From the NCBI RefSeq assembly GCF_030695035.1, contig NZ_JAUYTT010000008.1:620001-684000 (forward strand): a stretch of 64,000 nucleotides of DNA, written 5' to 3'. Of this stretch, positions 1 through 64,000 are shown in pieces. How positions within the stretch are numbered: position 1 is the first letter of the stretch; each line of letters opens with the position of its first letter. The notes under the pieces were generated by a model, which saw nothing but the letters and a program-made list of their open reading frames with translations, was not told the origin of the DNA and ran no database searches. Both the position numbers and the translations under genes were made by a program. This DNA is from Frigidibacter sp. (GTDB lineage Bacteria; Pseudomonadota; Alphaproteobacteria; Rhodobacterales; Rhodobacteraceae).

Positions 1-2
1 CA

Positions 3-2057
3 TGGGACCTGCTGGCGCATTGGGCCGGGTCGCTGATCTTCGTGCTGGCGGCGCTGCTGATCCCGCGCCTCTTGTCGGACGTGCGCGCCTTCGATCTGGT
101 GCTGGTCGCCATCGTGGTGCTGGCGGCCTTCGTCGCCCGCGCCGCGATCTTGTTCATCGTGCTGCCGCTGCTGACGATGATCCGCCTGTCGCCACGGGTG
201 GAACGCCCCTACCGCGTGGCAATCCTCTGGGGCGGCCTGCGCGGCGCGGTCACGCTGGCGCTGGCGCTGGCGGTCACCGAAAGCCGGCTGGTCCCGCCCG
301 AGATCCAGCGGCAGGTCGGCATCCTCGCCACGGGCTTCACCCTCTTCACCCTCATCGTACAGGGCACCAGCCTGCGCCGGGTCATCGCCTGGCTCGGGCT
401 GGACCGGCTGTCGCCCATCGACACCGCGCTTGGCAATCAGGTCATCGCCGTGGCGTTGCAAACGGTGCGCGAGGGCGTGGCCGAAACCGCCCGCGACTTT
501 GGCCTGACGCGAGAGATCGTCCGCGACGAGGCCAAGCGCTTTGGCGAGAGGCTGGACGTCGCCGTGCGCCGCGCCGATGGCATGGAAGACATCCTCGACC
601 GCGACCGCATCACCCTGGGGCTGGTGGCGCTGGCCGGGCGCGAGCGCGACCTGATCCTTGAGGAGTTTCGCCAGCAGGTGATCCCGCCCGAGCTTGCCGA
701 ACGGCTGCTGGCCGGCGCCGACCGGATCATCGAGGCAACGCGGGCGAACGGGCGCACCGCCTATCGCACCGCGGCGCGCGCGAACCTTGCGACCGGCTGG
801 CGCTACCGCGCGGCCGAGGCGCTGCACAACCGCGCCGGGCTTGGCCGGCCGCTGGCGCGGCTGACCGAGGACCGGTTCGACATGCTGGTGACGCTGGGGA
901 TGATCCTGCCGGACCTGCACGGCTTCATCAACGACCGCATCCGCCGCATCCACGGCCGCCGGGTGGCGGACCTGCTGCATGAACTCCTCGACCGCCGCGC
1001 CGAGGAGACGCTCAAGGAGCTGGAGGGCCTGCGCCTGCAATTCCCCGGCTATGCCGAGATGCTGGAACGCCGCCTGATCCGCCGCACCACGCTGCGGCTG
1101 GAGGAACGGGAATATGACGCGCTGACCGAAGACGGGCTGATCGGGCCGGAACTGCGCGCCACGCTGGGGGATGAGATCGCGCGCCGCCGCGGTATTCTGG
1201 CTGCCCGCCCGACGCTGGACCTCAAGCTGCAGAAGTCGGATCTGGTGGCGCAGTTTCCACTGTTCGCGGGGCTGGACGAAAGCGCGCGCAAGATGCTGGC
1301 AAAGCGCCTGCGCACCCTCTATGTGCCGCCGGGCGAGGTGATCTTGCACCGCGACAGCGTGCCCCGGCAGGTCTGGTTCATCGCCTCGGGCGCAGTGGAG
1401 ACGGTGACGGCGGGCACGAAACACCGACTGGGACGCGGCGAGATGTTCGGGCAACTGGCGCTGCTGGCGCGGATGCGGCGGCGCACGCAGGTGGTGGCGA
1501 TCACCCATTGCACGCTGCTGGCGCTGGACGAGGCCCGCTTCCGCCGCCTGCTGGAAAAGAGCGCGACGCTGCGCCGCGCCGTCGTGGAAAGTGCCGCCCG
1601 CCGCGGGGTGAAGCTGGACCCGGCGCTGTTTGCCAAGGCCGGCGGTGCCCCCGCGACGGCGGCCGCACTGGCGTTGACGGTCGCGAAGGTGGAAGCGCAG
1701 GAGGTTGAGGCGGAGGCGGCGAGCCCGGAGGCGGCCGCCATCGTCGCGCCTGTGCCGGACGCAGTCGCTGTCGAAGCCGAGACGCAAGTGGAAGCCGCGC
1801 CTGCCCTGCCGGAGCCGGAAGTCGCCACGGCCGCGTCAACAGCGCCGGAAGAGCCCGTGGCCGAGCCTGTCAGCACCGCCGCACCCATGCCGGACGCCCC
1901 TGCAGTCGCGGCGCAGAGCGATGCGCCTGCAGAGCCGGAGCTCTTGCCGGAAATCCCCGCCGCGGCGGAAGCCTCTCCGCCAGCGGCGCCCGAGGAGGCC
2001 GAACCGGAGCCCACCAACGCGGCAGACCAGGACCCGCTCAGCGCGGGGCGCGGTTGA
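3..2057 (+). CDS. Na+/H+ (cation/proton) antiporter with C-terminal cyclic-nucleotide-binding-like domain and Ala/Pro/Glu-rich tail; 5' truncated by window
   Basis: Frame is open from the window start; transporter helices (GGLRGAVTLALALAV), then a cNMP-binding-like segment (FPLFAGLDESARKMLAKRL...PPGEVILHRDSVPRQVWFIASGAVE), then a low-complexity tail. Confidence 0.85.
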   Translation, partial: WDLLAHWAGSLIFVLAALLIPRLLSDVRAFDLVLVAIVVLAAFVARAAILFIVLPLLTMIRLSPRVERPYRVAILWGGLRGAVTLALALAVTESRLVPPEIQRQVGILATGFTLFTLIVQGTSLRRVIAWLGLDRLSPIDTALGNQVIAVALQTVREGVAETARDFGLTREIVRDEAKRFGERLDVAVRRADGMEDILDRDRITLGLVALAGRERDLILEEFRQQVIPPELAERLLAGADRIIEATRANGRTAYRTAARANLATGWRYRAAEALHNRAGLGRPLARLTEDRFDMLVTLGMILPDLHGFINDRIRRIHGRRVADLLHELLDRRAEETLKELEGLRLQFPGYAEMLERRLIRRTTLRLEEREYDALTEDGLIGPELRATLGDEIARRRGILAARPTLDLKLQKSDLVAQFPLFAGLDESARKMLAKRLRTLYVPPGEVILHRDSVPRQVWFIASGAVETVTAGTKHRLGRGEMFGQLALLARMRRRTQVVAITHCTLLALDEARFRRLLEKSATLRRAVVESAARRGVKLDPALFAKAGGAPATAAALALTVAKVEAQEVEAEAASPEAAAIVAPVPDAVAVEAETQVEAAPALPEPEVATAASTAPEEPVAEPVSTAAPMPDAPAVAAQSDAPAEPELLPEIPAAAEASPPAAPEEAEPEPTNAADQDPLSAGRG

Positions 2058-2541
2058 AGCGTTCGGTCAGCGCCACCACCACCGGCGCGGGCACGAATTG
2101 CGAGACATTGCCCCCCAGCCGGGCAATCTCTTTCACCAGCTTCGAGGCGATCGCCTGCCGCCGTGCATCGGCCATCAGGAACACGGTTTCCACCCCGGCA
2201 TCCAGCGCGCGGTTCATGCCGACCATCTGGAATTCATACTCGAAATCCGCCACCGCCCGCAGCCCGCGGATGATGACGCTGGCGCCCACATCCCGGGCGC
2301 AGTCGATCAGCAAGTTCTCGAACGGATGCACCAGGATCTCGGTGCCGGACTGGGCGGCGATGCGGCCGATCTCGTCCTCGACCATCCCCACCCGCTCTTC
2401 GAGCGTGAACAGCGGCCCCTTGTCGCGGTTGATGGCGACGCCGATCACCAGCCGGTCCACCAGCAGAGAGGCGCGCTCGATAATGTCGATATGCCCCAGC
2501 GTGACCGGGTCGAAGGTGCCGGGGTAAAGGCCGATGCGCAT
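2038..2541 (-). CDS. coaD: Phosphopantetheine adenylyltransferase
   Basis: MRIGLYPGTFDPVTLGHIDIIERA... nucleotidyltransferase signature, full length. Confidence 0.97.
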   Translation of the reverse strand: MRIGLYPGTFDPVTLGHIDIIERASLLVDRLVIGVAINRDKGPLFTLEERVGMVEDEIGRIAAQSGTEILVHPFENLLIDCARDVGASVIIRGLRAVADFEYEFQMVGMNRALDAGVETVFLMADARRQAIASKLVKEIARLGGNVSQFVPAPVVVALTERFNRAPR

Positions 2542-2673
2542 GCTGTCCCTCCACTTGGCGGGCAGGACCGAAGTCTTCTCGCCGCGCCCGAATTTTCAGC
2601 ACGCAACTATATTGCCCCGCCAAATGCAAGCGCCGCGTTGCAGCAGGCATGGCGGGGCATGTCTCGGCGGGCG

Positions 2674-3108
2674 TCAGTTGCCCATGATCATCCCGGTCAG
2701 CGCCTCGCGCTCCATCGACAGTTCCGACAGCCGCGCCTTGACCACATCGCCGATCGAGATCAGGCCGACCATCTCCTCGCCCTCCATCACCGGCATGTGG
2801 CGGAAGCGCCCGGCGCTCATCTTCTCCATCACGGTGACCGCGTCATCCTCGCGCCGGCACGACACGATGGCGCGGGTCATGATCGCCTCCACCGGGTCCG
2901 ACAGGCAGCCGGCGCCGCGGCGGCCAAGCTCGCGCACGATGTCGCGCTCGGACAGGATGCCAAGCACCGCCTTGCCATCGGGCGAGACGATCACCGCACC
3001 GATGCGGCGGGCCGACAGCACTTCGGCAACTGCAGCGAGGCTCCAGCCCGGCGCCACGGTGACCACGCCGTCATCGGCCTTCGATTTCAGAATCTGGTGA
3101 ACAAGCAT
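2674..3108 (-). CDS. CBS domain-containing protein
   Basis: Tandem CBS motifs (IGAVIVSPDGKAVLGILSERDIVR; RHMPVMEGEEMVGLISIGDVVK). Confidence 0.9.
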   Translation of the reverse strand: MLVHQILKSKADDGVVTVAPGWSLAAVAEVLSARRIGAVIVSPDGKAVLGILSERDIVRELGRRGAGCLSDPVEAIMTRAIVSCRREDDAVTVMEKMSAGRFRHMPVMEGEEMVGLISIGDVVKARLSELSMEREALTGMIMGN

Positions 3109-3253
3109 CGAGTCCTCCTCTACCCAATTGCGCGCCTCCTCGGGGGGACAGCGTCCGCTGGGTGCGGCAGTCTGTCAAGGGGAGCGGGCGCAGGGGGAGC
3201 CTTTCGGCTGAGATTGGTGAATACGGCAAGTCGGAGGGCAGCGCGTGTTCCCC

Positions 3254-4156
3254 CTACTGCCCCGCCGCCAGCGCCTCCAGCCGCGCCACCTCGCGCCGCA
3301 GGCCCAGTGTCAGCGCCTCGGCGAACCGCGTCATCCGGTCGGACCGCCGGTCATCGGCATGGCGGATCAGCCAGAAGGCCCGGGTCAGCGCCACCTGCCC
3401 CGCCAGCACCCGGCGCAGGCCCGGGGCGAAGGGCATGGCGAAATCATGCACGATGCCTATCCCCGCCCCCGCCCGCAGCCACATCAGCTGCACCGACACC
3501 GAATTGGACCCCAGCGGCACCGTCCCGGCCCCCAGTTCCGCCAGATAATCCAGCTCCTTGTCGAAGATCATGTCGGGGATATAGCCCACCAGCCGATGCG
3601 CCTGCAGATCGGCGCGGGCGGTGATGGCGGGATTCGCCGCCAGATATCCGGCATCCCCCGCAAGGCTCAGCCGGTAATCGGTCAGCTTCTGCACCGTCAG
3701 CCGCCCCGCCTCGGGCGGGCTGACGGCGACGGCCATGTCCGCCTCGCGCTTGGACAGGTTGAACACCCGCGGCAGCGCCACGATCTGCACCTCCAGCCCC
3801 GGATTGGCATCGCAGATCGCCGCCGTCACCTGCGGCAGCAGATAGTTCGCGCAGCCATCGGGCGCCCCGAGGCGGATCTGGCCCGTCAGCCCCGCGCCCG
3901 CGCCCGCCATATCCTCCGTCGCACCCGCCACCGCCCGCTCTGCCGCCTCGGCATGGGCGACCAGCCGCCCGCCCGCCTCGGTCAGCCGGTAGCCCTGGGC
4001 AGAGCGCAGGAACAGCGGATGGCCAAGCGCCTCCTCCAGCCGGGCAATGCGCCGGCCCACGGTCGCCGCATCCAGCCGCAAGCCGCGCCCCGCGCCCGAC
4101 AGGCTCTCGCTGCGGGCCACGGCCAGAAAGATCCGCAGGTCATCCCAATCCGGCAT
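3254..4156 (-). CDS. LysR family transcriptional regulator, divergent from mmsA
   Basis: N-terminal LysR HTH (WDDLRIFLAVARSESLSGAGRGLRLDAATVGRRIARLEEALGHPLF). Confidence 0.9.
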   Translation of the reverse strand: MPDWDDLRIFLAVARSESLSGAGRGLRLDAATVGRRIARLEEALGHPLFLRSAQGYRLTEAGGRLVAHAEAAERAVAGATEDMAGAGAGLTGQIRLGAPDGCANYLLPQVTAAICDANPGLEVQIVALPRVFNLSKREADMAVAVSPPEAGRLTVQKLTDYRLSLAGDAGYLAANPAITARADLQAHRLVGYIPDMIFDKELDYLAELGAGTVPLGSNSVSVQLMWLRAGAGIGIVHDFAMPFAPGLRRVLAGQVALTRAFWLIRHADDRRSDRMTRFAEALTLGLRREVARLEALAAGQ

Positions 4157-4262
4157 CTGGCGCCCCTTTGCACATTTGCAAAACGATTTTGGGAAACTGA
4201 CGCTTTGCGCCGCAGAAATGCAAGCCTATGGTGACGCCAACCAGAACTTCGGGAGGAATGTC

Positions 4263-5762
4263 ATGGAAACCATCGGTCACTGGATCAACGGCAAGCTTGT
4301 GGCGGGCACGTCCGGCCGCTTTGCCGATGTCTTCAACCCCGCCACCGGCGATGTGCAGGCGCAGGTTGCCCTCGCCAGCACCGCCGAGATCGACGCCGCC
4401 ATCGCCGACGCCGCCGAGGCGCAGGTGAAATGGGGCGCGACCAACCCGCAGCGCCGCGCGCGTGTGATGATGGAGATGGTGCGTCTCATCAACCGTGACA
4501 TGGACAAGCTGGCCGAGAAGCTGTCCTCCGAACATGGCAAGACCTTCCCCGATGCCAAGGGCGATATCCAGCGCGGGCTGGAGGTGATCGAGTTCTGCAT
4601 CGGTGCCCCGCATCTGCTGAAGGGCGAGTTCACCGACAGCGCCGGCCCGGGGATCGACATGTATTCGCTGCGCCAGCCGCTTGGCGTGGCCGCGGGCATC
4701 ACCCCGTTCAACTTCCCCGCCATGATCCCGCTGTGGAAAATGGGCCCGGCGCTGGCCGCGGGCAATTCGTTCATCCTCAAGCCGTCCGAACGCGACCCCT
4801 CGGTCCCGCTGATGCTGGCGGCGCTGTTTCAGGAGGCGGGGCTGCCCGACGGCGTGCTGCAGGTCATCAACGGCGACAAGGAAGCCGTCGATGCGATCCT
4901 GGACAATGACACCGTGCAGGCCATCGGCTTCGTCGGCTCCACCCCGATCGCGCAATACATCTATGCGCGCGGCTGCGCGAACGGCAAGCGCGTGCAATGT
5001 TTCGGCGGCGCCAAGAACCACATGATCATCATGCCCGATGCCGATCTGGATCAGGCCGCCGACGCGCTGGTGGGGGCCGGTTTCGGCGCGGCAGGCGAGC
5101 GCTGCATGGCGATCTCGGTCGCAGTGCCGGTTGGCGACGCCACCGCCGATGCGCTGATCGAAAAGCTGATCCCGCGGATCGAGCGGCTGAAGGTCGGCCC
5201 GTGGACGGCGGGCGACGATGTGGATTACGGCCCGGTCGTCACCGCCGCCGCCAAGGCCAATATCCTGAAGCTGGTGGAATCGGGCGTCGAGCAGGGCGCG
5301 AAACTGGTGGTCGATGGCCGTGGCTTCAGCCTGCAGGGCTATGAGGACGGCTTCTTCGTCGGCCCGCACTTGTTTGACCATGTCACGCCTGACATGGACA
5401 TCTACCGCAAAGAGATCTTCGGGCCGGTCCTCTCCACAGTCCGCGCGCAATCCTACGAGGAGGCGCTGAAGCTGGCGATGGACCATGAATATGGCAACGG
5501 CACCGCGATCTATACCCGCGATGGCGACACCGCGCGCGACTTCGCCAACCGGATCAACGTTGGCATGATCGGCATCAACGTGCCGATCCCGGTACCGCTG
5601 GCCTATCACACCTTCGGCGGGTGGAAGAAATCGGTGTTCGGCGACCTGAACCAGCACGGGACTGATGCCTTCCGCTTCTACACGCGCACCAAGACCGTCA
5701 CGGCGCGCTGGCCGTCGGGCATGAAGGAAGGCGCGGCGTTCAACTTCAAGGCGATGGACTGA
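4263..5762 (+). CDS. mmsA: Methylmalonate-semialdehyde dehydrogenase (CoA-acylating)
   Basis: Aldehyde dehydrogenase family (ITPFNFPAMIPLWKMGPALAAGNSFILKPSERDPSVPL, GAAGERCMAIS); context with mmsB. Confidence 0.95.
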   Translation: METIGHWINGKLVAGTSGRFADVFNPATGDVQAQVALASTAEIDAAIADAAEAQVKWGATNPQRRARVMMEMVRLINRDMDKLAEKLSSEHGKTFPDAKGDIQRGLEVIEFCIGAPHLLKGEFTDSAGPGIDMYSLRQPLGVAAGITPFNFPAMIPLWKMGPALAAGNSFILKPSERDPSVPLMLAALFQEAGLPDGVLQVINGDKEAVDAILDNDTVQAIGFVGSTPIAQYIYARGCANGKRVQCFGGAKNHMIIMPDADLDQAADALVGAGFGAAGERCMAISVAVPVGDATADALIEKLIPRIERLKVGPWTAGDDVDYGPVVTAAAKANILKLVESGVEQGAKLVVDGRGFSLQGYEDGFFVGPHLFDHVTPDMDIYRKEIFGPVLSTVRAQSYEEALKLAMDHEYGNGTAIYTRDGDTARDFANRINVGMIGINVPIPVPLAYHTFGGWKKSVFGDLNQHGTDAFRFYTRTKTVTARWPSGMKEGAAFNFKAMD

Positions 5763-5888
5763 TCCGCTGCGCGGATCAGCTAACAGCGAGACCGTGCAGG
5801 GCTGAAACCACGGCCCTGCGCGCGCCTTGCAAAAGTCCTGCAAGGTTCGCCCGCTAGACCACCAGAAACCGACGGAGGGGAGGCTGTC

Positions 5889-7034
5889 ATGGATTTCGCG
5901 CTCAGCGAGGAGCAGCAGGCCATTTTCGACATGGCCTACGGCTTCGGCCAGGAACATATCGCGCCCTTCGCCCGGCAATGGGAGGCCGAGGGCACGATCC
6001 CCAAGGCGCTCTGGCCCAAGGTGGCGGAGCTGGGTCTTGGCGGCATCTACGTGTCCGAGGATGTCGGCGGATCGGGCCTCAGCCGCCTCGATGCCACGCT
6101 GGTCTTCGAGGCGCTGGCGATGGCCTGCCCGGCGGTCGGCAGCTTCCTGTCGATCCACAACATGTGCGGCGGCATGATCGACAAGTTCGGCAGCCCCGAG
6201 ACGCGGGCCGCGTGGCTGCCCGCCCTGTGCAGCATGGAGAAGATCTTCTCCTACTGCCTCACCGAACCCGGATCGGGCTCCGACGCCGCCGCCCTGCGCA
6301 CCCGCGCCGAGAAGACCAATGACGGCTACCGCCTGACCGGCACCAAGGCCTTCATCTCGGGCGGCGGTTACTCGGATGTTTACGTGACGATGGTCCGCAC
6401 CGGCGAGGACGGGCCCAAGGGCATCTCCACCGTGATTGTGGAGGCCGGGGCGCCGGGCCTGTCCTTCGGCGGGCTGGAGGACAAGATGGGCTGGCGCGCG
6501 CAGCCGACCCGGCAGGTGCAGTTCGACGAGTGCCCGGTGCCCGCCGCCAACCTGATTGGCGAGGAGGGCCGCGGTTTCGCTTATGCGATGGCCGGGCTCG
6601 ATGGCGGGCGGCTTAACATCGCCGCCTCTGCCCTTGGCGGCGCGCAGGCGGCGCTGGATGCGACGCTGACCTATATGGCGGAGCGGAAGGCCTTCGGCCG
6701 CTCCATCGACCAGTTCCAGGCGCTTCAGTTCCGCCTGGCCGAGATGGAGGTGAAGCTGCAATCCTCGCGCATCTTCCTGCGGCAGGCGGCCTCCAAGCTC
6801 GACGCGGGCGCGGCCGATGCCACCAAGTTCTGCGCCATGGCCAAGATGTATGTGACCGACGCCGCCTTTGCGGTCGCCAATGACTGCCTGCAGATGCATG
6901 GCGGTTACGGCTACCTTGGCGATTACGGCATCGAGAAGCTGGTGCGCGACCTGCGCGTGCATCAGATCCTTGAAGGCACGAATGAGATCATGCGCCTGAT
7001 CGTGGCGCGCGAGATGCTGGCGGGGCGGAAATGA
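5889..7034 (+). CDS. Acyl-CoA dehydrogenase (probable isobutyryl-CoA dehydrogenase)
   Basis: Full-length ACAD family protein (CLTEPGSGSDAAALRTRAEK, QMHGGYGYLGDYGIEKLVRDLRVHQILEGTNEIMR); valine operon context. Confidence 0.93.
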   Translation: MDFALSEEQQAIFDMAYGFGQEHIAPFARQWEAEGTIPKALWPKVAELGLGGIYVSEDVGGSGLSRLDATLVFEALAMACPAVGSFLSIHNMCGGMIDKFGSPETRAAWLPALCSMEKIFSYCLTEPGSGSDAAALRTRAEKTNDGYRLTGTKAFISGGGYSDVYVTMVRTGEDGPKGISTVIVEAGAPGLSFGGLEDKMGWRAQPTRQVQFDECPVPAANLIGEEGRGFAYAMAGLDGGRLNIAASALGGAQAALDATLTYMAERKAFGRSIDQFQALQFRLAEMEVKLQSSRIFLRQAASKLDAGAADATKFCAMAKMYVTDAAFAVANDCLQMHGGYGYLGDYGIEKLVRDLRVHQILEGTNEIMRLIVAREMLAGRK

Positions 7035-8065
7035 CAGAAGACCTGCATATCCGCACCGAAGGCCGCGCCGGGCGCATCACCCTCACCCGCCCCAAGGCGC
7101 TGAACGCGCTGAGCCATCCGATGGCTCTGGCGCTGGAGGCGGCCATCGACCTGTGGCGCGAAGATCCCGCCGTCGATCTGGTGATCCTCGACGCGGAAGG
7201 CGAGCGCGCGTTTTGCGCGGGCGGCGACATCGCCGATGTCTACCGCGCCGGCAAGGCCGGGGATGACACCGCGGGCCGCGATTTCTGGCGTGACGAATAC
7301 CGGATGAACGCCAAGCTGGCGGAGTACCCCAAGCCGATCATCGCGCTGATGCAGGGCTTCGTGATGGGCGGCGGCGTTGGCATCGGCTGCCATGTCAGCC
7401 ACCGGGTTGTCGGCGACACCACCCAGATGTCGATGCCAGAATGCGGCATCGGCCTGATCCCCGATGTGGGCGGCACCCTGCTGCTGGCCCGCGCGCCCGG
7501 ACAGCTTGGCCGCCTCCTTGGCCTTACCGGCACGCGGATGGGGGCCGGCGACGCCATCCACGCGGGCTTCGCCGATCACTACCTGCCCGAGGCGGAGTGG
7601 CCCGCCCTCATCGCCGAGCTCTGCGCCACCGGCGATCCCGGCCGCGTTGCTGCCCGCGCCCTGATGGCCCCCGCCAGCCCGCTGGCCGAGGCTGCGGCGG
7701 GCATCGACGCGGCATTCAGCGACACCGACATTGCGCAAATCGTTGATCGACTGGAGCAGCACCCCGAGCCTTGGGCCAGCGACGCGCGCAAGGCCATCCT
7801 GCGCAACTCGCCACTGTCGATGGGCTGCACGCTGGACCTGCTGGGGGCGCTCTCGCCCACCGACGGCATCCGCGAAGCCCTCACCAACGAGTTCCGCTTC
7901 ACCTACCACGCCGTGGCGCAGACCGACTTTCTGGAGGGCGTGCGCGCCCAGATCATCGACAAGGACCGCACCCCGCGCTGGCGCCATGCCGGCACCCTGA
8001 CCGTTCCCGCCGAGGAACGGCAGGCGCTGCTGGCGCCGCTGGGGCCAAGCGAATTGAGCTTCTGA
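7031..8065 (+). CDS. Enoyl-CoA hydratase/isomerase family protein, probable 3-hydroxyisobutyryl-CoA hydrolase
   Basis: Crotonase fold with HIBCH-like motifs (RAFCAGGDIADVY, MPECGIGLIPDVGGTLLLAR); overlaps previous gene by 4 nt. Confidence 0.92.
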   Translation: MTEDLHIRTEGRAGRITLTRPKALNALSHPMALALEAAIDLWREDPAVDLVILDAEGERAFCAGGDIADVYRAGKAGDDTAGRDFWRDEYRMNAKLAEYPKPIIALMQGFVMGGGVGIGCHVSHRVVGDTTQMSMPECGIGLIPDVGGTLLLARAPGQLGRLLGLTGTRMGAGDAIHAGFADHYLPEAEWPALIAELCATGDPGRVAARALMAPASPLAEAAAGIDAAFSDTDIAQIVDRLEQHPEPWASDARKAILRNSPLSMGCTLDLLGALSPTDGIREALTNEFRFTYHAVAQTDFLEGVRAQIIDKDRTPRWRHAGTLTVPAEERQALLAPLGPSELSF

Positions 8066-8077
8066 GGAGGAGAGACC

Positions 8078-8950
8078 ATGAAGATCGCGTTTCTGGGACT
8101 GGGCAACATGGGCACGCCGATGGCCGCCAATCTGGCAAAGGCCGGCCATGATGTGACGGGCTATGACCCCGCCACCCCGATGCCCGCGGGCGTCACCGGC
8201 GCGATCAGCGCGGCGGGCGCGGTGCAGGGGGCCGAGGTGGTCATCACCATGCTGCCCAACGGCGCGATCCTGCGCGGCGTCGCGGCCGAGGTGATCCCGG
8301 CGATGGCCCCGGGCGCGGTGCTGGTCGATTGCTCCACCGTCGATGTCGACAGCGCCCGCGCCGTGGCCGAGCAGGCGGCCGCTGCGGGCCTCGCCGCGCT
8401 CGATGCGCCCGTGTCGGGCGGGGTCGGCGGCGCGAGTGCCGGCACGCTGACCTTCATGGTCGGCGGCCCCGATGCCGCCTTCGCCACCGCCCTGCCGCTC
8501 TTCGAGGTAATGGGCCAGAAGGCGGTGCATTGCGGCGGCGCGGGCGCCGGGCAAGCAGCCAAGATCTGCAACAACATGATCCTCGGCGTCACCATGATCG
8601 CCACCTGCGAGGCCTTCGCGCTGGCCGACAAGCTGGGGCTGGACCGGCAGAAGATGTTCGACGTCGTCTCCACTTCCTCGGGCTATTCCTGGTCGATGAA
8701 CGCCTATTGCCCGGCCCCCGGCGTCGGCCCGACCAGCCCCGCCGACAACGGCTACAAGCCCGGCTTCGCGGCGGAACTGATGCTCAAGGACCTGCGCCTC
8801 AGCCAGCAGGCGGCGGGATCTGCCGATGCCGACACCCCGATGGGCGCGCTGGCGACGCTGCTCTATGAGGCGTTCGTCGAGGCGGAAGGCGGCCGCGGCC
8901 GCGACTTCTCGGCCATGCTGCCGCGGTTCGAGGCGCGCAGTCGCAGCTAA
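8078..8950 (+). CDS. mmsB: 3-hydroxyisobutyrate dehydrogenase
   Basis: MKIAFLGLGNMGTPMAANLAKAGHDVTGYD NAD-binding motif; operon context. Confidence 0.95.
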   Translation: MKIAFLGLGNMGTPMAANLAKAGHDVTGYDPATPMPAGVTGAISAAGAVQGAEVVITMLPNGAILRGVAAEVIPAMAPGAVLVDCSTVDVDSARAVAEQAAAAGLAALDAPVSGGVGGASAGTLTFMVGGPDAAFATALPLFEVMGQKAVHCGGAGAGQAAKICNNMILGVTMIATCEAFALADKLGLDRQKMFDVVSTSSGYSWSMNAYCPAPGVGPTSPADNGYKPGFAAELMLKDLRLSQQAAGSADADTPMGALATLLYEAFVEAEGGRGRDFSAMLPRFEARSRS

Positions 8951-9097
8951 GATCCCCGCGCGCGAACGCGCGCAACTTGAAGCACCCGCGCGCGACCGAT
9001 TGACCCGGCCGCGCGCGAGCCCGATTTGGCGCAGGACATCGGCCCCCGGAAATCATATAGTCGGATTTGCATATAATCCGTCCAAGGGGGACAAACC

Positions 9098-9301
9098 ATG
9101 TTCAAGACCAATGTCGGCGGCATCGACCGCATCCTGCGCGTGGTGGTCGGCCTTGCGCTGATCGCCGGGTTCTTCCTGAACCCCGAAGGCCAATACCGCT
9201 GGCTCTACCTGATCGGCATCGTGCCGCTGGCCACCGGCCTGCTGCAGACCTGCCCGCTCTACTCGATCTTCGGGCTCAACACCTGCCCGCTCAAGCGCTG
9301 A
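9098..9301 (+). CDS. DUF2892-family small inner-membrane protein
   Basis: NVGGIDRILRVVVGLALIAGFFL...LIGIVPLATGLLQTCPLYSIFGLNTCPLKR, typical DUF2892 pattern. Confidence 0.88.
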   Translation: MFKTNVGGIDRILRVVVGLALIAGFFLNPEGQYRWLYLIGIVPLATGLLQTCPLYSIFGLNTCPLKR

Positions 9302-9498
9302 CACGCCGCAACGTCACCCCCACAAAAGGCGATCCGCGCCACCTCGCGGGCCGCCCCATCCCGTTTGCGCTATACATCCACAGTCCAAACGTGTAATGGC
9401 GAAGCGCGCACAAGCTGCGCCACCCCGTTTCCGTTTCTGCCGGTCCCCGGCGGCCCCTTTTGGCCCCCGCGCCCTGCCCCGTTCAGCGAAAGCCCCCC

Positions 9499-11490
9499 AT
9501 GATTGATTTCGACGGTATCCATCCCGCATTGTCCGAAGCCCTGACCGAGAAGGGCTATGCCAGCCTGACCCCGGTGCAGGAGGCGGTGCTGGACCCGGCC
9601 GTCGCAGGGGCCGACCTGCTGGTTTCTGCGCAGACAGGCTCGGGCAAGACCGTGGCCTTCGGCCTTGCCATGGCCGCCGACATTCTGGGCGACGCCAAGC
9701 GCTTCGGCCCCGCCGCCCTGCCCGCCGCGCTGATCGTGGCGCCGACGCGCGAACTGGCCCTGCAGGTCCGGCGCGAGCTGGAATGGCTCTATGCCCCGGC
9801 CGGCGCGGTGATCGCGTCTTGCGTGGGCGGCATGGATGCCCGGTCTGAACGGCGCGTGCTGGAACGCGGCGCCCATATCGTCGTCGGCACCCCCGGGCGT
9901 CTGTGCGACCACCTCCGCCGCGGCGCGCTCGACATCACCGCGCTGAAGGTCGCCGTGCTGGACGAGGCAGACGAGATGCTGGACCTCGGCTTCCGCGAGG
10001 ATCTGGAGTTCATCTTGCAATCCGCCGCGACCGACCGGCGCACGCTGCTGTTCTCGGCCACCGTGCGGCCCGAGATCGCGCAGCTGGCGAAAAGCTACCA
10101 GCGCGATGCCAAGCGCGTCTCGACCGCTGCCGAGCGTGAACAGCATCTCGACATCGAATACCGCGCCTTCGCCGTCGATCCGGGCGACCGCGAGAATGCC
10201 ATCGTCAACGTGCTGCGCTTCTACGAATCCAGCCGCGCGCTGGTGTTCTGCGGCACCCGCGCCACCGTCAACCATCTGACCGCGCGCTTCGTGAACCGCG
10301 GCTTCCCGGTGGTGGCGCTGTCGGGCGAGCTGAGCCAGCAGGAACGCAGCCACGCGCTGCAGGCCATGCGCGACGGCCGCGCCCGCGTCTGCATCGCCAC
10401 CGACGTGGCGGCGCGCGGCATCGACCTTCCGGGGCTGGACCTCGTGATCCATGCCGACCTGCCGACCAACAAGGAAACCCTCCTCCACCGCTCGGGCCGC
10501 ACCGGCCGCGCCGGCAACAAGGGCACCAGCGCGCTGATCGTGCCGGTGAACGCCCGCAAGAAGGCCGAACGTCTGCTGGGTTGGGCGAACATCGCCGCGA
10601 TCTGGGGCGCCGCGCCCTCGGCCGAAGAGGTTCTGGCCCGCGATGCCGAACGGATGATCGCCGACCCGGCGCTGCACGCCCCGGTGGAGGAGTCGGAAAC
10701 CGAGGCCCTCGCCGCGCTGATGGAGCTGCCGCCGCGCGCCCTCGCCGCCGGCTTCTACCGCCTCTGGGCCGCTGGCCGCTCGGCTCCCGAAGACCTGCGC
10801 CCCGCCGGCGACGGCGCCAAGCGCGAGCGTACCGAGTTCGGCCCCAGCTTCTGGATCTCGCTGCCCGTCGGCCATGAACAGCGGGCCGAGGCGCGCTGGC
10901 TGCTGCCGATGCTCTGCCGTTCCGGCGACCTGACCCGCACCGATATCGGCGCGATCCGGGTGGGCCGCGAGGAAACCGCCGTGCAGATCTCGACGACCGC
11001 CGAGGACCGCTTCTTCGGTGCCATTGGCGCGGCGGGCACGCTGGAAGACGGCATCCCGGTGACACGGATGGCGAAGGCCCCCGAAGGCCTGCCCGGCAAC
11101 CCCGACGCCGCCCCGCGCCCGGCCCGCAAACCCTACGAGGGCAAGCCGCGCAGCGACGACAGCGCGCCCCGCGAGAAGCGCAGCTACGAGCAGACCGACG
11201 CCCCGCGCGAGAAGCGGACCTATGAGCGCAAGGAGCCGTCCAACTGGTCCCCCGCGCCCGCTGCCCCCGCCGACCGCGACACCGGAGAGGCCCCGCGCAA
11301 ACCCCGCCACAAGGTCGCCGCCCGCGCCGAAGGGCCCGCTGGCCCCCATGCCGCGAAATCCGGCTGGGCAAAACCGAAGCCGAAGCCCGACACGGCCGGC
11401 AAAGGCCCCGCCAAACCGGGCGCGAAATACGGCACCCGGTCGGACCGCCCCGACAGCGGCGCGAAACCGTGGAAGCCGAAGGGGAGCTGA
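9499..11490 (+). CDS. DEAD/DEAH-box RNA helicase (DeaD/CsdA-like)
   Basis: Q-motif, AQTGSGKT, PTREL, DEAD, SAT and HRSGRTGRAG motifs; basic low-complexity C-terminus. Confidence 0.95.
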   Translation: MIDFDGIHPALSEALTEKGYASLTPVQEAVLDPAVAGADLLVSAQTGSGKTVAFGLAMAADILGDAKRFGPAALPAALIVAPTRELALQVRRELEWLYAPAGAVIASCVGGMDARSERRVLERGAHIVVGTPGRLCDHLRRGALDITALKVAVLDEADEMLDLGFREDLEFILQSAATDRRTLLFSATVRPEIAQLAKSYQRDAKRVSTAAEREQHLDIEYRAFAVDPGDRENAIVNVLRFYESSRALVFCGTRATVNHLTARFVNRGFPVVALSGELSQQERSHALQAMRDGRARVCIATDVAARGIDLPGLDLVIHADLPTNKETLLHRSGRTGRAGNKGTSALIVPVNARKKAERLLGWANIAAIWGAAPSAEEVLARDAERMIADPALHAPVEESETEALAALMELPPRALAAGFYRLWAAGRSAPEDLRPAGDGAKRERTEFGPSFWISLPVGHEQRAEARWLLPMLCRSGDLTRTDIGAIRVGREETAVQISTTAEDRFFGAIGAAGTLEDGIPVTRMAKAPEGLPGNPDAAPRPARKPYEGKPRSDDSAPREKRSYEQTDAPREKRTYERKEPSNWSPAPAAPADRDTGEAPRKPRHKVAARAEGPAGPHAAKSGWAKPKPKPDTAGKGPAKPGAKYGTRSDRPDSGAKPWKPKGS

Positions 11491-11660
11491 TCCCCGGGGC
11501 TGATGGAATTGAAAGGGGCGCGGCCGGAAGGCTGCGTCCTTCTTCTTTGTCGCCCGAGGAGCGTCAAGGGCAGCGCGGCAGCACTGATCCTCCGCCCCCA
11601 ACTCACCATCCTTGACACCCCCCACCCCCTCGCGCCCATCCTTCCCCAAGGAGACCCGCC

Positions 11661-12302
11661 ATGACCCCAACCCTCACGGTCTTCGCCAACTCCCCCGACC
11701 GCGGCCGCGGCCTCGCGCGGGACATGCGCGTGCGGTGGGCATTCGATGAGGTGGGCCAACCCTACGAGGTGGCCACGATCTCCTTCGCCGCGCTGAAGCA
11801 GCCGCCCCATCTCGCCCTGCACCCCTTCGGCCAGATCCCCGCCTATCAGGAGGGCGAGCTCACCCTCTTCGAATCCGGCGCCATCGTGCTGCACATCGCC
11901 CAGCATCACCCCGGCTTGCTCCCCGACGCCCCAGCCCCCCGCGCCCGCGCCACAGCCTGGATCTTCGCGGCACTCAGCACCGTGGAGCCGCCCATCGTCG
12001 AACTGGAACAGGCCGGCTACGCCGAGCGCACCGAACCCTGGCACCAGAGCCGCCTGCCTCTGCTCCACGCCCGCATCCGCCAGCGGCTGGACGACCTCGC
12101 CCGCCACCTCGGCACAAACGACTGGCTGGAAAGTACCTTCTCCGCCGGCGATCTGATGATGGTCATGGTCCTGCGCCGGCTGGAGGGGACGCAGCTGCTG
12201 GCCGACTACCCCGCCCTCGCCGCCTATATCGCCCGCGGCGAGGCGCGCCCTGCCTACCAACGCGCCTACGCCGCGCAACGGGCGCTGTTCGAGGCAGGCT
12301 AG
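11661..12302 (+). CDS. Glutathione S-transferase family protein
   Basis: Thioredoxin-like N-terminus (RVRWAFDEVGQPYEVATISF...PFGQIPAYQEGELTLFESGAIVLHIA). Confidence 0.88.
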   Translation: MTPTLTVFANSPDRGRGLARDMRVRWAFDEVGQPYEVATISFAALKQPPHLALHPFGQIPAYQEGELTLFESGAIVLHIAQHHPGLLPDAPAPRARATAWIFAALSTVEPPIVELEQAGYAERTEPWHQSRLPLLHARIRQRLDDLARHLGTNDWLESTFSAGDLMMVMVLRRLEGTQLLADYPALAAYIARGEARPAYQRAYAAQRALFEAG

Positions 12303-13561
12303 CGGTCCGCCACCGCAAACATCCCCGCCGCCGCCTGCAAACGCCGCCGGTCATCCGCGCCCGTCAGCGCCACCTCGGCCCGCACCAGCGCCACCTGCAG
12401 CTGATGCAGCGCCGCGGCGCGCGCGGCAGGCGGGCCGATCCGCGCCAGCGCCTGCAGCGCCTTCACCAGCCGCAGCATCACATCGACATGGCCCGCGCCA
12501 TCGCGGCCGATCAGGGTGAAGGCGTCCTCGAAGAGGTCATCACAGTGCAGCGCTGGCGCCCGGATCCTCGGATACTCGGCCTCGCACCCCTCCGCCTCGG
12601 CCCAGGCATCGCCCCAATAGGTCAGCAGCCGTGCCTGCCGGCCGATCACGTCGATCGCCGTGCCCGGATCGTTGATCCCCGGCGACAGCGCCCGCAGCGC
12701 CACCTCGGACAGCACCACGAGGCCGAAGCGCGGATCCTGATCGAAGGTCCGCACCGGCCCGATGGTGAAGGTCTCGCGGATCGCCTCGGCCCGCTTGTCC
12801 ATCAGCGGCGAGTCCGAGGCGGGAACGCAGGCCAGCACCGAGCCCTCGAAGACGAAGCTCCCCGGCAGCACATGCACGTCGATGTCGACCTCGCCCTCCT
12901 CGGCAATCTCCGACAGCGCATCGGTATCGACGAACTGCACATAGCCCACCTCCTCCGACAGCACCGGCGTGCCCTGATAGCCGCCCTCCAGCGCCCGCCC
13001 GCCCAGAAACGGCAGCGCGATCCGCGCCTTCATCGCGCCGTCCGTCGCCTGCTCGATCCGGGCGATGGTGTCCCCGACCCGGCCCAGCTTGGTCAGCTGG
13101 TTGATCCAGCGCAGCAGCGCGATGACGATCAGCACGATCACTCCGAGCGTCACCAGGAACAGGATCGCCCGCCCCTCCGGCCCATAGACGCTGACCTTGG
13201 AGGCGATCAGCGCCACGATGCTGAACACGAAGGAGCCCACGAAGGTGGAGACCGACCGCTGCACCACCCCGTCCTCGGTCAGCAGCGGGGTCGCCCGCGG
13301 CGTGGCGTTCGAGGTCGCCCCGCCATAGGCCGCCGTCAGCGCCCCGACCGAGAAGGTGGTGACGGCCAGCATGCTCGAGGCGATGATGGTCAGCAGGCTG
13401 TCGATGGCATCCGAGCTGATATCGAGCGGCGCCTGCCCCGCCAGAAACCGGCTGCTGAGCGAGGCCAGCAGCGCCGCCCCCAGCCCCAGCAGCGCATAAA
13501 GCGCCACCCGCACCCACAGCGTCCGCCGGATCCGCGACAAGAGCCAGTTCAGTCTGGACAT
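12299..13561 (-). CDS. DUF2254 domain-containing membrane protein
   Basis: Four N-terminal TM segments and ALRALSPGINDPGTAIDVIGR, typical of DUF2254. Confidence 0.85.
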   Translation of the reverse strand: MSRLNWLLSRIRRTLWVRVALYALLGLGAALLASLSSRFLAGQAPLDISSDAIDSLLTIIASSMLAVTTFSVGALTAAYGGATSNATPRATPLLTEDGVVQRSVSTFVGSFVFSIVALIASKVSVYGPEGRAILFLVTLGVIVLIVIALLRWINQLTKLGRVGDTIARIEQATDGAMKARIALPFLGGRALEGGYQGTPVLSEEVGYVQFVDTDALSEIAEEGEVDIDVHVLPGSFVFEGSVLACVPASDSPLMDKRAEAIRETFTIGPVRTFDQDPRFGLVVLSEVALRALSPGINDPGTAIDVIGRQARLLTYWGDAWAEAEGCEAEYPRIRAPALHCDDLFEDAFTLIGRDGAGHVDVMLRLVKALQALARIGPPAARAAALHQLQVALVRAEVALTGADDRRRLQAAAGMFAVADR

Positions 13562-13672
13562 GGGGTGCTCCGGGTTGGGGGGCGGCTGGGGCGCCGGTCG
13601 GGGTTTGGTGAAGACTACCGGCGGCAGCGGATGGGCACCACCCGGGAAAGCGGGCAGTGTCGCCCCCCGGCG

Positions 13673-14273
13673 TCAGCGCGCAACGACCTCCACCCGGCGG
13701 TTCAGCGCCCGGCCCTGATCGGTCGTGTTGGGCGCGACCGGAGCAAGCAGCCCCACCCCCGCCGGCACGGCGCGGCTGGCCGCGATGCCATGCCCGGACT
13801 CGAGCGCCGCCACCACAGCGCCTGCCCGGGCCCGCGACAGCTCCAGATTGGCCTCCAGCCCCCACGCTGTCGGTATGGCCGACGACATAGATCGACAGCT
13901 CGGGCCGCGCCGCCAACAGTGCAGCAATCTCGGTCAGCGCCGGCCCCGACTCTGGCAGCAGCGCCGCGCTGCCGAAGTCGAAGTAGATATTGTCGATGGC
14001 GATCCGCCCCTCGGCATCCAGCGCCGATCCCATCGCCGCAGCGTCGAGCACCCGGACCAGGCTCACCCGCCCTTCGAAGGGGGCCGCCTACACCGCGCCT
14101 TCGCCAAAGCCGGTGACGCGCTGGCTGGTCCCGAAGGCCTCGTCGATCCGGTTTCCGGGATATTCCTCCGACCCGGCATAGGGCTCGACGACAAGGGTCA
14201 GATCGGTCTGCGCGTGGGCGGGCTGCACAAGGGCGAGGGCAAGCGAAAGGCAGCAAGCGAAACGGGCCAGCAT
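13673..14273 (-). pseudogene. OmpA-family outer-membrane protein interrupted by an in-frame TAG (14088-14090) and a frameshift near 13859-13870
   Basis: Signal-peptide ORF 14088-14273 and the ORF starting at 14066 share a frame, separated by TAG. After GHTDSVG the frame shifts to LEANLELSRARAGAVVAALESGHG...GRALNRRVEVVAR. Confidence 0.8.
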
Positions 14274-14431
14274 GGAAACACCTCGGGGCCCAAATCGCCG
14301 TCAGGCTAAGCGAGGCCCAAAGCGGTTGGCAACTGAAATTGGGTTGGCGGGGCTTGCCCCCCGGCGCGTCGTGCCCGGGGCCAGGGCGCTGCCCGATGGC
14401 GCTACGCGCCTTGGTCCCGGGCAAGGGCGTC

Positions 14432-14944
14432 CTACGACAACGCGAACCCGTAGGTGACGGATCCCGGATACCATTCGGGAGCCACCGCATCCTCATCCAG
14501 CAACCCACCCAGCCGCTCGGCCAGCCGGCGCGAAGCATGGTTTTCCAGCTTGATGCGGGCGATCATGCGCGCGAAGCCAAGCCCCTCTGACGCATGGATG
14601 CGGTAAGCCTCGCAGGCTTCGGTGGCATAGCCGCGCCCCTCATCCGCGCCGCTCCAGATCGTCCAGGTGAACTCCGGGGGCTCGTCGGGGATCAGTTGCA
14701 TGGCTCCGGCATGGCCGATCGGCTGGCCGCTGTCCCGGTGCGCGAATACGAAGCGCCCGAACCCCCGCAGCTCCCAATGCCCGATCATCGCCGCCAGTTT
14801 TTCGAAGGCCTGCACCTCTGTGAACGGCCCACCAACAAATCGCGCACGGTCACTCAGGCAATAGGCAGTGTAGGCGGCGATGTCCGCGGCTCCCGGCCGG
14901 CGCAGCACCAGCCGCTCGGTCTCAAGGATGTCGTGCCGCCTCAC
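14432..14944 (-). CDS. GNAT family N-acetyltransferase (RimJ/RimL-like)
   Basis: ETERLVLRRPGAADIAAYTAY..., ARIKLENHASRRLAERLG. Confidence 0.85.
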   Translation of the reverse strand: MRRHDILETERLVLRRPGAADIAAYTAYCLSDRARFVGGPFTEVQAFEKLAAMIGHWELRGFGRFVFAHRDSGQPIGHAGAMQLIPDEPPEFTWTIWSGADEGRGYATEACEAYRIHASEGLGFARMIARIKLENHASRRLAERLGGLLDEDAVAPEWYPGSVTYGFALS

Positions 14945-14953
14945 CCCAATCCC

Positions 14954-16267
14954 TCACAACGGCCGTATCTTCAACTTCGCCAGCCGGTTCTCTTTCCTTG
15001 ACACCACCTCGAAATGGAACCCGTGGAAGCTGAACACCTGCCCCTCGGCCGGGATCGTCTGCGCCTCGTGGATCACCAGACCCGCCACCGTATTCGCCTC
15101 CTCATCCGGCAGCTGCCAGTCCAGCGCGCGGTTGAGGTCGCGGATGGTCATCGTGCCCTCGACGATGAAATCGCCCTCCGGGGTCTTCTTGAACGGATGC
15201 TCGCCGGCCAGGTCGAACTCGTCGGAAATCTCGCCAACGATCTCTTCGATGATATCTTCCAGCGTGATCAGGCCCTTGAGGTCGCCATATTCATCCACCA
15301 CCAGCGCGAAATGGGTGCGGCGCTTCAGGAACTCGCGCATCTGTTCGTCCAGCGGCGTCGTCTCGGGCACGAAATAGACCGGCATCGCCACCGCCAGCAC
15401 ATCGAGGTCACGGATCGAGGCGAAATTGCCATCCTCGCCGCGCACGGTCTTTTCCACGGCGCGCAGCAGGTCCTTGGCGTGGATCACCCCCACCACATTC
15501 TCGCGCTCACCCTTATACAGCGGCAGGCGGGTATGGGGCGAGCTGAGCACGGCCGACAGGATCGCGGCCGGGCTCGCCTCGGCGTCGATCATCTCGATCT
15601 GGCTGCGGTGGAGCATGATTTCCTCGACCGTGCGCTCGGCAAGGTCCAGCGCCCCCAGCAGGCGGTCCCGGTCTTCCTTCTCGACCGTGCCCTCCTGATG
15701 GCCAATCGCCAGCGCCCCCGCAATCTCGTCGCGGACCGAGAACATCGCGCTGTCGGGATCGGTCTTCACGCCGAACACCATCAGGATCACCCGCACGATG
15801 GCCCGCACCACCATCACCACCGGCGACAGCACCCGGATCAGCACGCGCACCAGCCGCGCCACCTTCGAGGCCATCGCCTCGGGCCGGGTGATCGCATAGG
15901 TCTTGGGCAGCACTTCCGAGAAGATCAGCACCAGCGTCGTCATCACCAGCGTCGCCACCGCCACGCCATTGGCGCCGAACACCTGCGTCAGCAACGCCGT
16001 CGCCAGCGAGGCGGCAAGGATGTTGACGACATTGTTCCCCAGCAGCAAGGATCCGATCAGCCGCTCATTATCCTCGGTGATGATCAGCGCCGCTTCCGCC
16101 CCCGCCTCGCCCTTGTCGGCGCGGGCGCGCAGCTTGGCGCGCGAGGCGGCGGTCAGCGCGGTTTCGGAACCAGAGAAGAAGGCGGACATCGCCAGCAGCA
16201 GGATGATCCCGGCGGCGGTCAGCCAGAAGGTCAGGTCGAGGGTCGCAGTTTGGGTAACGGGGTCCAT
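14954..16267 (-). CDS. CNNM/HlyC-CorC family membrane protein (DUF21, CBS pair, transporter-associated domain)
   Basis: ILLLAMSAFFSGSETALTAASRAKL; CBS pair; LVVDEYGDLKGLITLEDIIEEIVGEI. Confidence 0.95.
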   Translation of the reverse strand: MDPVTQTATLDLTFWLTAAGIILLLAMSAFFSGSETALTAASRAKLRARADKGEAGAEAALIITEDNERLIGSLLLGNNVVNILAASLATALLTQVFGANGVAVATLVMTTLVLIFSEVLPKTYAITRPEAMASKVARLVRVLIRVLSPVVMVVRAIVRVILMVFGVKTDPDSAMFSVRDEIAGALAIGHQEGTVEKEDRDRLLGALDLAERTVEEIMLHRSQIEMIDAEASPAAILSAVLSSPHTRLPLYKGERENVVGVIHAKDLLRAVEKTVRGEDGNFASIRDLDVLAVAMPVYFVPETTPLDEQMREFLKRRTHFALVVDEYGDLKGLITLEDIIEEIVGEISDEFDLAGEHPFKKTPEGDFIVEGTMTIRDLNRALDWQLPDEEANTVAGLVIHEAQTIPAEGQVFSFHGFHFEVVSRKENRLAKLKIRPL

Positions 16268-16350
16268 ATCGGCAAGGGCTCCTTATGCCCGTCCGTTATG
16301 GGGCCCCAGGCCCTTGGGTTCAAGGCCGGCAGGGGCCTTAACTCAGGGAC

Positions 16351-16725
16351 TTACCGCTCCACCGCGCCGCCGCCGGCCACCCAATGCCCCAGCCCGCCGA
16401 TATTGTAGACGGTGCCATAGCCCATCTGCAGCAGCATCTGCCCCGCCGCCTGACTGCGGGCGCCGGAGGCACAATACAAAGCCACCGGCCGCGCCGGATC
16501 GAGGCCCGGCAGAAACTCCGGGCTCGACGGATCGCATTTCATCCGCAGCACCGCCAGCGGCACATGCAGCGCGCCCCTGGCCTTGCCGCTGGTGGCAACC
16601 TCGCTGCGTTCGCGCACGTCGATCACCGTGATCTCACCCGCCTTTGCCCGCGCCACCGCTTCGGCAGCGGCAATCGGCTGCACGCGGGCGCCGGGAGGCC
16701 CAGAGGGGCGCAGGAACGAGAACAT
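16351..16725 (-). CDS. Rhodanese-like domain protein
   Basis: TVIDVRERSEVATSGKARGALHVP...PVALYCASGARSQAAGQML; start chosen at MFSFLRP. Confidence 0.87.
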   Translation of the reverse strand: MFSFLRPSGPPGARVQPIAAAEAVARAKAGEITVIDVRERSEVATSGKARGALHVPLAVLRMKCDPSSPEFLPGLDPARPVALYCASGARSQAAGQMLLQMGYGTVYNIGGLGHWVAGGGAVER

Positions 16726-16827
16726 GGGGCAAACCTCAAGGTAAAGGCGCGCCAAAGGCGCCAGATGCATTCCAATACCAGAATGTGATGTACCCCCGCA
16801 AACGCTTTTGCGGCCCCGCAGCATCAC

Positions 16828-16842
16828 GTTCATCTTCTGTTC
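16828..16842 (+). promoter_or_regulatory. LexA/SOS box (GTTC-N7-GTTC) upstream of uvrA
   Basis: GTTCATCTTCTGTTC matches the alphaproteobacterial LexA consensus exactly; 79 nt upstream of the uvrA ATG. Confidence 0.85.
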
Positions 16843-16920
16843 ACTTTTCAGGGTTGGAGACTCGCCCGCCATGCCCTATTTCTTGCAGGTCTGACGCGGG
16901 GTCGGGCAGTTGGGGGCATC

Positions 16921-19790
<2,870 letters not shown>

Positions 19791-19794
<4 letters not shown>

Positions 19795-20753
19795 GGCTCG
19801 CCGGCCGTCTGCTGCTGGCGCTGGCTGTCCTCGCCACCCTCGCCTGGACGGTGGTTGCGCTGCACTATCAAGCGGTTGGCCTGTGGCGCGTGCTGGCGCA
19901 GGCGCTCGCCGTCGCGGCGGCGCTGGCGCTTGGCTGGCAGGTCTGGCGAAGGCGTCTGCGGCGGGCACTGGTCGGACTTGTGGTTGCTGCGGTAGTGGTC
20001 GGGCTCTGGTGGTCTTCGATCAAGCCGCTGGCAGATCGGGACTGGGCGGAGGATGTGGCGCGGGGGGTTTCGGGACAGGTTAAAGAAGACCTTGTAACCC
20101 TAAGGAATGTCAGGGATTTCACCTGGACCACCCCCACCGCTTTCGCCCTCGCCTGGGGCGAGGAAACTGTCCGCCTCTCTGACCTGCAAACGGTGGATCT
20201 GGTCACCTCGGTCTGGGCCAATCCCGCCATCGCGCATACGCTGATCAGCTTTGGTTTTGCCGATGGCCGGCATATCGTCTTCTCGGCCGAGATCCGGCGG
20301 GAACGGGGGGAGGCGTTTTCAGAAATTGGCGGGTTTTTCAAGGAGTTCGAGCTGGTTCTTATAGCAGCCACCGAAGCCGACATCCTCCGCCTGCGCAGCG
20401 ATGTGCGGGGCGAGAGTGTTTCGGTGTTCCCGCTGAAGTTGACCGCCGATCAGCGTGAGGCGCTGTTCAGAAGTTACATTAACCTCGGCAATCAACTTGC
20501 TGAAAAGCCAAGATTTTACCAGACCGTCACCAGCAACTGCACCACGATCATCTGGCGGCTGGCCCGCACCGTAGATGCGCGGCTGCCGCTGGACTGGCGG
20601 GTGCTGCTGTCGGGATACCTGCCCGGATACCTGCACGATCTGGGATTGCTGGAGGAGCCGTTGGAGCAAGCGGTGCAAGACGCGCGGATCTCGCCGCGGC
20701 CCGAGGTCGCGCGTGAAGATTTCTCACGCGCGATCAGAGGCTTGCAGCCCTAA
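19791..20753 (+). CDS. DUF4105 domain-containing membrane protein
   Basis: N-terminal TM segments and [37 protein letters not shown] start overlapping the uvrA stop. Confidence 0.82.
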
Positions 20754-20759
20754 TCTCAC

Positions 20760-21152
20760 CTAGTTCATCAACGCGGCGTGGCCCTCGGCCACCACGTCCA
20801 GCACCGCGAAGCTTTGTGCATCCACCTTGTAGGTGTGACCGTTCGCCCGGTAGTAGCGCCAGTTGCCGGTGACCGGCGGCAGGCCATAGCGGGGCGGGTC
20901 GATCAACATGCTGTATTCGTAGATCGGGAAGGCATCACCGATGCCGAAGGCCGGCACCGAGGGTTCGACGCGGATACGCTTGGGGCCCGGCGAAAGCTCA
21001 GCATCGTCCAGCACAAGCACGCAGGGCGCGGCGGCGCTGGCGGTCAGGAAGGTGCTCGAGGCGAGACACTCGGCAAGCGCGGCGGAGGGCGCAAGCAGCA
21101 GGGCGGCGACGGCGGCGGCGCGCATGAGCTTCATCTGGTAACTTCCCGTCAC
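20760..21152 (-). CDS. Hypothetical secreted protein
   Basis: Signal peptide (MKLMRAAAVAALLLAPSAALA) and full ORF; no family recognised. Confidence 0.6.
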   Translation of the reverse strand: MTGSYQMKLMRAAAVAALLLAPSAALAECLASSTFLTASAAAPCVLVLDDAELSPGPKRIRVEPSVPAFGIGDAFPIYEYSMLIDPPRYGLPPVTGNWRYYRANGHTYKVDAQSFAVLDVVAEGHAALMN

Positions 21153-21223
21153 AGTTGGGTGATCTGTGACAGAAACGAGCGGCGCGGCGATTGGTTCCGC
21201 GCCGATACATAATTTGCCAGTGC

Positions 21224-22804
21224 TCAGCGCGCCTTGAAGAGCCCGCCCAGAACCCCGCGCACGATACTGCGCCCCGCTTGCGTGCCAAGCTGGCGGGCGA
21301 GGCTTTTGCCGAAGGTTTCGGCGATGCTGTCGGAGCGGCTGGAGCGGGCGGCGGGCTTCTTGGCGGGCACCGTTTTGCCGCCATAGCGGCGGCCGGCATT
21401 GAACTCGGGTTCCGCCTCCCCCACCACCTCCACCTCTTTTGCAGCGGCATCGGCACGGGCGCGCAGGCGCTCGAAGGCGGAGTCGCGGTCGATGGTGGTG
21501 GCGTATTTGGCACCGAAGGGGGATGCGGCGATGACCGCCGCCCGCTCTGCCGCGGTGATCGGCCCAAGCTGGCTGGCGGGCGGGCGCACCAGCGTGCGCT
21601 GGACGATGCCGGGGACGCCCTTCGCCTCAAGGAACGACGTCACCGCCTCACCCGTCCCCACCTCCTTGATCGCGGTTTCGGTGTCGAACTCGGGGTTCGG
21701 GCGATAGTTCTGCGCGGCGCGGGCGAGGTCCTTCTGGTCCTTGCCCGTGAAGGCGCGCAGCGCGTGCTGGACGCGGTTGCCGAGCTGGCCGAGGATATCC
21801 TCGGGCACATCGGCGGGGTTCTGGGTGACGAAATAGACGCCAACGCCCTTGGAGCGGATCAGGCGGGCGACCTGTTCGACCTTGTCCACCAGCGCTTTCG
21901 GGGCGTCGTCGAACAGCAGATGCGCCTCGTCGAAGAAGAACACGAAGCGGGGCTGATCGGGATCGCCGACTTCCGGCAGCTCCTCGAACAGCTCGGACAG
22001 CAGCCACAGCAGGAAGGTGGCGTAGAGCCGGGGCGCGCCCATCAGCCGGTCGGCGGCAAGGATGTTGATGCGGCCGCGGCCATCGGGGGCGACGCTCATC
22101 AGGTCGGCAAGGTCCAGAGCGGGTTCCCCGAACAGGCGGGTGCCGCCCTGGTTCTCCAGCACCAGCAGCTGGCGCTGGATCGCGCCGATGCTGGCGGCAC
22201 TGACATTGCCGTAGCGCAGGCCGATGTCGCGGGCATTCTCGCCGACGAAGACCAGCATGGCTTGCAGGTCTTTCAGGTCGAAGAGCGGCAACCCCTCCTC
22301 ATCCGCCATGCGGAAGGCGATGTTGAGGACGCCCTCCTGCACGTCGGTCAGGTCGAGGAGGCGGGCGAGCAGCAGCGGGCCCATCTCGGTCACGGTGGTG
22401 CGGACGGGGTGGCCCTGCTCGGCCCAGAGATCCCAGAAGGTGACCGGGAAAGCCGTGTAGCCAAGGTCATAGCCGATGGTGGCGGCGCGGGCGGCGAAGG
22501 GGCCGTGCAGCTTGCCGTCCGGCGAGCCGGCCTTGGCGAGACCGGCGAGGTCGCCCTTCACGTCGGACAGGAAGACGGGAACGCCGGCGGTGGAGAAGGC
22601 CTCGGCCAGCACCTGCAGGGTCACGGTCTTGCCGGTGCCGGTGGCACCCGCGATCAGCCCGTGGCGGTTGCCGTATTTGAGCAGCAGGTGCTGGGGGGTG
22701 GCATGGCCGGGGCCGCCGCCGCCGACGAAGACCGCGCCGGGGGCGAGGATGGCGTTGAGCAGGGGTGCGGCATCTTGGGCAGGTGCGGGGCTGTCCTGAG
22801 GCAT
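21224..22804 (-). CDS. DUF853 family protein (HerA/YjgR-like ATPase)
   Basis: [75 protein letters not shown]. Confidence 0.93.
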
Positions 22805-22952
22805 GGGGACGGTCCTTGTTGGCGGTGGCAGGCCTGAGCCTTTGGGTCGGGGTCACAATACATCCTTAACCCTCTGGTGCCACTGTGGACTTGTTCGCCG
22901 CGCTGGTCCTTTGCCGGGCCTTGCGGGTGGGCAGCTTCCTCCCTGTCAGACT

Positions 22953-22983
22953 GGCCGCGCCCCGGATCGGGCGCGGCCTTTTT
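22953..22983 (+). terminator. Rho-independent terminator with no annotated plus-strand gene upstream
   Basis: GGCCGCGCCC-loop-GGGCGCGGCC-TTTTT. Confidence 0.75.
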
Positions 22984-23149
22984 CGCACAACCTGAGGATG
23001 ATCCGGGCGGTACCGACGCAGTGAGCAGAATATTTTCCCGGTCATCAGCCAAAAACAGGGCCGTCATCCTTGTTGACGGAAGGACACGAAGGCCTTAGCG
23101 TCCGCTGTCAATGACAAGTCGGCCAGTCCGACAGGGATCAAAGACGGTG

Positions 23150-23180
23150 GGAAAAGGGCCTTCGGGCCCTTTTCCTTTTG
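23150..23180 (+). terminator. Rho-independent terminator, 11-bp stem with TTCG loop, no plus-strand CDS upstream
   Basis: GGAAAAGGGCC-TTCG-GGCCCTTTTCC-TTTTG. Confidence 0.75.
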
Positions 23181-23325
23181 TCCGCCGCGGGGGGGTACGA
23201 AGGGGGCACCGCGCACGAAGATTTGGGCTGCCTTGCCCCCGTGCCAAGGATTTCCCGCCTGACACTCCGGCGCCGCCGTGCTAGACCGCCGCGAGACACG
23301 TCCTGACAATTAACGGTGCCTGACA

Positions 23326-24012
23326 ATGACCGACATGATGACCCCGCTGCGCCCGGCGCTGGCGCTTGCCTTGGCCTTGGGCCTTGGCCTGCCCGCGATG
23401 GCACAGGATGCCGCCGCGCCTGCGACGACCGAGACGCCCGCCCCCGCCGCAACGCCCGAAGCACCTGCCCAAGCCCCTGCCGAGGCGCCCGCCGCAGAGG
23501 CCCCCGCCGCCGCAGAAACCGAAGCCGCGGACGCCGTGCCGGGCATCGGGGAGGCCTATACCGAGGCGACGCATGGTGACTGGGAACAGCGCTGCGTGCG
23601 GACCGAGGACGGGTCGGACCCTTGCCAGCTGTATCAGCTGCTGAAGGATCAGGACGGCAACCCGGTCGCCGAGTTCAGCCTGTTCGGGCTGCCCGAGGGC
23701 GAGCAGGCCGCAGCGGGCGGCACGATCATGACGCCGCTGGAAACCCTGCTGCCGGAAGCGATCCTGATGCAGGTCGATACCGGCGAGGCCAAGCGCTATG
23801 CCTTCACCTTCTGCGCGCCGATTGGCTGCGTGGCGCGGGTGGGCTTCACCGATGCCGAGATTGCGAGCTTCAAGAAGGGCAACAAGGCGACGATGGCGAT
23901 CACGCCAATGGCCGCGCCGGACCGCAAGGTGCAGCTTAACGTGTCGCTGAAGGGCTTCACCGCCGGGTATGACGCGGTGAATGCGGCCAACGCGGATCTG
24001 GCTGCGAACTGA
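23326..24012 (+). CDS. Invasion-associated locus B (IalB) family secreted protein
   Basis: Signal peptide, Ala/Pro-rich linker, then THGDWEQRCVRTEDGSDPCQLYQLL...FCAPIGCVARVGFTDAEI. Confidence 0.88.
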   Translation: MTDMMTPLRPALALALALGLGLPAMAQDAAAPATTETPAPAATPEAPAQAPAEAPAAEAPAAAETEAADAVPGIGEAYTEATHGDWEQRCVRTEDGSDPCQLYQLLKDQDGNPVAEFSLFGLPEGEQAAAGGTIMTPLETLLPEAILMQVDTGEAKRYAFTFCAPIGCVARVGFTDAEIASFKKGNKATMAITPMAAPDRKVQLNVSLKGFTAGYDAVNAANADLAAN

Positions 24013-24033
24013 TCGCACCAGTCGGAAGACACA

Positions 24034-24062
24034 AACGCCGCCCTGACCGGGGCGGCGTTTTG
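24034..24062 (+). terminator. Rho-independent terminator after the IalB-like gene
   Basis: AACGCCGCCC-TGACC-GGGGCGGCGTTTT. Confidence 0.75.
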
Positions 24063-24073
24063 CTGTTCGGGGC

Positions 24074-25285
24074 TCAGGCGGCGCGGCGCAGGGCGATGAC
24101 GGCGTTGAGCCCGCCAAAGGCGAAGGCGTTGGACAGGCACACCTCGACCTTCGCCTCGCGCGCCACGTTCGGGACCACGTCGAGCGCGCATTCCGGGTCG
24201 GGCTCCTCATAGCCGATGGTGGGGGCGATCACCCCGTCCTTCAGCGCCATGATGCAGGCCAGAAGCTCCACCGCGCCGGTGCCGCCGATCAGGTGGCCAT
24301 GCATGGACTTGGTCGAGGAGATCATCAGCCGGTCGGCATGATGGCCGAAGGCATGGGCGACGGCGGCGCTTTCGGTCTTGTCATTGGCGGCCGTGCCGGT
24401 GCCGTGGGCGTTGATATAGCCCACATCCTCGGGGTTCAGCCGCGCATCGCGCAGCGCGCCGGTGATGGCGCGCTCGGCGCCCTGCTGGCTGGGCATCACG
24501 ATGTCGGAGGCGTCGGAGGACATGGCGAAGCCGATCACCTCGGCCAGCATCTCGGCGCCGCGGGCGCGGGCGTGGTCATAGTCCTCGAAGACGAAGACCC
24601 CTGCCCCCTCGCCCTGCACCATGCCGTTGCGGTTGGCGCTGAACGGGCGGCAGGCGTCGCGCGACATGACGCGCAGCCCCTCCCAGGCCTTGATGCCGCC
24701 AAAGCACAGCATCGCCTCGGACCCGCCGGTGATCATCGCCTTGCACATGCCCGAGCGGACCATCTGGAACGCCTGCCCCATCGCGTGGTTGGAGCTGGCG
24801 CAGGCGGTGGAGACGGTGAAGGCCGGGCCGCGCAGGTTCCATTCCATGCTGACATGGCTGGCCGCGGCAGAGTTCATCAGCTTGGGCACGACGAAGGGAT
24901 GGACGCGGTTCTTGCCCTCTTCATACACCGCCCGGTAATTCTCGTCCCAGGTGGTGGTGCCGCCTGCCGCGGTGCCAAGCACGACGCCGGATTCGTAGCC
25001 AAGGGTGCCGTCGAAGTTGAGGCCCGATTGCGCGATCGCCTGCCGCGCCGCCATCAGCGTGAACTGGGTGAAGCGGTCATAGAGCGCGATCTGCTGGCGG
25101 TTGAAATGCACCTCGGGGTCATAGTCCAGCACCTGCCCGCCAATGCGGATCGACAGGCGTTCGACGTCGCGGATGCTCAGCTCGCCGATGCCGCAGCGGC
25201 CTTCGCGAAACGCCTCGAAGGTTTCGGGAACCGTATGGCCAAGCGCGTTGATGGTGCCGGCGCCGGTGATGACGACCCTGCGCAT
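24074..25285 (-). CDS. Beta-ketoacyl-ACP synthase (KAS II-like)
   Basis: MRRVVITGAGTINALGHTVPETFEAFREGRCGIG; STACASSNHAMGQAFQMVRSG active-site Cys; INAHGTGTAANDKTESAA. Confidence 0.93.
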   Translation of the reverse strand: MRRVVITGAGTINALGHTVPETFEAFREGRCGIGELSIRDVERLSIRIGGQVLDYDPEVHFNRQQIALYDRFTQFTLMAARQAIAQSGLNFDGTLGYESGVVLGTAAGGTTTWDENYRAVYEEGKNRVHPFVVPKLMNSAAASHVSMEWNLRGPAFTVSTACASSNHAMGQAFQMVRSGMCKAMITGGSEAMLCFGGIKAWEGLRVMSRDACRPFSANRNGMVQGEGAGVFVFEDYDHARARGAEMLAEVIGFAMSSDASDIVMPSQQGAERAITGALRDARLNPEDVGYINAHGTGTAANDKTESAAVAHAFGHHADRLMISSTKSMHGHLIGGTGAVELLACIMALKDGVIAPTIGYEEPDPECALDVVPNVAREAKVEVCLSNAFAFGGLNAVIALRRAA

Positions 25286-25290
25286 GGTGA

Positions 25291-25557
25291 TCAGCCCTTC
25301 TGGTCGGCGATCAGCGTCTCGACCGCGCGGACAATCGCCGCGACGGAAGAGATGTCGAACTCGCTTTGCACCGGGTCATTGGCGTTGAAGGGCACGGTGA
25401 TGTCGAAGGCTTCTTCGATGGCGAAGATCGATTCGACAAGGCCGAGGCTGTCGATGCCCAGATCCTCGAGCGACGAGCTTGGCAGCACCTGTTCGGGGTC
25501 GAGCACCGCCTGTTCGGCGATGATGGCGATGATGCGGTCCTGGACGCTGACGGTCAT
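25291..25557 (-). CDS. Acyl carrier protein
   Basis: LEDLGIDSLGLVESIFAIEEAFDI phosphopantetheine attachment site. Confidence 0.92.
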   Translation of the reverse strand: MTVSVQDRIIAIIAEQAVLDPEQVLPSSSLEDLGIDSLGLVESIFAIEEAFDITVPFNANDPVQSEFDISSVAAIVRAVETLIADQKG

Positions 25558-25610
25558 GCGGGGGGTCTCCGGGTGGCGATCTTGTGGGTCGGTAGAACGG
25601 GTCAGGTCGG

Positions 25611-26717
25611 TCAGTCTTTCTGGCCGAGCTTTGTAACAGCTTCTTTAAGCTCTGCCACCTGCGCGAAGAGGCGGCCAAGGCGGCGGATGTTCTTCCACGC
25701 CTCGACATGGGTTTCCATCTTCAGCGCCGGGCTGCCCAAGAGCACCCGGCCGGCGGGCGCGTTGGTGAAGATCTTGGTGGCGCCGCCGGCGATCACGTCA
25801 TCGCCGACGAAAATATTGTCCGACACGCCGCATTGCCCCGCCAGCACGACGCGGTTGCCGATCCGCGCCGAACCGGCGATGCCGACCTGCCCGCACAGAA
25901 GGCAATCGCGGCCAACCTGCACGTTGTGGCCGACATGCACGAGGTTGTCGAGCTTGGTGCCGGAGCCGATGGTGGTGGCGCGGATGGTGCCGCGGTCGAT
26001 GGTGGCCCCTGCCCCGATTTCCACATCATCCCCGATCTCGACGGTGCCGAGCGAATGGATGCGGATCCAGCTTTGGGCGCGGATTTCCTCGCGCTCCCCG
26101 AGCGTCTGGCGGATTTCCTCGACCCCGGATTTCTCGGGCGTGACGAAGGAGAAGCCATCGGCGCCGATCACCGCGTTCGGGTGGCAGATGAAGCGATCGC
26201 CGATGATCACGCGGGCGCCGATGCGGGCGCCTTGCAGGATCAGGGCACCCTCGCCGATCCGGGCGCCCTCGGCAATGCTGACATGGCTGGCGATGCGGGC
26301 GCGCGGGCCGATGACCGCGCCGGGGCCAATGACCACGAAGGGGCCGATGGCGGCGCCGATGCCGACGGTGGCAGAGGGGTCGATGACGGCGGAGGGATGG
26401 ATGCCGGGGGCAATCGTGGGCCCCGGATCGAGCGTGCGGGTGAGGCCCGACATCGCCAGCCGCGGGCGCGGCACGAAGATCGCGGCGGCGAGGCCGAGTG
26501 CCTTCCAGTCGGCCCCTTCCCACAGCATCGCGGCGCGGGCGTTCCCAAGCGCGAGGCCGGCGGCATATTTTGGGTCCATCGCCAGTGCGAGGTCATCCGG
26601 GCCCGCCGCAGCGGGTTCAGCGGCGCGGTGGATGGTCAGGCCGGTGTCGCCTTCGGCCCGCCCGCCAAGGGCGGCGGCCAGTGCGGCGATACTATAGCCG
26701 TCTGGATGCTGGGTCAT
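25611..26717 (-). CDS. lpxD: UDP-3-O-acylglucosamine N-acyltransferase (LpxD family)
   Basis: Hexapeptide repeats, GADGFSFV, HVGHNVQVGRDCLLCGQVGIAGSARIGNRVVLAGQCGV. Confidence 0.9.
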   Translation of the reverse strand: MTQHPDGYSIAALAAALGGRAEGDTGLTIHRAAEPAAAGPDDLALAMDPKYAAGLALGNARAAMLWEGADWKALGLAAAIFVPRPRLAMSGLTRTLDPGPTIAPGIHPSAVIDPSATVGIGAAIGPFVVIGPGAVIGPRARIASHVSIAEGARIGEGALILQGARIGARVIIGDRFICHPNAVIGADGFSFVTPEKSGVEEIRQTLGEREEIRAQSWIRIHSLGTVEIGDDVEIGAGATIDRGTIRATTIGSGTKLDNLVHVGHNVQVGRDCLLCGQVGIAGSARIGNRVVLAGQCGVSDNIFVGDDVIAGGATKIFTNAPAGRVLLGSPALKMETHVEAWKNIRRLGRLFAQVAELKEAVTKLGQKD

Positions 26718-26766
26718 GTCGCCTCCGGCATCGGGTGGCCGCGTGCCGCCCTGTTACCGCAGTGAC

Positions 26767-28398
26767 TTAGCCCTCCTCAAGCCCAAGCGCCACCCCGGCG
26801 GCCTCAAGCGCCTCGAAAATCGCCGCGTCACGGCCATAGATGTCGCGGCGGAACTCGATACGGCCCTTGGGCGTGGGCCAGGCGGTGTAATAGACCAGAT
26901 GCACCGGCACCGGCTGCGCCAGCGAGACGGCGGTTTCGACGCCGGTGTTCAGGTGCCGCTTGAACTCGCCCACCGGGTCATCTGTCTGGCGCGCCAGCAG
27001 CGCATAGGCAAAGTCGAAGGGTTTGCCGAGCCGGATGCAGCCGTGACTGAAGGCGCGGATCTCTTTCTCGAACAGCGACTTCGACGGCGTGTCATGCAGG
27101 TAGATATTGTATTGGTTCGGGAACATGAACTTCACAAGGCCAAGCGCGTTCGAGTTCGACGGCGGCTGCTTCATGTCAAACGGGAAGGTGCGGGCGCTGT
27201 ATTGGGCGAAGTTCACGGCGCCGCGGTTCACCACCCGGCCCGAGCGGTCGACGACGTTCAGGTGCCCCACGGCATTGGGGTTCTTTTGCAGCATCGGCAG
27301 GTATTCCTTGACCGTGATGCTGCGCGGCACGTTCCAGGTGGGGTTGATGACCATATATTCCATCTGGTCGGAAAACTCGGGCGTGCGCCGGTCGCTCTGG
27401 TTCATGCCGACAACACTGACCGTCTCGAACGTGACCTTGCCGTGATCGACGATCTTGGCGGTGAAGTCCGGCAGGTTGACCCAGATATGCCGCTCTCCCA
27501 GCTCAACGCCGTTCATCCAGCGCAGCCGTTCCATCGCGGCGATCACCGATTTCAGTCGGTCTTCGGGGCTATGGTTGATTTCCTCGATGGTGAGGGCGCC
27601 GGCAACGCCATCGGGGGTGAGGCCGTGGTCGATCTGGAAGGCCTGCACGGCCTTTTGCACGACGCTGTCAAAGTCCTGGGTGGCAGAGCGGCCGAGATAG
27701 CCCATCGCCACCAGCCGGTCGCGCAGTTGCACGACCGCGGCGCCGCTGGCGCCGGGCTTGAGGGTTTCGGCGGTCACCGGGGCACCCCAGGCGCCCGAGG
27801 CAGCGGCGCGGCGCAGGTCGAGCCCGGCCTTCATCAGCTGCGCATATTCCGGCGCGGCGGGCGGCAGGGTGCGAACGAAGGCGGCGGGGTCGGAACTGGC
27901 GAAGGCGGCAAGGGTGACGGCGGGATCGGGGCGGAGGACCTCGCGCACGATGCCGGCGTCGATCTTGCGCGGTTCGGTGGCGCCGCTGGAGACGTCGGTC
28001 GCATAGGCGAGGAAGGCACGGCTGAGGGCGACCTCGGCGCGCGCCCGGTCGCGTTCGGTGCGGATCGCGGCGATCTGGGTGCGCAGGCCGGCGGCATCAT
28101 AGCGCGCGGCCGGCAGGCCGTGGGCCGGGGCGCGGTCGAGCGCGGCAAAGAGCGCGGCCCGGCGCGGGGCATCGGCGGCGGTGGTCCAGAGCGGGGCATA
28201 GTTGCGGCCCTGGTAGAAGGCGGCGATGGCGGCCTCGGTGCTTGCCGCTTCGGCCACGCCCTGGGCGAAGGGGCTGAAGGCGGTGTCCGCGGTGGCGCTC
28301 GCGCTGTGCGGCGCGAAGGCCAGCGCAGCCATCAGTGCCAGAAGCGCGCCCGCGCCTTTGGAGAGTGTCGTGATCCGTGTCCGCCCGGTATTCCGCAT
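26767..28398 (-). CDS. L,D-transpeptidase family protein (YcbB-like) with peptidoglycan-binding domain
   Basis: PG_binding_1 segment (LRDRLVAMGYLG...VQAFQIDHGLTPDGVAG) and YkuD motif (YLHDTPSKSLFEKEIRAFSHGCIRLGKPFDFA). Confidence 0.93.
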   Translation of the reverse strand: MRNTGRTRITTLSKGAGALLALMAALAFAPHSASATADTAFSPFAQGVAEAASTEAAIAAFYQGRNYAPLWTTAADAPRRAALFAALDRAPAHGLPAARYDAAGLRTQIAAIRTERDRARAEVALSRAFLAYATDVSSGATEPRKIDAGIVREVLRPDPAVTLAAFASSDPAAFVRTLPPAAPEYAQLMKAGLDLRRAAASGAWGAPVTAETLKPGASGAAVVQLRDRLVAMGYLGRSATQDFDSVVQKAVQAFQIDHGLTPDGVAGALTIEEINHSPEDRLKSVIAAMERLRWMNGVELGERHIWVNLPDFTAKIVDHGKVTFETVSVVGMNQSDRRTPEFSDQMEYMVINPTWNVPRSITVKEYLPMLQKNPNAVGHLNVVDRSGRVVNRGAVNFAQYSARTFPFDMKQPPSNSNALGLVKFMFPNQYNIYLHDTPSKSLFEKEIRAFSHGCIRLGKPFDFAYALLARQTDDPVGEFKRHLNTGVETAVSLAQPVPVHLVYYTAWPTPKGRIEFRRDIYGRDAAIFEALEAAGVALGLEEG

Positions 28399-28701
28399 CT
28401 GCCGACCTTATCCCGTTGCGCAATTTGCTCTGTGGATGAGTCTTGCTGTGGCGTTGGGCGGCTGTCCACTCACAACTCCAAGGGCAAGGGACAGGCTGTC
28501 GCATTCGGGCAACAGGTCTGTGGCCGGCCGATGGCGCAAATTATTTAAGCAGGAATTCGCCTATCAACCTTCCGTTAACGGCTCTGCGGCATTTGCGCGG
28601 TTGGCACACGAGTCGGGCCATGTCATAAAACTCCTGCATCTGGGGATGACATGGCATCAAGCCGCTGCAAAAGCGGTCTAAGCGACGGGACAGGCGCACA
28701 A

Positions 28702-29271
28702 ATGACTATGACACTTTCGGCTGGGGTCTCGCGGCGCGGGATCCTCGGGGTATTTGCGGCAACGGCCCTTGTGGCGGCGCCGACCTACTCCAACGCCTTC
28801 GGCTTCCTGCGGGGCGCCGGCGATGTGCGGCGGATCCGCATGTATTCTGGCCGCACCGGCGAGAGCCTTGACACGATCTACTGGCTGGACGGGGATTATA
28901 TCCCCGAGGCGCTGGCCGAGATCAACCACTTCATGCGCGACTGGCGCAATGATCAGACGGTGTCGATCGACGCGCGCACCGTGGATATCGCCGCAGCCTC
29001 GCACCGGCTGATGGGGGTGAGCGAGCCCTACATGATGCTGTCGGGCTACCGATCGCCGGCGACCAACAACATGCTGCGCTCGCGCTCCGGCGGTGTGGCG
29101 AAGAACTCGCTGCACATGAAGGGCCAGGCGGCGGACCTGCGGCTGACCTCGCGCTCGGTGGCGCAGATGTACAAGGCCGCGGCCGCCTGCCGCGCCGGCG
29201 GGGTCGGGAAATACTCGCGCTCGAACTTCGTGCATATGGATTGCGGCCCGGTCCGCACCTGGGGCGGCTGA
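28702..29271 (+). CDS. DUF882/YcbK-like murein peptidase (M15A fold) with Tat-type signal
   Basis: SRRGILGVFAATALVAAP; YMMLSGYRSPATNNMLRSRSGGVAKNSLHMKGQAADL. Confidence 0.9.
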   Translation: MTMTLSAGVSRRGILGVFAATALVAAPTYSNAFGFLRGAGDVRRIRMYSGRTGESLDTIYWLDGDYIPEALAEINHFMRDWRNDQTVSIDARTVDIAAASHRLMGVSEPYMMLSGYRSPATNNMLRSRSGGVAKNSLHMKGQAADLRLTSRSVAQMYKAAAACRAGGVGKYSRSNFVHMDCGPVRTWGG

Positions 29272-29301
29272 GGTTTCAGCGGCCCTGACAGAACGGTAAG
29301 A

Positions 29302-29328
29302 AAGGCGCCCTGTCCCGGCGCCTTTTTT
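29302..29328 (+). terminator. Rho-independent terminator after the DUF882 gene
   Basis: AAGGCGCC-CTGTCCC-GGCGCCTTTTTT. Confidence 0.8.
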
Positions 29329-29376
29329 CATGTCTGGCGCCTGTGGCTGGCGGCGGGGGGCTTTCTGCCCCCCGCA

Positions 29377-29394
29377 CCCCCCGAGGATATTTGG
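29377..29394 (+). repeat. Copy 1 of dispersed motif CCCCCCGAGGATATTTGG, preceded by hairpin GCGGGGGGC-TTTCT-GCCCCCCGC
   Basis: Direct reading; same motif at 36649, 36711 and 56509. Confidence 0.75.
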
Positions 29395-29491
29395 ACCAAA
29401 ACGAAGATGGGCGCAGGACAAAGCGGTTGCACCCAGCCCGCGTTTCACGGCCATGTTGGGGCCTGCGACACTGACCCCTGAAAGGACCGCC

Positions 29492-30421
29492 ATGAAACGC
29501 ATCTGCCACCTGATCGGAGCGCCGGTCGATTCGGGCCAGCGCCGCCCCGGCTGTCTGATGGGGCCTGCGGCCTACCGCGTGGCGGGGCTGGCGCGGATGC
29601 TGGGCGATCTGGGCCACGGGGTCGAGGACCGGGGCGATGTGGCGCTGCCGGTGCTGCGCGAGGTGAGTTGCGAGAATCCGGCGGTGCATTCGCTGGCGGA
29701 AACCGTCGGCTGGACCGAGGCGCTGTCGGCCGCGGGCCGGGCGGCGCTGGCGGAGGGCGGGTTTCCGATCTTTCTGGGCGGCGATCACTCGCTGTCCTTG
29801 GGCTCCGTCGCCGGGGTCGCCGCCCATGCGCAGGGCGCGGGGCGGCCGCTGTTCCTGTTGTGGCTTGATGCGCATACCGATTTCCACACGCCGCTGACCA
29901 CCGGGTCGGGCAACCTGCATGGCACGCCGGTGGCCTATATCGCGGGGCGCGAGGGGTTCGAGGGCTTCCCGCCTTTCCCCGCGCCGCTGCCGCCGGGGAA
30001 TATCTGCCTTTATGGCATCCGCTCGGTGGACCCCGAGGAGCACGCGGCGCTGCAGGAGGGCCAGATCGACATCAAGGATATGCGGGTGCTGGACGAATAC
30101 GGCATCGTCGCACCGCTGCGGGCGTTTCTGGAGGAGGTCCATGCGGCGGAGGGGATGCTGCATGTCAGCCTCGACGTGGATTTCCTCGATCCGTCAATCG
30201 CGCCGGCGGTGGGCACCACGGTTCCGGGCGGCACCACCTTCCGCGAGGCGCATCTGGTGATGGAGCTTCTGCATGAAAGCGGGCTTGTGACCTCGCTGGA
30301 TCTGGTGGAGCTGAACCCGTTTCTGGATGAGCGCGGGCGCACGGCGCGGCTGATGGTCGATCTGGTCGCCAGCCTGATGGGGCGCAAGGTCTTCGACCGG
30401 CCGACGCGCAGCTACGGCTGA
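29492..30421 (+). CDS. rocF: Arginase
   Basis: GGDHSLSLGSVAG, WLDAHTDFHTP, SLDVDFLDPSIAPAVGTTVPGG arginase metal motifs. Confidence 0.93.
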   Translation: MKRICHLIGAPVDSGQRRPGCLMGPAAYRVAGLARMLGDLGHGVEDRGDVALPVLREVSCENPAVHSLAETVGWTEALSAAGRAALAEGGFPIFLGGDHSLSLGSVAGVAAHAQGAGRPLFLLWLDAHTDFHTPLTTGSGNLHGTPVAYIAGREGFEGFPPFPAPLPPGNICLYGIRSVDPEEHAALQEGQIDIKDMRVLDEYGIVAPLRAFLEEVHAAEGMLHVSLDVDFLDPSIAPAVGTTVPGGTTFREAHLVMELLHESGLVTSLDLVELNPFLDERGRTARLMVDLVASLMGRKVFDRPTRSYG

Positions 30422-31239
30422 CCTATAGCTTCGGTCAGGGGGGCGCGCACCGCGGCTTCGGCGGTGGCGCAGAGCTGTTTGCGCCCTGCAAAGCCCGCGG
30501 CGGCGAGCGGCGGATGGAAGATCACTTCCGCCCGGGCGCTGCGCGGGCTGGCCATCAGCTTGAGGAGATGCGGGCCGAACGCCATGTCGCCCCACCAGCC
30601 GAGGAAGCGGGGGTCTTGCCCCTTCGGCGCGTGGTAGATCACCGTGACCGGCTGGATGTGGATGGCGCTGAGCCCTTCGGTGAAGAAGGCGGCGAAGAGC
30701 GTGGGCTTGAACGGCAGCACCCGGCGGCCATCGGTGGAGGTGCCTTCGGGGAAGAACAGCAGGCGGTGGCCCGCGCGCAGGCGGGCCTCGAACAGGGCTT
30801 GCTGGTCCTTGGCCTCGCGCGGGTCGCGGGTGATGAAGACGGTGCCGGTGGCGCGGGCAAGCCAGCCGATGCCGGGCCAGGCGGCCACCTCAGCCTTGGA
30901 CACGAAATAGACCCGGTCGCAGGCATTCAGGGTGAAGATGTCGAGCCAGCTGGAATGGTTGGCGACGATGCCGCCCTGGCCGCGCATCGGCTGGCCGCGG
31001 ACCGTCAGGCGGATGCCGAGGATCGCCAGCGCGGCGCGGCAGACGGCCTGGGTGATGTAGGGGGTGACCGGGCGGCCGAGGCCGCAGAAGGCCCGCTCTG
31101 GCATGCGCAGGAGCAGCAGGAGGATGAGGCCGCCATAGGTGAGCAGCACCAGCAGGGGGGCGCGCAGGGCGACCAGCAGCCAGCCAAGCGCGCCGATGCG
31201 GGGCGCGGGCGGCGTGTCATCGTCGCGCCAGGTGACCAT
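30412..31239 (-). CDS. olsA: Lysophospholipid/1-acylglycerol-3-phosphate acyltransferase, OlsA-like by context
   Basis: PlsC motifs (VANHSSWLDIFTL; FFPEGTSTDGRRVLPFKPTLFAAFF) directly after the olsB-like gene. Confidence 0.82.
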   Translation of the reverse strand: MVTWRDDDTPPAPRIGALGWLLVALRAPLLVLLTYGGLILLLLLRMPERAFCGLGRPVTPYITQAVCRAALAILGIRLTVRGQPMRGQGGIVANHSSWLDIFTLNACDRVYFVSKAEVAAWPGIGWLARATGTVFITRDPREAKDQQALFEARLRAGHRLLFFPEGTSTDGRRVLPFKPTLFAAFFTEGLSAIHIQPVTVIYHAPKGQDPRFLGWWGDMAFGPHLLKLMASPRSARAEVIFHPPLAAAGFAGRKQLCATAEAAVRAPLTEAIGQP

Positions 31240-31247
31240 GCGCGCGG

Positions 31248-32048
31248 TCAGGCCCGCGCGTCGAACTTGCGGGTGTAGAAGCCCTTGTGCTTTGCGCTCA
31301 TCGCCGTGGTGTCCATCAGCAGGCAGACATCGGTGGTATTGAACGGCCGGTCGATGAAGGCATCGGCGCCGACGAACCCGCCAAGGCGCAGATAGGCTTT
31401 GATGAGGGCCGGCATCGCCACCATCGCCGCCTTGCGGTCCAGCTGGTCGGCGGGAACGAGGTCCATGCGCTGCGCATGTTCCGGCAGCGCCCGCACCCGC
31501 AGCGCCTCGGGCGCGAGGTGGTGGTGGTGCAGCCAGGAGAGCGGCAGCTTCAGCGCCTCGATATCGGTGCCGTGGAAGCTGGCGACGCCGAACAGCACCT
31601 CGATGCCGAGGTCGAGCACATAATCTGCGAGCCCGTTCCACAGCAGGAACATCGCCGGGCCGCCGCGATAGTCACGATGCACGCAGGAGCGGCCAAGCTC
31701 CAGCAGGCGGCGGTTCGAGGCGCGCAGGGCGGTCAGGTCATATTCGCCGTCACAGTAGAAGCGCCCGAACTCTGCCGCGCGCTCGCCCGGCAGCAGGCGA
31801 TAGACGCCGACGACATGGTCCAGCGCGGAGGAATCGCGGCGGGTGTCGATCAAGACCAGATGGTCATAGATCGGGTCGAACTCGTCGCGTTCGAGCCGCT
31901 CCACGTGATCGACCAGCGGGCCATCGCCGCCAAGCTCTTCGACAAACACGCCATAGCGCAGGCGCTGCGCGGCCAGAAGGTCGCGTTCCTCGATCGCCAG
32001 GCGGATCACGAAGGGCGAAGTTTCGGGCGTCGTCGGGTCGGGCGTCAT
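31248..32048 (-). CDS. olsB: L-ornithine N(alpha)-acyltransferase, OlsB-like
   Basis: GNAT/hemolysin-like: LAAQRLRYGVFVEELG..., LELGRSCVHRDYRGGPAMFLLWNGLADYV; next to olsA-like gene. Confidence 0.85.
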   Translation of the reverse strand: MTPDPTTPETSPFVIRLAIEERDLLAAQRLRYGVFVEELGGDGPLVDHVERLERDEFDPIYDHLVLIDTRRDSSALDHVVGVYRLLPGERAAEFGRFYCDGEYDLTALRASNRRLLELGRSCVHRDYRGGPAMFLLWNGLADYVLDLGIEVLFGVASFHGTDIEALKLPLSWLHHHHLAPEALRVRALPEHAQRMDLVPADQLDRKAAMVAMPALIKAYLRLGGFVGADAFIDRPFNTTDVCLLMDTTAMSAKHKGFYTRKFDARA

Positions 32049-32220
32049 GGCACCTGCTTCTGCGGCGCCCGGCGGTCCTGTGGACCCTCCCCGGGCAGGT
32101 GGCGCGGTTGTAGGCGGCTGCCGATGGATTTGCAACCGCGACGCATCGCGCAGCCGGCGGCCGGCTTGGTTGACACGCGGCCCGGTTGTGCTAGCGTTAA
32201 AGCGTTCAGCCTTGGGTAAG

Positions 32221-32397
32221 TCATTGAGTATCAGGCATAAGAAGCAGGTCGACCCGCGCGCCGTCGATGACGACTTTTCCGGCATGTTCGAAATTCACCG
32301 TAATCTTGTCGCCGATCCGCGACTGAACCTGCCCCAGCCCCCAGTCCGGCTGGCCCGGATGGCGCACCAGCATTCCGGGTTCGAGGATCGCGTTCAT
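32221..32397 (-). CDS. DUF3553 domain protein, 58 aa
   Basis: MNAILEPGMLVRHPGQPDWGLGQVQSRIGDKITVNFEHAGKVVIDG. Confidence 0.88.
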   Translation of the reverse strand: MNAILEPGMLVRHPGQPDWGLGQVQSRIGDKITVNFEHAGKVVIDGARVDLLLMPDTQ

Positions 32398-32431
32398 CGG
32401 GGCCGTCCTTCCATGTTTGCCGGAAACCGCC

Positions 32432-33031
32432 ATGTCGCATGACGGACCCGACCTGACCGCGCTGCTTGGCTCGCGGATCTGCCATGACCTTATCAGCCCG
32501 CTGGGGGCAATCGGCAACGGGGTAGAACTGCTGGCGATGTCGGGCACGGCGGCGGGGCCTGAGATGGCGCTTATCGCGGAGAGTGTGGCCAGTGCCAAGG
32601 CACGGATCCGGTTCTTCCGCATCGCCTTTGGCGCGGCGGCGCCCGATCAGCGGCTGGGCCGGCCCGAGATTCTGGCGGTGATTGCCGACATGACGCGAGG
32701 CGGCAAGCTGGCGATCGACTGGCAGCCCGAGGGCGATCAGGCGCGGCGCGAGGTGAAGCTGGCCTTCCTGGGGCTGCAATGCCTGGAAAGCGCGCTACCC
32801 TGGGGAGGGCGGGTCACGGTGCAGCGGCAGGGCCCGGGCTGGCTGCTGCGGGCCGAGGCGCAGCGGGTGAAGGTGGACGCGGCGCCTTGGGCGGTCCTGG
32901 CAGGTCTGGGCGACCCGGCCGAGGTGAGTGCAGCGCAGGTGCATTTTGCGCTGATGCCGGTCGAGGCTGCCCGGCAGGCGCGCAAGGTGCAGGCCGATCT
33001 GGGCGAGACCGGGATCAGCCTGCGGTTCTAG
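32432..33031 (+). CDS. chpT: Histidine phosphotransferase ChpT
   Basis: LTALLGSRICHDLISPLGAIGNGVELL phospho-His site and overall ChpT-like architecture. Confidence 0.87.
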   Translation: MSHDGPDLTALLGSRICHDLISPLGAIGNGVELLAMSGTAAGPEMALIAESVASAKARIRFFRIAFGAAAPDQRLGRPEILAVIADMTRGGKLAIDWQPEGDQARREVKLAFLGLQCLESALPWGGRVTVQRQGPGWLLRAEAQRVKVDAAPWAVLAGLGDPAEVSAAQVHFALMPVEAARQARKVQADLGETGISLRF

Positions 33032-33040
33032 GCGCCCTGC

Positions 33041-34297
33041 CTATGCGCGAATGGTGCCGTCCCCAACCACCAGATATTTGAAACTGGTCAGCTGTTCGGC
33101 CCCGACCGGCCCGCGCGCATGCAGCTTGCCGGTGGCAATGCCGATTTCCGCGCCCATGCCGAACTCGCCGCCATCGGCGAACTGGGTGGAGGCATTGCGG
33201 ATCAGGATCGCCGAATCGAGCCGCTGGAAGAAGCGCTCGGCGGCGGCGTCATTCTCGGTCAGGATCGCTTCGGTATGCTGGCTGCCATAATGGCGGATAT
33301 GGGCAATGGCGGCATCGACCCCGTCCACCAGTTTCACCGCGATGATCTTGTCGAGAAACTCGCGGCCGAAATCCTCGGGCACTGCCTTCACCGTGCCCGG
33401 GATCTTGGCCAGCTCGCCCTCGGCCCGCACCTCGACACCGGCGGCCAGCAGATCCTCGATCAGCACAGCGCCATGCTTCGTGTAGAACTGCCAGTCGATC
33501 AGCAGGCATTCGGCAGCGCCGCAGACGCCGGTGCGGCGGGTCTTGGCGTTCAGCACCACGCGGCGGGCTTTCTCGAGATCGGCGTCCCTGTCGGCATAGA
33601 CATGACAGATGCCTTCGAGATGCGCGAAGACCGGCACCCGCGCCTCGGCCTGCACGAGGCCGACAAGGCCCTTGCCGCCGCGGGGCACGATCACGTCGAT
33701 ATGCTGGACCATGCGCAGCATTTCGGTCACCGCGGCGCGATCACGGGTGGGGACCAGCTGGATCGCGGCCTCGGGCAGGCCGGCCTGACGCAGCCCCTCC
33801 ACCAGACAGGCATGGATGGCGGCGCTGGAATGGAAGCTCTCCGACCCGCCGCGCAGGATCACCGCATTGCCGGATTTGAGGCATAGCGCCCCGGCATCGG
33901 CGGTGACATTGGGGCGGCTTTCATAGATCACGCCGATCACGCCGATGGGCGTGCGCACGCGGCGGATGTTGATGCCGGAGGGCATGGTCCAGTCGGCGAT
34001 CACCTCGCCCACCGGGTCGCGCTGTTCGGCGACCGAGCGCAAGCCGTCGACCATGCCGCGGATCCGGCTTTCCGTCAGTTCCAGCCGGTCGATCATCGCG
34101 GGCGAGAGGCCCTTTTCGTCGGCAAAGACCAGATCCTCGGCATTGGCATCGAGGATCTGCTGGCGGCGGGCCCAGACCTCCTGCGCGGCACCGATCAGCG
34201 CGGCATGTTTGCGCTCTGCCGAGGCCGTTGCCAGCTCGACAGCGGCGGCGCGGGCAGCGCGGCCGATCCCGTCCATCGTGGCGGCAATGCTGTCCAT
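33041..34297 (-). CDS. proA: Gamma-glutamyl phosphate reductase
   Basis: [58 protein letters not shown]. Confidence 0.96.
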
Positions 34298-34364
34298 GTC
34301 CTTCACCTGACCCTCCCTTGGCAGAAACCCAATTTGTGCCTGCGGCACGGCAGTTACAAGCCGC

Positions 34365-36520
<2,156 letters not shown>

Positions 36521-36604
36521 TCAGCTTTCAGGTAAGGTCGGGAACAGGCGATAGACCCGTTGCGCGCGGGGATCAAGCGTTGCGGGGGGGTGAGAGGGGG
36601 GAAA

Positions 36605-36676
36605 GGGGGGCCGTCTGCCCCCATCTTGGCGCGTGCCGCGCCAATTCACCCCCCGAGGATATTTGCAAAAAAGCAG
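36605..36676 (+). repeat. Copy 2 of the structured repeat: two hairpins plus CCCCCCGAGGATATTTGCAAAAAAGCAG
   Basis: GGGGGGC-CGTCT-GCCCCC, TTGGCGCG-TGC-CGCGCCAA, then the conserved motif. Confidence 0.75.
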
Positions 36677-36700
36677 AGCAGAGGGGCGCTGCTGCCGCAT

Positions 36701-36765
36701 CTGCTTTTTTCCAAATATCCTGCGGGGGGAGCCCGAAGGGCGTGGGGGGCGCAAAGCCCCCCTTC
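36701..36765 (-). repeat. Copy 3 of the structured repeat, inverted relative to copy 2
   Basis: CTGCTTTTTTCCAAATATCCTGCGGGGGG, then AGCCCGAAGGGC and GGGGGGC-GCAAA-GCCCCCC hairpins. Confidence 0.75.
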
Positions 36766-36770
36766 TTCGG

Positions 36771-37340
36771 TCAGCCCATCTTGCGCAGATAGGTCCAGGT
36801 CGGCACCCTTGCGCCGCGGGCGACGGACCAGCTTTCGGCATCCCCCAGATAGGCGAAGCCGCAATTGGACAGGACGCGCGCAGAGACCGGGGCATCCTGG
36901 AACACCTCGGCGAAGAGGGTGCGCGAGCGGTGCGGGTTGGCCGCGACGAGGGCCGCGACGGCCTCTGACGCGAAGCCGGTGTTCCAGAAGGCGGGCGCGA
37001 CCCAGAAGCCGACCTCGGACTGGTCCCGCTCCATATGCGTCAGCGAGACCAGACCTAGCACTTCGGCAAGGCCATGGGCCGAGCCGTCAAGCGCCCAGAC
37101 ATCCTCATGCACCGCGCCCGCTGCCGGGGTGCCGGTGACGCGGGCAATGAACGCCTCTGTCGCGCCGGGGGGCAGCGGATGCGGGATCGCGCGGGTGCCT
37201 TCGGCAACCCGGCGGTCGGCGGTGTACATCGAGATGAGGCCGGCATCGGACCTCCGCAGCGGGCGCAGCACGAAGCGCTCCGCCGGGATCACCTGCGGGG
37301 CGGTCTGTTGCGGGCGGGTGTCCAGCGGCGCGGCGGTCAT
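36771..37340 (-). CDS. GNAT family N-acetyltransferase
   Basis: RFVLRPLRRSDAGLISMYTADRRVAEGTRAIPHPLPPG...GFWVAPAFWNTGFASEAVAALV. Confidence 0.88.
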   Translation of the reverse strand: MTAAPLDTRPQQTAPQVIPAERFVLRPLRRSDAGLISMYTADRRVAEGTRAIPHPLPPGATEAFIARVTGTPAAGAVHEDVWALDGSAHGLAEVLGLVSLTHMERDQSEVGFWVAPAFWNTGFASEAVAALVAANPHRSRTLFAEVFQDAPVSARVLSNCGFAYLGDAESWSVARGARVPTWTYLRKMG

Positions 37341-37531
37341 GGCTGCGGTCCGCGCAACAGGCCGACGAGGCCCTGCACGACGCCAAGCGCGAAGGGGCCG
37401 CCCTGCATCGGGGCGGCGAGGCGCAGCTGCGGGCGCGGCGCGCGGCGCACGGGACGGTCCTGCACCGGGACATGCGGCGCGAGGGTCTGGCCAAGCGCGA
37501 CACGGGTGAAAGTCTCTGCAATCATGCCCAT
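37337..37531 (-). CDS. Small hypothetical protein (64 aa) between rpmA and the acetyltransferase gene
   Basis: ORF overlaps the next gene by 4 nt in the same direction; no family recognised. Confidence 0.45.
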   Translation of the reverse strand: MGMIAETFTRVALGQTLAPHVPVQDRPVRRAPRPQLRLAAPMQGGPFALGVVQGLVGLLRGPQP

Positions 37532-37559
37532 GACATTGGGCCTTTCCTGAAACGAAGAA

Positions 37560-37588
37560 GGGGGACCGGCCCTGCCGGCCGATCCCCC
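37560..37588 (-). terminator. Terminator-like hairpin downstream of rpmA
   Basis: GGGGGA/TCCCCC-based stem; T-rich tract on the minus-strand 3' side. Confidence 0.6.
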
Positions 37589-37616
37589 TTTACACCTGAG
37601 ATTGTAAAGGTTCGGC

Positions 37617-37886
37617 TTACTCGGCCGCCTTCGCAGCCGGAAGGACCGAGATGAAGGTGCGCCCCTTGAGGCCCTTCTTGAACGTCACATGACCCTCGAC
37701 CACGGCAAACAGCGTGTGATCGCGGCCCATGCCCACGCCCTCGCCCGGCCACCAGGTGGTGCCGCGCTGACGGGCGATGATCATGCCGGGGATCGCAGCC
37801 TGACCGCCGAAGAGTTTCACGCCGAGGCGACGCCCTGCGGAATCGCGACCGTTGCGCGATGAGCCGCCTGCTTTCTTGTGTGCCAT
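37617..37886 (-). CDS. rpmA: 50S ribosomal protein L27
   Basis: [29 protein letters not shown]. Confidence 0.98.
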
Positions 37887-37892
37887 GGGGGA

Positions 37893-38348
37893 TTACTCCT
37901 GTGCTTCAGCGGCTTTTTTGGCGCGCTTCGGTTTGGCGGGGGCGGCTTCGGCCGCGGCGGGGGCTTCGGCGACATCGGCAGCCGGCACCTTGGTGCGCGC
38001 ACCGACAGCAGCCATCACGCCCGAGGCATCGGCGCCATCGGCGAGGATGTTGGTGACGCGCAGCAGCGTCAGCGTCTGGCGGTGGCCACGGGTCCGCTGC
38101 GAGGAGTGCTTGCGGCGGCGCTTGTGGAAGGTGATGACCTTGTCGGCCTTGATCTCGTCGATCACATCGGCCTGCACGGCGGCACCGGCCACGAAGGGCA
38201 GGCCGAGGGTCAGCGTATCGCCACCCAGCATCAGGATGTCGTTGAACTGGACTTTATCGCCAGCATTGGCCGCAAGCCGTTCCACGCGGAGCACATCGCC
38301 CGCCTGAACCTTGTACTGCTTGCCGCCGGTCTTGAGGACCGCGAACAT
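37893..38348 (-). CDS. rplU: 50S ribosomal protein L21 with Ala/Lys-rich C-terminal extension
   Basis: MFAVLKTGGKQYKVQAGDVLRVERL..., KRRRKHSSQRTRGHRQTLTLLRVTNI. Confidence 0.97.
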   Translation of the reverse strand: MFAVLKTGGKQYKVQAGDVLRVERLAANAGDKVQFNDILMLGGDTLTLGLPFVAGAAVQADVIDEIKADKVITFHKRRRKHSSQRTRGHRQTLTLLRVTNILADGADASGVMAAVGARTKVPAADVAEAPAAAEAAPAKPKRAKKAAEAQE

Positions 38349-38579
38349 GGGTATTCCTTCATGTCATCCGCGTCCTGCGGCCCCCGGTTCCGGGAGTTCA
38401 TGGCGGGGAAGCCCCGCCGCCTTCGGACAGCGCGCCCCCTTGCGGGGCGTCATTTCGTAAGGTGGTATCGTCAATTCACGCCCGGGCCGGTCCATCAGGG
38501 CCTGCCGGGATGCGGGCTTATCCATGATCGGTCTGGCAAAGTCAAGCGCAGGACGGGTCTGTCCGGGCCTGATTATGGG

Positions 38580-39479
38580 TCAGATATCCTGCCCCGCGAG
38601 GTAGCGCGCAGCGCCGAGGCCAAGCTCGTAGGAGACCTGCGCAAAGACTGCGTCGAAGCCGGCAAACAGCGCGCGGTTCAGCGCCTTGCCCGCCGCGCCT
38701 GCAGAGAAGTCGGTATAGGCCTGCAGCTCGTCATCGCTCATCGGGTCATAGGCGAGCGCGAGGTAGGCGTAGAGCCAGTCGCGGGTCTCGGTCCGGATCG
38801 CGTCTTCCTGCGACCAGACATCGGCCAGGAGCTGCGCCTCGCTGGTTTCCTGCGGCAGGCCGCCGCCGTCGATCATGCCTCGGTAGAAGGCGAGGTTGGC
38901 GTTGAGCCCGCCAAGCACGTTCGCCTCGATCAGGTCGCCCGCCTCGGCAAACTCCTCGATCGCCAGCAGACGCGGAGACTCGGTTGCCAGCATCTCCTCC
39001 AGCTGCTGGTCCGCCGCCTCCTCGACCCCGGGGTCCAGCAGCGCGCGGCGGGCGGCGATCTCCAGCTCGACCGCGCGGGCGCCGGTGCCCTCTTCGAAGA
39101 AGGCCCACATTGCGGCAGTTTCGGTGCCTTCCAGTTCGGCGGCAAAGACCTCGGTGAAGACCGGCATCAGCCGGTCCGGGGCATAGATCTGCTCGACCGT
39201 GCGCGTCCACTCGGCGCCGCCCTGCCCCGGGAACATGTCCGCCTGCAGATCCTCGCCATACGCCACGCCCTCGTCTTGCATAATCTCCAGCAGCACCGGC
39301 AGCTGCAGGATCTCGGTCAGCTGCGCGGCCTCGGCAGATTGCGCAGGCGCACCATTTTGCGCAGGGGCCGGCGGCTCTTGCGCGAAGGCGGGGGCGAGCC
39401 CGGCCAGCGCGAGGCTGGCCACAAGCAGGACAGGCGTCGCGGCGCGGCGCAGGGGATGGAGGGCGTGGTGCATCGGCAT
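38580..39479 (-). CDS. DUF2059 domain-containing secreted protein
   Basis: Signal peptide (PVLLVASLALAGLAPAFAQ) and two DUF2059-like segments. Confidence 0.78.
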   Translation of the reverse strand: MPMHHALHPLRRAATPVLLVASLALAGLAPAFAQEPPAPAQNGAPAQSAEAAQLTEILQLPVLLEIMQDEGVAYGEDLQADMFPGQGGAEWTRTVEQIYAPDRLMPVFTEVFAAELEGTETAAMWAFFEEGTGARAVELEIAARRALLDPGVEEAADQQLEEMLATESPRLLAIEEFAEAGDLIEANVLGGLNANLAFYRGMIDGGGLPQETSEAQLLADVWSQEDAIRTETRDWLYAYLALAYDPMSDDELQAYTDFSAGAAGKALNRALFAGFDAVFAQVSYELGLGAARYLAGQDI

Positions 39480-39808
39480 GGGGTCCTTCCGGGGCGGGTC
39501 CGGGGTTATGCTGCCAGTGGTATCCGCCGCAGCCCGGAATGCAAGCCGCCCTGCCCCCATGGCCCGCGCACGCCGGGGAACAGTGTCGTGAGGGGGGATG
39601 GGTCGTGAGCGGAGATGGCGGGGGCGCTCGGGGTTGTGATGACTTCCCTCCGCCAGTCCCGGCCCCCGCAGCCCAACCTGCGCCCTGCCCCGTACGGCCA
39701 AGGCACCCTTGCGCACCCCGCCACGAATTTCGGCGCCCATCCGCAAAATCCTGTTGCGGACCGCGCCCGAGACCGCTAAATCCCCGCTCCACGAAGACCC
39801 TGTGACGC

Positions 39809-39898
39809 GGAGAGGTGGCAGAGTGGTCGAATGCGGCGGTCTCGAAAACCGTTGTGGGTGAGAGCCCACCCAGGGTTCGAATCCCTGTCTCTCCGCCA
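39809..39898 (+). tRNA. tRNA-Ser (anticodon CGA), long variable arm, CCA encoded
   Basis: GGAGAGG...CTCGAAA anticodon loop...GGTTCGAATCC...TCTCTCCGCCA, 90 nt. Confidence 0.96.
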
Positions 39899-40079
39899 TT
39901 TCCCCAATGAGATTTATTGAACTCAATGAGTTGAAGTGAGCGACATTGGGTGGCTTGCATACCTGCATCTACACCTGAAAAGACTGCATCGGGCTACGGT
40001 TCGCCACGCCCCGGGGACATGATCCACCGCCAGCCGGAGCAGGGGCATCAGCCGCAGAGAACGCCGCAGAGTTGACTTT

Positions 40080-40098
40080 TGTATCACGCCATGATACA
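40080..40098 (+). promoter_or_regulatory. Operator palindrome over the -10 region of the higBA promoter
   Basis: TGTATCA-CGCCA-TGATACA; TTGACT (40072-40077) - 17 nt - TACATA (40095-40100). Confidence 0.65.
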
Positions 40099-40106
40099 TA
40101 CTGACC

Positions 40107-40388
40107 ATGATTGTAAGCACCAAGGGCAAGTTCGCCGGCGACGCCATCAATGACCGCTACGGAAAGGGATTCCCGCCCGATCTAGTCAAGCGCACCCGTG
40201 CGATGCTGTCGACGCTTCATGCGGCCACCGTGCTTGAAGACCTGCGGTTTCCTCCGGGGAACCACTTGGAGGAACTGAAAGGGGATCGGGCGGGGCAGCA
40301 TTCCGTCCGCATCAACCAGCAATGGCGTATCTGCTTCGTATGGACGGAAACCGGCCCGGCAGATGTCGAAATTTTGGACTACCATTAA
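40107..40388 (+). CDS. higB: HigB/RelE-superfamily toxin
   Basis: LRFPPGNHLEELKGDRAGQHSVRINQQWRICFVWTETGPADVEILDYH. Confidence 0.92.
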   Translation: MIVSTKGKFAGDAINDRYGKGFPPDLVKRTRAMLSTLHAATVLEDLRFPPGNHLEELKGDRAGQHSVRINQQWRICFVWTETGPADVEILDYH

Positions 40389-40394
40389 AGGGGA

Positions 40395-40691
40395 ATGCCG
40401 ATGATCACGCTTACCAATCCGTCGCACCCCGGCGAAGTGCTTGACGAACTGTTCTTGCAGCCGCTCGGCATGAGCGCAGGCGCGCTGGCGAAGCGGCTGG
40501 ATGTTCCGCGCACCCGGATTGAACGGCTCGTGAAGGGGGAAACCGCACTGTCCGCCGATACAGCGCTGCGCCTCTCCGCGCTGTTCGGGAACACGGCTGA
40601 ATTCTGGATGAACCTGCAACGCGCCTATGATCTGGCAAAAGCGCGCGAACATGTCGACGTGTCCACAATTGAGCCGATGCACGCAGCCTAG
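40395..40691 (+). CDS. higA: HigA family antitoxin (XRE HTH)
   Basis: HPGEVLDELFLQPLGMSAGALAKRLDVPRTRIERLVKGETALSADTALRLSALFGNTAEFWMNLQRAYDL. Confidence 0.94.
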   Translation: MPMITLTNPSHPGEVLDELFLQPLGMSAGALAKRLDVPRTRIERLVKGETALSADTALRLSALFGNTAEFWMNLQRAYDLAKAREHVDVSTIEPMHAA

Positions 40692-40748
40692 GCTCAGGGC
40701 TCATGCTTCATGAGCTGGGGCGGCAAGATAAGCATCCCCCAATACAAA

Positions 40749-40782
40749 ACCACCCCGGAGCGGGACGCGGCCCCGGGGTGGT
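40749..40782 (-). terminator. Rho-independent terminator downstream of cydX
   Basis: On the minus strand ACCACCCCGG...CCGGGGTGGT followed by TTTTGTATT. Confidence 0.75.
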
Positions 40783-40829
40783 CTCTGGCCCGCGCCTGCT
40801 GGGGCGCGGGATCCGGGGTCGCGCGGGGG

Positions 40830-40940
40830 TTATTCCCCGGCGATGATCTCTTGGTCTTCCTTCATCTCCAGCCACATCGCGTTGAGGGCGGCGAAGCCGG
40901 CGGCGAGGGGAAGGCCGAGGAGCCAGGCGAAATACCACAT
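40830..40940 (-). CDS. cydX: Cytochrome bd-I small subunit CydX/YbgT-like, 36 aa
   Basis: MWYFAWLLGLPLAAGFAALNAMWLEMKEDQEIIAGE translated directly (below the ORF-track size cutoff); immediately after cydB. Confidence 0.92.
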   Translation of the reverse strand: MWYFAWLLGLPLAAGFAALNAMWLEMKEDQEIIAGE

Positions 40941-40961
40941 GATGTCAGTCCTTTGTGTAGG

Positions 40962-42125
40962 TCAGTAGACGGAATGGGCGTTATCGGTGACGTCGGCCTC
41001 GGTGACCTTGCCCCACAGCACCCTGTAGACCCAGGCGGTGTAGATCAGGATCAGCGGCATGAAGATCGCCGTGCAGATCAGCATGACGAACAGCGTCAGG
41101 TGCGAGGACGAGCTGTTCCACACCGTCAGCGAGGATTGCGGGTCTGACGAGGAGGGCATGATGAACGGGAACATCGTCAGCCCGACCGAGGAGATCACGC
41201 CCAGGATCGCCATCTTCGAGAACAGCAGCGTCGAGACCTCGCGCCCCGCCCGCAGGCCGAGGAAGGTCAGCAACCCGCCGAGGATGCCCATCGCCGGGGC
41301 CACCACGATCCACGGGCGCTCGGCATAGGCGGTCAGCCAGCTGGCCGTCCGCTCCACCTGAAAATGCAGCGGGTTGGAGGGGCCGCCGGTGGCATAGTCG
41401 CCCGCGATGCGGAAGCCCTCGACCCCGTAGGCCAGCCAGACCCCGGCCAGCGCATAGGCCGCCACCGCCAGCAGCGCCGCGACAGAACCGATGGCGCGGG
41501 CGCGGGTCTGCACCGGGCCTTCCGCCTTCAGGGTCAGCCAGGCGGCGCCATGCATCACCAGCATCGCCAGCGACACCGCCCCCGCCAGCAGCGAGAACGG
41601 GTCCAGAAGGCCGATGAACTTCATGTACCACGCCCCTTCATAGATGGTGCGCAGGTCATCGGTGAAGTGGAAGGGCACGCCCTGGATCACATTGCCGACC
41701 GCGACGCCGAACAGCAGCGCAGGGATGGTCCCGCTGGCGAACAGCGCCCAGTCCCATGTCGCCCGCCAGCGCGGATAGTCGCGCTTGGAGCGGTATTTGA
41801 ACGCCACGGGCCGCACGATGAAGGCCGCGAGGATCACGAACATCGCAAGGTAGAAGCCCGAGAAGCTGACCGCATAGAGCGGCGGCCAGGCGGCGAAGAT
41901 CGCGCCGCCGCCGAGGATGAACCACACCTGGTTGCCCTCCCAGACCGGGCCGACGGTGTTGATGGCGATCCGGCGTTCGACATCGCTGCGCCCGACGAAG
42001 GGCAGCAGCGCGCCCACCCCCATGTCGAACCCGTCGGTCAGCGCAAAGCCGATCAGCAGCACGCCAAGCAGGCCCCACCAGATCATGCGCAGCAGCTCAT
42101 AGCTTAGAAGATCATGCAAGATCAT
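40962..42125 (-). CDS. cydB: Cytochrome bd ubiquinol oxidase subunit II
   Basis: MILHDLLSYELLRMIWWGLLGVLLIGFALTDGFDMGVGALLPFVGR. Confidence 0.97.
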   Translation of the reverse strand: MILHDLLSYELLRMIWWGLLGVLLIGFALTDGFDMGVGALLPFVGRSDVERRIAINTVGPVWEGNQVWFILGGGAIFAAWPPLYAVSFSGFYLAMFVILAAFIVRPVAFKYRSKRDYPRWRATWDWALFASGTIPALLFGVAVGNVIQGVPFHFTDDLRTIYEGAWYMKFIGLLDPFSLLAGAVSLAMLVMHGAAWLTLKAEGPVQTRARAIGSVAALLAVAAYALAGVWLAYGVEGFRIAGDYATGGPSNPLHFQVERTASWLTAYAERPWIVVAPAMGILGGLLTFLGLRAGREVSTLLFSKMAILGVISSVGLTMFPFIMPSSSDPQSSLTVWNSSSSHLTLFVMLICTAIFMPLILIYTAWVYRVLWGKVTEADVTDNAHSVY

Positions 42126-42129
42126 GATA

Positions 42130-43740
42130 TTACTCCGCCGGCGTGGCGATGGCGTCGGCATTGCGCCGACCGGCCAGCCGGTTCTGGTGACGTTTGACCC
42201 AGGCTTCGGTTTCCTCGACGTCCTGGAACGGGCCCTTGCGGATGTATTTCAGCATCAGCCCCATCTCGATGATGAAGAGCACGGTGTAGAACAGCACGAA
42301 CCCGGCCAGCGTGATCGACACCTCGGTCATCGACAGCGCCGAAACCGACATGGCGGTGGGCAGGATGCCGTCCACCGTCCAGGGCTGGCGGCCGAATTCG
42401 GCGACGAACCATCCCAGTTCGGCGGCGATCCAGGGGGCCGGGATCATCGCCACCGCCAGACGCAGCGACCAGCGCGGGAACTGCATCTGCCGGAACGAGG
42501 CGCGCCAGAAGAAATAGGTCATGGTGCCGATGAAGCCGAAGCCAAGCGCCACCATCAGGCGGAAGGCCCAGAACAGCGGCCAGACCTTCGGCACCGTATC
42601 GTTCGAGGCGGCGACGATCTGTTCCTCGGTCGCCATGCGCGGGTCATCGACATATTTGCGCAGCAGGAAGGCAAAGCCCAGGTCGGCGGAATGCTCTTCG
42701 AAGGTTGCCATCACCGCCGGGTCGGCGGCATCGCGCGCCTCGCGGATATGGATCAGAGCATCATAGGCGATGATCCCCGAGCGGATGCGGTCCTCTGCCG
42801 TGGCCACAAGCTCGGTGATGCCGGGGATTTCCGTCGTCAGCGAGCGGGTGCCGATCAGCCCCATCACGCCGGGGATGTGCAGCGCATATTTCGTCTCGCG
42901 CGCGTCCTGGTTCGGCAGGCCGAACAGGGTGAACGAGGCCGGCGCGGGTTCGGTGTGCCACATGCCTTCCATCGCGGCGAGCTTCATCTTCTGGCTGTGG
43001 GTGGCGGAATAGCCCGACTCGTCCCCCAGCAGCACCACCGAGAAGGCCGAGGCGAGACCGAAGGCCGCCGCCACGGTGATCGAGCGGCGCGACAGCTCGA
43101 TATGCCGGCCCTTCAGCAGATACCAGGCCGAGACGCCGATCACGAAGACCGAGGCGGTGACATAGCCGGCCGACACGGTGTGCACGAACTTGGCCTGCGC
43201 GACCTCGTTGAACAGCACCTCGAAGAAGTTCGTCATCTCCATCCGCATGGTCTGCGGGTTGAACTCGGCCCCGACCGGGTTCTGCATCCAGCCATTGGCG
43301 ATCAGGATCCACAGCGCCGAGAAGTTGGAGCCGATGGCGACCAGCCAGGTGACGATCAGGTGCGCCTGTTTGCTCAGCTTGTCCCAGCCGAAGAAGAACA
43401 GGCCGACGAAGGTGGCCTCGAGGAAGAAGGCCATCAGCCCCTCGATCGCCAGCGGCGCGCCGAAGATGTCGCCGACATAGTGGCTGTAGTAGCTCCAGTT
43501 CATGCCGAACTGGAACTCCATGGTGATGCCGGTCGCGACCCCCAGCACAAAGTTGATCCCGAACAGCGTGCCCCAGAACTTGGTCATCTGCCGCCAGATC
43601 GGGCGGTTGGTCATGACATAGACGGTTTCCATGATCGCCAGGATAATCGACAGACCCAGCGTCAGCGGCACGAAGAGGAAGTGATACATGGCGGTCATGG
43701 CAAATTGCAGCCGTGACAGCTCGACGATCCCGAATTCCAT
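42130..43740 (-). CDS. cydA: Cytochrome bd ubiquinol oxidase subunit I
   Basis: VELSRLQFAMTAMYHFLFVPLTLGLS; GRQPWTVDGILPTAMSVS. Confidence 0.97.
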   Translation of the reverse strand: MEFGIVELSRLQFAMTAMYHFLFVPLTLGLSIILAIMETVYVMTNRPIWRQMTKFWGTLFGINFVLGVATGITMEFQFGMNWSYYSHYVGDIFGAPLAIEGLMAFFLEATFVGLFFFGWDKLSKQAHLIVTWLVAIGSNFSALWILIANGWMQNPVGAEFNPQTMRMEMTNFFEVLFNEVAQAKFVHTVSAGYVTASVFVIGVSAWYLLKGRHIELSRRSITVAAAFGLASAFSVVLLGDESGYSATHSQKMKLAAMEGMWHTEPAPASFTLFGLPNQDARETKYALHIPGVMGLIGTRSLTTEIPGITELVATAEDRIRSGIIAYDALIHIREARDAADPAVMATFEEHSADLGFAFLLRKYVDDPRMATEEQIVAASNDTVPKVWPLFWAFRLMVALGFGFIGTMTYFFWRASFRQMQFPRWSLRLAVAMIPAPWIAAELGWFVAEFGRQPWTVDGILPTAMSVSALSMTEVSITLAGFVLFYTVLFIIEMGLMLKYIRKGPFQDVEETEAWVKRHQNRLAGRRNADAIATPAE

Positions 43741-43826
43741 ATGTGTGGCTCCAGTTATCGGGAGTTAGCCGCTCCCGAAATATATTCCAACACCGGCATA
43801 TGTGGAGCGGCCCGGCGGCGGCGGCC

Positions 43827-43840
43827 TTGATACAGATCAA
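43827..43840 (-). promoter_or_regulatory. FNR/FnrL box upstream of cydA
   Basis: TTGAT-ACAG-ATCAA, perfect match to TTGATN4ATCAA; 87 nt upstream of the cydA start codon. Confidence 0.8.
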
Positions 43841-43862
43841 TAACTGGTATCAGGGATGAGAG

Positions 43863-45500
43863 TTATCGCAGCGCCAGCACCCGATCCGCAGCGGCAGTCT
43901 CGACCTGCCGGTGGGCGGCGATCACGATGGCGACCTCGGGCAGCTCGGCCCGGATCCCGCGCAGCACCAGCGCCGCGGTGGCATCGTCCAGCCCCTCGGT
44001 CGGCTCGTCCAGCAGCAGGAGTTTCGGGCGGCGCAGCAGGGCGCGTGCCAGCGCCAGCCGCCTCGCCTCGCCGCCCGAAACCCCCTCGCCGCGCGGGCCG
44101 ATCCGGGCCGACAGGCCGCCTTTGGCGCGGATCACGCCGTCCATCTGCACCGCCGCCAGCACCTGCCACAGCCGCGCGTCATCGGCCTCCGCGGCAATGC
44201 GCAGCGTTTCTGCCACCGTGCCAGCCATCAACGCGCTGCGTTGGGGCAGCAGTGTCAGCACGCCGCGCAGGGGAGCCTCGGGCCAATCCCTCACCGCCAG
44301 CCCGCCAAGGGTGATCTGGCCCGCCGCCACCGGATGCAGGCCCGCCACCGCCAGCAGCAGCGTCGATTTGCCCGACCCGCTGGCGCCGGTGATCGCCAGC
44401 GTCTCACCCGCCGCGACGGTCAGCGACAGGCCCGACAGAATCGGCGCGGTGGTACCGGGGCGGTGCAGGGTCACATCGGTGATGCACAGCGCCGTGCCCT
44501 GCGGCACCTCCCCCGCTGGCGGCACCGCCTGCGGCGCCAGATCGCGCGCCACCCGGCGGGCGGCATCGGCCATGCGGCCCAGATCGGCCGCCGCGCGGCG
44601 CAGCGGCATCAGCGTTTCCGCCAGCGCCAGCGCCGCGAAGAAGCCAAGCGCGGCGAAGCCAGGCTCTATCCGCCCCGCCTGCACCAGCGTCATGCCGAGC
44701 CCGAGCGCTCCGGCGGCAACCACGGTGGCCAGCGCGGCCAGCGCCGCCCCGGTCCAGCGCTCGGCCCGGTCGAGCCGGCGGCGCAGGACAAACCGCCGGG
44801 CCTCCGCCTCCATCGCCACCCCGGCCTGCGCCTGCAGGCGGCCATAGACCGCAAGGTCGCGCCGGGCGCGGATCAGGTCGATCAGTCGGCTGCGGAAGGC
44901 CTGCGCCGCCGTCTCGGCCCGGCGCGACAGCGGCACCGAGACCGCCGCGATCCGCCCGAAGATCACCGCGGCGCCAAGGACATAGCCACCGACCACCCAA
45001 AGCGCGACGCCGGGCGCCACCAGCAGCCACAGCGCCGCCAGCGCCAGCACCTGCGCCAGCGCCCCGGCGATCAGCGGCAGCACCAGCCGCAGCGGCACCC
45101 CGTCCAGCGCGTCGATATCCGCGGTCAGCCGGTTCAGCGCCTGCGCACCGCGGATGCGGATCATCGCTGCATGGGGCGCGGCCAGATGCGCCGCCAGCAC
45201 CCGCAGCCGCAGGCTTTCCAGCGCGCGCAGGGTGGCGTCATGGGTCAGCACCCGCTCGCCATAGCGCGCCGCGGCCCGGCCAAGCGCCAGAAAGCGCACC
45301 ATTGCCGAGGGGCGGAACACGTCGAACACAGCGCCCATGCCCGCCAGCCCGGCCGCCGCGGCGGCGGTGATGAACCAGCCCGAGAGGCCGAGCAGGGCCA
45401 CGCCCATCACCAGCACCACGAGGCTCAGCGCCGCACCGCGCAGCAGCGCGCTGCGCTGGTCGCGCAGGATCATCGCGAACACGGTCCAAAGCGCGGTCAT
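43863..45500 (-). CDS. cydC: Thiol reductant ABC exporter subunit CydC
   Basis: ABC exporter with GASGSGKSTLL and VSGGEARRLALARALLRRPKLLLLDEPTEGLD; overlaps cydD. Confidence 0.93.
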   Translation of the reverse strand: MTALWTVFAMILRDQRSALLRGAALSLVVLVMGVALLGLSGWFITAAAAAGLAGMGAVFDVFRPSAMVRFLALGRAAARYGERVLTHDATLRALESLRLRVLAAHLAAPHAAMIRIRGAQALNRLTADIDALDGVPLRLVLPLIAGALAQVLALAALWLLVAPGVALWVVGGYVLGAAVIFGRIAAVSVPLSRRAETAAQAFRSRLIDLIRARRDLAVYGRLQAQAGVAMEAEARRFVLRRRLDRAERWTGAALAALATVVAAGALGLGMTLVQAGRIEPGFAALGFFAALALAETLMPLRRAAADLGRMADAARRVARDLAPQAVPPAGEVPQGTALCITDVTLHRPGTTAPILSGLSLTVAAGETLAITGASGSGKSTLLLAVAGLHPVAAGQITLGGLAVRDWPEAPLRGVLTLLPQRSALMAGTVAETLRIAAEADDARLWQVLAAVQMDGVIRAKGGLSARIGPRGEGVSGGEARRLALARALLRRPKLLLLDEPTEGLDDATAALVLRGIRAELPEVAIVIAAHRQVETAAADRVLALR

Positions 45501-47167
45501 GGCGCACCCCCAAGCTCGATGACCCTGTCCATCCGCGCCGCAAGCTGCCGGTCATGCGTCGCCACGATCAGCGTCGCCCCCCGCGCCGCCTGCGCCAGCA
45601 GCCCCTCGGTCACGATCCGCGCGGTGGCCGCATCCAGATCCGCCGTCGGCTCATCGGCCAGGATCAGGTCCGGCGCGCCGTAGACCGCCCGCGCCAGCGT
45701 GATCCGCCGCGCCTCGCCGCCCGAAAGGCCACCACCGGTTTCGCCGAGGCGCGTGGCAAGGCCCTGCGGCATTGCCGCCACCACCTCGCCCACCGCCGCC
45801 GTCGCCAGCGCGGCCTGCAGATCGCCCACGCGCCCCAGGGTCAGGTTCTGCCGCAGGCTGCCAGACAGGAAATGCGGCGCCTGCGGCATCCAGCCGAGCC
45901 TTGCCCGCCAGCCATCCGCGTTGTCACCCGTCAGCCCCTGCCCCGCCACGACCACCTGCCCCGCCGCCGGCAGCTCCAGCCCCGCCATCAGGCGCAGGGC
46001 GCTTGTCTTGCCGGCGCCGCTGGCCCCCACCAGCGCCACCCGCTCACCCGGTGCGATGCGGATGTCGGGCAGCGCCACGCCCGCGGGGGTCTGGCATCCC
46101 AAGAGCGCAATGCTCGCCGGGCCGGCAAGCCGCGCGGCAGCCCCGCCTGAGCCCCGGAGTTGCGGGCCCGGATCGGCGCCCCAGGTCTCGATCTCCTCGA
46201 TCACCGCGGTGGCGGCGGCCTTGTCATGCCAGGCGGCCGAGAGATCGCGCAGCGGCTGGTAGAACTCCGGCGCCAGCAGCAGCAGGAAGATCCCGGCCTG
46301 CGGGCTGACCGCCCCGCCCCAGGCCCCGAAGCCAAGCGCGCCGAGCAGCGAGAACCCCACATAGACCGCCACCATCGCCACGCCGATGGCCGCGAACAGC
46401 TCCAGCACCGTCGAGGACAGGAAGGCCACCCGCAGCACAGCCATTGTGCGGGCGCGCAGGTCGCCAGCCTGCGCGGCGAACCCCGCCTGCACCGCACCGC
46501 CTGCGCCCAGCAGGCGAATGTCCACCAGCGCCGAAAGCCGCTCCACCAGAAAATCGTTCAGCGTGCCGATCTCGGCCATCTGCCTTGCGCTGGCCTCTTT
46601 GGCGGCCATCCCGATCAGCGCCATGAACAGCGGGATCAGCGGGCCCGAGACCAGCAGCACTACGCCCACCGCCCAGGAGTGCCAGAAGGCCAGCGCAAGG
46701 ATCACCAAGGGCACCACCCTCACCCGCGCCGAGGCGGGGGCGTAGCGGGTGAGATACGGCGCCAGCAGCTCCAGCTTCTCGCCGGCCAGCGCGGCGATGG
46801 CCCCTGCCCCGCCAAAGCGGCCCTCCGCCGCACGCCGCGCCTCGGCCGCCACGATGCGCGCCCGTGCGTCTGCAATAACCACCTCTGCAGCCGCCTGCGC
46901 GCTGGCTTCCGCCAGCAGCCCCAGCCCGGCGCGCAGCAGCCCCAGGCCAGCGAAAACCAGCGCAGCCAGCAGCGGCGAGGCCTCGGCGCCGGTCAGCAGC
47001 GCGCCGAGGGCCCAGGCGACGACCGCGGCCTGCAGCGGCCAGAGCAGGGCGGCCAGCACCGACAGGGTGGCCGCGCGGCGCTGCAAGACGCGGCCGGGCG
47101 CCAGAAGGTCTGGGGCCACAAGGAAGGCGGCTGGCTGGGGGCGGGTCTGGGCCAAGGTCTCTCTCAA
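45497..47167 (-). CDS. cydD: Thiol reductant ABC exporter subunit CydD
   Basis: ABC exporter with GASGAGKTSALRLM and LSGGEARRITLARAVYGAPDLILADEPTADLD; cyd context. Confidence 0.93.
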   Translation of the reverse strand: MRETLAQTRPQPAAFLVAPDLLAPGRVLQRRAATLSVLAALLWPLQAAVVAWALGALLTGAEASPLLAALVFAGLGLLRAGLGLLAEASAQAAAEVVIADARARIVAAEARRAAEGRFGGAGAIAALAGEKLELLAPYLTRYAPASARVRVVPLVILALAFWHSWAVGVVLLVSGPLIPLFMALIGMAAKEASARQMAEIGTLNDFLVERLSALVDIRLLGAGGAVQAGFAAQAGDLRARTMAVLRVAFLSSTVLELFAAIGVAMVAVYVGFSLLGALGFGAWGGAVSPQAGIFLLLLAPEFYQPLRDLSAAWHDKAAATAVIEEIETWGADPGPQLRGSGGAAARLAGPASIALLGCQTPAGVALPDIRIAPGERVALVGASGAGKTSALRLMAGLELPAAGQVVVAGQGLTGDNADGWRARLGWMPQAPHFLSGSLRQNLTLGRVGDLQAALATAAVGEVVAAMPQGLATRLGETGGGLSGGEARRITLARAVYGAPDLILADEPTADLDAATARIVTEGLLAQAARGATLIVATHDRQLAARMDRVIELGGAP

Positions 47168-47213
47168 ACTGATGCGTCAGATGTCAGTTAGAGGGTATTC
47201 GCCACCACAGATG

Positions 47214-47227
47214 TGATCTGGATCAAA
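47214..47227 (-). promoter_or_regulatory. FNR-like box in the cydD/Rrf2-regulator intergenic region
   Basis: Minus strand TTGAT-CCAG-ATCAC, 9/10 match to TTGATN4ATCAA. Confidence 0.6.
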
Positions 47228-47285
47228 TACAGAACGCTCCGCCGCGACTACGCCCTGCTTAACTGGCACGGAGGACAAGACTTTC

Positions 47286-47759
47286 ATGCGCCTGACCACC
47301 AAGACCAACCTTGCAACCCGGGTGCTGATGGCCTGCGCGGCGAATGAGGGCCGCACGCTGCGCACCTCGGAGATCGCGGCGACGTGCAACGCCTCGCTCA
47401 ACCACCTTCTGCAGATCGTCAATGCGCTGCAGGCGGGCGGCTTCATCGAAACCCTGCGCGGGCGCAGCGGCGGCTTGCGGCTGGCCCGCGCCCCGGGGCA
47501 GATCTCGATCGGTGCGGTGTTCCGGCTGTTCGAGGCCGGCCTGCCCTTTGCCGAATGCTTCGATCCCGAGACGAACACCTGCCCACTGTCATCGGTCTGC
47601 CGGTTGCGCAGTTTCGTCTCGCGCGCGTTAGAGGCTTTCTATCACGAGCTGGACATGGTCACGCTGGCCGATCTTGTGAAGGGCAATTGCGGGCTGATCA
47701 CCTTGCTGGAAGTGCCGGACGTCCTGCGCCGCGACTGCCCGCAAGGGGCGACCGCCTGA
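47286..47759 (+). CDS. Rrf2 family transcriptional regulator, NsrR-like with three-Cys cluster motif
   Basis: MRLTTKTNLATRVLMACAANEGRTLRTSEIAATCNAS; ECFDPETNTCPLSSVCRL. Confidence 0.9.
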   Translation: MRLTTKTNLATRVLMACAANEGRTLRTSEIAATCNASLNHLLQIVNALQAGGFIETLRGRSGGLRLARAPGQISIGAVFRLFEAGLPFAECFDPETNTCPLSSVCRLRSFVSRALEAFYHELDMVTLADLVKGNCGLITLLEVPDVLRRDCPQGATA

Positions 47760-47768
47760 GGCGGATCC

Positions 47769-50177
47769 TCAGCCCGGGATGGCCGACGCGGCCTTCCCGG
47801 GCGCATCGCCTTCTGCCTGCGCGGCGTCCTTCGCCTGCCCGTCAGCTTCCATGGTGACCGGGCTGCGCAGCCAAAGGTCGCGCTGCGGGAAGGGGATCTC
47901 GATCCCCTCGGCAGCGAAGCGCTCGGCGATCGCGTGGTTCATGTCCGATTTCACCGTCAGCCCGAAATTGATGTCGGACAGCACGGCGCGGATCTCGAAA
48001 TCCATCGAACTGGCGCCGAAGCCGGTGAACAGCACAAAGGGCGCCGGCGTCAGCATGACCAGCGGGTGCGCTGTCACGATCTCTTTCAGCACCCGCTCCA
48101 CCTGCCGCGTGTCAGAGCCATAGGCCACACCCACCGGCACGATGATCCGGCCCGACATGTTGAACCGGGTCCAGTTGGTGACCGGGTTGGCGATCAGGTC
48201 GGCATTGGGCACGATCACGTCGGTGCGGTCGAAGGTCTCGATCCGCGTCGCGCGCACGGAAATCGCGCGCACGATGCCCTGCCGGCCGCCAACCTCGATC
48301 CAGTCGCCCTCGGAAATCGGCCGCTCGATCAGCAAGATGATGCCCGAGACGAAGTTCTGCACGATGGTCTGCAGGCCAAAGCCGATGCCGACCGACAGCG
48401 CCCCCGCGACGATGGCAAGCGAGGAGAGGTCAATCCCCGCCGCGGTGATCGCGATGATCGCGGCCAGGAACACGCCCACATAGCCAAGGCCCGAGACGAT
48501 GGCCGTCTGCCCGCCCTTGTCGAGCTTGGTCTTGGGCAGGATCGTGCTGCGCATGGCGCCCTGCACCATCCGCGTCGCCATATAGCCGAGCGCGAAGACG
48601 ATGCCGAAGGTCAGGAACACCGCGGGTGACAGGCGGATGCCGCCCATGTCGAACCCGGTCTGCACCCGCGTCCAGGCCTCGCCCAGATCGGTCAGCCGCG
48701 CGCCCCAGATCAGCGCCAGCAGCGGCACCGCACCCAGCAGCAGGCCAAAGCCCGCCAGCACCGGCACCAGCGCATCCTCGGCCCGCTCATCGCCGGTGAC
48801 GAGGCCGTAGATGTCGGTCGCACCCCGCTGCAGCAGCAGCACGAGCCCCAGCAGTGCCAGCGACAGCGTGGTGGACCAGGTCAGGGCATTGCCCACCTCG
48901 ACATAGCCGACGCCGCCAAGGATCGGCCCGATGATCGCCACCGCCGCCGTCAGCCCGCCCACCAGCCCGATCACTTGCGCCCGGGTGCCGCGGGCCTCGG
49001 GCTCGGCGGCCTCGGCCCGAGCATGGGCCATCAGCAATCGCCCCAGCCGGAAGAGCGAGGCGCCCGCCGCCGCCTGCAGCAAGAACGACACCGCTGCCTG
49101 CGTCGGCGGCGCGGCATCGGCCAGCAGCACCCGCCGCCACATCTCCAACGCGACCAGCAGCCCCAAAACCGTCACATGCACCCGAGCCTCGGCATGTTTT
49201 GCGGGGGCAACAAGCGGCGCCGCTACCTCTGGCGCGACCGGCACGGCGGGGAACAGCCATCCCCCCAGCCAGCGCGCGATGAACAGCGGCGCGGTCAGCA
49301 CCGGCAGCGCGGCAATCCCGGCGCCGCCGCCCGCCTCGAGCATCCCCGTCGCATCCAGCGCCAGCGAGATCAGCACCGTGCCCGCGACCGGCAGCAGGAT
49401 CTGCCCGAAAGACACCGCGCCCTCGGCCAGACGTCGCGAGCGCGGACGATCCGACCGGCGCAGGCGGCGCGTCAGCCAGGCGATCCAGCCGCCGCCCCGC
49501 CACAGCAAAAGCCCGGCGGCGACAAGGTAGAGCCCGATCACCGGCAGGTTGCCGGTCAGCGTGGCGCGGTTGCGCTCGCTGGCCCAGGCGACGGACAGAT
49601 CGCTGCCGATCTTGGCAAAGGCCGCACTGGCGCCCGAGACCGCCGCCGGCCAGTTCGCCGGGTTCAGCGGCGCAGGCGCGGTCGTCAGCAGCGCCGCAGT
49701 CTGGCGCTCGCGCAGCAGCTGGTCGATCTCGCGCACGATGCCATCGGCGCGGCTATGGGCCTCGACCGCTGCGATGCGAGGCGCCTGGATCTGGGCCATC
49801 TGGCTGGACAGCTCGGCGCGGCGGGCGGCGATGTCGGCGGCCTCGGTTTCCCCCTCGGCCGGCGGGGCGCCCAAGGCTTCCATCTGGCTGCGCAGGGTTT
49901 CAAGCCGCAAGTCATCGCCGCTTTGCGCCGCAAGGAAGCGGTCGCGCCAGACGACGATCTCGGCGCGCAGATCCTCAATGGCCCGGTCCGAGGCGCGCCC
50001 GGCCGCCACCGCCTCTTCGGCGCGTTTGGCGACGGAGTCCCAAGCGGCATAATCCGGCGCCTCGGTGGTCTGCGCAAAGGCAGCGCCGGGCGCGATCCCG
50101 GGCAGAACGGGTAGAGCCAGCGCCAGCATAACGGCCAGCGCAAGGGTCTTCAGGCGGCCAAGCATCCGCACCGGCAT
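47769..50177 (-). CDS. Mechanosensitive ion channel family protein (MscS; large N-terminal DUF3772-like region)
   Basis: ALSVGIGFGLQTIVQNFVSGIILLIERPISEGDWIEVGGRQGIVRAISVRATRIETFD. Confidence 0.93.
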   Translation of the reverse strand: MPVRMLGRLKTLALAVMLALALPVLPGIAPGAAFAQTTEAPDYAAWDSVAKRAEEAVAAGRASDRAIEDLRAEIVVWRDRFLAAQSGDDLRLETLRSQMEALGAPPAEGETEAADIAARRAELSSQMAQIQAPRIAAVEAHSRADGIVREIDQLLRERQTAALLTTAPAPLNPANWPAAVSGASAAFAKIGSDLSVAWASERNRATLTGNLPVIGLYLVAAGLLLWRGGGWIAWLTRRLRRSDRPRSRRLAEGAVSFGQILLPVAGTVLISLALDATGMLEAGGGAGIAALPVLTAPLFIARWLGGWLFPAVPVAPEVAAPLVAPAKHAEARVHVTVLGLLVALEMWRRVLLADAAPPTQAAVSFLLQAAAGASLFRLGRLLMAHARAEAAEPEARGTRAQVIGLVGGLTAAVAIIGPILGGVGYVEVGNALTWSTTLSLALLGLVLLLQRGATDIYGLVTGDERAEDALVPVLAGFGLLLGAVPLLALIWGARLTDLGEAWTRVQTGFDMGGIRLSPAVFLTFGIVFALGYMATRMVQGAMRSTILPKTKLDKGGQTAIVSGLGYVGVFLAAIIAITAAGIDLSSLAIVAGALSVGIGFGLQTIVQNFVSGIILLIERPISEGDWIEVGGRQGIVRAISVRATRIETFDRTDVIVPNADLIANPVTNWTRFNMSGRIIVPVGVAYGSDTRQVERVLKEIVTAHPLVMLTPAPFVLFTGFGASSMDFEIRAVLSDINFGLTVKSDMNHAIAERFAAEGIEIPFPQRDLWLRSPVTMEADGQAKDAAQAEGDAPGKAASAIPG

Positions 50178-50185
50178 CTGCAAGC

Positions 50186-51217
50186 TCACCCCTCGTACAC
50201 CTCGGGCAGATCGGCCGGCCCGCGGTCGAGCCAATGCGGCACCGGCAGGCCCTTGGCCTTCAGGAATTCGGGGTTGAACAGCTTGGACTGATAGCGGGTG
50301 CCGTAGTCGCACAGAATGGTGACGATGGTATGGCCCGGCCCCATTTCCTGCGCCATCCGCATCGCGCCGGCAATGTTGATGCCCGACGAGCCGCCAAGGC
50401 ATAGCCCTTCCTCCCAGAGAAGGTCGAACACCACCGGCAGCGCCTCGGCATCGGGGATGCGGAAGCTCATGTCCGGGGTCAGGCCTTCGAGGTTGGCGGT
50501 GATCCGGCCCTGCCCGATGCCCTCGGTGATCGACGAGCCTTCGGATTTCAGCTCGCCCGTCGTGTAGAAGCTGTGCAGCGCCGCACCCTCGGGATCGGCC
50601 AGCGCGATCTTCACGCCCTTGGGCTGCAGCGCCATCGCGACGCCGGCAAGCGTGCCGCCAGAGCCGACGGCGCAGATGAAGCCATCGACGCGGCCGCCGG
50701 TCTGGTCCCAGATCTCGGGGCCCGTCGTTTCCACATGCGCCTGCCGGTTCGCGACGTTGTCGAACTGGTTGGCCCAGATCGCGCCACGCGGCTCGGTCCT
50801 GGCCAGCGCCTCGGCGAGGCGGCCGGAATAGCGGACCTAGTTGTTGGGGTTGGAATAGGGCGCAGCAGGCACCTGCACCAGTTCGGCGCCCGCAAGGCGC
50901 AGCATGTCCTTCTTTTCCTGGCTCTGCGTTTCCGGGATCACGATCACGGTACGAAACCCCATGCTTGCGCCGACCAGCGCCAGCCCGATGCCGGTATTCC
51001 CGGCCGTGCCCTCGACGATGGTGCCGCCCGGCTGCAGCAGGCCGCGGGCCACCGCATCGCGGATGATGAACAGCGCCGCGCGGTCCTTGACCGACTGGCC
51101 GGGATTCATGAACTCGGCCTTGCCAAGGATCTCGCAGCCGGTGATCTCGCTGGCCTTCTTCAGGCGGATCAGCGGGGTGTGACCGACCGTCGCGGCCAGA
51201 TCGGAACAGATGCGCAT
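50186..51217 (-). pseudogene. cysK: Cysteine synthase A interrupted by an in-frame TAG at 50837-50839 (YSNPNN*VRYSGRL)
   Basis: ORFs 50837-51217 and 50186-50734 are in the same frame and together give a full-length CysK; only one TAG intervenes. Confidence 0.88.
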
Positions 51218-51414
51218 GACAAAGCCTCCGTGTTCGTGCCGCCCTTTCTATGCCGGGGCTGCCCGGGTCTCAAGCCCGGTAGTGGCTTTGTGAGAGGGGA
51301 GCAGGTGTTACACGGACAGAGGGCGGCGCTCGTCCGCCGGGCGGGCGAGCAACGCCAGTTCCAGGCGCTTTATGGTGCGGCTTACCTCCACCGTCGTTCT
51401 GCGTGGAACGGGTG

Positions 51415-51447
51415 GGAGCGCCCGCCCGGGGGGCGGACGGGCGCTCC
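51415..51447 (-). terminator. GC-rich hairpin in the trgB-cysK intergenic region
   Basis: GGAGCGCCCG...CGGGCGCTCC 10-bp stem. Confidence 0.5.
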
Positions 51448-51492
51448 AGGCGGCGCCAAGGCGCCTTGATTCAGGGCAAATGGGAAGGGCCG

Positions 51493-52635
51493 CTACTCCG
51501 CCGCCCGCAGCGCCTCTGCCGCCGCTTCCGCCCGCAGGTGCGGGCGTTGGCGGTCGAGCCAGTAGGCCAGCACGATCAGCGGCGCCAGATCCACCTCGCC
51601 GCTGTCGATCAGCTCGATCAGCTGATCGAATTGCATCACATGGCCGCGGATATCCTCGGTCTCGATATCCAGCCCGGCAATGCCACCAGTCCCGTCGGGC
51701 AGGTCGGCAAGGCCGACGAAGGTGTAGAGGTATTCGGTCTTCGCCCCCGGCGAGGCATAGCAGCTTGGCCCCGCGACCAGCCCCCGCAGGGTCAGCCCCG
51801 CCTCTTCCTCGGTCTCGCGCAGCGCACAGCTTTCCGGTGTCTCGCCGCCGTCAATGCGGCCCGCCACCGGCTCCAGCAGCCAAGGCTGCGCATCGCCGCG
51901 CACGAAGGGGCCCATGCGGAACTGCTCGATTACCAGCACCCGGTCGCGCACCGGGTCATAGGGCAGCACCACCACGGCATCGGCCGACACGAAGGTGGCG
52001 CGCGTCACCGGCTCTGTCATCTCGCCATCGAAGCGCCGCCATGAAATGTCATGCTCCTCGACCGAGAAGAAATGCGCATAGGGCTGGCGGAACGCGGTCA
52101 CCTGCACATCGCCGGGGCCGGCGGTGCGGCGCTGCAAGGTCGGTTTGCTCTGCCGTGCCCGCACCCGCGCGCCGCCGCGCACCAGCATCTGCGGATAGCG
52201 CGCCAGGACCGCGGCGGAGTCGGCCTGGCCATAGAGCGCCATGAAATCGCCCGCCGCTTCGGTCACCGTATCGCCCCAGCGGTCCAACCAGGCGGCAAAG
52301 TCCCAAGGTCCGCCATCCTGCCAGCGCCCCTCCTCGGGCCAGAACACCGCGGCGGGGACCTGCCCGCCGGCCTCAACCATCACCTCGCGCGTCACAAAAG
52401 CGAAACCGCCTTCGTAAAACGCCAGTCGCGCCCGGTCACTCTCCGTCAGCCCCTCGGCCAGCACACCCTGCACCGAGGCCCCGGGCGCCGCCAACAGCAT
52501 CGGAAAGTCCTCGCCTTCCGCCACCCGCACCGCATGATCCGCCAGCGTGGCAGGGCTCACAGACAGATCGCGCCCCAGCACGGCGGCGCGCAAAGGCGCA
52601 TGGCACAGGGTGCCGTAGAAGAACATCGCGGTCAT
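51493..52635 (-). CDS. trgB: Gamma-glutamylcyclotransferase-like plus NUDIX hydrolase fusion, TrgB-like
   Basis: N-terminal MTAMFFYGTLCHAPLRAAVLGR; C-terminal GRIDGGETPESCALRETEEEAGL Nudix box; adjacent to TrgA-like and CysK genes. Confidence 0.85.
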   Translation of the reverse strand: MTAMFFYGTLCHAPLRAAVLGRDLSVSPATLADHAVRVAEGEDFPMLLAAPGASVQGVLAEGLTESDRARLAFYEGGFAFVTREVMVEAGGQVPAAVFWPEEGRWQDGGPWDFAAWLDRWGDTVTEAAGDFMALYGQADSAAVLARYPQMLVRGGARVRARQSKPTLQRRTAGPGDVQVTAFRQPYAHFFSVEEHDISWRRFDGEMTEPVTRATFVSADAVVVLPYDPVRDRVLVIEQFRMGPFVRGDAQPWLLEPVAGRIDGGETPESCALRETEEEAGLTLRGLVAGPSCYASPGAKTEYLYTFVGLADLPDGTGGIAGLDIETEDIRGHVMQFDQLIELIDSGEVDLAPLIVLAYWLDRQRPHLRAEAAAEALRAAE

Positions 52636-52643
52636 CGGTCTTG

Positions 52644-53084
52644 CTATCTCCAGCTGCGGGCGGCCCAGTGTGCCAGCCCCCCGGCCAGCATCCCGCCGAC
52701 CAGTAACAGGCCGGCGACATCGGGATGCAACAGCAGCATGGCATTGTCGAGCATCAGCCCGAACATGCTCTGCAAAGCGTGCACCGGCCCGTCGTAAAGC
52801 TTCTGAAGTGAGCGCTGGATCATCTCGATGAAGGACACGATCAGCAACACGATCAACACCATGATCACCGTCGCCCGCAGCCCGGCCGACACCACCGCCA
52901 AAAACGGCTTGTGCGCCTCGGGCCCCAGCACCCGCCAGCCGGTCAGCAGCCCGGCCCCGCCCGCGATCGCCCACAGATAACCTGGAGGCGTGCCCTCGGG
53001 CAGATGCGGCGTCACCGCCCAGGACCCGAACACCCCCAGCGCAGCAAGGGCAATCGCGGCGATGAGCTTGGCAGCGGTGGGCAT
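52644..53084 (-). CDS. trgA: TrgA family membrane protein
   Basis: Small four-TM protein (MPTAAKLIAAIALAALGVFGSWAV...GYLWAIAGGAGLLTGWRVLG) between the trgB-like and cfa genes. Confidence 0.78.
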   Translation of the reverse strand: MPTAAKLIAAIALAALGVFGSWAVTPHLPEGTPPGYLWAIAGGAGLLTGWRVLGPEAHKPFLAVVSAGLRATVIMVLIVLLIVSFIEMIQRSLQKLYDGPVHALQSMFGLMLDNAMLLLHPDVAGLLLVGGMLAGGLAHWAARSWR

Positions 53085-53085
53085 G

Positions 53086-54300
53086 TCAGCCTGCGGGCCT
53101 TCTGACGGTGATCTGGGTCACGTCACAGTTACCGCCCTGAAATGCTCCCGCGCAAGAGGCCAGATAGAGGTTCCACATGCGGCGAAAGCGGTCATCGAAG
53201 CCAAGCTGCGCCACCTCGTCCCAGCGGTCGTTGAAGCTGTCGTGCCAGCGGCGAAGGGTTTGGGCATAGCTCTGCCCGAACTCGAAACTGCCCGAGACTG
53301 ACAGCCCCGCCCGCTCCACCTCGCGGCGCAGCACGGAAGGTGACGGCAGCATCCCGCCCGGGAAGATGTGCTTCTGGATGAAATCAACGCCCTTGCGGTA
53401 GATCTCGAAGCGGCGGTCCTCCACCGTGATGATCTGCAGGCATGCCGCCCGCCCCGGCTTCAGCGCGCCCTTCAGCGTGTCGAAGTACACGGGCCAGTAT
53501 TTCTCCCCCACCGCCTCGAACATCTCGATGCTCCCGACACCGTCATATTGCCCGGCCTCGTCGCGGTAGTCCTGCAGCTTGATCTCCACCCGGTCGGCCA
53601 GCCCCGCCCGCGCGATCCGCGCGACGGCATAGTCGTGCTGCGCCTTGGAGATGGTGAGCCCGGTGACCCGCAGCCCCCGCTCGCCCGCCGCATATTCGGC
53701 AAAACCGCCCCAGCCGCAGCCGATCTCCAGCACATGCTCGCCGGGCTGCACATCCATGCGGTCGACAAGGCTTGCATATTTCGCCCGCTGCCCCGCCTCG
53801 AGGCTTTCCTGCCCGGTGGTGAAGAGGGCCGAGGAATAGGTCATCGAATCGTCGAGCCAGAGCCCGTAGAATGCGTTCCCCAGATCGTAGTGCGCCTCGA
53901 TATTCTTGCGGGCCTGCGCGCGGGTGTTGCGGCGGAACCAGTGGCGCAGCCCTTCCCAGGCGCGCACCAGCCGCATTCCCGGAAAGCCATCATAGATCTC
54001 GTCATTGCCGGCATGCAGCAGGTCCATGAAGGCCATGAGGTCGGGGCTGGTCCAGGCTCCATCCATATAGGCCTCGCAGAAGCCCAGATCGCCCTCGCGC
54101 ACCAGCCGGGCGAATATGTCGGGGTCATGCACACACAAGGTGGCCACCGGCCCCGGCGCGGCGCCGGTGGCGCGGAACACCCGCCCGTCGGGCAGCACGA
54201 AGTCCAGCCGGCCGCGCGCCATGCGGGTCGTGGCGTCGAACACATGCGAGAAATAGCGCGGCAGGCCGGTTTGCCCGGCCGTGGTTGTCAGATAGTCCAT
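53086..54300 (-). CDS. Cyclopropane-fatty-acyl-phospholipid synthase family SAM methyltransferase
   Basis: NIEAHYDLGNAFYGLWLDDSMTYSSALF; VLEIGCGWGGFAEYAA; FIQKHIFPGGMLPS. Confidence 0.95.
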   Translation of the reverse strand: MDYLTTTAGQTGLPRYFSHVFDATTRMARGRLDFVLPDGRVFRATGAAPGPVATLCVHDPDIFARLVREGDLGFCEAYMDGAWTSPDLMAFMDLLHAGNDEIYDGFPGMRLVRAWEGLRHWFRRNTRAQARKNIEAHYDLGNAFYGLWLDDSMTYSSALFTTGQESLEAGQRAKYASLVDRMDVQPGEHVLEIGCGWGGFAEYAAGERGLRVTGLTISKAQHDYAVARIARAGLADRVEIKLQDYRDEAGQYDGVGSIEMFEAVGEKYWPVYFDTLKGALKPGRAACLQIITVEDRRFEIYRKGVDFIQKHIFPGGMLPSPSVLRREVERAGLSVSGSFEFGQSYAQTLRRWHDSFNDRWDEVAQLGFDDRFRRMWNLYLASCAGAFQGGNCDVTQITVRRPAG

Positions 54301-54375
54301 GGTTCCCCCTGCGCGGATCAGTCTAGCCCGTTACCCGCGCGTTGCAATTCTGGTGATGCCCCAAGCCGCTTCCCG

Positions 54376-55788
54376 TCACTTGTCGCGGGCGGCATAGGCC
54401 GCCAGCGCCCGCTCTCGCCCCTCGGCCAGCGAGATCATCGGCTTCGGATAGCGCTGCTCCGGGCTCAGCTCCCAGGCCTTCGGGCAGGCTGCGAAGAAAT
54501 CGAGCGCCGTCTGCGGCGGGCTCTTCTGCCCCTCGGCAATCCAGCGGTTCCGGTAGGAGCGGTCCTCGTCGAACTTCTCGGCCTGCCCCTCGGGGTTGAA
54601 CACCCGGAAATAGGGCGCGGCATCGGGGCCGGAGCCTGCCACCCATTGCCAGCCCATCGCGTTCGAGGCGGGATCCCAGTCGATCAGGCACTCCTCGAAC
54701 CAGGCCAGCCCCAGCCGCCAGTCGGTCAGCAGATGCTTGGTCAGGTAGCTGGCCGCGATCATCCGGGCGCGGTTGTGCATGGTGCCGGTCACATACATCT
54801 CGCGCATCGCCGCATCGACGAAGGGCTCGCCGGTCATGCCGCGGCGCCAGCGCTCGGCGGCGTCACTGTCGCCGCGCCAGGGGAAGGCGTCCCAGCCCTC
54901 GCGCCAGTTCCGGCTGGCGATCTCGGGCGTGTGGTGCATCAGATGCGCGGCAAACTCGCGCCAGACCAGCTCCTTGAGGAAATGCTCCGCCCCCGCCGCA
55001 CCCTCGTGCAGCGCCCGCATCCCGCCATGCCAGATCGTGCGCGGCCCGATCTCGCCCCAGGTCAGGTTCTCGGACAGGCCCGAGGTCGCCGCGCGCCCCG
55101 GAAAGTCCCGCGCCTCGCGGTAGTCCTGCACCCGCGCGTCAAGAAACCCGTGCAGCCGGTCCAGCGCCCTTGCCTCGCCGACATGCGCGTGTTTCGCGAC
55201 GATCCCCGCCCCGCGCCGCATCGCCGCGCCAAGCGCCCAGTCTTCCAATCGGTCGCTGGCGGGCCAAGCCTCTGGCGCGCGCAGCGCCTTGGGCGGCGCG
55301 GCTGGCCCAGCCACATCGCGCCCCTTCACCGCCTTCCAGAACGGGGTATAGACCTTGTAGAACCCGCCCTGCCCCGTCTCCACCTCCCAGGGCTCGAACA
55401 GCAGCGCCCCGGCGAAACTCCGCGCCTCCAGCCCGTCGGCCTTCAACGCCGCCTTGACCTTGGTATCGCGCGCCTGCGCCGCCGGGTCATAGACCCGCTG
55501 CCACCAGACCGCCCCCGCACCGGTCTCGGCCACCAGCGCCCGCAACACCTCCAGCGCCGGCCCGCGCCGCAGGATCAGCCGGCTGCCGATCCCTTCCAGC
55601 GCCCGTGCATAGGCCGCGAGCCCTTCCCCGAGCCGCCATTTCGGCGCCGCGCCATAGGCCTCCGCCACCTCATCGAGCACGAAGATCGGGATCACCGCCC
55701 GCCCGCTCGTAGCCGCCTCCGCCAGCGCAGGATGGTCGGCAAGCCGCAGATCGCGGCGGACCCACAGGATCAGGGGGGTGTCGGTCAT
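54376..55788 (-). CDS. phrB: Deoxyribodipyrimidine photolyase / cryptochrome family
   Basis: LILWVRRDLRLADHPALAEA; MREMYVTGTMHNRARMIAASYLTKHLLTDWRLG; WQWVAGSGPDAAPYFRVFNP. Confidence 0.95.
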   Translation of the reverse strand: MTDTPLILWVRRDLRLADHPALAEAATSGRAVIPIFVLDEVAEAYGAAPKWRLGEGLAAYARALEGIGSRLILRRGPALEVLRALVAETGAGAVWWQRVYDPAAQARDTKVKAALKADGLEARSFAGALLFEPWEVETGQGGFYKVYTPFWKAVKGRDVAGPAAPPKALRAPEAWPASDRLEDWALGAAMRRGAGIVAKHAHVGEARALDRLHGFLDARVQDYREARDFPGRAATSGLSENLTWGEIGPRTIWHGGMRALHEGAAGAEHFLKELVWREFAAHLMHHTPEIASRNWREGWDAFPWRGDSDAAERWRRGMTGEPFVDAAMREMYVTGTMHNRARMIAASYLTKHLLTDWRLGLAWFEECLIDWDPASNAMGWQWVAGSGPDAAPYFRVFNPEGQAEKFDEDRSYRNRWIAEGQKSPPQTALDFFAACPKAWELSPEQRYPKPMISLAEGRERALAAYAARDK

Positions 55789-55942
55789 GGTCATCCTCAA
55801 GGCACGTCAAAGGCTTACGCCGGGACATAGCCCGCGGATCACTCGTGTTAACTTTGCTGCGCCGCCGCAGCGGGGTCAGACCTCAATCAAGCTATTGATA
55901 AGGGACCCTGGCTCTGATGCACTCCGCCCGCAGCATGAGGAG

Positions 55943-56406
55943 ATGAGCATGAGGATACCGAGGGCAATGACACTCATGGTCGCTTCGGCTTTCCTGGCAT
56001 CATGTGTCCAGACCATGATCCAGTCATCCCTCATGGTGGACGAGGATTACCTCACCGCAGTGACCCGCGAAGACCTTGTGGGAAAGGTCTCCGCGAAGGC
56101 CGAAGAACTAGGGGGGCCTGCAAGCTGATCAATACCAAGCGGCAGGTTCACATCTGCTCTCTCGCCACGGGGAATCCAGGCATGCAGCTTTCCATCGGCT
56201 ACACGCCAAATGGCGCTTACATGATCTCCGTTGAGTCCACGCGTGTCCACTGGCTGCCCCCGCGCGAGCGAGACGTCCACGCGGGGCGCTACCTGACAGA
56301 CCTGCAGTACAACCTTGAAGGCTGGATGCGGTCGCTGCTGCCGCCCGAGGCAATCATCGAAACAACGCGATACTACCCCGGCTACGACACCCGCCAAGGC
56401 TTCTGA
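55943..56406 (+). pseudogene. Small lipoprotein-like/hypothetical secreted protein split by a frameshift in a six-G run (56111-56116)
   Basis: Frame 1: MSMRIPRAMTLMVASAFLASCVQ...AKAEELGG; frame 2 continues ACKLINTKRQVHICSLATGNPGMQLSIGYTPNGAYMIS...GYDTRQGF; one extra G restores a single ORF. Confidence 0.65.
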
Positions 56407-56508
56407 TCCTGCCGGGCTTTCCGTTGCAGGACAGCACCTATCCGGACGGTCCTCGGCATCCCACCGCGCCACCCCTGCCCCCGGATCACTCCCTTACCCT
56501 TTGCCTTT

Positions 56509-56592
56509 CCCAAATATCCTCGGGGAGGTTTCTCAAGGAGGGGCCGAGGCCCCTCCTTGAGCGAGGGGGCGCGGGGGAGCAGGCTCCCCCGC
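56509..56592 (-). repeat. Copy 4 of the structured repeat: CCAAATATCCTCGGGG plus two perfect hairpins, downstream of the aminotransferase gene
   Basis: CTCAAGGAGGGGCC/GGCCCCTCCTTGAG (56532-56561) and GCGGGGGAGC-AG-GCTCCCCCGC (56571-56592). Confidence 0.8.
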
Positions 56593-56594
56593 TT

Positions 56595-57824
56595 CTACAG
56601 CACCGCGTCCAGCGCCCCCATCACCCGCGAAACCTCCTCCGCCGTGGTGTAATGCACGAAGGACAGCCGCAGCACCCCGCGGCCCAGATCCACCCCCATC
56701 GCCGTCAGCGGCCGCACCGCGTAGAAATCCCCCGCGCCGCAGCCGATGCCGTGTTCCGCCAGTGCCACCGCCACCGGCTCCGCCGGGCGGTCCAGCGCAA
56801 TGGCCACGGTCGGCGCCCGGCGCGCGGCATCGCGGGGCCCGAGCAGCCGCAGGTCGTTGCGGGCCGCCAGATGGTCCAGCAGCGGTTGCAGCAGCGCCGC
56901 CTCATGCGCGCGGATCAGGTCATGCACGGCGGCGCCGCGGCGGGCGGCATCCGGCTCGGGCGCGAAATGATGGGCGTGGAGCGCGTCGAAATAGTCCACG
57001 ATCCCGGCGCAGGCGGCGATCTGGGCATGGTCCGGCCCGGCGGGGGTAAAGCGCTTGTAGAGCGCCTCGCCGTTGAAATAGTGGCCCTGGTTGGGCAGCT
57101 TGAAGCCGAGCTCGCGGCGGATCACCATGATGCCCTGATGGGGGCCGTAAACCTTGTAGGCCGAGAAGAGGTAAATGTCGGCCCCAAGCGCCCCCACATC
57201 GGGCAGCCCGTGCGGCGCATAGCTGACCCCGTCCACGCAGGCAAAGGCCCCGGCTTCATGGGCCATGGCCACGATCTCGGCCACCGGGTTGATCTCGGCC
57301 ACCACGTTGGAACAATGCGGGAAGCAGACCAGCCGCACCCGCCCGTCGGCCAGCAGCGGCGCCAGCGCGGCGGGGTCGAGATGCCCGGTCTCCGGGTCGA
57401 TCTGCCACTCGCGGACCTCGATCCCCTCTTCCCCCAGCCGCCGCCACGGCCCGCTATTCGCCTCATGGTCCTGATTGGTCACCACGATCGCCGCCCCCGG
57501 CTCCAGCCCGCGCAGGAAGGCTTGCGCCAGCACATAGGTGTTGGCGGTGGTCGAGGGGCCGAAGCTCACCTCCTCGGTCGCCACCCCCAGCATCGCCGCC
57601 ATCCGGGCGCGGGCCTCGTCCATCTCGGCGCCGCCAAGGGTCGAGGGGGAATAGGGCGCGTAGGGCTGCACTTTCCTCTCACGATAGAACCGAGTCAGCC
57701 GGTCGATCACCGGGGCGCAGGCATAGCTGCCACCGGCATTCTCGAAGAAGGCCAGCCCCGCCAGCGAGGGTTCGGCAAAGGCCGGAAACTGGGCGCGGAC
57801 GAAATCGGTATCCAGAACGGTCAT
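56595..57824 (-). CDS. Class V aminotransferase / cysteine desulfurase-like protein
   Basis: MTVLDTDFVRAQFPAFAEPSLAGLAFFENAGGSYACAPVIDRL; DIYLFSAYKVYGPHQGIMVIRRE (PLP Lys). Confidence 0.9.
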   Translation of the reverse strand: MTVLDTDFVRAQFPAFAEPSLAGLAFFENAGGSYACAPVIDRLTRFYRERKVQPYAPYSPSTLGGAEMDEARARMAAMLGVATEEVSFGPSTTANTYVLAQAFLRGLEPGAAIVVTNQDHEANSGPWRRLGEEGIEVREWQIDPETGHLDPAALAPLLADGRVRLVCFPHCSNVVAEINPVAEIVAMAHEAGAFACVDGVSYAPHGLPDVGALGADIYLFSAYKVYGPHQGIMVIRRELGFKLPNQGHYFNGEALYKRFTPAGPDHAQIAACAGIVDYFDALHAHHFAPEPDAARRGAAVHDLIRAHEAALLQPLLDHLAARNDLRLLGPRDAARRAPTVAIALDRPAEPVAVALAEHGIGCGAGDFYAVRPLTAMGVDLGRGVLRLSFVHYTTAEEVSRVMGALDAVL

Positions 57825-57847
57825 GGCGGGTCCCCTTGCAAACTGAA

Positions 57848-57874
57848 CGGGGCCCCGCCTGAGACGGGGCCCCG
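57848..57874 (-). terminator. GC-rich terminator-like hairpin downstream of the BCCT transporter gene
   Basis: CGGGGCCCCG-CCTGAGA-CGGGGCCCCG; tail is weakly T-rich. Confidence 0.5.
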
Positions 57875-57918
57875 ATGTTGGGACGAAACCTAGACCGCGC
57901 GCCCGCGGATTGGCAAGC

Positions 57919-59556
57919 TCAGGCCAGCTTTGCTGGCGCGTCCAGTTCCGACCGCAGCCCCTGCACGATGGTGTAGCACAGCGCCAGCAGCACCAGCGTG
58001 AACGGCAACCCGGTGGAGATCACCATGGATTGCAGCGCCGCGAGGCCCCCGCCAAGCAGCAGCACGATGGCGACCGCGCCCTCGAAGCAGGCCCAGAACA
58101 CCCGCTGCGCCGCGGGGGCATCGACCTTGCCGCCCGAGGTGATGGTGTCGATGACAAGGCTGCCCGAGTCCGACGAGGTCACGAAGAACACCACCACCAA
58201 CACGATGCCGATGATCGAGGTCAGCCCAGCCAGCGGCAGCGCGTCCAGCATCTTGAACAGCTGCAGCGGCAGATCGGCCTCTTGCGCGGCGGTATAGGCA
58301 TCCGCCACCACCTGTTGCAGGGCCGCGCCGCCAAAGACGCTCATCCACAGCACGCAGACAAGGCTGGGGATCAGCAGCACCGAGATCAGGAACTCGCGCA
58401 CCGTGCGGCCGCGGCTGACGCGGGCGATGAACATGCCCACGAAGGGCGACCAGCTGATCCACCAGGCCCAGTAGAAGGCCGTCCAGCCCTGCACGAAGTT
58501 GGTGTCGGTGCGGCCCACGGGGTTCGACAGCGCGGGCAGGTAGACGAAGTAAGCGCCAAGGCTGTCGAAGAAGCCAGCCAGCAGCGCCAGCGTCGGGCCG
58601 GTCAGCAACACGAACAGCAACAGGATGATGGCGAGGCCCATGTTGATCTCGGACAGGCGCTTCACGCCGCCCTCCAGCCCGCGCAGTACCGAAACCAGCG
58701 CAATCGCCGTGATGCCGGAGATCAGCAGCACCTCGGTCACCGGACCGATGGGCAGGCCAAAGACGGCATTGAGGCCGGCATTCGCTTGCGTCGCCCCGAA
58801 GCCAAGCGAGGTGGCGAGGCCGAACAGCGTGGCAAACACCGCGAGGATGTCGATCACATGCCCCGGCCAGCCCCAGACCCGGTCCCCCAGCAGCGGGTGG
58901 AAGGCGGATCGGATGGTCAGCGGCAGGCCCTTGTTGTAGCTGAACAGCGCCAGTGCAAGGCCGACGACGGCGTAAATCGCCCAAGGGTGCAGGCCCCAAT
59001 GGAAGATCGTCGCCGCCATCCCCAGCCGCATCGAGGCCTCGGCATCACCCTCGGCCCCGCCAAGCGGAGCCCAGTCGGTGCGCAGGCCATCCTCACCCAC
59101 CGTCACGCCGCCAAAGGACGAGGTGAAGTGGCTCAGCGGCTCTGACACGCCGTAGAACATCAGGCCAATGCCCATGCCCGCGGCAAACAGCATCGCGAAC
59201 CAGCCGACATAGCCGAAGTCCGGCGTCGCATCCGGCCCGCCAAGGCGGATCTTGCCCCAGGGGGACACGATCAGTGCGAGGCAGAAGATCACGAAGATGT
59301 TGGCGGCGGTCAGGAAGAACCAGTCGAAGCGATGGGTGACGGCGGCAAAGAGCATGTCGAACACCCCCGCCGCCTGCTCCGGCAGCGCCAGCGTGTAGAA
59401 GACGAAGGCCACGACGGCGAGGCCAGAGATTGCGAAGACGGGGTTGTGCACGTCAAACCCGATCGGGCCGACAGAGCCGGTGACATTGTCCTGCCCCAGT
59501 TCGTAGTCAGTATCGATAGGGCTGGGAACGGGCTCTGGAAGGCCTTGATCGGTCAT
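57919..59556 (-). CDS. BCCT family (betaine/carnitine/choline) transporter
   Basis: GMGIGLMFYGVSEPLSHF; WAIYAVVGLALALFSYNKGLPLTIRSAFHPLLG; TFYWAWWISWSPFVGMFIARVSRGRTVREF. Confidence 0.96.
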   Translation of the reverse strand: MTDQGLPEPVPSPIDTDYELGQDNVTGSVGPIGFDVHNPVFAISGLAVVAFVFYTLALPEQAAGVFDMLFAAVTHRFDWFFLTAANIFVIFCLALIVSPWGKIRLGGPDATPDFGYVGWFAMLFAAGMGIGLMFYGVSEPLSHFTSSFGGVTVGEDGLRTDWAPLGGAEGDAEASMRLGMAATIFHWGLHPWAIYAVVGLALALFSYNKGLPLTIRSAFHPLLGDRVWGWPGHVIDILAVFATLFGLATSLGFGATQANAGLNAVFGLPIGPVTEVLLISGITAIALVSVLRGLEGGVKRLSEINMGLAIILLLFVLLTGPTLALLAGFFDSLGAYFVYLPALSNPVGRTDTNFVQGWTAFYWAWWISWSPFVGMFIARVSRGRTVREFLISVLLIPSLVCVLWMSVFGGAALQQVVADAYTAAQEADLPLQLFKMLDALPLAGLTSIIGIVLVVVFFVTSSDSGSLVIDTITSGGKVDAPAAQRVFWACFEGAVAIVLLLGGGLAALQSMVISTGLPFTLVLLALCYTIVQGLRSELDAPAKLA

Positions 59557-59807
59557 GAAAATCCTTTGGTTCGGGCTTGGTCTGCGACGGCAGCGCATGG
59601 GCTGCGGACGCAAGCTTGCCCGCTGTCACGGGCGTGGGACTGTGGCCAGGGCACGGGCTGAAACGCAGCGCTGCGGCCAAATACGACATTTACGTCGCTT
59701 TCAGCCTATACCTACGGAATCGTGAAGATGCAACCGCTGCAGCCGGCATGGCTGCGTCCCACCCTGTGCAGACTGGTTCCCGGCGCGATCACGGCACCCC
59801 AAAAAGC

Positions 59808-59837
59808 AAATGGCCGCCCATTCCGGGGCGGCCATTT
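59808..59837 (-). terminator. Terminator downstream of the DUF475 gene
   Basis: AAATGGCCGCCC-loop-GGGGCGGCCATTT; minus-strand tail GCTTTTTGG. Confidence 0.7.
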
Positions 59838-59869
59838 CCATCTCTCACATCAAGCGCGCAAGCGAGCTC

Positions 59870-60949
59870 TCAGCCCTCGGCAAGCTCGGCGCCATCAGGG
59901 TTCGCCCGGTTCCAGCGGATCGAGGACCACAGCGCGATGCCGATCAGCGCCGCACCGCCAAGGCCGGTGATGACCTCGGGGACGTGGTAGATCGTCTGCA
60001 CATACATGATCACCGACAGGATCAGGATCGCGTAGAAGGCCCCGTGCTCCAGATAGCGGTACTGCGCCAGCGTGCCCTTCTCCACCAGCATGATGGTCAT
60101 CGAGCGCACATACATCGCGCCGATACCCAGACCGATAGCGATGATGAACAGGTTCTGCGTCAGCGCGAAGGCCCCGATCACACCGTCGAACGAGAACGAA
60201 GCGTCGAGCACTTCCAGATACAGGAACGCGCCAAGGCCGCCGCGCGCCGCGCCCGCCATCGCCTCTTCGTTCTTGTCCAGCATCCCGCCCAGAACCTCGA
60301 CCAGCAGGAAGGTCAGCAAACCCCAGATCGCCGCGCTGATGAAGACGCTGGCATAGGCCGGCTCTACCAGCCGCGAGAAGACCAGCATGATGACCAGCAC
60401 CACCGCGATCTCGATCCCGCGGATCGAGGAATAGCGCGAGGCCCAATCCTCGATAGAGGCGACCCAGTGGATGTCCTTCTCGTGGTCGAAGAAGAAGTTC
60501 AGCGCGACCATCATCAGGAAGGTGCCGCCAAAGGCCGCGATCGGCAGATGCGCGTCATGCATGATCGCCGCATATTGCTCGGGCTGCGAGGCGGCCAGCA
60601 CGATCGCCTGCCAGGGGCCGATCTTGGCCGCGATTACCACGATCAGCACGGGGAACAGGATCCGCATCCCGAACACCGCGATCAAGATGCCCCAGGTCAG
60701 GAAGCGCTGCTGCCAGACCGGCGTCATTTCCTTGAGCTTGTTGGCGTTGACGATGGCGTTGTCGAAGGAGAGCGAGATTTCCAGCACCGCCAGCACGCAG
60801 ACGATGAAGAACACCTTCAGCGCGCCGCCGATGGTATGCTCGGACGTGAAGCCCAGCCACAGGCCAAGGCCGAGGCCCACCACCGTGACGATGAAGGCCC
60901 ATTTGAAATAGCCAAGGGTGGAGGTGTGGGTGATGGGTTGCACGTTCAT
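59870..60949 (-). CDS. DUF475 / TerC-like integral membrane protein
   Basis: EISLSFDNAIVNANKLKEMTPVWQQRFLTWGILIAVFGMR...SFSFDGVIGAFALTQNLFIIAIGLGIGAMYVRSMTIMLVEKG. Confidence 0.9.
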   Translation of the reverse strand: MNVQPITHTSTLGYFKWAFIVTVVGLGLGLWLGFTSEHTIGGALKVFFIVCVLAVLEISLSFDNAIVNANKLKEMTPVWQQRFLTWGILIAVFGMRILFPVLIVVIAAKIGPWQAIVLAASQPEQYAAIMHDAHLPIAAFGGTFLMMVALNFFFDHEKDIHWVASIEDWASRYSSIRGIEIAVVLVIMLVFSRLVEPAYASVFISAAIWGLLTFLLVEVLGGMLDKNEEAMAGAARGGLGAFLYLEVLDASFSFDGVIGAFALTQNLFIIAIGLGIGAMYVRSMTIMLVEKGTLAQYRYLEHGAFYAILILSVIMYVQTIYHVPEVITGLGGAALIGIALWSSIRWNRANPDGAELAEG

Positions 60950-61253
60950 GCCAGCCACCCTGCGATGGGTGTGCGAACGGTGCGCGCAGCGATGCGCGAA
61001 GAAATCAGTATCATGAAACAGGGTTCCGTCGGCTTTGCATCATAGGTGGCGCCGACATCACGAGAGCGCCGCAAACTCTCGCCAGAGGGGCCCGGTCACC
61101 GATACACGCCCCTGCCCTTACAGGAGGCGTGAGATGCACATAACGTAAATTTGAGCCGCGTCAACTGCGCGCAGCTAAGGCCCCGCACATGGCAGGGCCC
61201 TGCGACGGTTTTGCAACGGGCCGGGTGAGCGAAAGGGGCTGTCGCCCCGGTCC

Positions 61254-62495
61254 TTAGCCCGGGATCGCCTCATAGGCGGCGCGTTGCCGCGCGGTCCAGC
61301 GCACATGGATGCGGTGGCCGGTTTCCAACTCGGTCTCCTCCAGCACCACATTCTCGCGGTGCAGATAGGCGCGGGCGCGGCCCTCCTCGAAGCCAAGGTG
61401 CAGGACGGCCTCGGTCCGCTCCTCATCCAGCACCGAGCCGATGGCGGCCAGCAGCGAGTCGAGCCCGTCGCCGGTCAGCGCGGAAACGGCATGAACCCCC
61501 GGCGTGCGGGCATCGGTGGCCAGCAGCGCGGCGCGCATGTCGGGGCCGAGCATGTCGATCTTGTTCCAGACCTCGAACATCGGCACATCCTCGTCCACCC
61601 CCAGGCTTTCGAGGATCTCGCCGACATCCGCCGCCTGTTCCTCGGTCTCGGGATGGGCGATGTCGCGGACATGCAGGATCAGGTCCGCCTCCAGCACCTC
61701 TTCCAGCGTGGCGCGGAAGGCGGCGACCAGCTGCGTCGGCAGGTCAGAGATGAAACCCACCGTGTCGGACAGGATCACCTTCTTGCCGGAGGGCAGCACG
61801 AGGCCCCGCATCGTGGGGTCGAGCGTGGCGAACAGCATGTCCTTGGCCAGAACCTCGGCCCCGGTCATCTTGTTGAACAGCGTTGACTTGCCAGCGTTGG
61901 TATAGCCGACCAGCGCCACCACCGGGAACGGCACCTTGCGGCGCGCGGCGCGGTGCAGCTCGCGCGTGCGGACCACCTTGCCAAGCTGGCGGCGGATCTT
62001 CACCACCTCTTCGTCGATGGCGCGGCGGTCAGCCTCGATCTGCGTCTCACCCGGGCCGCCGACAAAGCCAAGCCCGCCGCGCTGGCGTTCAAGGTGGGTC
62101 CAGGCGCGGACCAGCCGCGTGCGCTGATAGTTCAGCGCGGCCAGTTCCACCTGCAAGACACCCTCCCGGGTGCGGGCGCGGTCGGCGAAGATTTCCAGGA
62201 TCAGCCCGGTCCGGTCCAGAAGTTTCACCTTCCAGGCCTTTTCCAGATTGCGCTGCTGCACGGGGCTGACAGGGCCATCGACCAGCACAAGGTCAACCTC
62301 GGCCTCGGCCATCCGCGCCTTCAGTTCATCGACCTTGCCGGTGCCGAACAGCAGGCCCGGCTGCGCGCGCGGCAGGCGCACGACTTCGGCCCCGACAACC
62401 TCGAGATCCGGCAGCGCGATGGCCAGCGCAACGGCTTCGGCCAGTGCCAGCTCCGGCTCGCGCCGGGACCGCACATGGCCGGGGCCGGACTTCAT
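61254..62495 (-). CDS. hflX: GTPase HflX (ATG start given; a more upstream non-ATG start at 62555 is possible)
   Basis: GYTNAGKSTLFNKMTGAEVLAKDMLFATLDPTMRG; next to hfq. Confidence 0.95.
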   Translation of the reverse strand: MKSGPGHVRSRREPELALAEAVALAIALPDLEVVGAEVVRLPRAQPGLLFGTGKVDELKARMAEAEVDLVLVDGPVSPVQQRNLEKAWKVKLLDRTGLILEIFADRARTREGVLQVELAALNYQRTRLVRAWTHLERQRGGLGFVGGPGETQIEADRRAIDEEVVKIRRQLGKVVRTRELHRAARRKVPFPVVALVGYTNAGKSTLFNKMTGAEVLAKDMLFATLDPTMRGLVLPSGKKVILSDTVGFISDLPTQLVAAFRATLEEVLEADLILHVRDIAHPETEEQAADVGEILESLGVDEDVPMFEVWNKIDMLGPDMRAALLATDARTPGVHAVSALTGDGLDSLLAAIGSVLDEERTEAVLHLGFEEGRARAYLHRENVVLEETELETGHRIHVRWTARQRAAYEAIPG

Positions 62496-62551
62496 GTCCG
62501 GATGAAGGACAAAGGCCCGTGTGGGCCGGTCCTTGACGATATTGAGATCGG

Positions 62552-62785
62552 TCAGTCTTCACCCTCGTACAGCGAGATCGCCTGGCCGGGCATGATCGTG
62601 GAAATGGCATGCTTGTAGACCAGTTGCGACTGGCCATCCCGGCGAAGGAGCACGCAGAAATTGTCGAACCAGGTGATGACGCCCTGCAGCTTGACACCGT
62701 TGATCAGGAAGATCGTCACCGGGACCTTGGTCTTGCGGACATGGTTGAGGAAGGCGTCCTGCAGGTTCTGTTTGTCGGCGGCCAT
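62552..62785 (-). CDS. hfq: RNA chaperone Hfq
   Basis: [58 protein letters not shown]. Confidence 0.98.
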
Positions 62786-62992
62786 TCTTGTTTTGCCTTT
62801 TTTGCCTTGGGTTTCAGTCGCGCGTCTTGCCCCCCAGAGCTGCGACAGCAGAAACGCAAGCCTGGATCTGACAAAGTATGATGCGGCTTTCCGGCAGTTT
62901 CCACCCGAAAATGTCCCGATGTGGCCATCTTGCCGCAGATGCAGCCTGTAATGCTGCTTCTGCGCCGCAGTTTGCGTCGAGCACGGGGGCGA

Positions 62993-64000
62993 TCAGCCCC
63001 GCCACATCTCGGGGTTCAGAAGCGCGATGATCGCCAGCGTCTCCAGCCGCCCCAGCACCATCGCCGCCGCCAGGATCACCTTGGCCGCCGCGCCAAGCGC
63101 CGCCCAGGCCAGCGGCGCCTCGGCCGCGACGGCCGCCAGCGGGCCGGTGTTGGACAGCGCGGAAATGGTCAGCACCGTGGCGGGCGAGAAGCCAAGCCCG
63201 GTCAGCGTCAGCGCCAGCATCGTCACCGCGATCGACATGGCGAAGAGCGCGAAGAACACCCAGGCCACCTGCGCGCCCTGCCGCCGCATCCGCCGCGCCG
63301 CGGCCCCGCCGCCGCCGACCGAATTGGGATGGACCAGCTTTTGCAACTCGCGCTCGCCGTGCCGGTAGAGCGCATAGACCCGCAGCAGCTTGACCCCGCC
63401 CGCCGTGGTGGCGACGCCGCCGCCGATGATCGCGAGGCCGGCCAGCACCAGCCCCGGCGCCGGCAGCCCCGACCAGAATCGCGCATCGTCCCAGCCGGCG
63501 GATTCAAAGCCGGTCGTGGTCAGGAAGGACAGCACGGTGAAGACCGCGCCCCAGGCGGCCTCAGCCGCAGCAGGGATATCCTCGACGTCGTTCACCTCGA
63601 CCGCGCCGATCCAGTGGCGCAGGAACAGCACCGCCGGCACCGCCGCCATCAGCGCAAGCCCCATCCGGATCTCGGGGTCGCGGGCCAGTGGCGCGGGGCG
63701 CCAGCGGGTGCCGACAGCGGGCATCATGTGCCGCGACAGCGCCAGCAGCAGGAAGATGAAGATCAACCCCTCGCCGACAAAGCCCGACTGCGCCCCCGCC
63801 AGCCCGCCCACCGGAGAGATGCCCGAGGTCGACATCACCGACATTGCATGACAGACCGCCACCAGCGCCGGGTCGCCCGCAATCAACAGCGCCGACCACA
63901 GCACCAGCGTCAGCGAGCCATAGACCGGCATCAGCGCCAGTGTGTGCCGCACCAGCCGGTCGCCGGTCTGGCTCGACCGCAGCGCCCGGCCAGGCCGGCG
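62993..64000 (-). CDS. trkH: TrkH family potassium transporter, N-terminus beyond window end
   Basis: CHAMSVMSTSGISPVGGL; LSFLTTTGFESAGWDDA; IIGGGVATTAGGVKLLRVYALYRHGEREL; frame open to 64000. Confidence 0.93.
   Translation of the reverse strand, partial: RRPGRALRSSQTGDRLVRHTLALMPVYGSLTLVLWSALLIAGDPALVAVCHAMSVMSTSGISPVGGLAGAQSGFVGEGLIFIFLLLALSRHMMPAVGTRWRPAPLARDPEIRMGLALMAAVPAVLFLRHWIGAVEVNDVEDIPAAAEAAWGAVFTVLSFLTTTGFESAGWDDARFWSGLPAPGLVLAGLAIIGGGVATTAGGVKLLRVYALYRHGERELQKLVHPNSVGGGGAAARRMRRQGAQVAWVFFALFAMSIAVTMLALTLTGLGFSPATVLTISALSNTGPLAAVAAEAPLAWAALGAAAKVILAAAMVLGRLETLAIIALLNPEMWRG

Follow-up and report, generated by a model that had tools for sequence, protein, structure and literature searches.

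A family-wide intergenic repeat of the Rhodobacteraceae with species-specific tails and a sequence code for a probable capped triple helix

The interval between obgE and a GNAT-family acetyltransferase gene of Frigidibacter sp. (positions 36590-36768 of the window, the 64,000-nucleotide stretch of contig NZ_JAUYTT010000008.1 that we analyzed) holds a tail-to-tail pair of one dispersed repeat. On balance, the account we prefer is that of a family-wide intergenic DNA element, paired here through its tails, whose single units can fold into a triplex closed by a base-paired cap. A sequence-only reading of the interval had described a structured intergenic repeat in two head-to-head copies. It took the design to be REP/MITE-like or RNA-structural, judged it more elaborate than a terminator and recognized no named family. 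A check of the window recovered every string it had quoted at the position it had assigned, and the proposal held. Beyond its view were the anatomy of the single unit, the triplex and cap code, the species specificity of the tails and the absence of a transcription-strand bias.

The GNAT gene follows rplU and rpmA in tandem. The central arms of the pair are CCCCCCGAGGATATTTGCAAAAAAGCAG (36649-36676) and CTGCTTTTTTCCAAATATCCTGCGGGGGG (36701-36729), and on its outer side each has hairpins of its own. Folded as RNA, the 181-nt stretch reached -106.8 kcal/mol (z -6.5) and none of 200 dinucleotide shuffles was as stable; folding as DNA gave the same outcome (z -6.5, 0 of 200 shuffles). The stretch is no chance palindrome. 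The parts of the pair and of two further copies in the window are as follows.

35489-36514, minus strand: obgE (flanking-gene context).
36605-36622, plus strand: first hairpin of unit 1, with G6 (36605-36610), loop CCGTCTG (36611-36617) and C5 (36618-36622); read from the sequence, with pairs that covary across copies and genera.
36626-36644, plus strand: second, variable hairpin of unit 1, TTGGCGCG-TGC-CGCGCCAA, then TTCA; read from the sequence.
36649-36664, plus strand: third run of unit 1, C6 (36649-36654), core prefix GAGGA (36655-36659) and TATTT (36660-36664); supported by run-length match and loop-core covariation.
36667-36676, plus strand: tail of unit 1, AAAAAAGCAG, type C of the source genome; read from the sequence.
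36701-36710, minus strand: tail of unit 2, AAAAAAGCAG, complementary to the unit 1 tail and forming with it the center of the long stem.
36713-36729, minus strand: TATTT (36713-36717), core prefix GCAGGA (36718-36723) and third run C6 (36724-36729) of unit 2.
36731-36741, minus strand: second hairpin of unit 2, GCCC-TTC-GGGC; read from the sequence.
36744-36762, minus strand: first hairpin of unit 2, with G6 (36757-36762), loop CTTTGCG and C6 (36744-36749); read from the sequence.
36771-37340, minus strand: GNAT-family acetyltransferase gene (flanking-gene context).
29353-29408, plus strand: further copy of the single-hairpin type with tail CCAAAACGAAG (79.2 bits; L017).
56496-56557, minus strand: further copy with A in the purine run (GGAGGGG/CCCCTCC/CCTCCCC) and a mirror-matched third run.

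In each unit, a purine run is joined through a loop to its pyrimidine complement; about 3 nt, or a second hairpin, separate this from a second pyrimidine run, which has the same length, and a core and a tail follow. The core is GAGGATATTT-like and ends in GGATATTT or a variant of it; 2-4 variable bases then lead into a species-specific, purine-rich tail of about 10-12 bases. Several head subtypes coexist, each with its particular loop and core prefix. In unit 1 the GA of the core prefix GAGGA pairs with the TC of the loop, and in unit 2 the loop bases TTTGC pair with GCAGG of the core prefix; the latter subtype (CTTTGCG with GCAGGA) is also present in another genus (L285). Sister copies have alternative arms in the second hairpin (TTTGCC/GGCAAA and CTGGCC/GGCCAG). 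We also observed head hairpins that are at times tandemly repeated upstream of a unit (L011, L016 and L033), with spacers such as GAAACGAAGAAG, and several tandem copies at one site of a sister species (G437, C22 near 222150-222480).

Covariation establishes both the hairpin and its contact with the core. Among 108 distinct copies from many genera, 6 of the 9 hairpin pairs had substitutions in both partners; the outermost pair was GC in 44 copies and CG in 43. In the same copies, loop base 4 and its partner, core base 2, were seen as U-A, A-U, C-G and G-C, and the signal was lost when the partners were slid by 1-3 columns. Loop-core complementarity over 60 distinct combinations scored 133, whereas 2000 shuffles averaged 101 and did not exceed 128. 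The clearest individual cases are two copies from a single genome, each with a joint change of a loop base and its partner in the core: CTGCCTG with GGGGA (L298) and CTGACTG with GTGGA (L299), set against CTGTCTG with GAGGA. Other combinations include TTTTCCA/GGAGGA, TTTCACA/GTGGGA, CTTCGCG/GCGGGA and CTTTGCG/GCAGGA. The cap has only two base pairs in the commonest loop, CTGTCTG, and one recorded combination (CTGACTG with GAGGA) breaks it.

The third run also obeys a code. In 281 single-hairpin copies, the purine run and the third run were equal in length in 92.5%, versus 68% after shuffling. The equality held within one loop type (p 0.0002) and across an intervening second hairpin (p 0.0008), and the correlation is partly due to subfamilies. 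A mirror test is possible where the purine run contains an A, because a T in the third run marks a duplex when it sits at the Watson-Crick position and a triplex when it sits at the mirror (Hoogsteen) position. All 8 informative copies have this T at the mirror position and none has it at the Watson-Crick position; they comprise the window copy at 56496-56557 and seven from other genomes (L061, L119, L188, L189, L226, L227 and L314), several genera being represented. Three scripted calls were set aside, two of them "Watson-Crick" (the third runs were all C and the A's lay outside) and one "mirror" (L077, which is not a real unit). Some copies, L188 and L226 among them, satisfy the triplex code and the cap code simultaneously. 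These observations make likely an anatomy that includes an intrastrand triplex with a paired loop-core cap, an inference drawn from sequence alone, without biophysical data and on eight informative cases. Whether the triplex forms in DNA, in RNA or in both is a matter that sequence cannot decide. The complementary strand could fold as well, in the purine motif, and would be the more plausible one in cells because the C+.G-C triplets of the forward strand need acidic pH.

Copies abound in the source genome and across its family. CCGAGGATATTT occurs 58 times in the source genome (29 per strand) and its reversed control not once, and a pattern for the whole element was met 20 times in 464 kb but never in eight dinucleotide shuffles. 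A covariance model (R1) built from 20 single-hairpin copies matched at least 143 sites in the source genome, 45-140 sites in four other species of the genus, and 118 of 150 Rhodobacteraceae genomes sampled at one per genus; the R1 counts are lower bounds, since only a limited number of candidates was scored in each genome. Copy number among genera ranges from none to more than 100. The repeat is essentially absent elsewhere in the Alphaproteobacteria: outside the Rhodobacteraceae, the 12-mer was near background and R1 gave only marginal matches in 4 genomes. Matches listed from a named genome collection were Rhodobacteraceae/Rhodobacterales relatives such as Paracoccus, Cereibacter, Gemmobacter and Thalassovita, except for two metagenome bins labeled only Proteobacteria or Alphaproteobacteria, and plasmids of C. 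sphaeroides also bear the repeat. No Rfam family scored above its gathering threshold for the window pair, the only matches being sub-threshold ones of microRNA type and to one frameshift element, and we found no description of the repeat in the literature searched. Thus, none of the outcomes that would have refuted the sequence-only reading came about: the copies occur far above chance frequency, the hairpins covary, and no Rfam or tagged-REP family matches. A phage origin was considered and discarded, as the phage records gave no match. Six IMG/VR contigs hold one copy each, and four of them are 13.7-14.0 kb long; in L321, L324, L325 and L326 (~14 kb) the copy lies within about 1.4-1.8 kb of one end. 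Their size leads us to suspect gene transfer agent clusters in host DNA.

Genomic context was scored over 464 kb from the source genome and 785 kb from a sister species. All but two of 77 units were intergenic (75/77). Units per intergenic kb numbered 1.34 where the flanking genes converge, 0.63 where they run in tandem and 0.23 where they diverge. Within tandem intervals, 28 units ran with the genes and 20 against them (p 0.31). The unit tracks gene 3' ends, not the transcribed strand. That copies hug the 3' ends in either orientation favors a role at the DNA level over one as a terminator or RNA signal. Further, some sites have an ordinary hairpin-plus-T-run terminator between the gene end and the unit, and one terminator of this kind (GGCGCC...GGCGCCTTTTTT) lies just upstream of the copy at 29353-29408. 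The heads themselves have no U-tract, and T6 occurs only at the center of the pair.

The tails of a pair are matched to each other. Partner tails agreed better than swapped partners did (p ~0.001 in the source genome and 0.002 in other genera), and tails in pairs do pair (-14.6 vs -9.8 kcal/mol); in 2 of the 4 listed sister-species pairs they do not match. Three species of the genus retain both heads at the window site and carry GGAAAAAAGCAG, GGAAAAGGCAAAG or ACAACAAGGCAAAG as tails, with the opposite arm changed to match, for a total of five compensatory pair changes; the unit 1 tail AAAAAAGCAG is replaced by AAAAGGCAAAG or ACAAGGCAAAG at this site in sister species. A fourth species has a decayed remnant there and a fifth has no pair. 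In other genera, where the gene start could be located, the region upstream of obgE showed no such pair. In one congener (G439, L361), the same two genes enclose a different G/C inverted repeat and no pair. Units are also found in tandem or facing each other by their heads, as in L001/L002 (source C1:40150-40457) and at source C4:393024/393091.

Tail turnover in place is also evident at single units. Of 14 copies tested, 12 occupied the matching site in the sister species, and the other two are a pair whose center is deleted there. Over 12 orthologous units, identity was 99% in the core, 88% in the head and 67% in the tail, and the tail had changed to another word at 11 of 12 orthologous single-copy sites, the flanking genes being ~92% identical. 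Tail words form a small set that differs from one sampled genome to the next, and several unrelated words coexist within one genome. The 10-mer CCAAAACGAA, for example, occurs 49 times in the source genome (reversed control, 2) and lies 3 nt past the TATTT of a unit in 28 of 30 inspected cases, behind several head types and with the 3 nt variable. This concerted change between sister species has no tested explanation. We found no clean empty site among the syntenic sites compared, such as a MITE (terminal inverted repeats with target-site duplication) would leave in relatives, and mobility is not shown. PIT/BoxC/TM triplex repeats are marked by unusual rearrangement of their loci among relatives; here, beside the 12 of 14 conserved sites, three sites of G437 correspond to longer, unrelated sequence in the source genome (no control loci were compared). 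At source C4:330601-331239, ~550 bp of unrelated sequence stands in place of the sister's unit pair (G437 C22:328650-328990); by appearance alone, it may hold a toxin-antitoxin gene pair.

The account we prefer assigns a fold to each of these parts. The first two runs would form the hairpin, with the second pyrimidine run following the Hoogsteen code of the purine run, and the loop bases would pair just past the third run, so that a single strand could double back two times and close a capped triple helix; the two tails of a pair would add a further long stem. The hairpins, the loop-core pairing, the third-run code and the pair stem are shown by the sequences; folding at the DNA level is only inferred. 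The element may act as DNA, folding when its strand is single during lagging-strand synthesis or through supercoil extrusion. The evidence leaves this DNA-level account of function as readily wrong as right, and the function itself is an inference. The repeat would be REP-like and probably of mobile origin, an ancestry that we infer, and is now vertically inherited and tolerated or kept just past gene ends. Once folded, it would be a likely obstacle to polymerases, also by inference, and stalling followed by template switching between copies could exchange tails within a genome while the heads stay fixed, a step that is both inferred and untested. Three variable bases between TATTT and an otherwise exact tail fit poorly with simple copying from the core. 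A bolder reading, which we regard as possible though not likely, is that a dedicated process actively rewrites the tails and keeps ~100 dispersed sites per genome in concert, whether protein-guided, RNA-guided or by template switching at triplex-stalled forks. It is suggested by the change of 11 of 12 tails behind conserved heads, the fixed distance of one 10-mer behind several heads, and the joint change of both arms at the window site.

Among the alternatives, an RNA element could serve as a terminator, an RNase-blocking hairpin or a processing site at mRNA 3' ends, with the pseudoknot or triplex formed in RNA and the pairs working as bidirectional terminators. In its favor, copies lie near stop codons and are densest between convergent genes. 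The central stem of the window pair reads A6-stem-U6 on both strands and is the sole terminator-like match nearby, and the G437 and G438 orthologues retain an A-rich stem with a T-rich 3' side. Yet tandem intervals lack a transcription-strand bias, some pairs sit between divergent genes, the heads offer no U-tract, terminators already precede the unit at some sites, and the tails of single copies are unpaired with their own downstream sequence. We consider it unlikely. A few loci had suggested a strand-specific terminator or 3'-UTR signal, which the unbiased context count overturned, and single-copy tails were rejected as half-terminators (-10.6 vs -10.1 kcal/mol with the downstream sequence of other copies). 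A plain hairpin with a competing second C-run, that is, a bistable duplex without any triple helix, would also produce equal run lengths if the purine run pairs with either C-run. It predicts the T at the Watson-Crick position, however, and since all 8 informative cases have it at the mirror position, this is the least credible of the rivals.

A classic REP/REPIN mobilized by a Y1 (IS200/IS605-like) transposase, be it a RAYT or a different one, with the pair as the mobile unit, would match the size, copy number, intergenic placement and mixture of inverted pairs and singles described for REPs (PMC3733652, PMC3116915). Against it, the source genome has no Y1 transposase (Y1_Tnp, PF01797), only 15 of 150 family genomes have one and several of these hold few or no copies, the hairpin foot lacks a GTAG or CGTC tag, and 12 of 14 copies are at the same sister-species site without a clean empty site. 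We rejected the RAYT link on the transposase counts and hold this explanation to be improbable. The tail could instead be the word recognized by a chromosome-organizing or recombination protein, shifting with the protein between species; the placement of CCAAAACGAA irrespective of head type and the species-specific vocabulary of tails speak for it. Several unrelated tail words per genome and the spread of copy number among genera speak against it, no protein has been identified, and we doubt this reading as well.

Comparison with known systems places the repeat between two classes: its proposed mode of action is that of PIT-type triplex repeats and its genomic distribution that of REPs, and it is a member of neither. 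With BoxC/PIT/TM_ECO (Holder et al., 2015; PMC4666352) it shares a short, G/C-rich, three-run mirror architecture with single-strand triplex potential, and many dispersed, strictly intergenic copies without strand bias that include inverted pairs of two unlike types. It does not meet that family's consensus, CCCTCNCCC N3-6 GGGNGAGGG N3 GGGNGAGGG (C-G-G, 9-nt runs). Its order is purine-pyrimidine-pyrimidine (G-G-C in reverse) rather than C-G-G, its runs are ~4-8 nt and mostly 5-6, its 5-7 nt loop pairs with the flank as a cap, and it has a fixed core and tail and a family-wide range. The published triplex search (PMC4666352) admitted no stems below 6 and only loops of 1-6, limits that would make it miss most Rhodobacteraceae copies, and the main text of that paper makes no mention of Rhodobacter, Paracoccus, Ruegeria or Roseobacter. 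REP, BIME and REPIN elements (PMC3733652, PMC3116915) are likewise high-copy, palindromic intergenic repeats found past gene ends as singles and inverted pairs. Foot alignments do not show the GTAG of GTAG-REPs, nor is there a repeat-flanked RAYT, and an alignment (A1) does not show the CGTC tag, the 8-9 bp stem starting with A/T pairs or the CCA tail of CGTC-REPs (PMC3733652). The REP literature that we examined describes neither a triplex code nor a loop-core cap. The designed oligonucleotides of Sklenar and Feigon (1990) reportedly form a foldback purine-loop-pyrimidine-loop-pyrimidine triplex, with the same strand order and mirror code; the Rhodobacteraceae repeat, in contrast, is natural and has a paired cap. 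With bidirectional intrinsic terminators, the repeat shares the A6-stem-T6 at the center of the window pair, whereas singles have none and neither orientation nor neighboring genes require a terminator. The criterion for an intrinsic terminator, a GC hairpin plus U-tract in sense to the upstream gene, is not met by heads without a U-tract and with unbiased orientation.

The case for natural DNA triplexes usually rests on sequence composition or on in vitro work. Here, evolution supplies covariation of base triples and cap in more than 100 copies per genome and in a large, tractable family that includes Cereibacter (Rhodobacter) sphaeroides. The number of covarying copies and the tractability of the family mean that triplex formation in vivo, and its effects near genes and forks, can be tested directly. 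How dispersed repeats stay alike within a genome is a different puzzle, posed by the concerted turnover of tails. Draft assemblies, too, are interrupted by the repeat: in the source genome (G000), several contigs start or end inside a copy (C4:25, C12:24, C25:76 and C9 near its end), as expected of a repeat that breaks short-read assembly.
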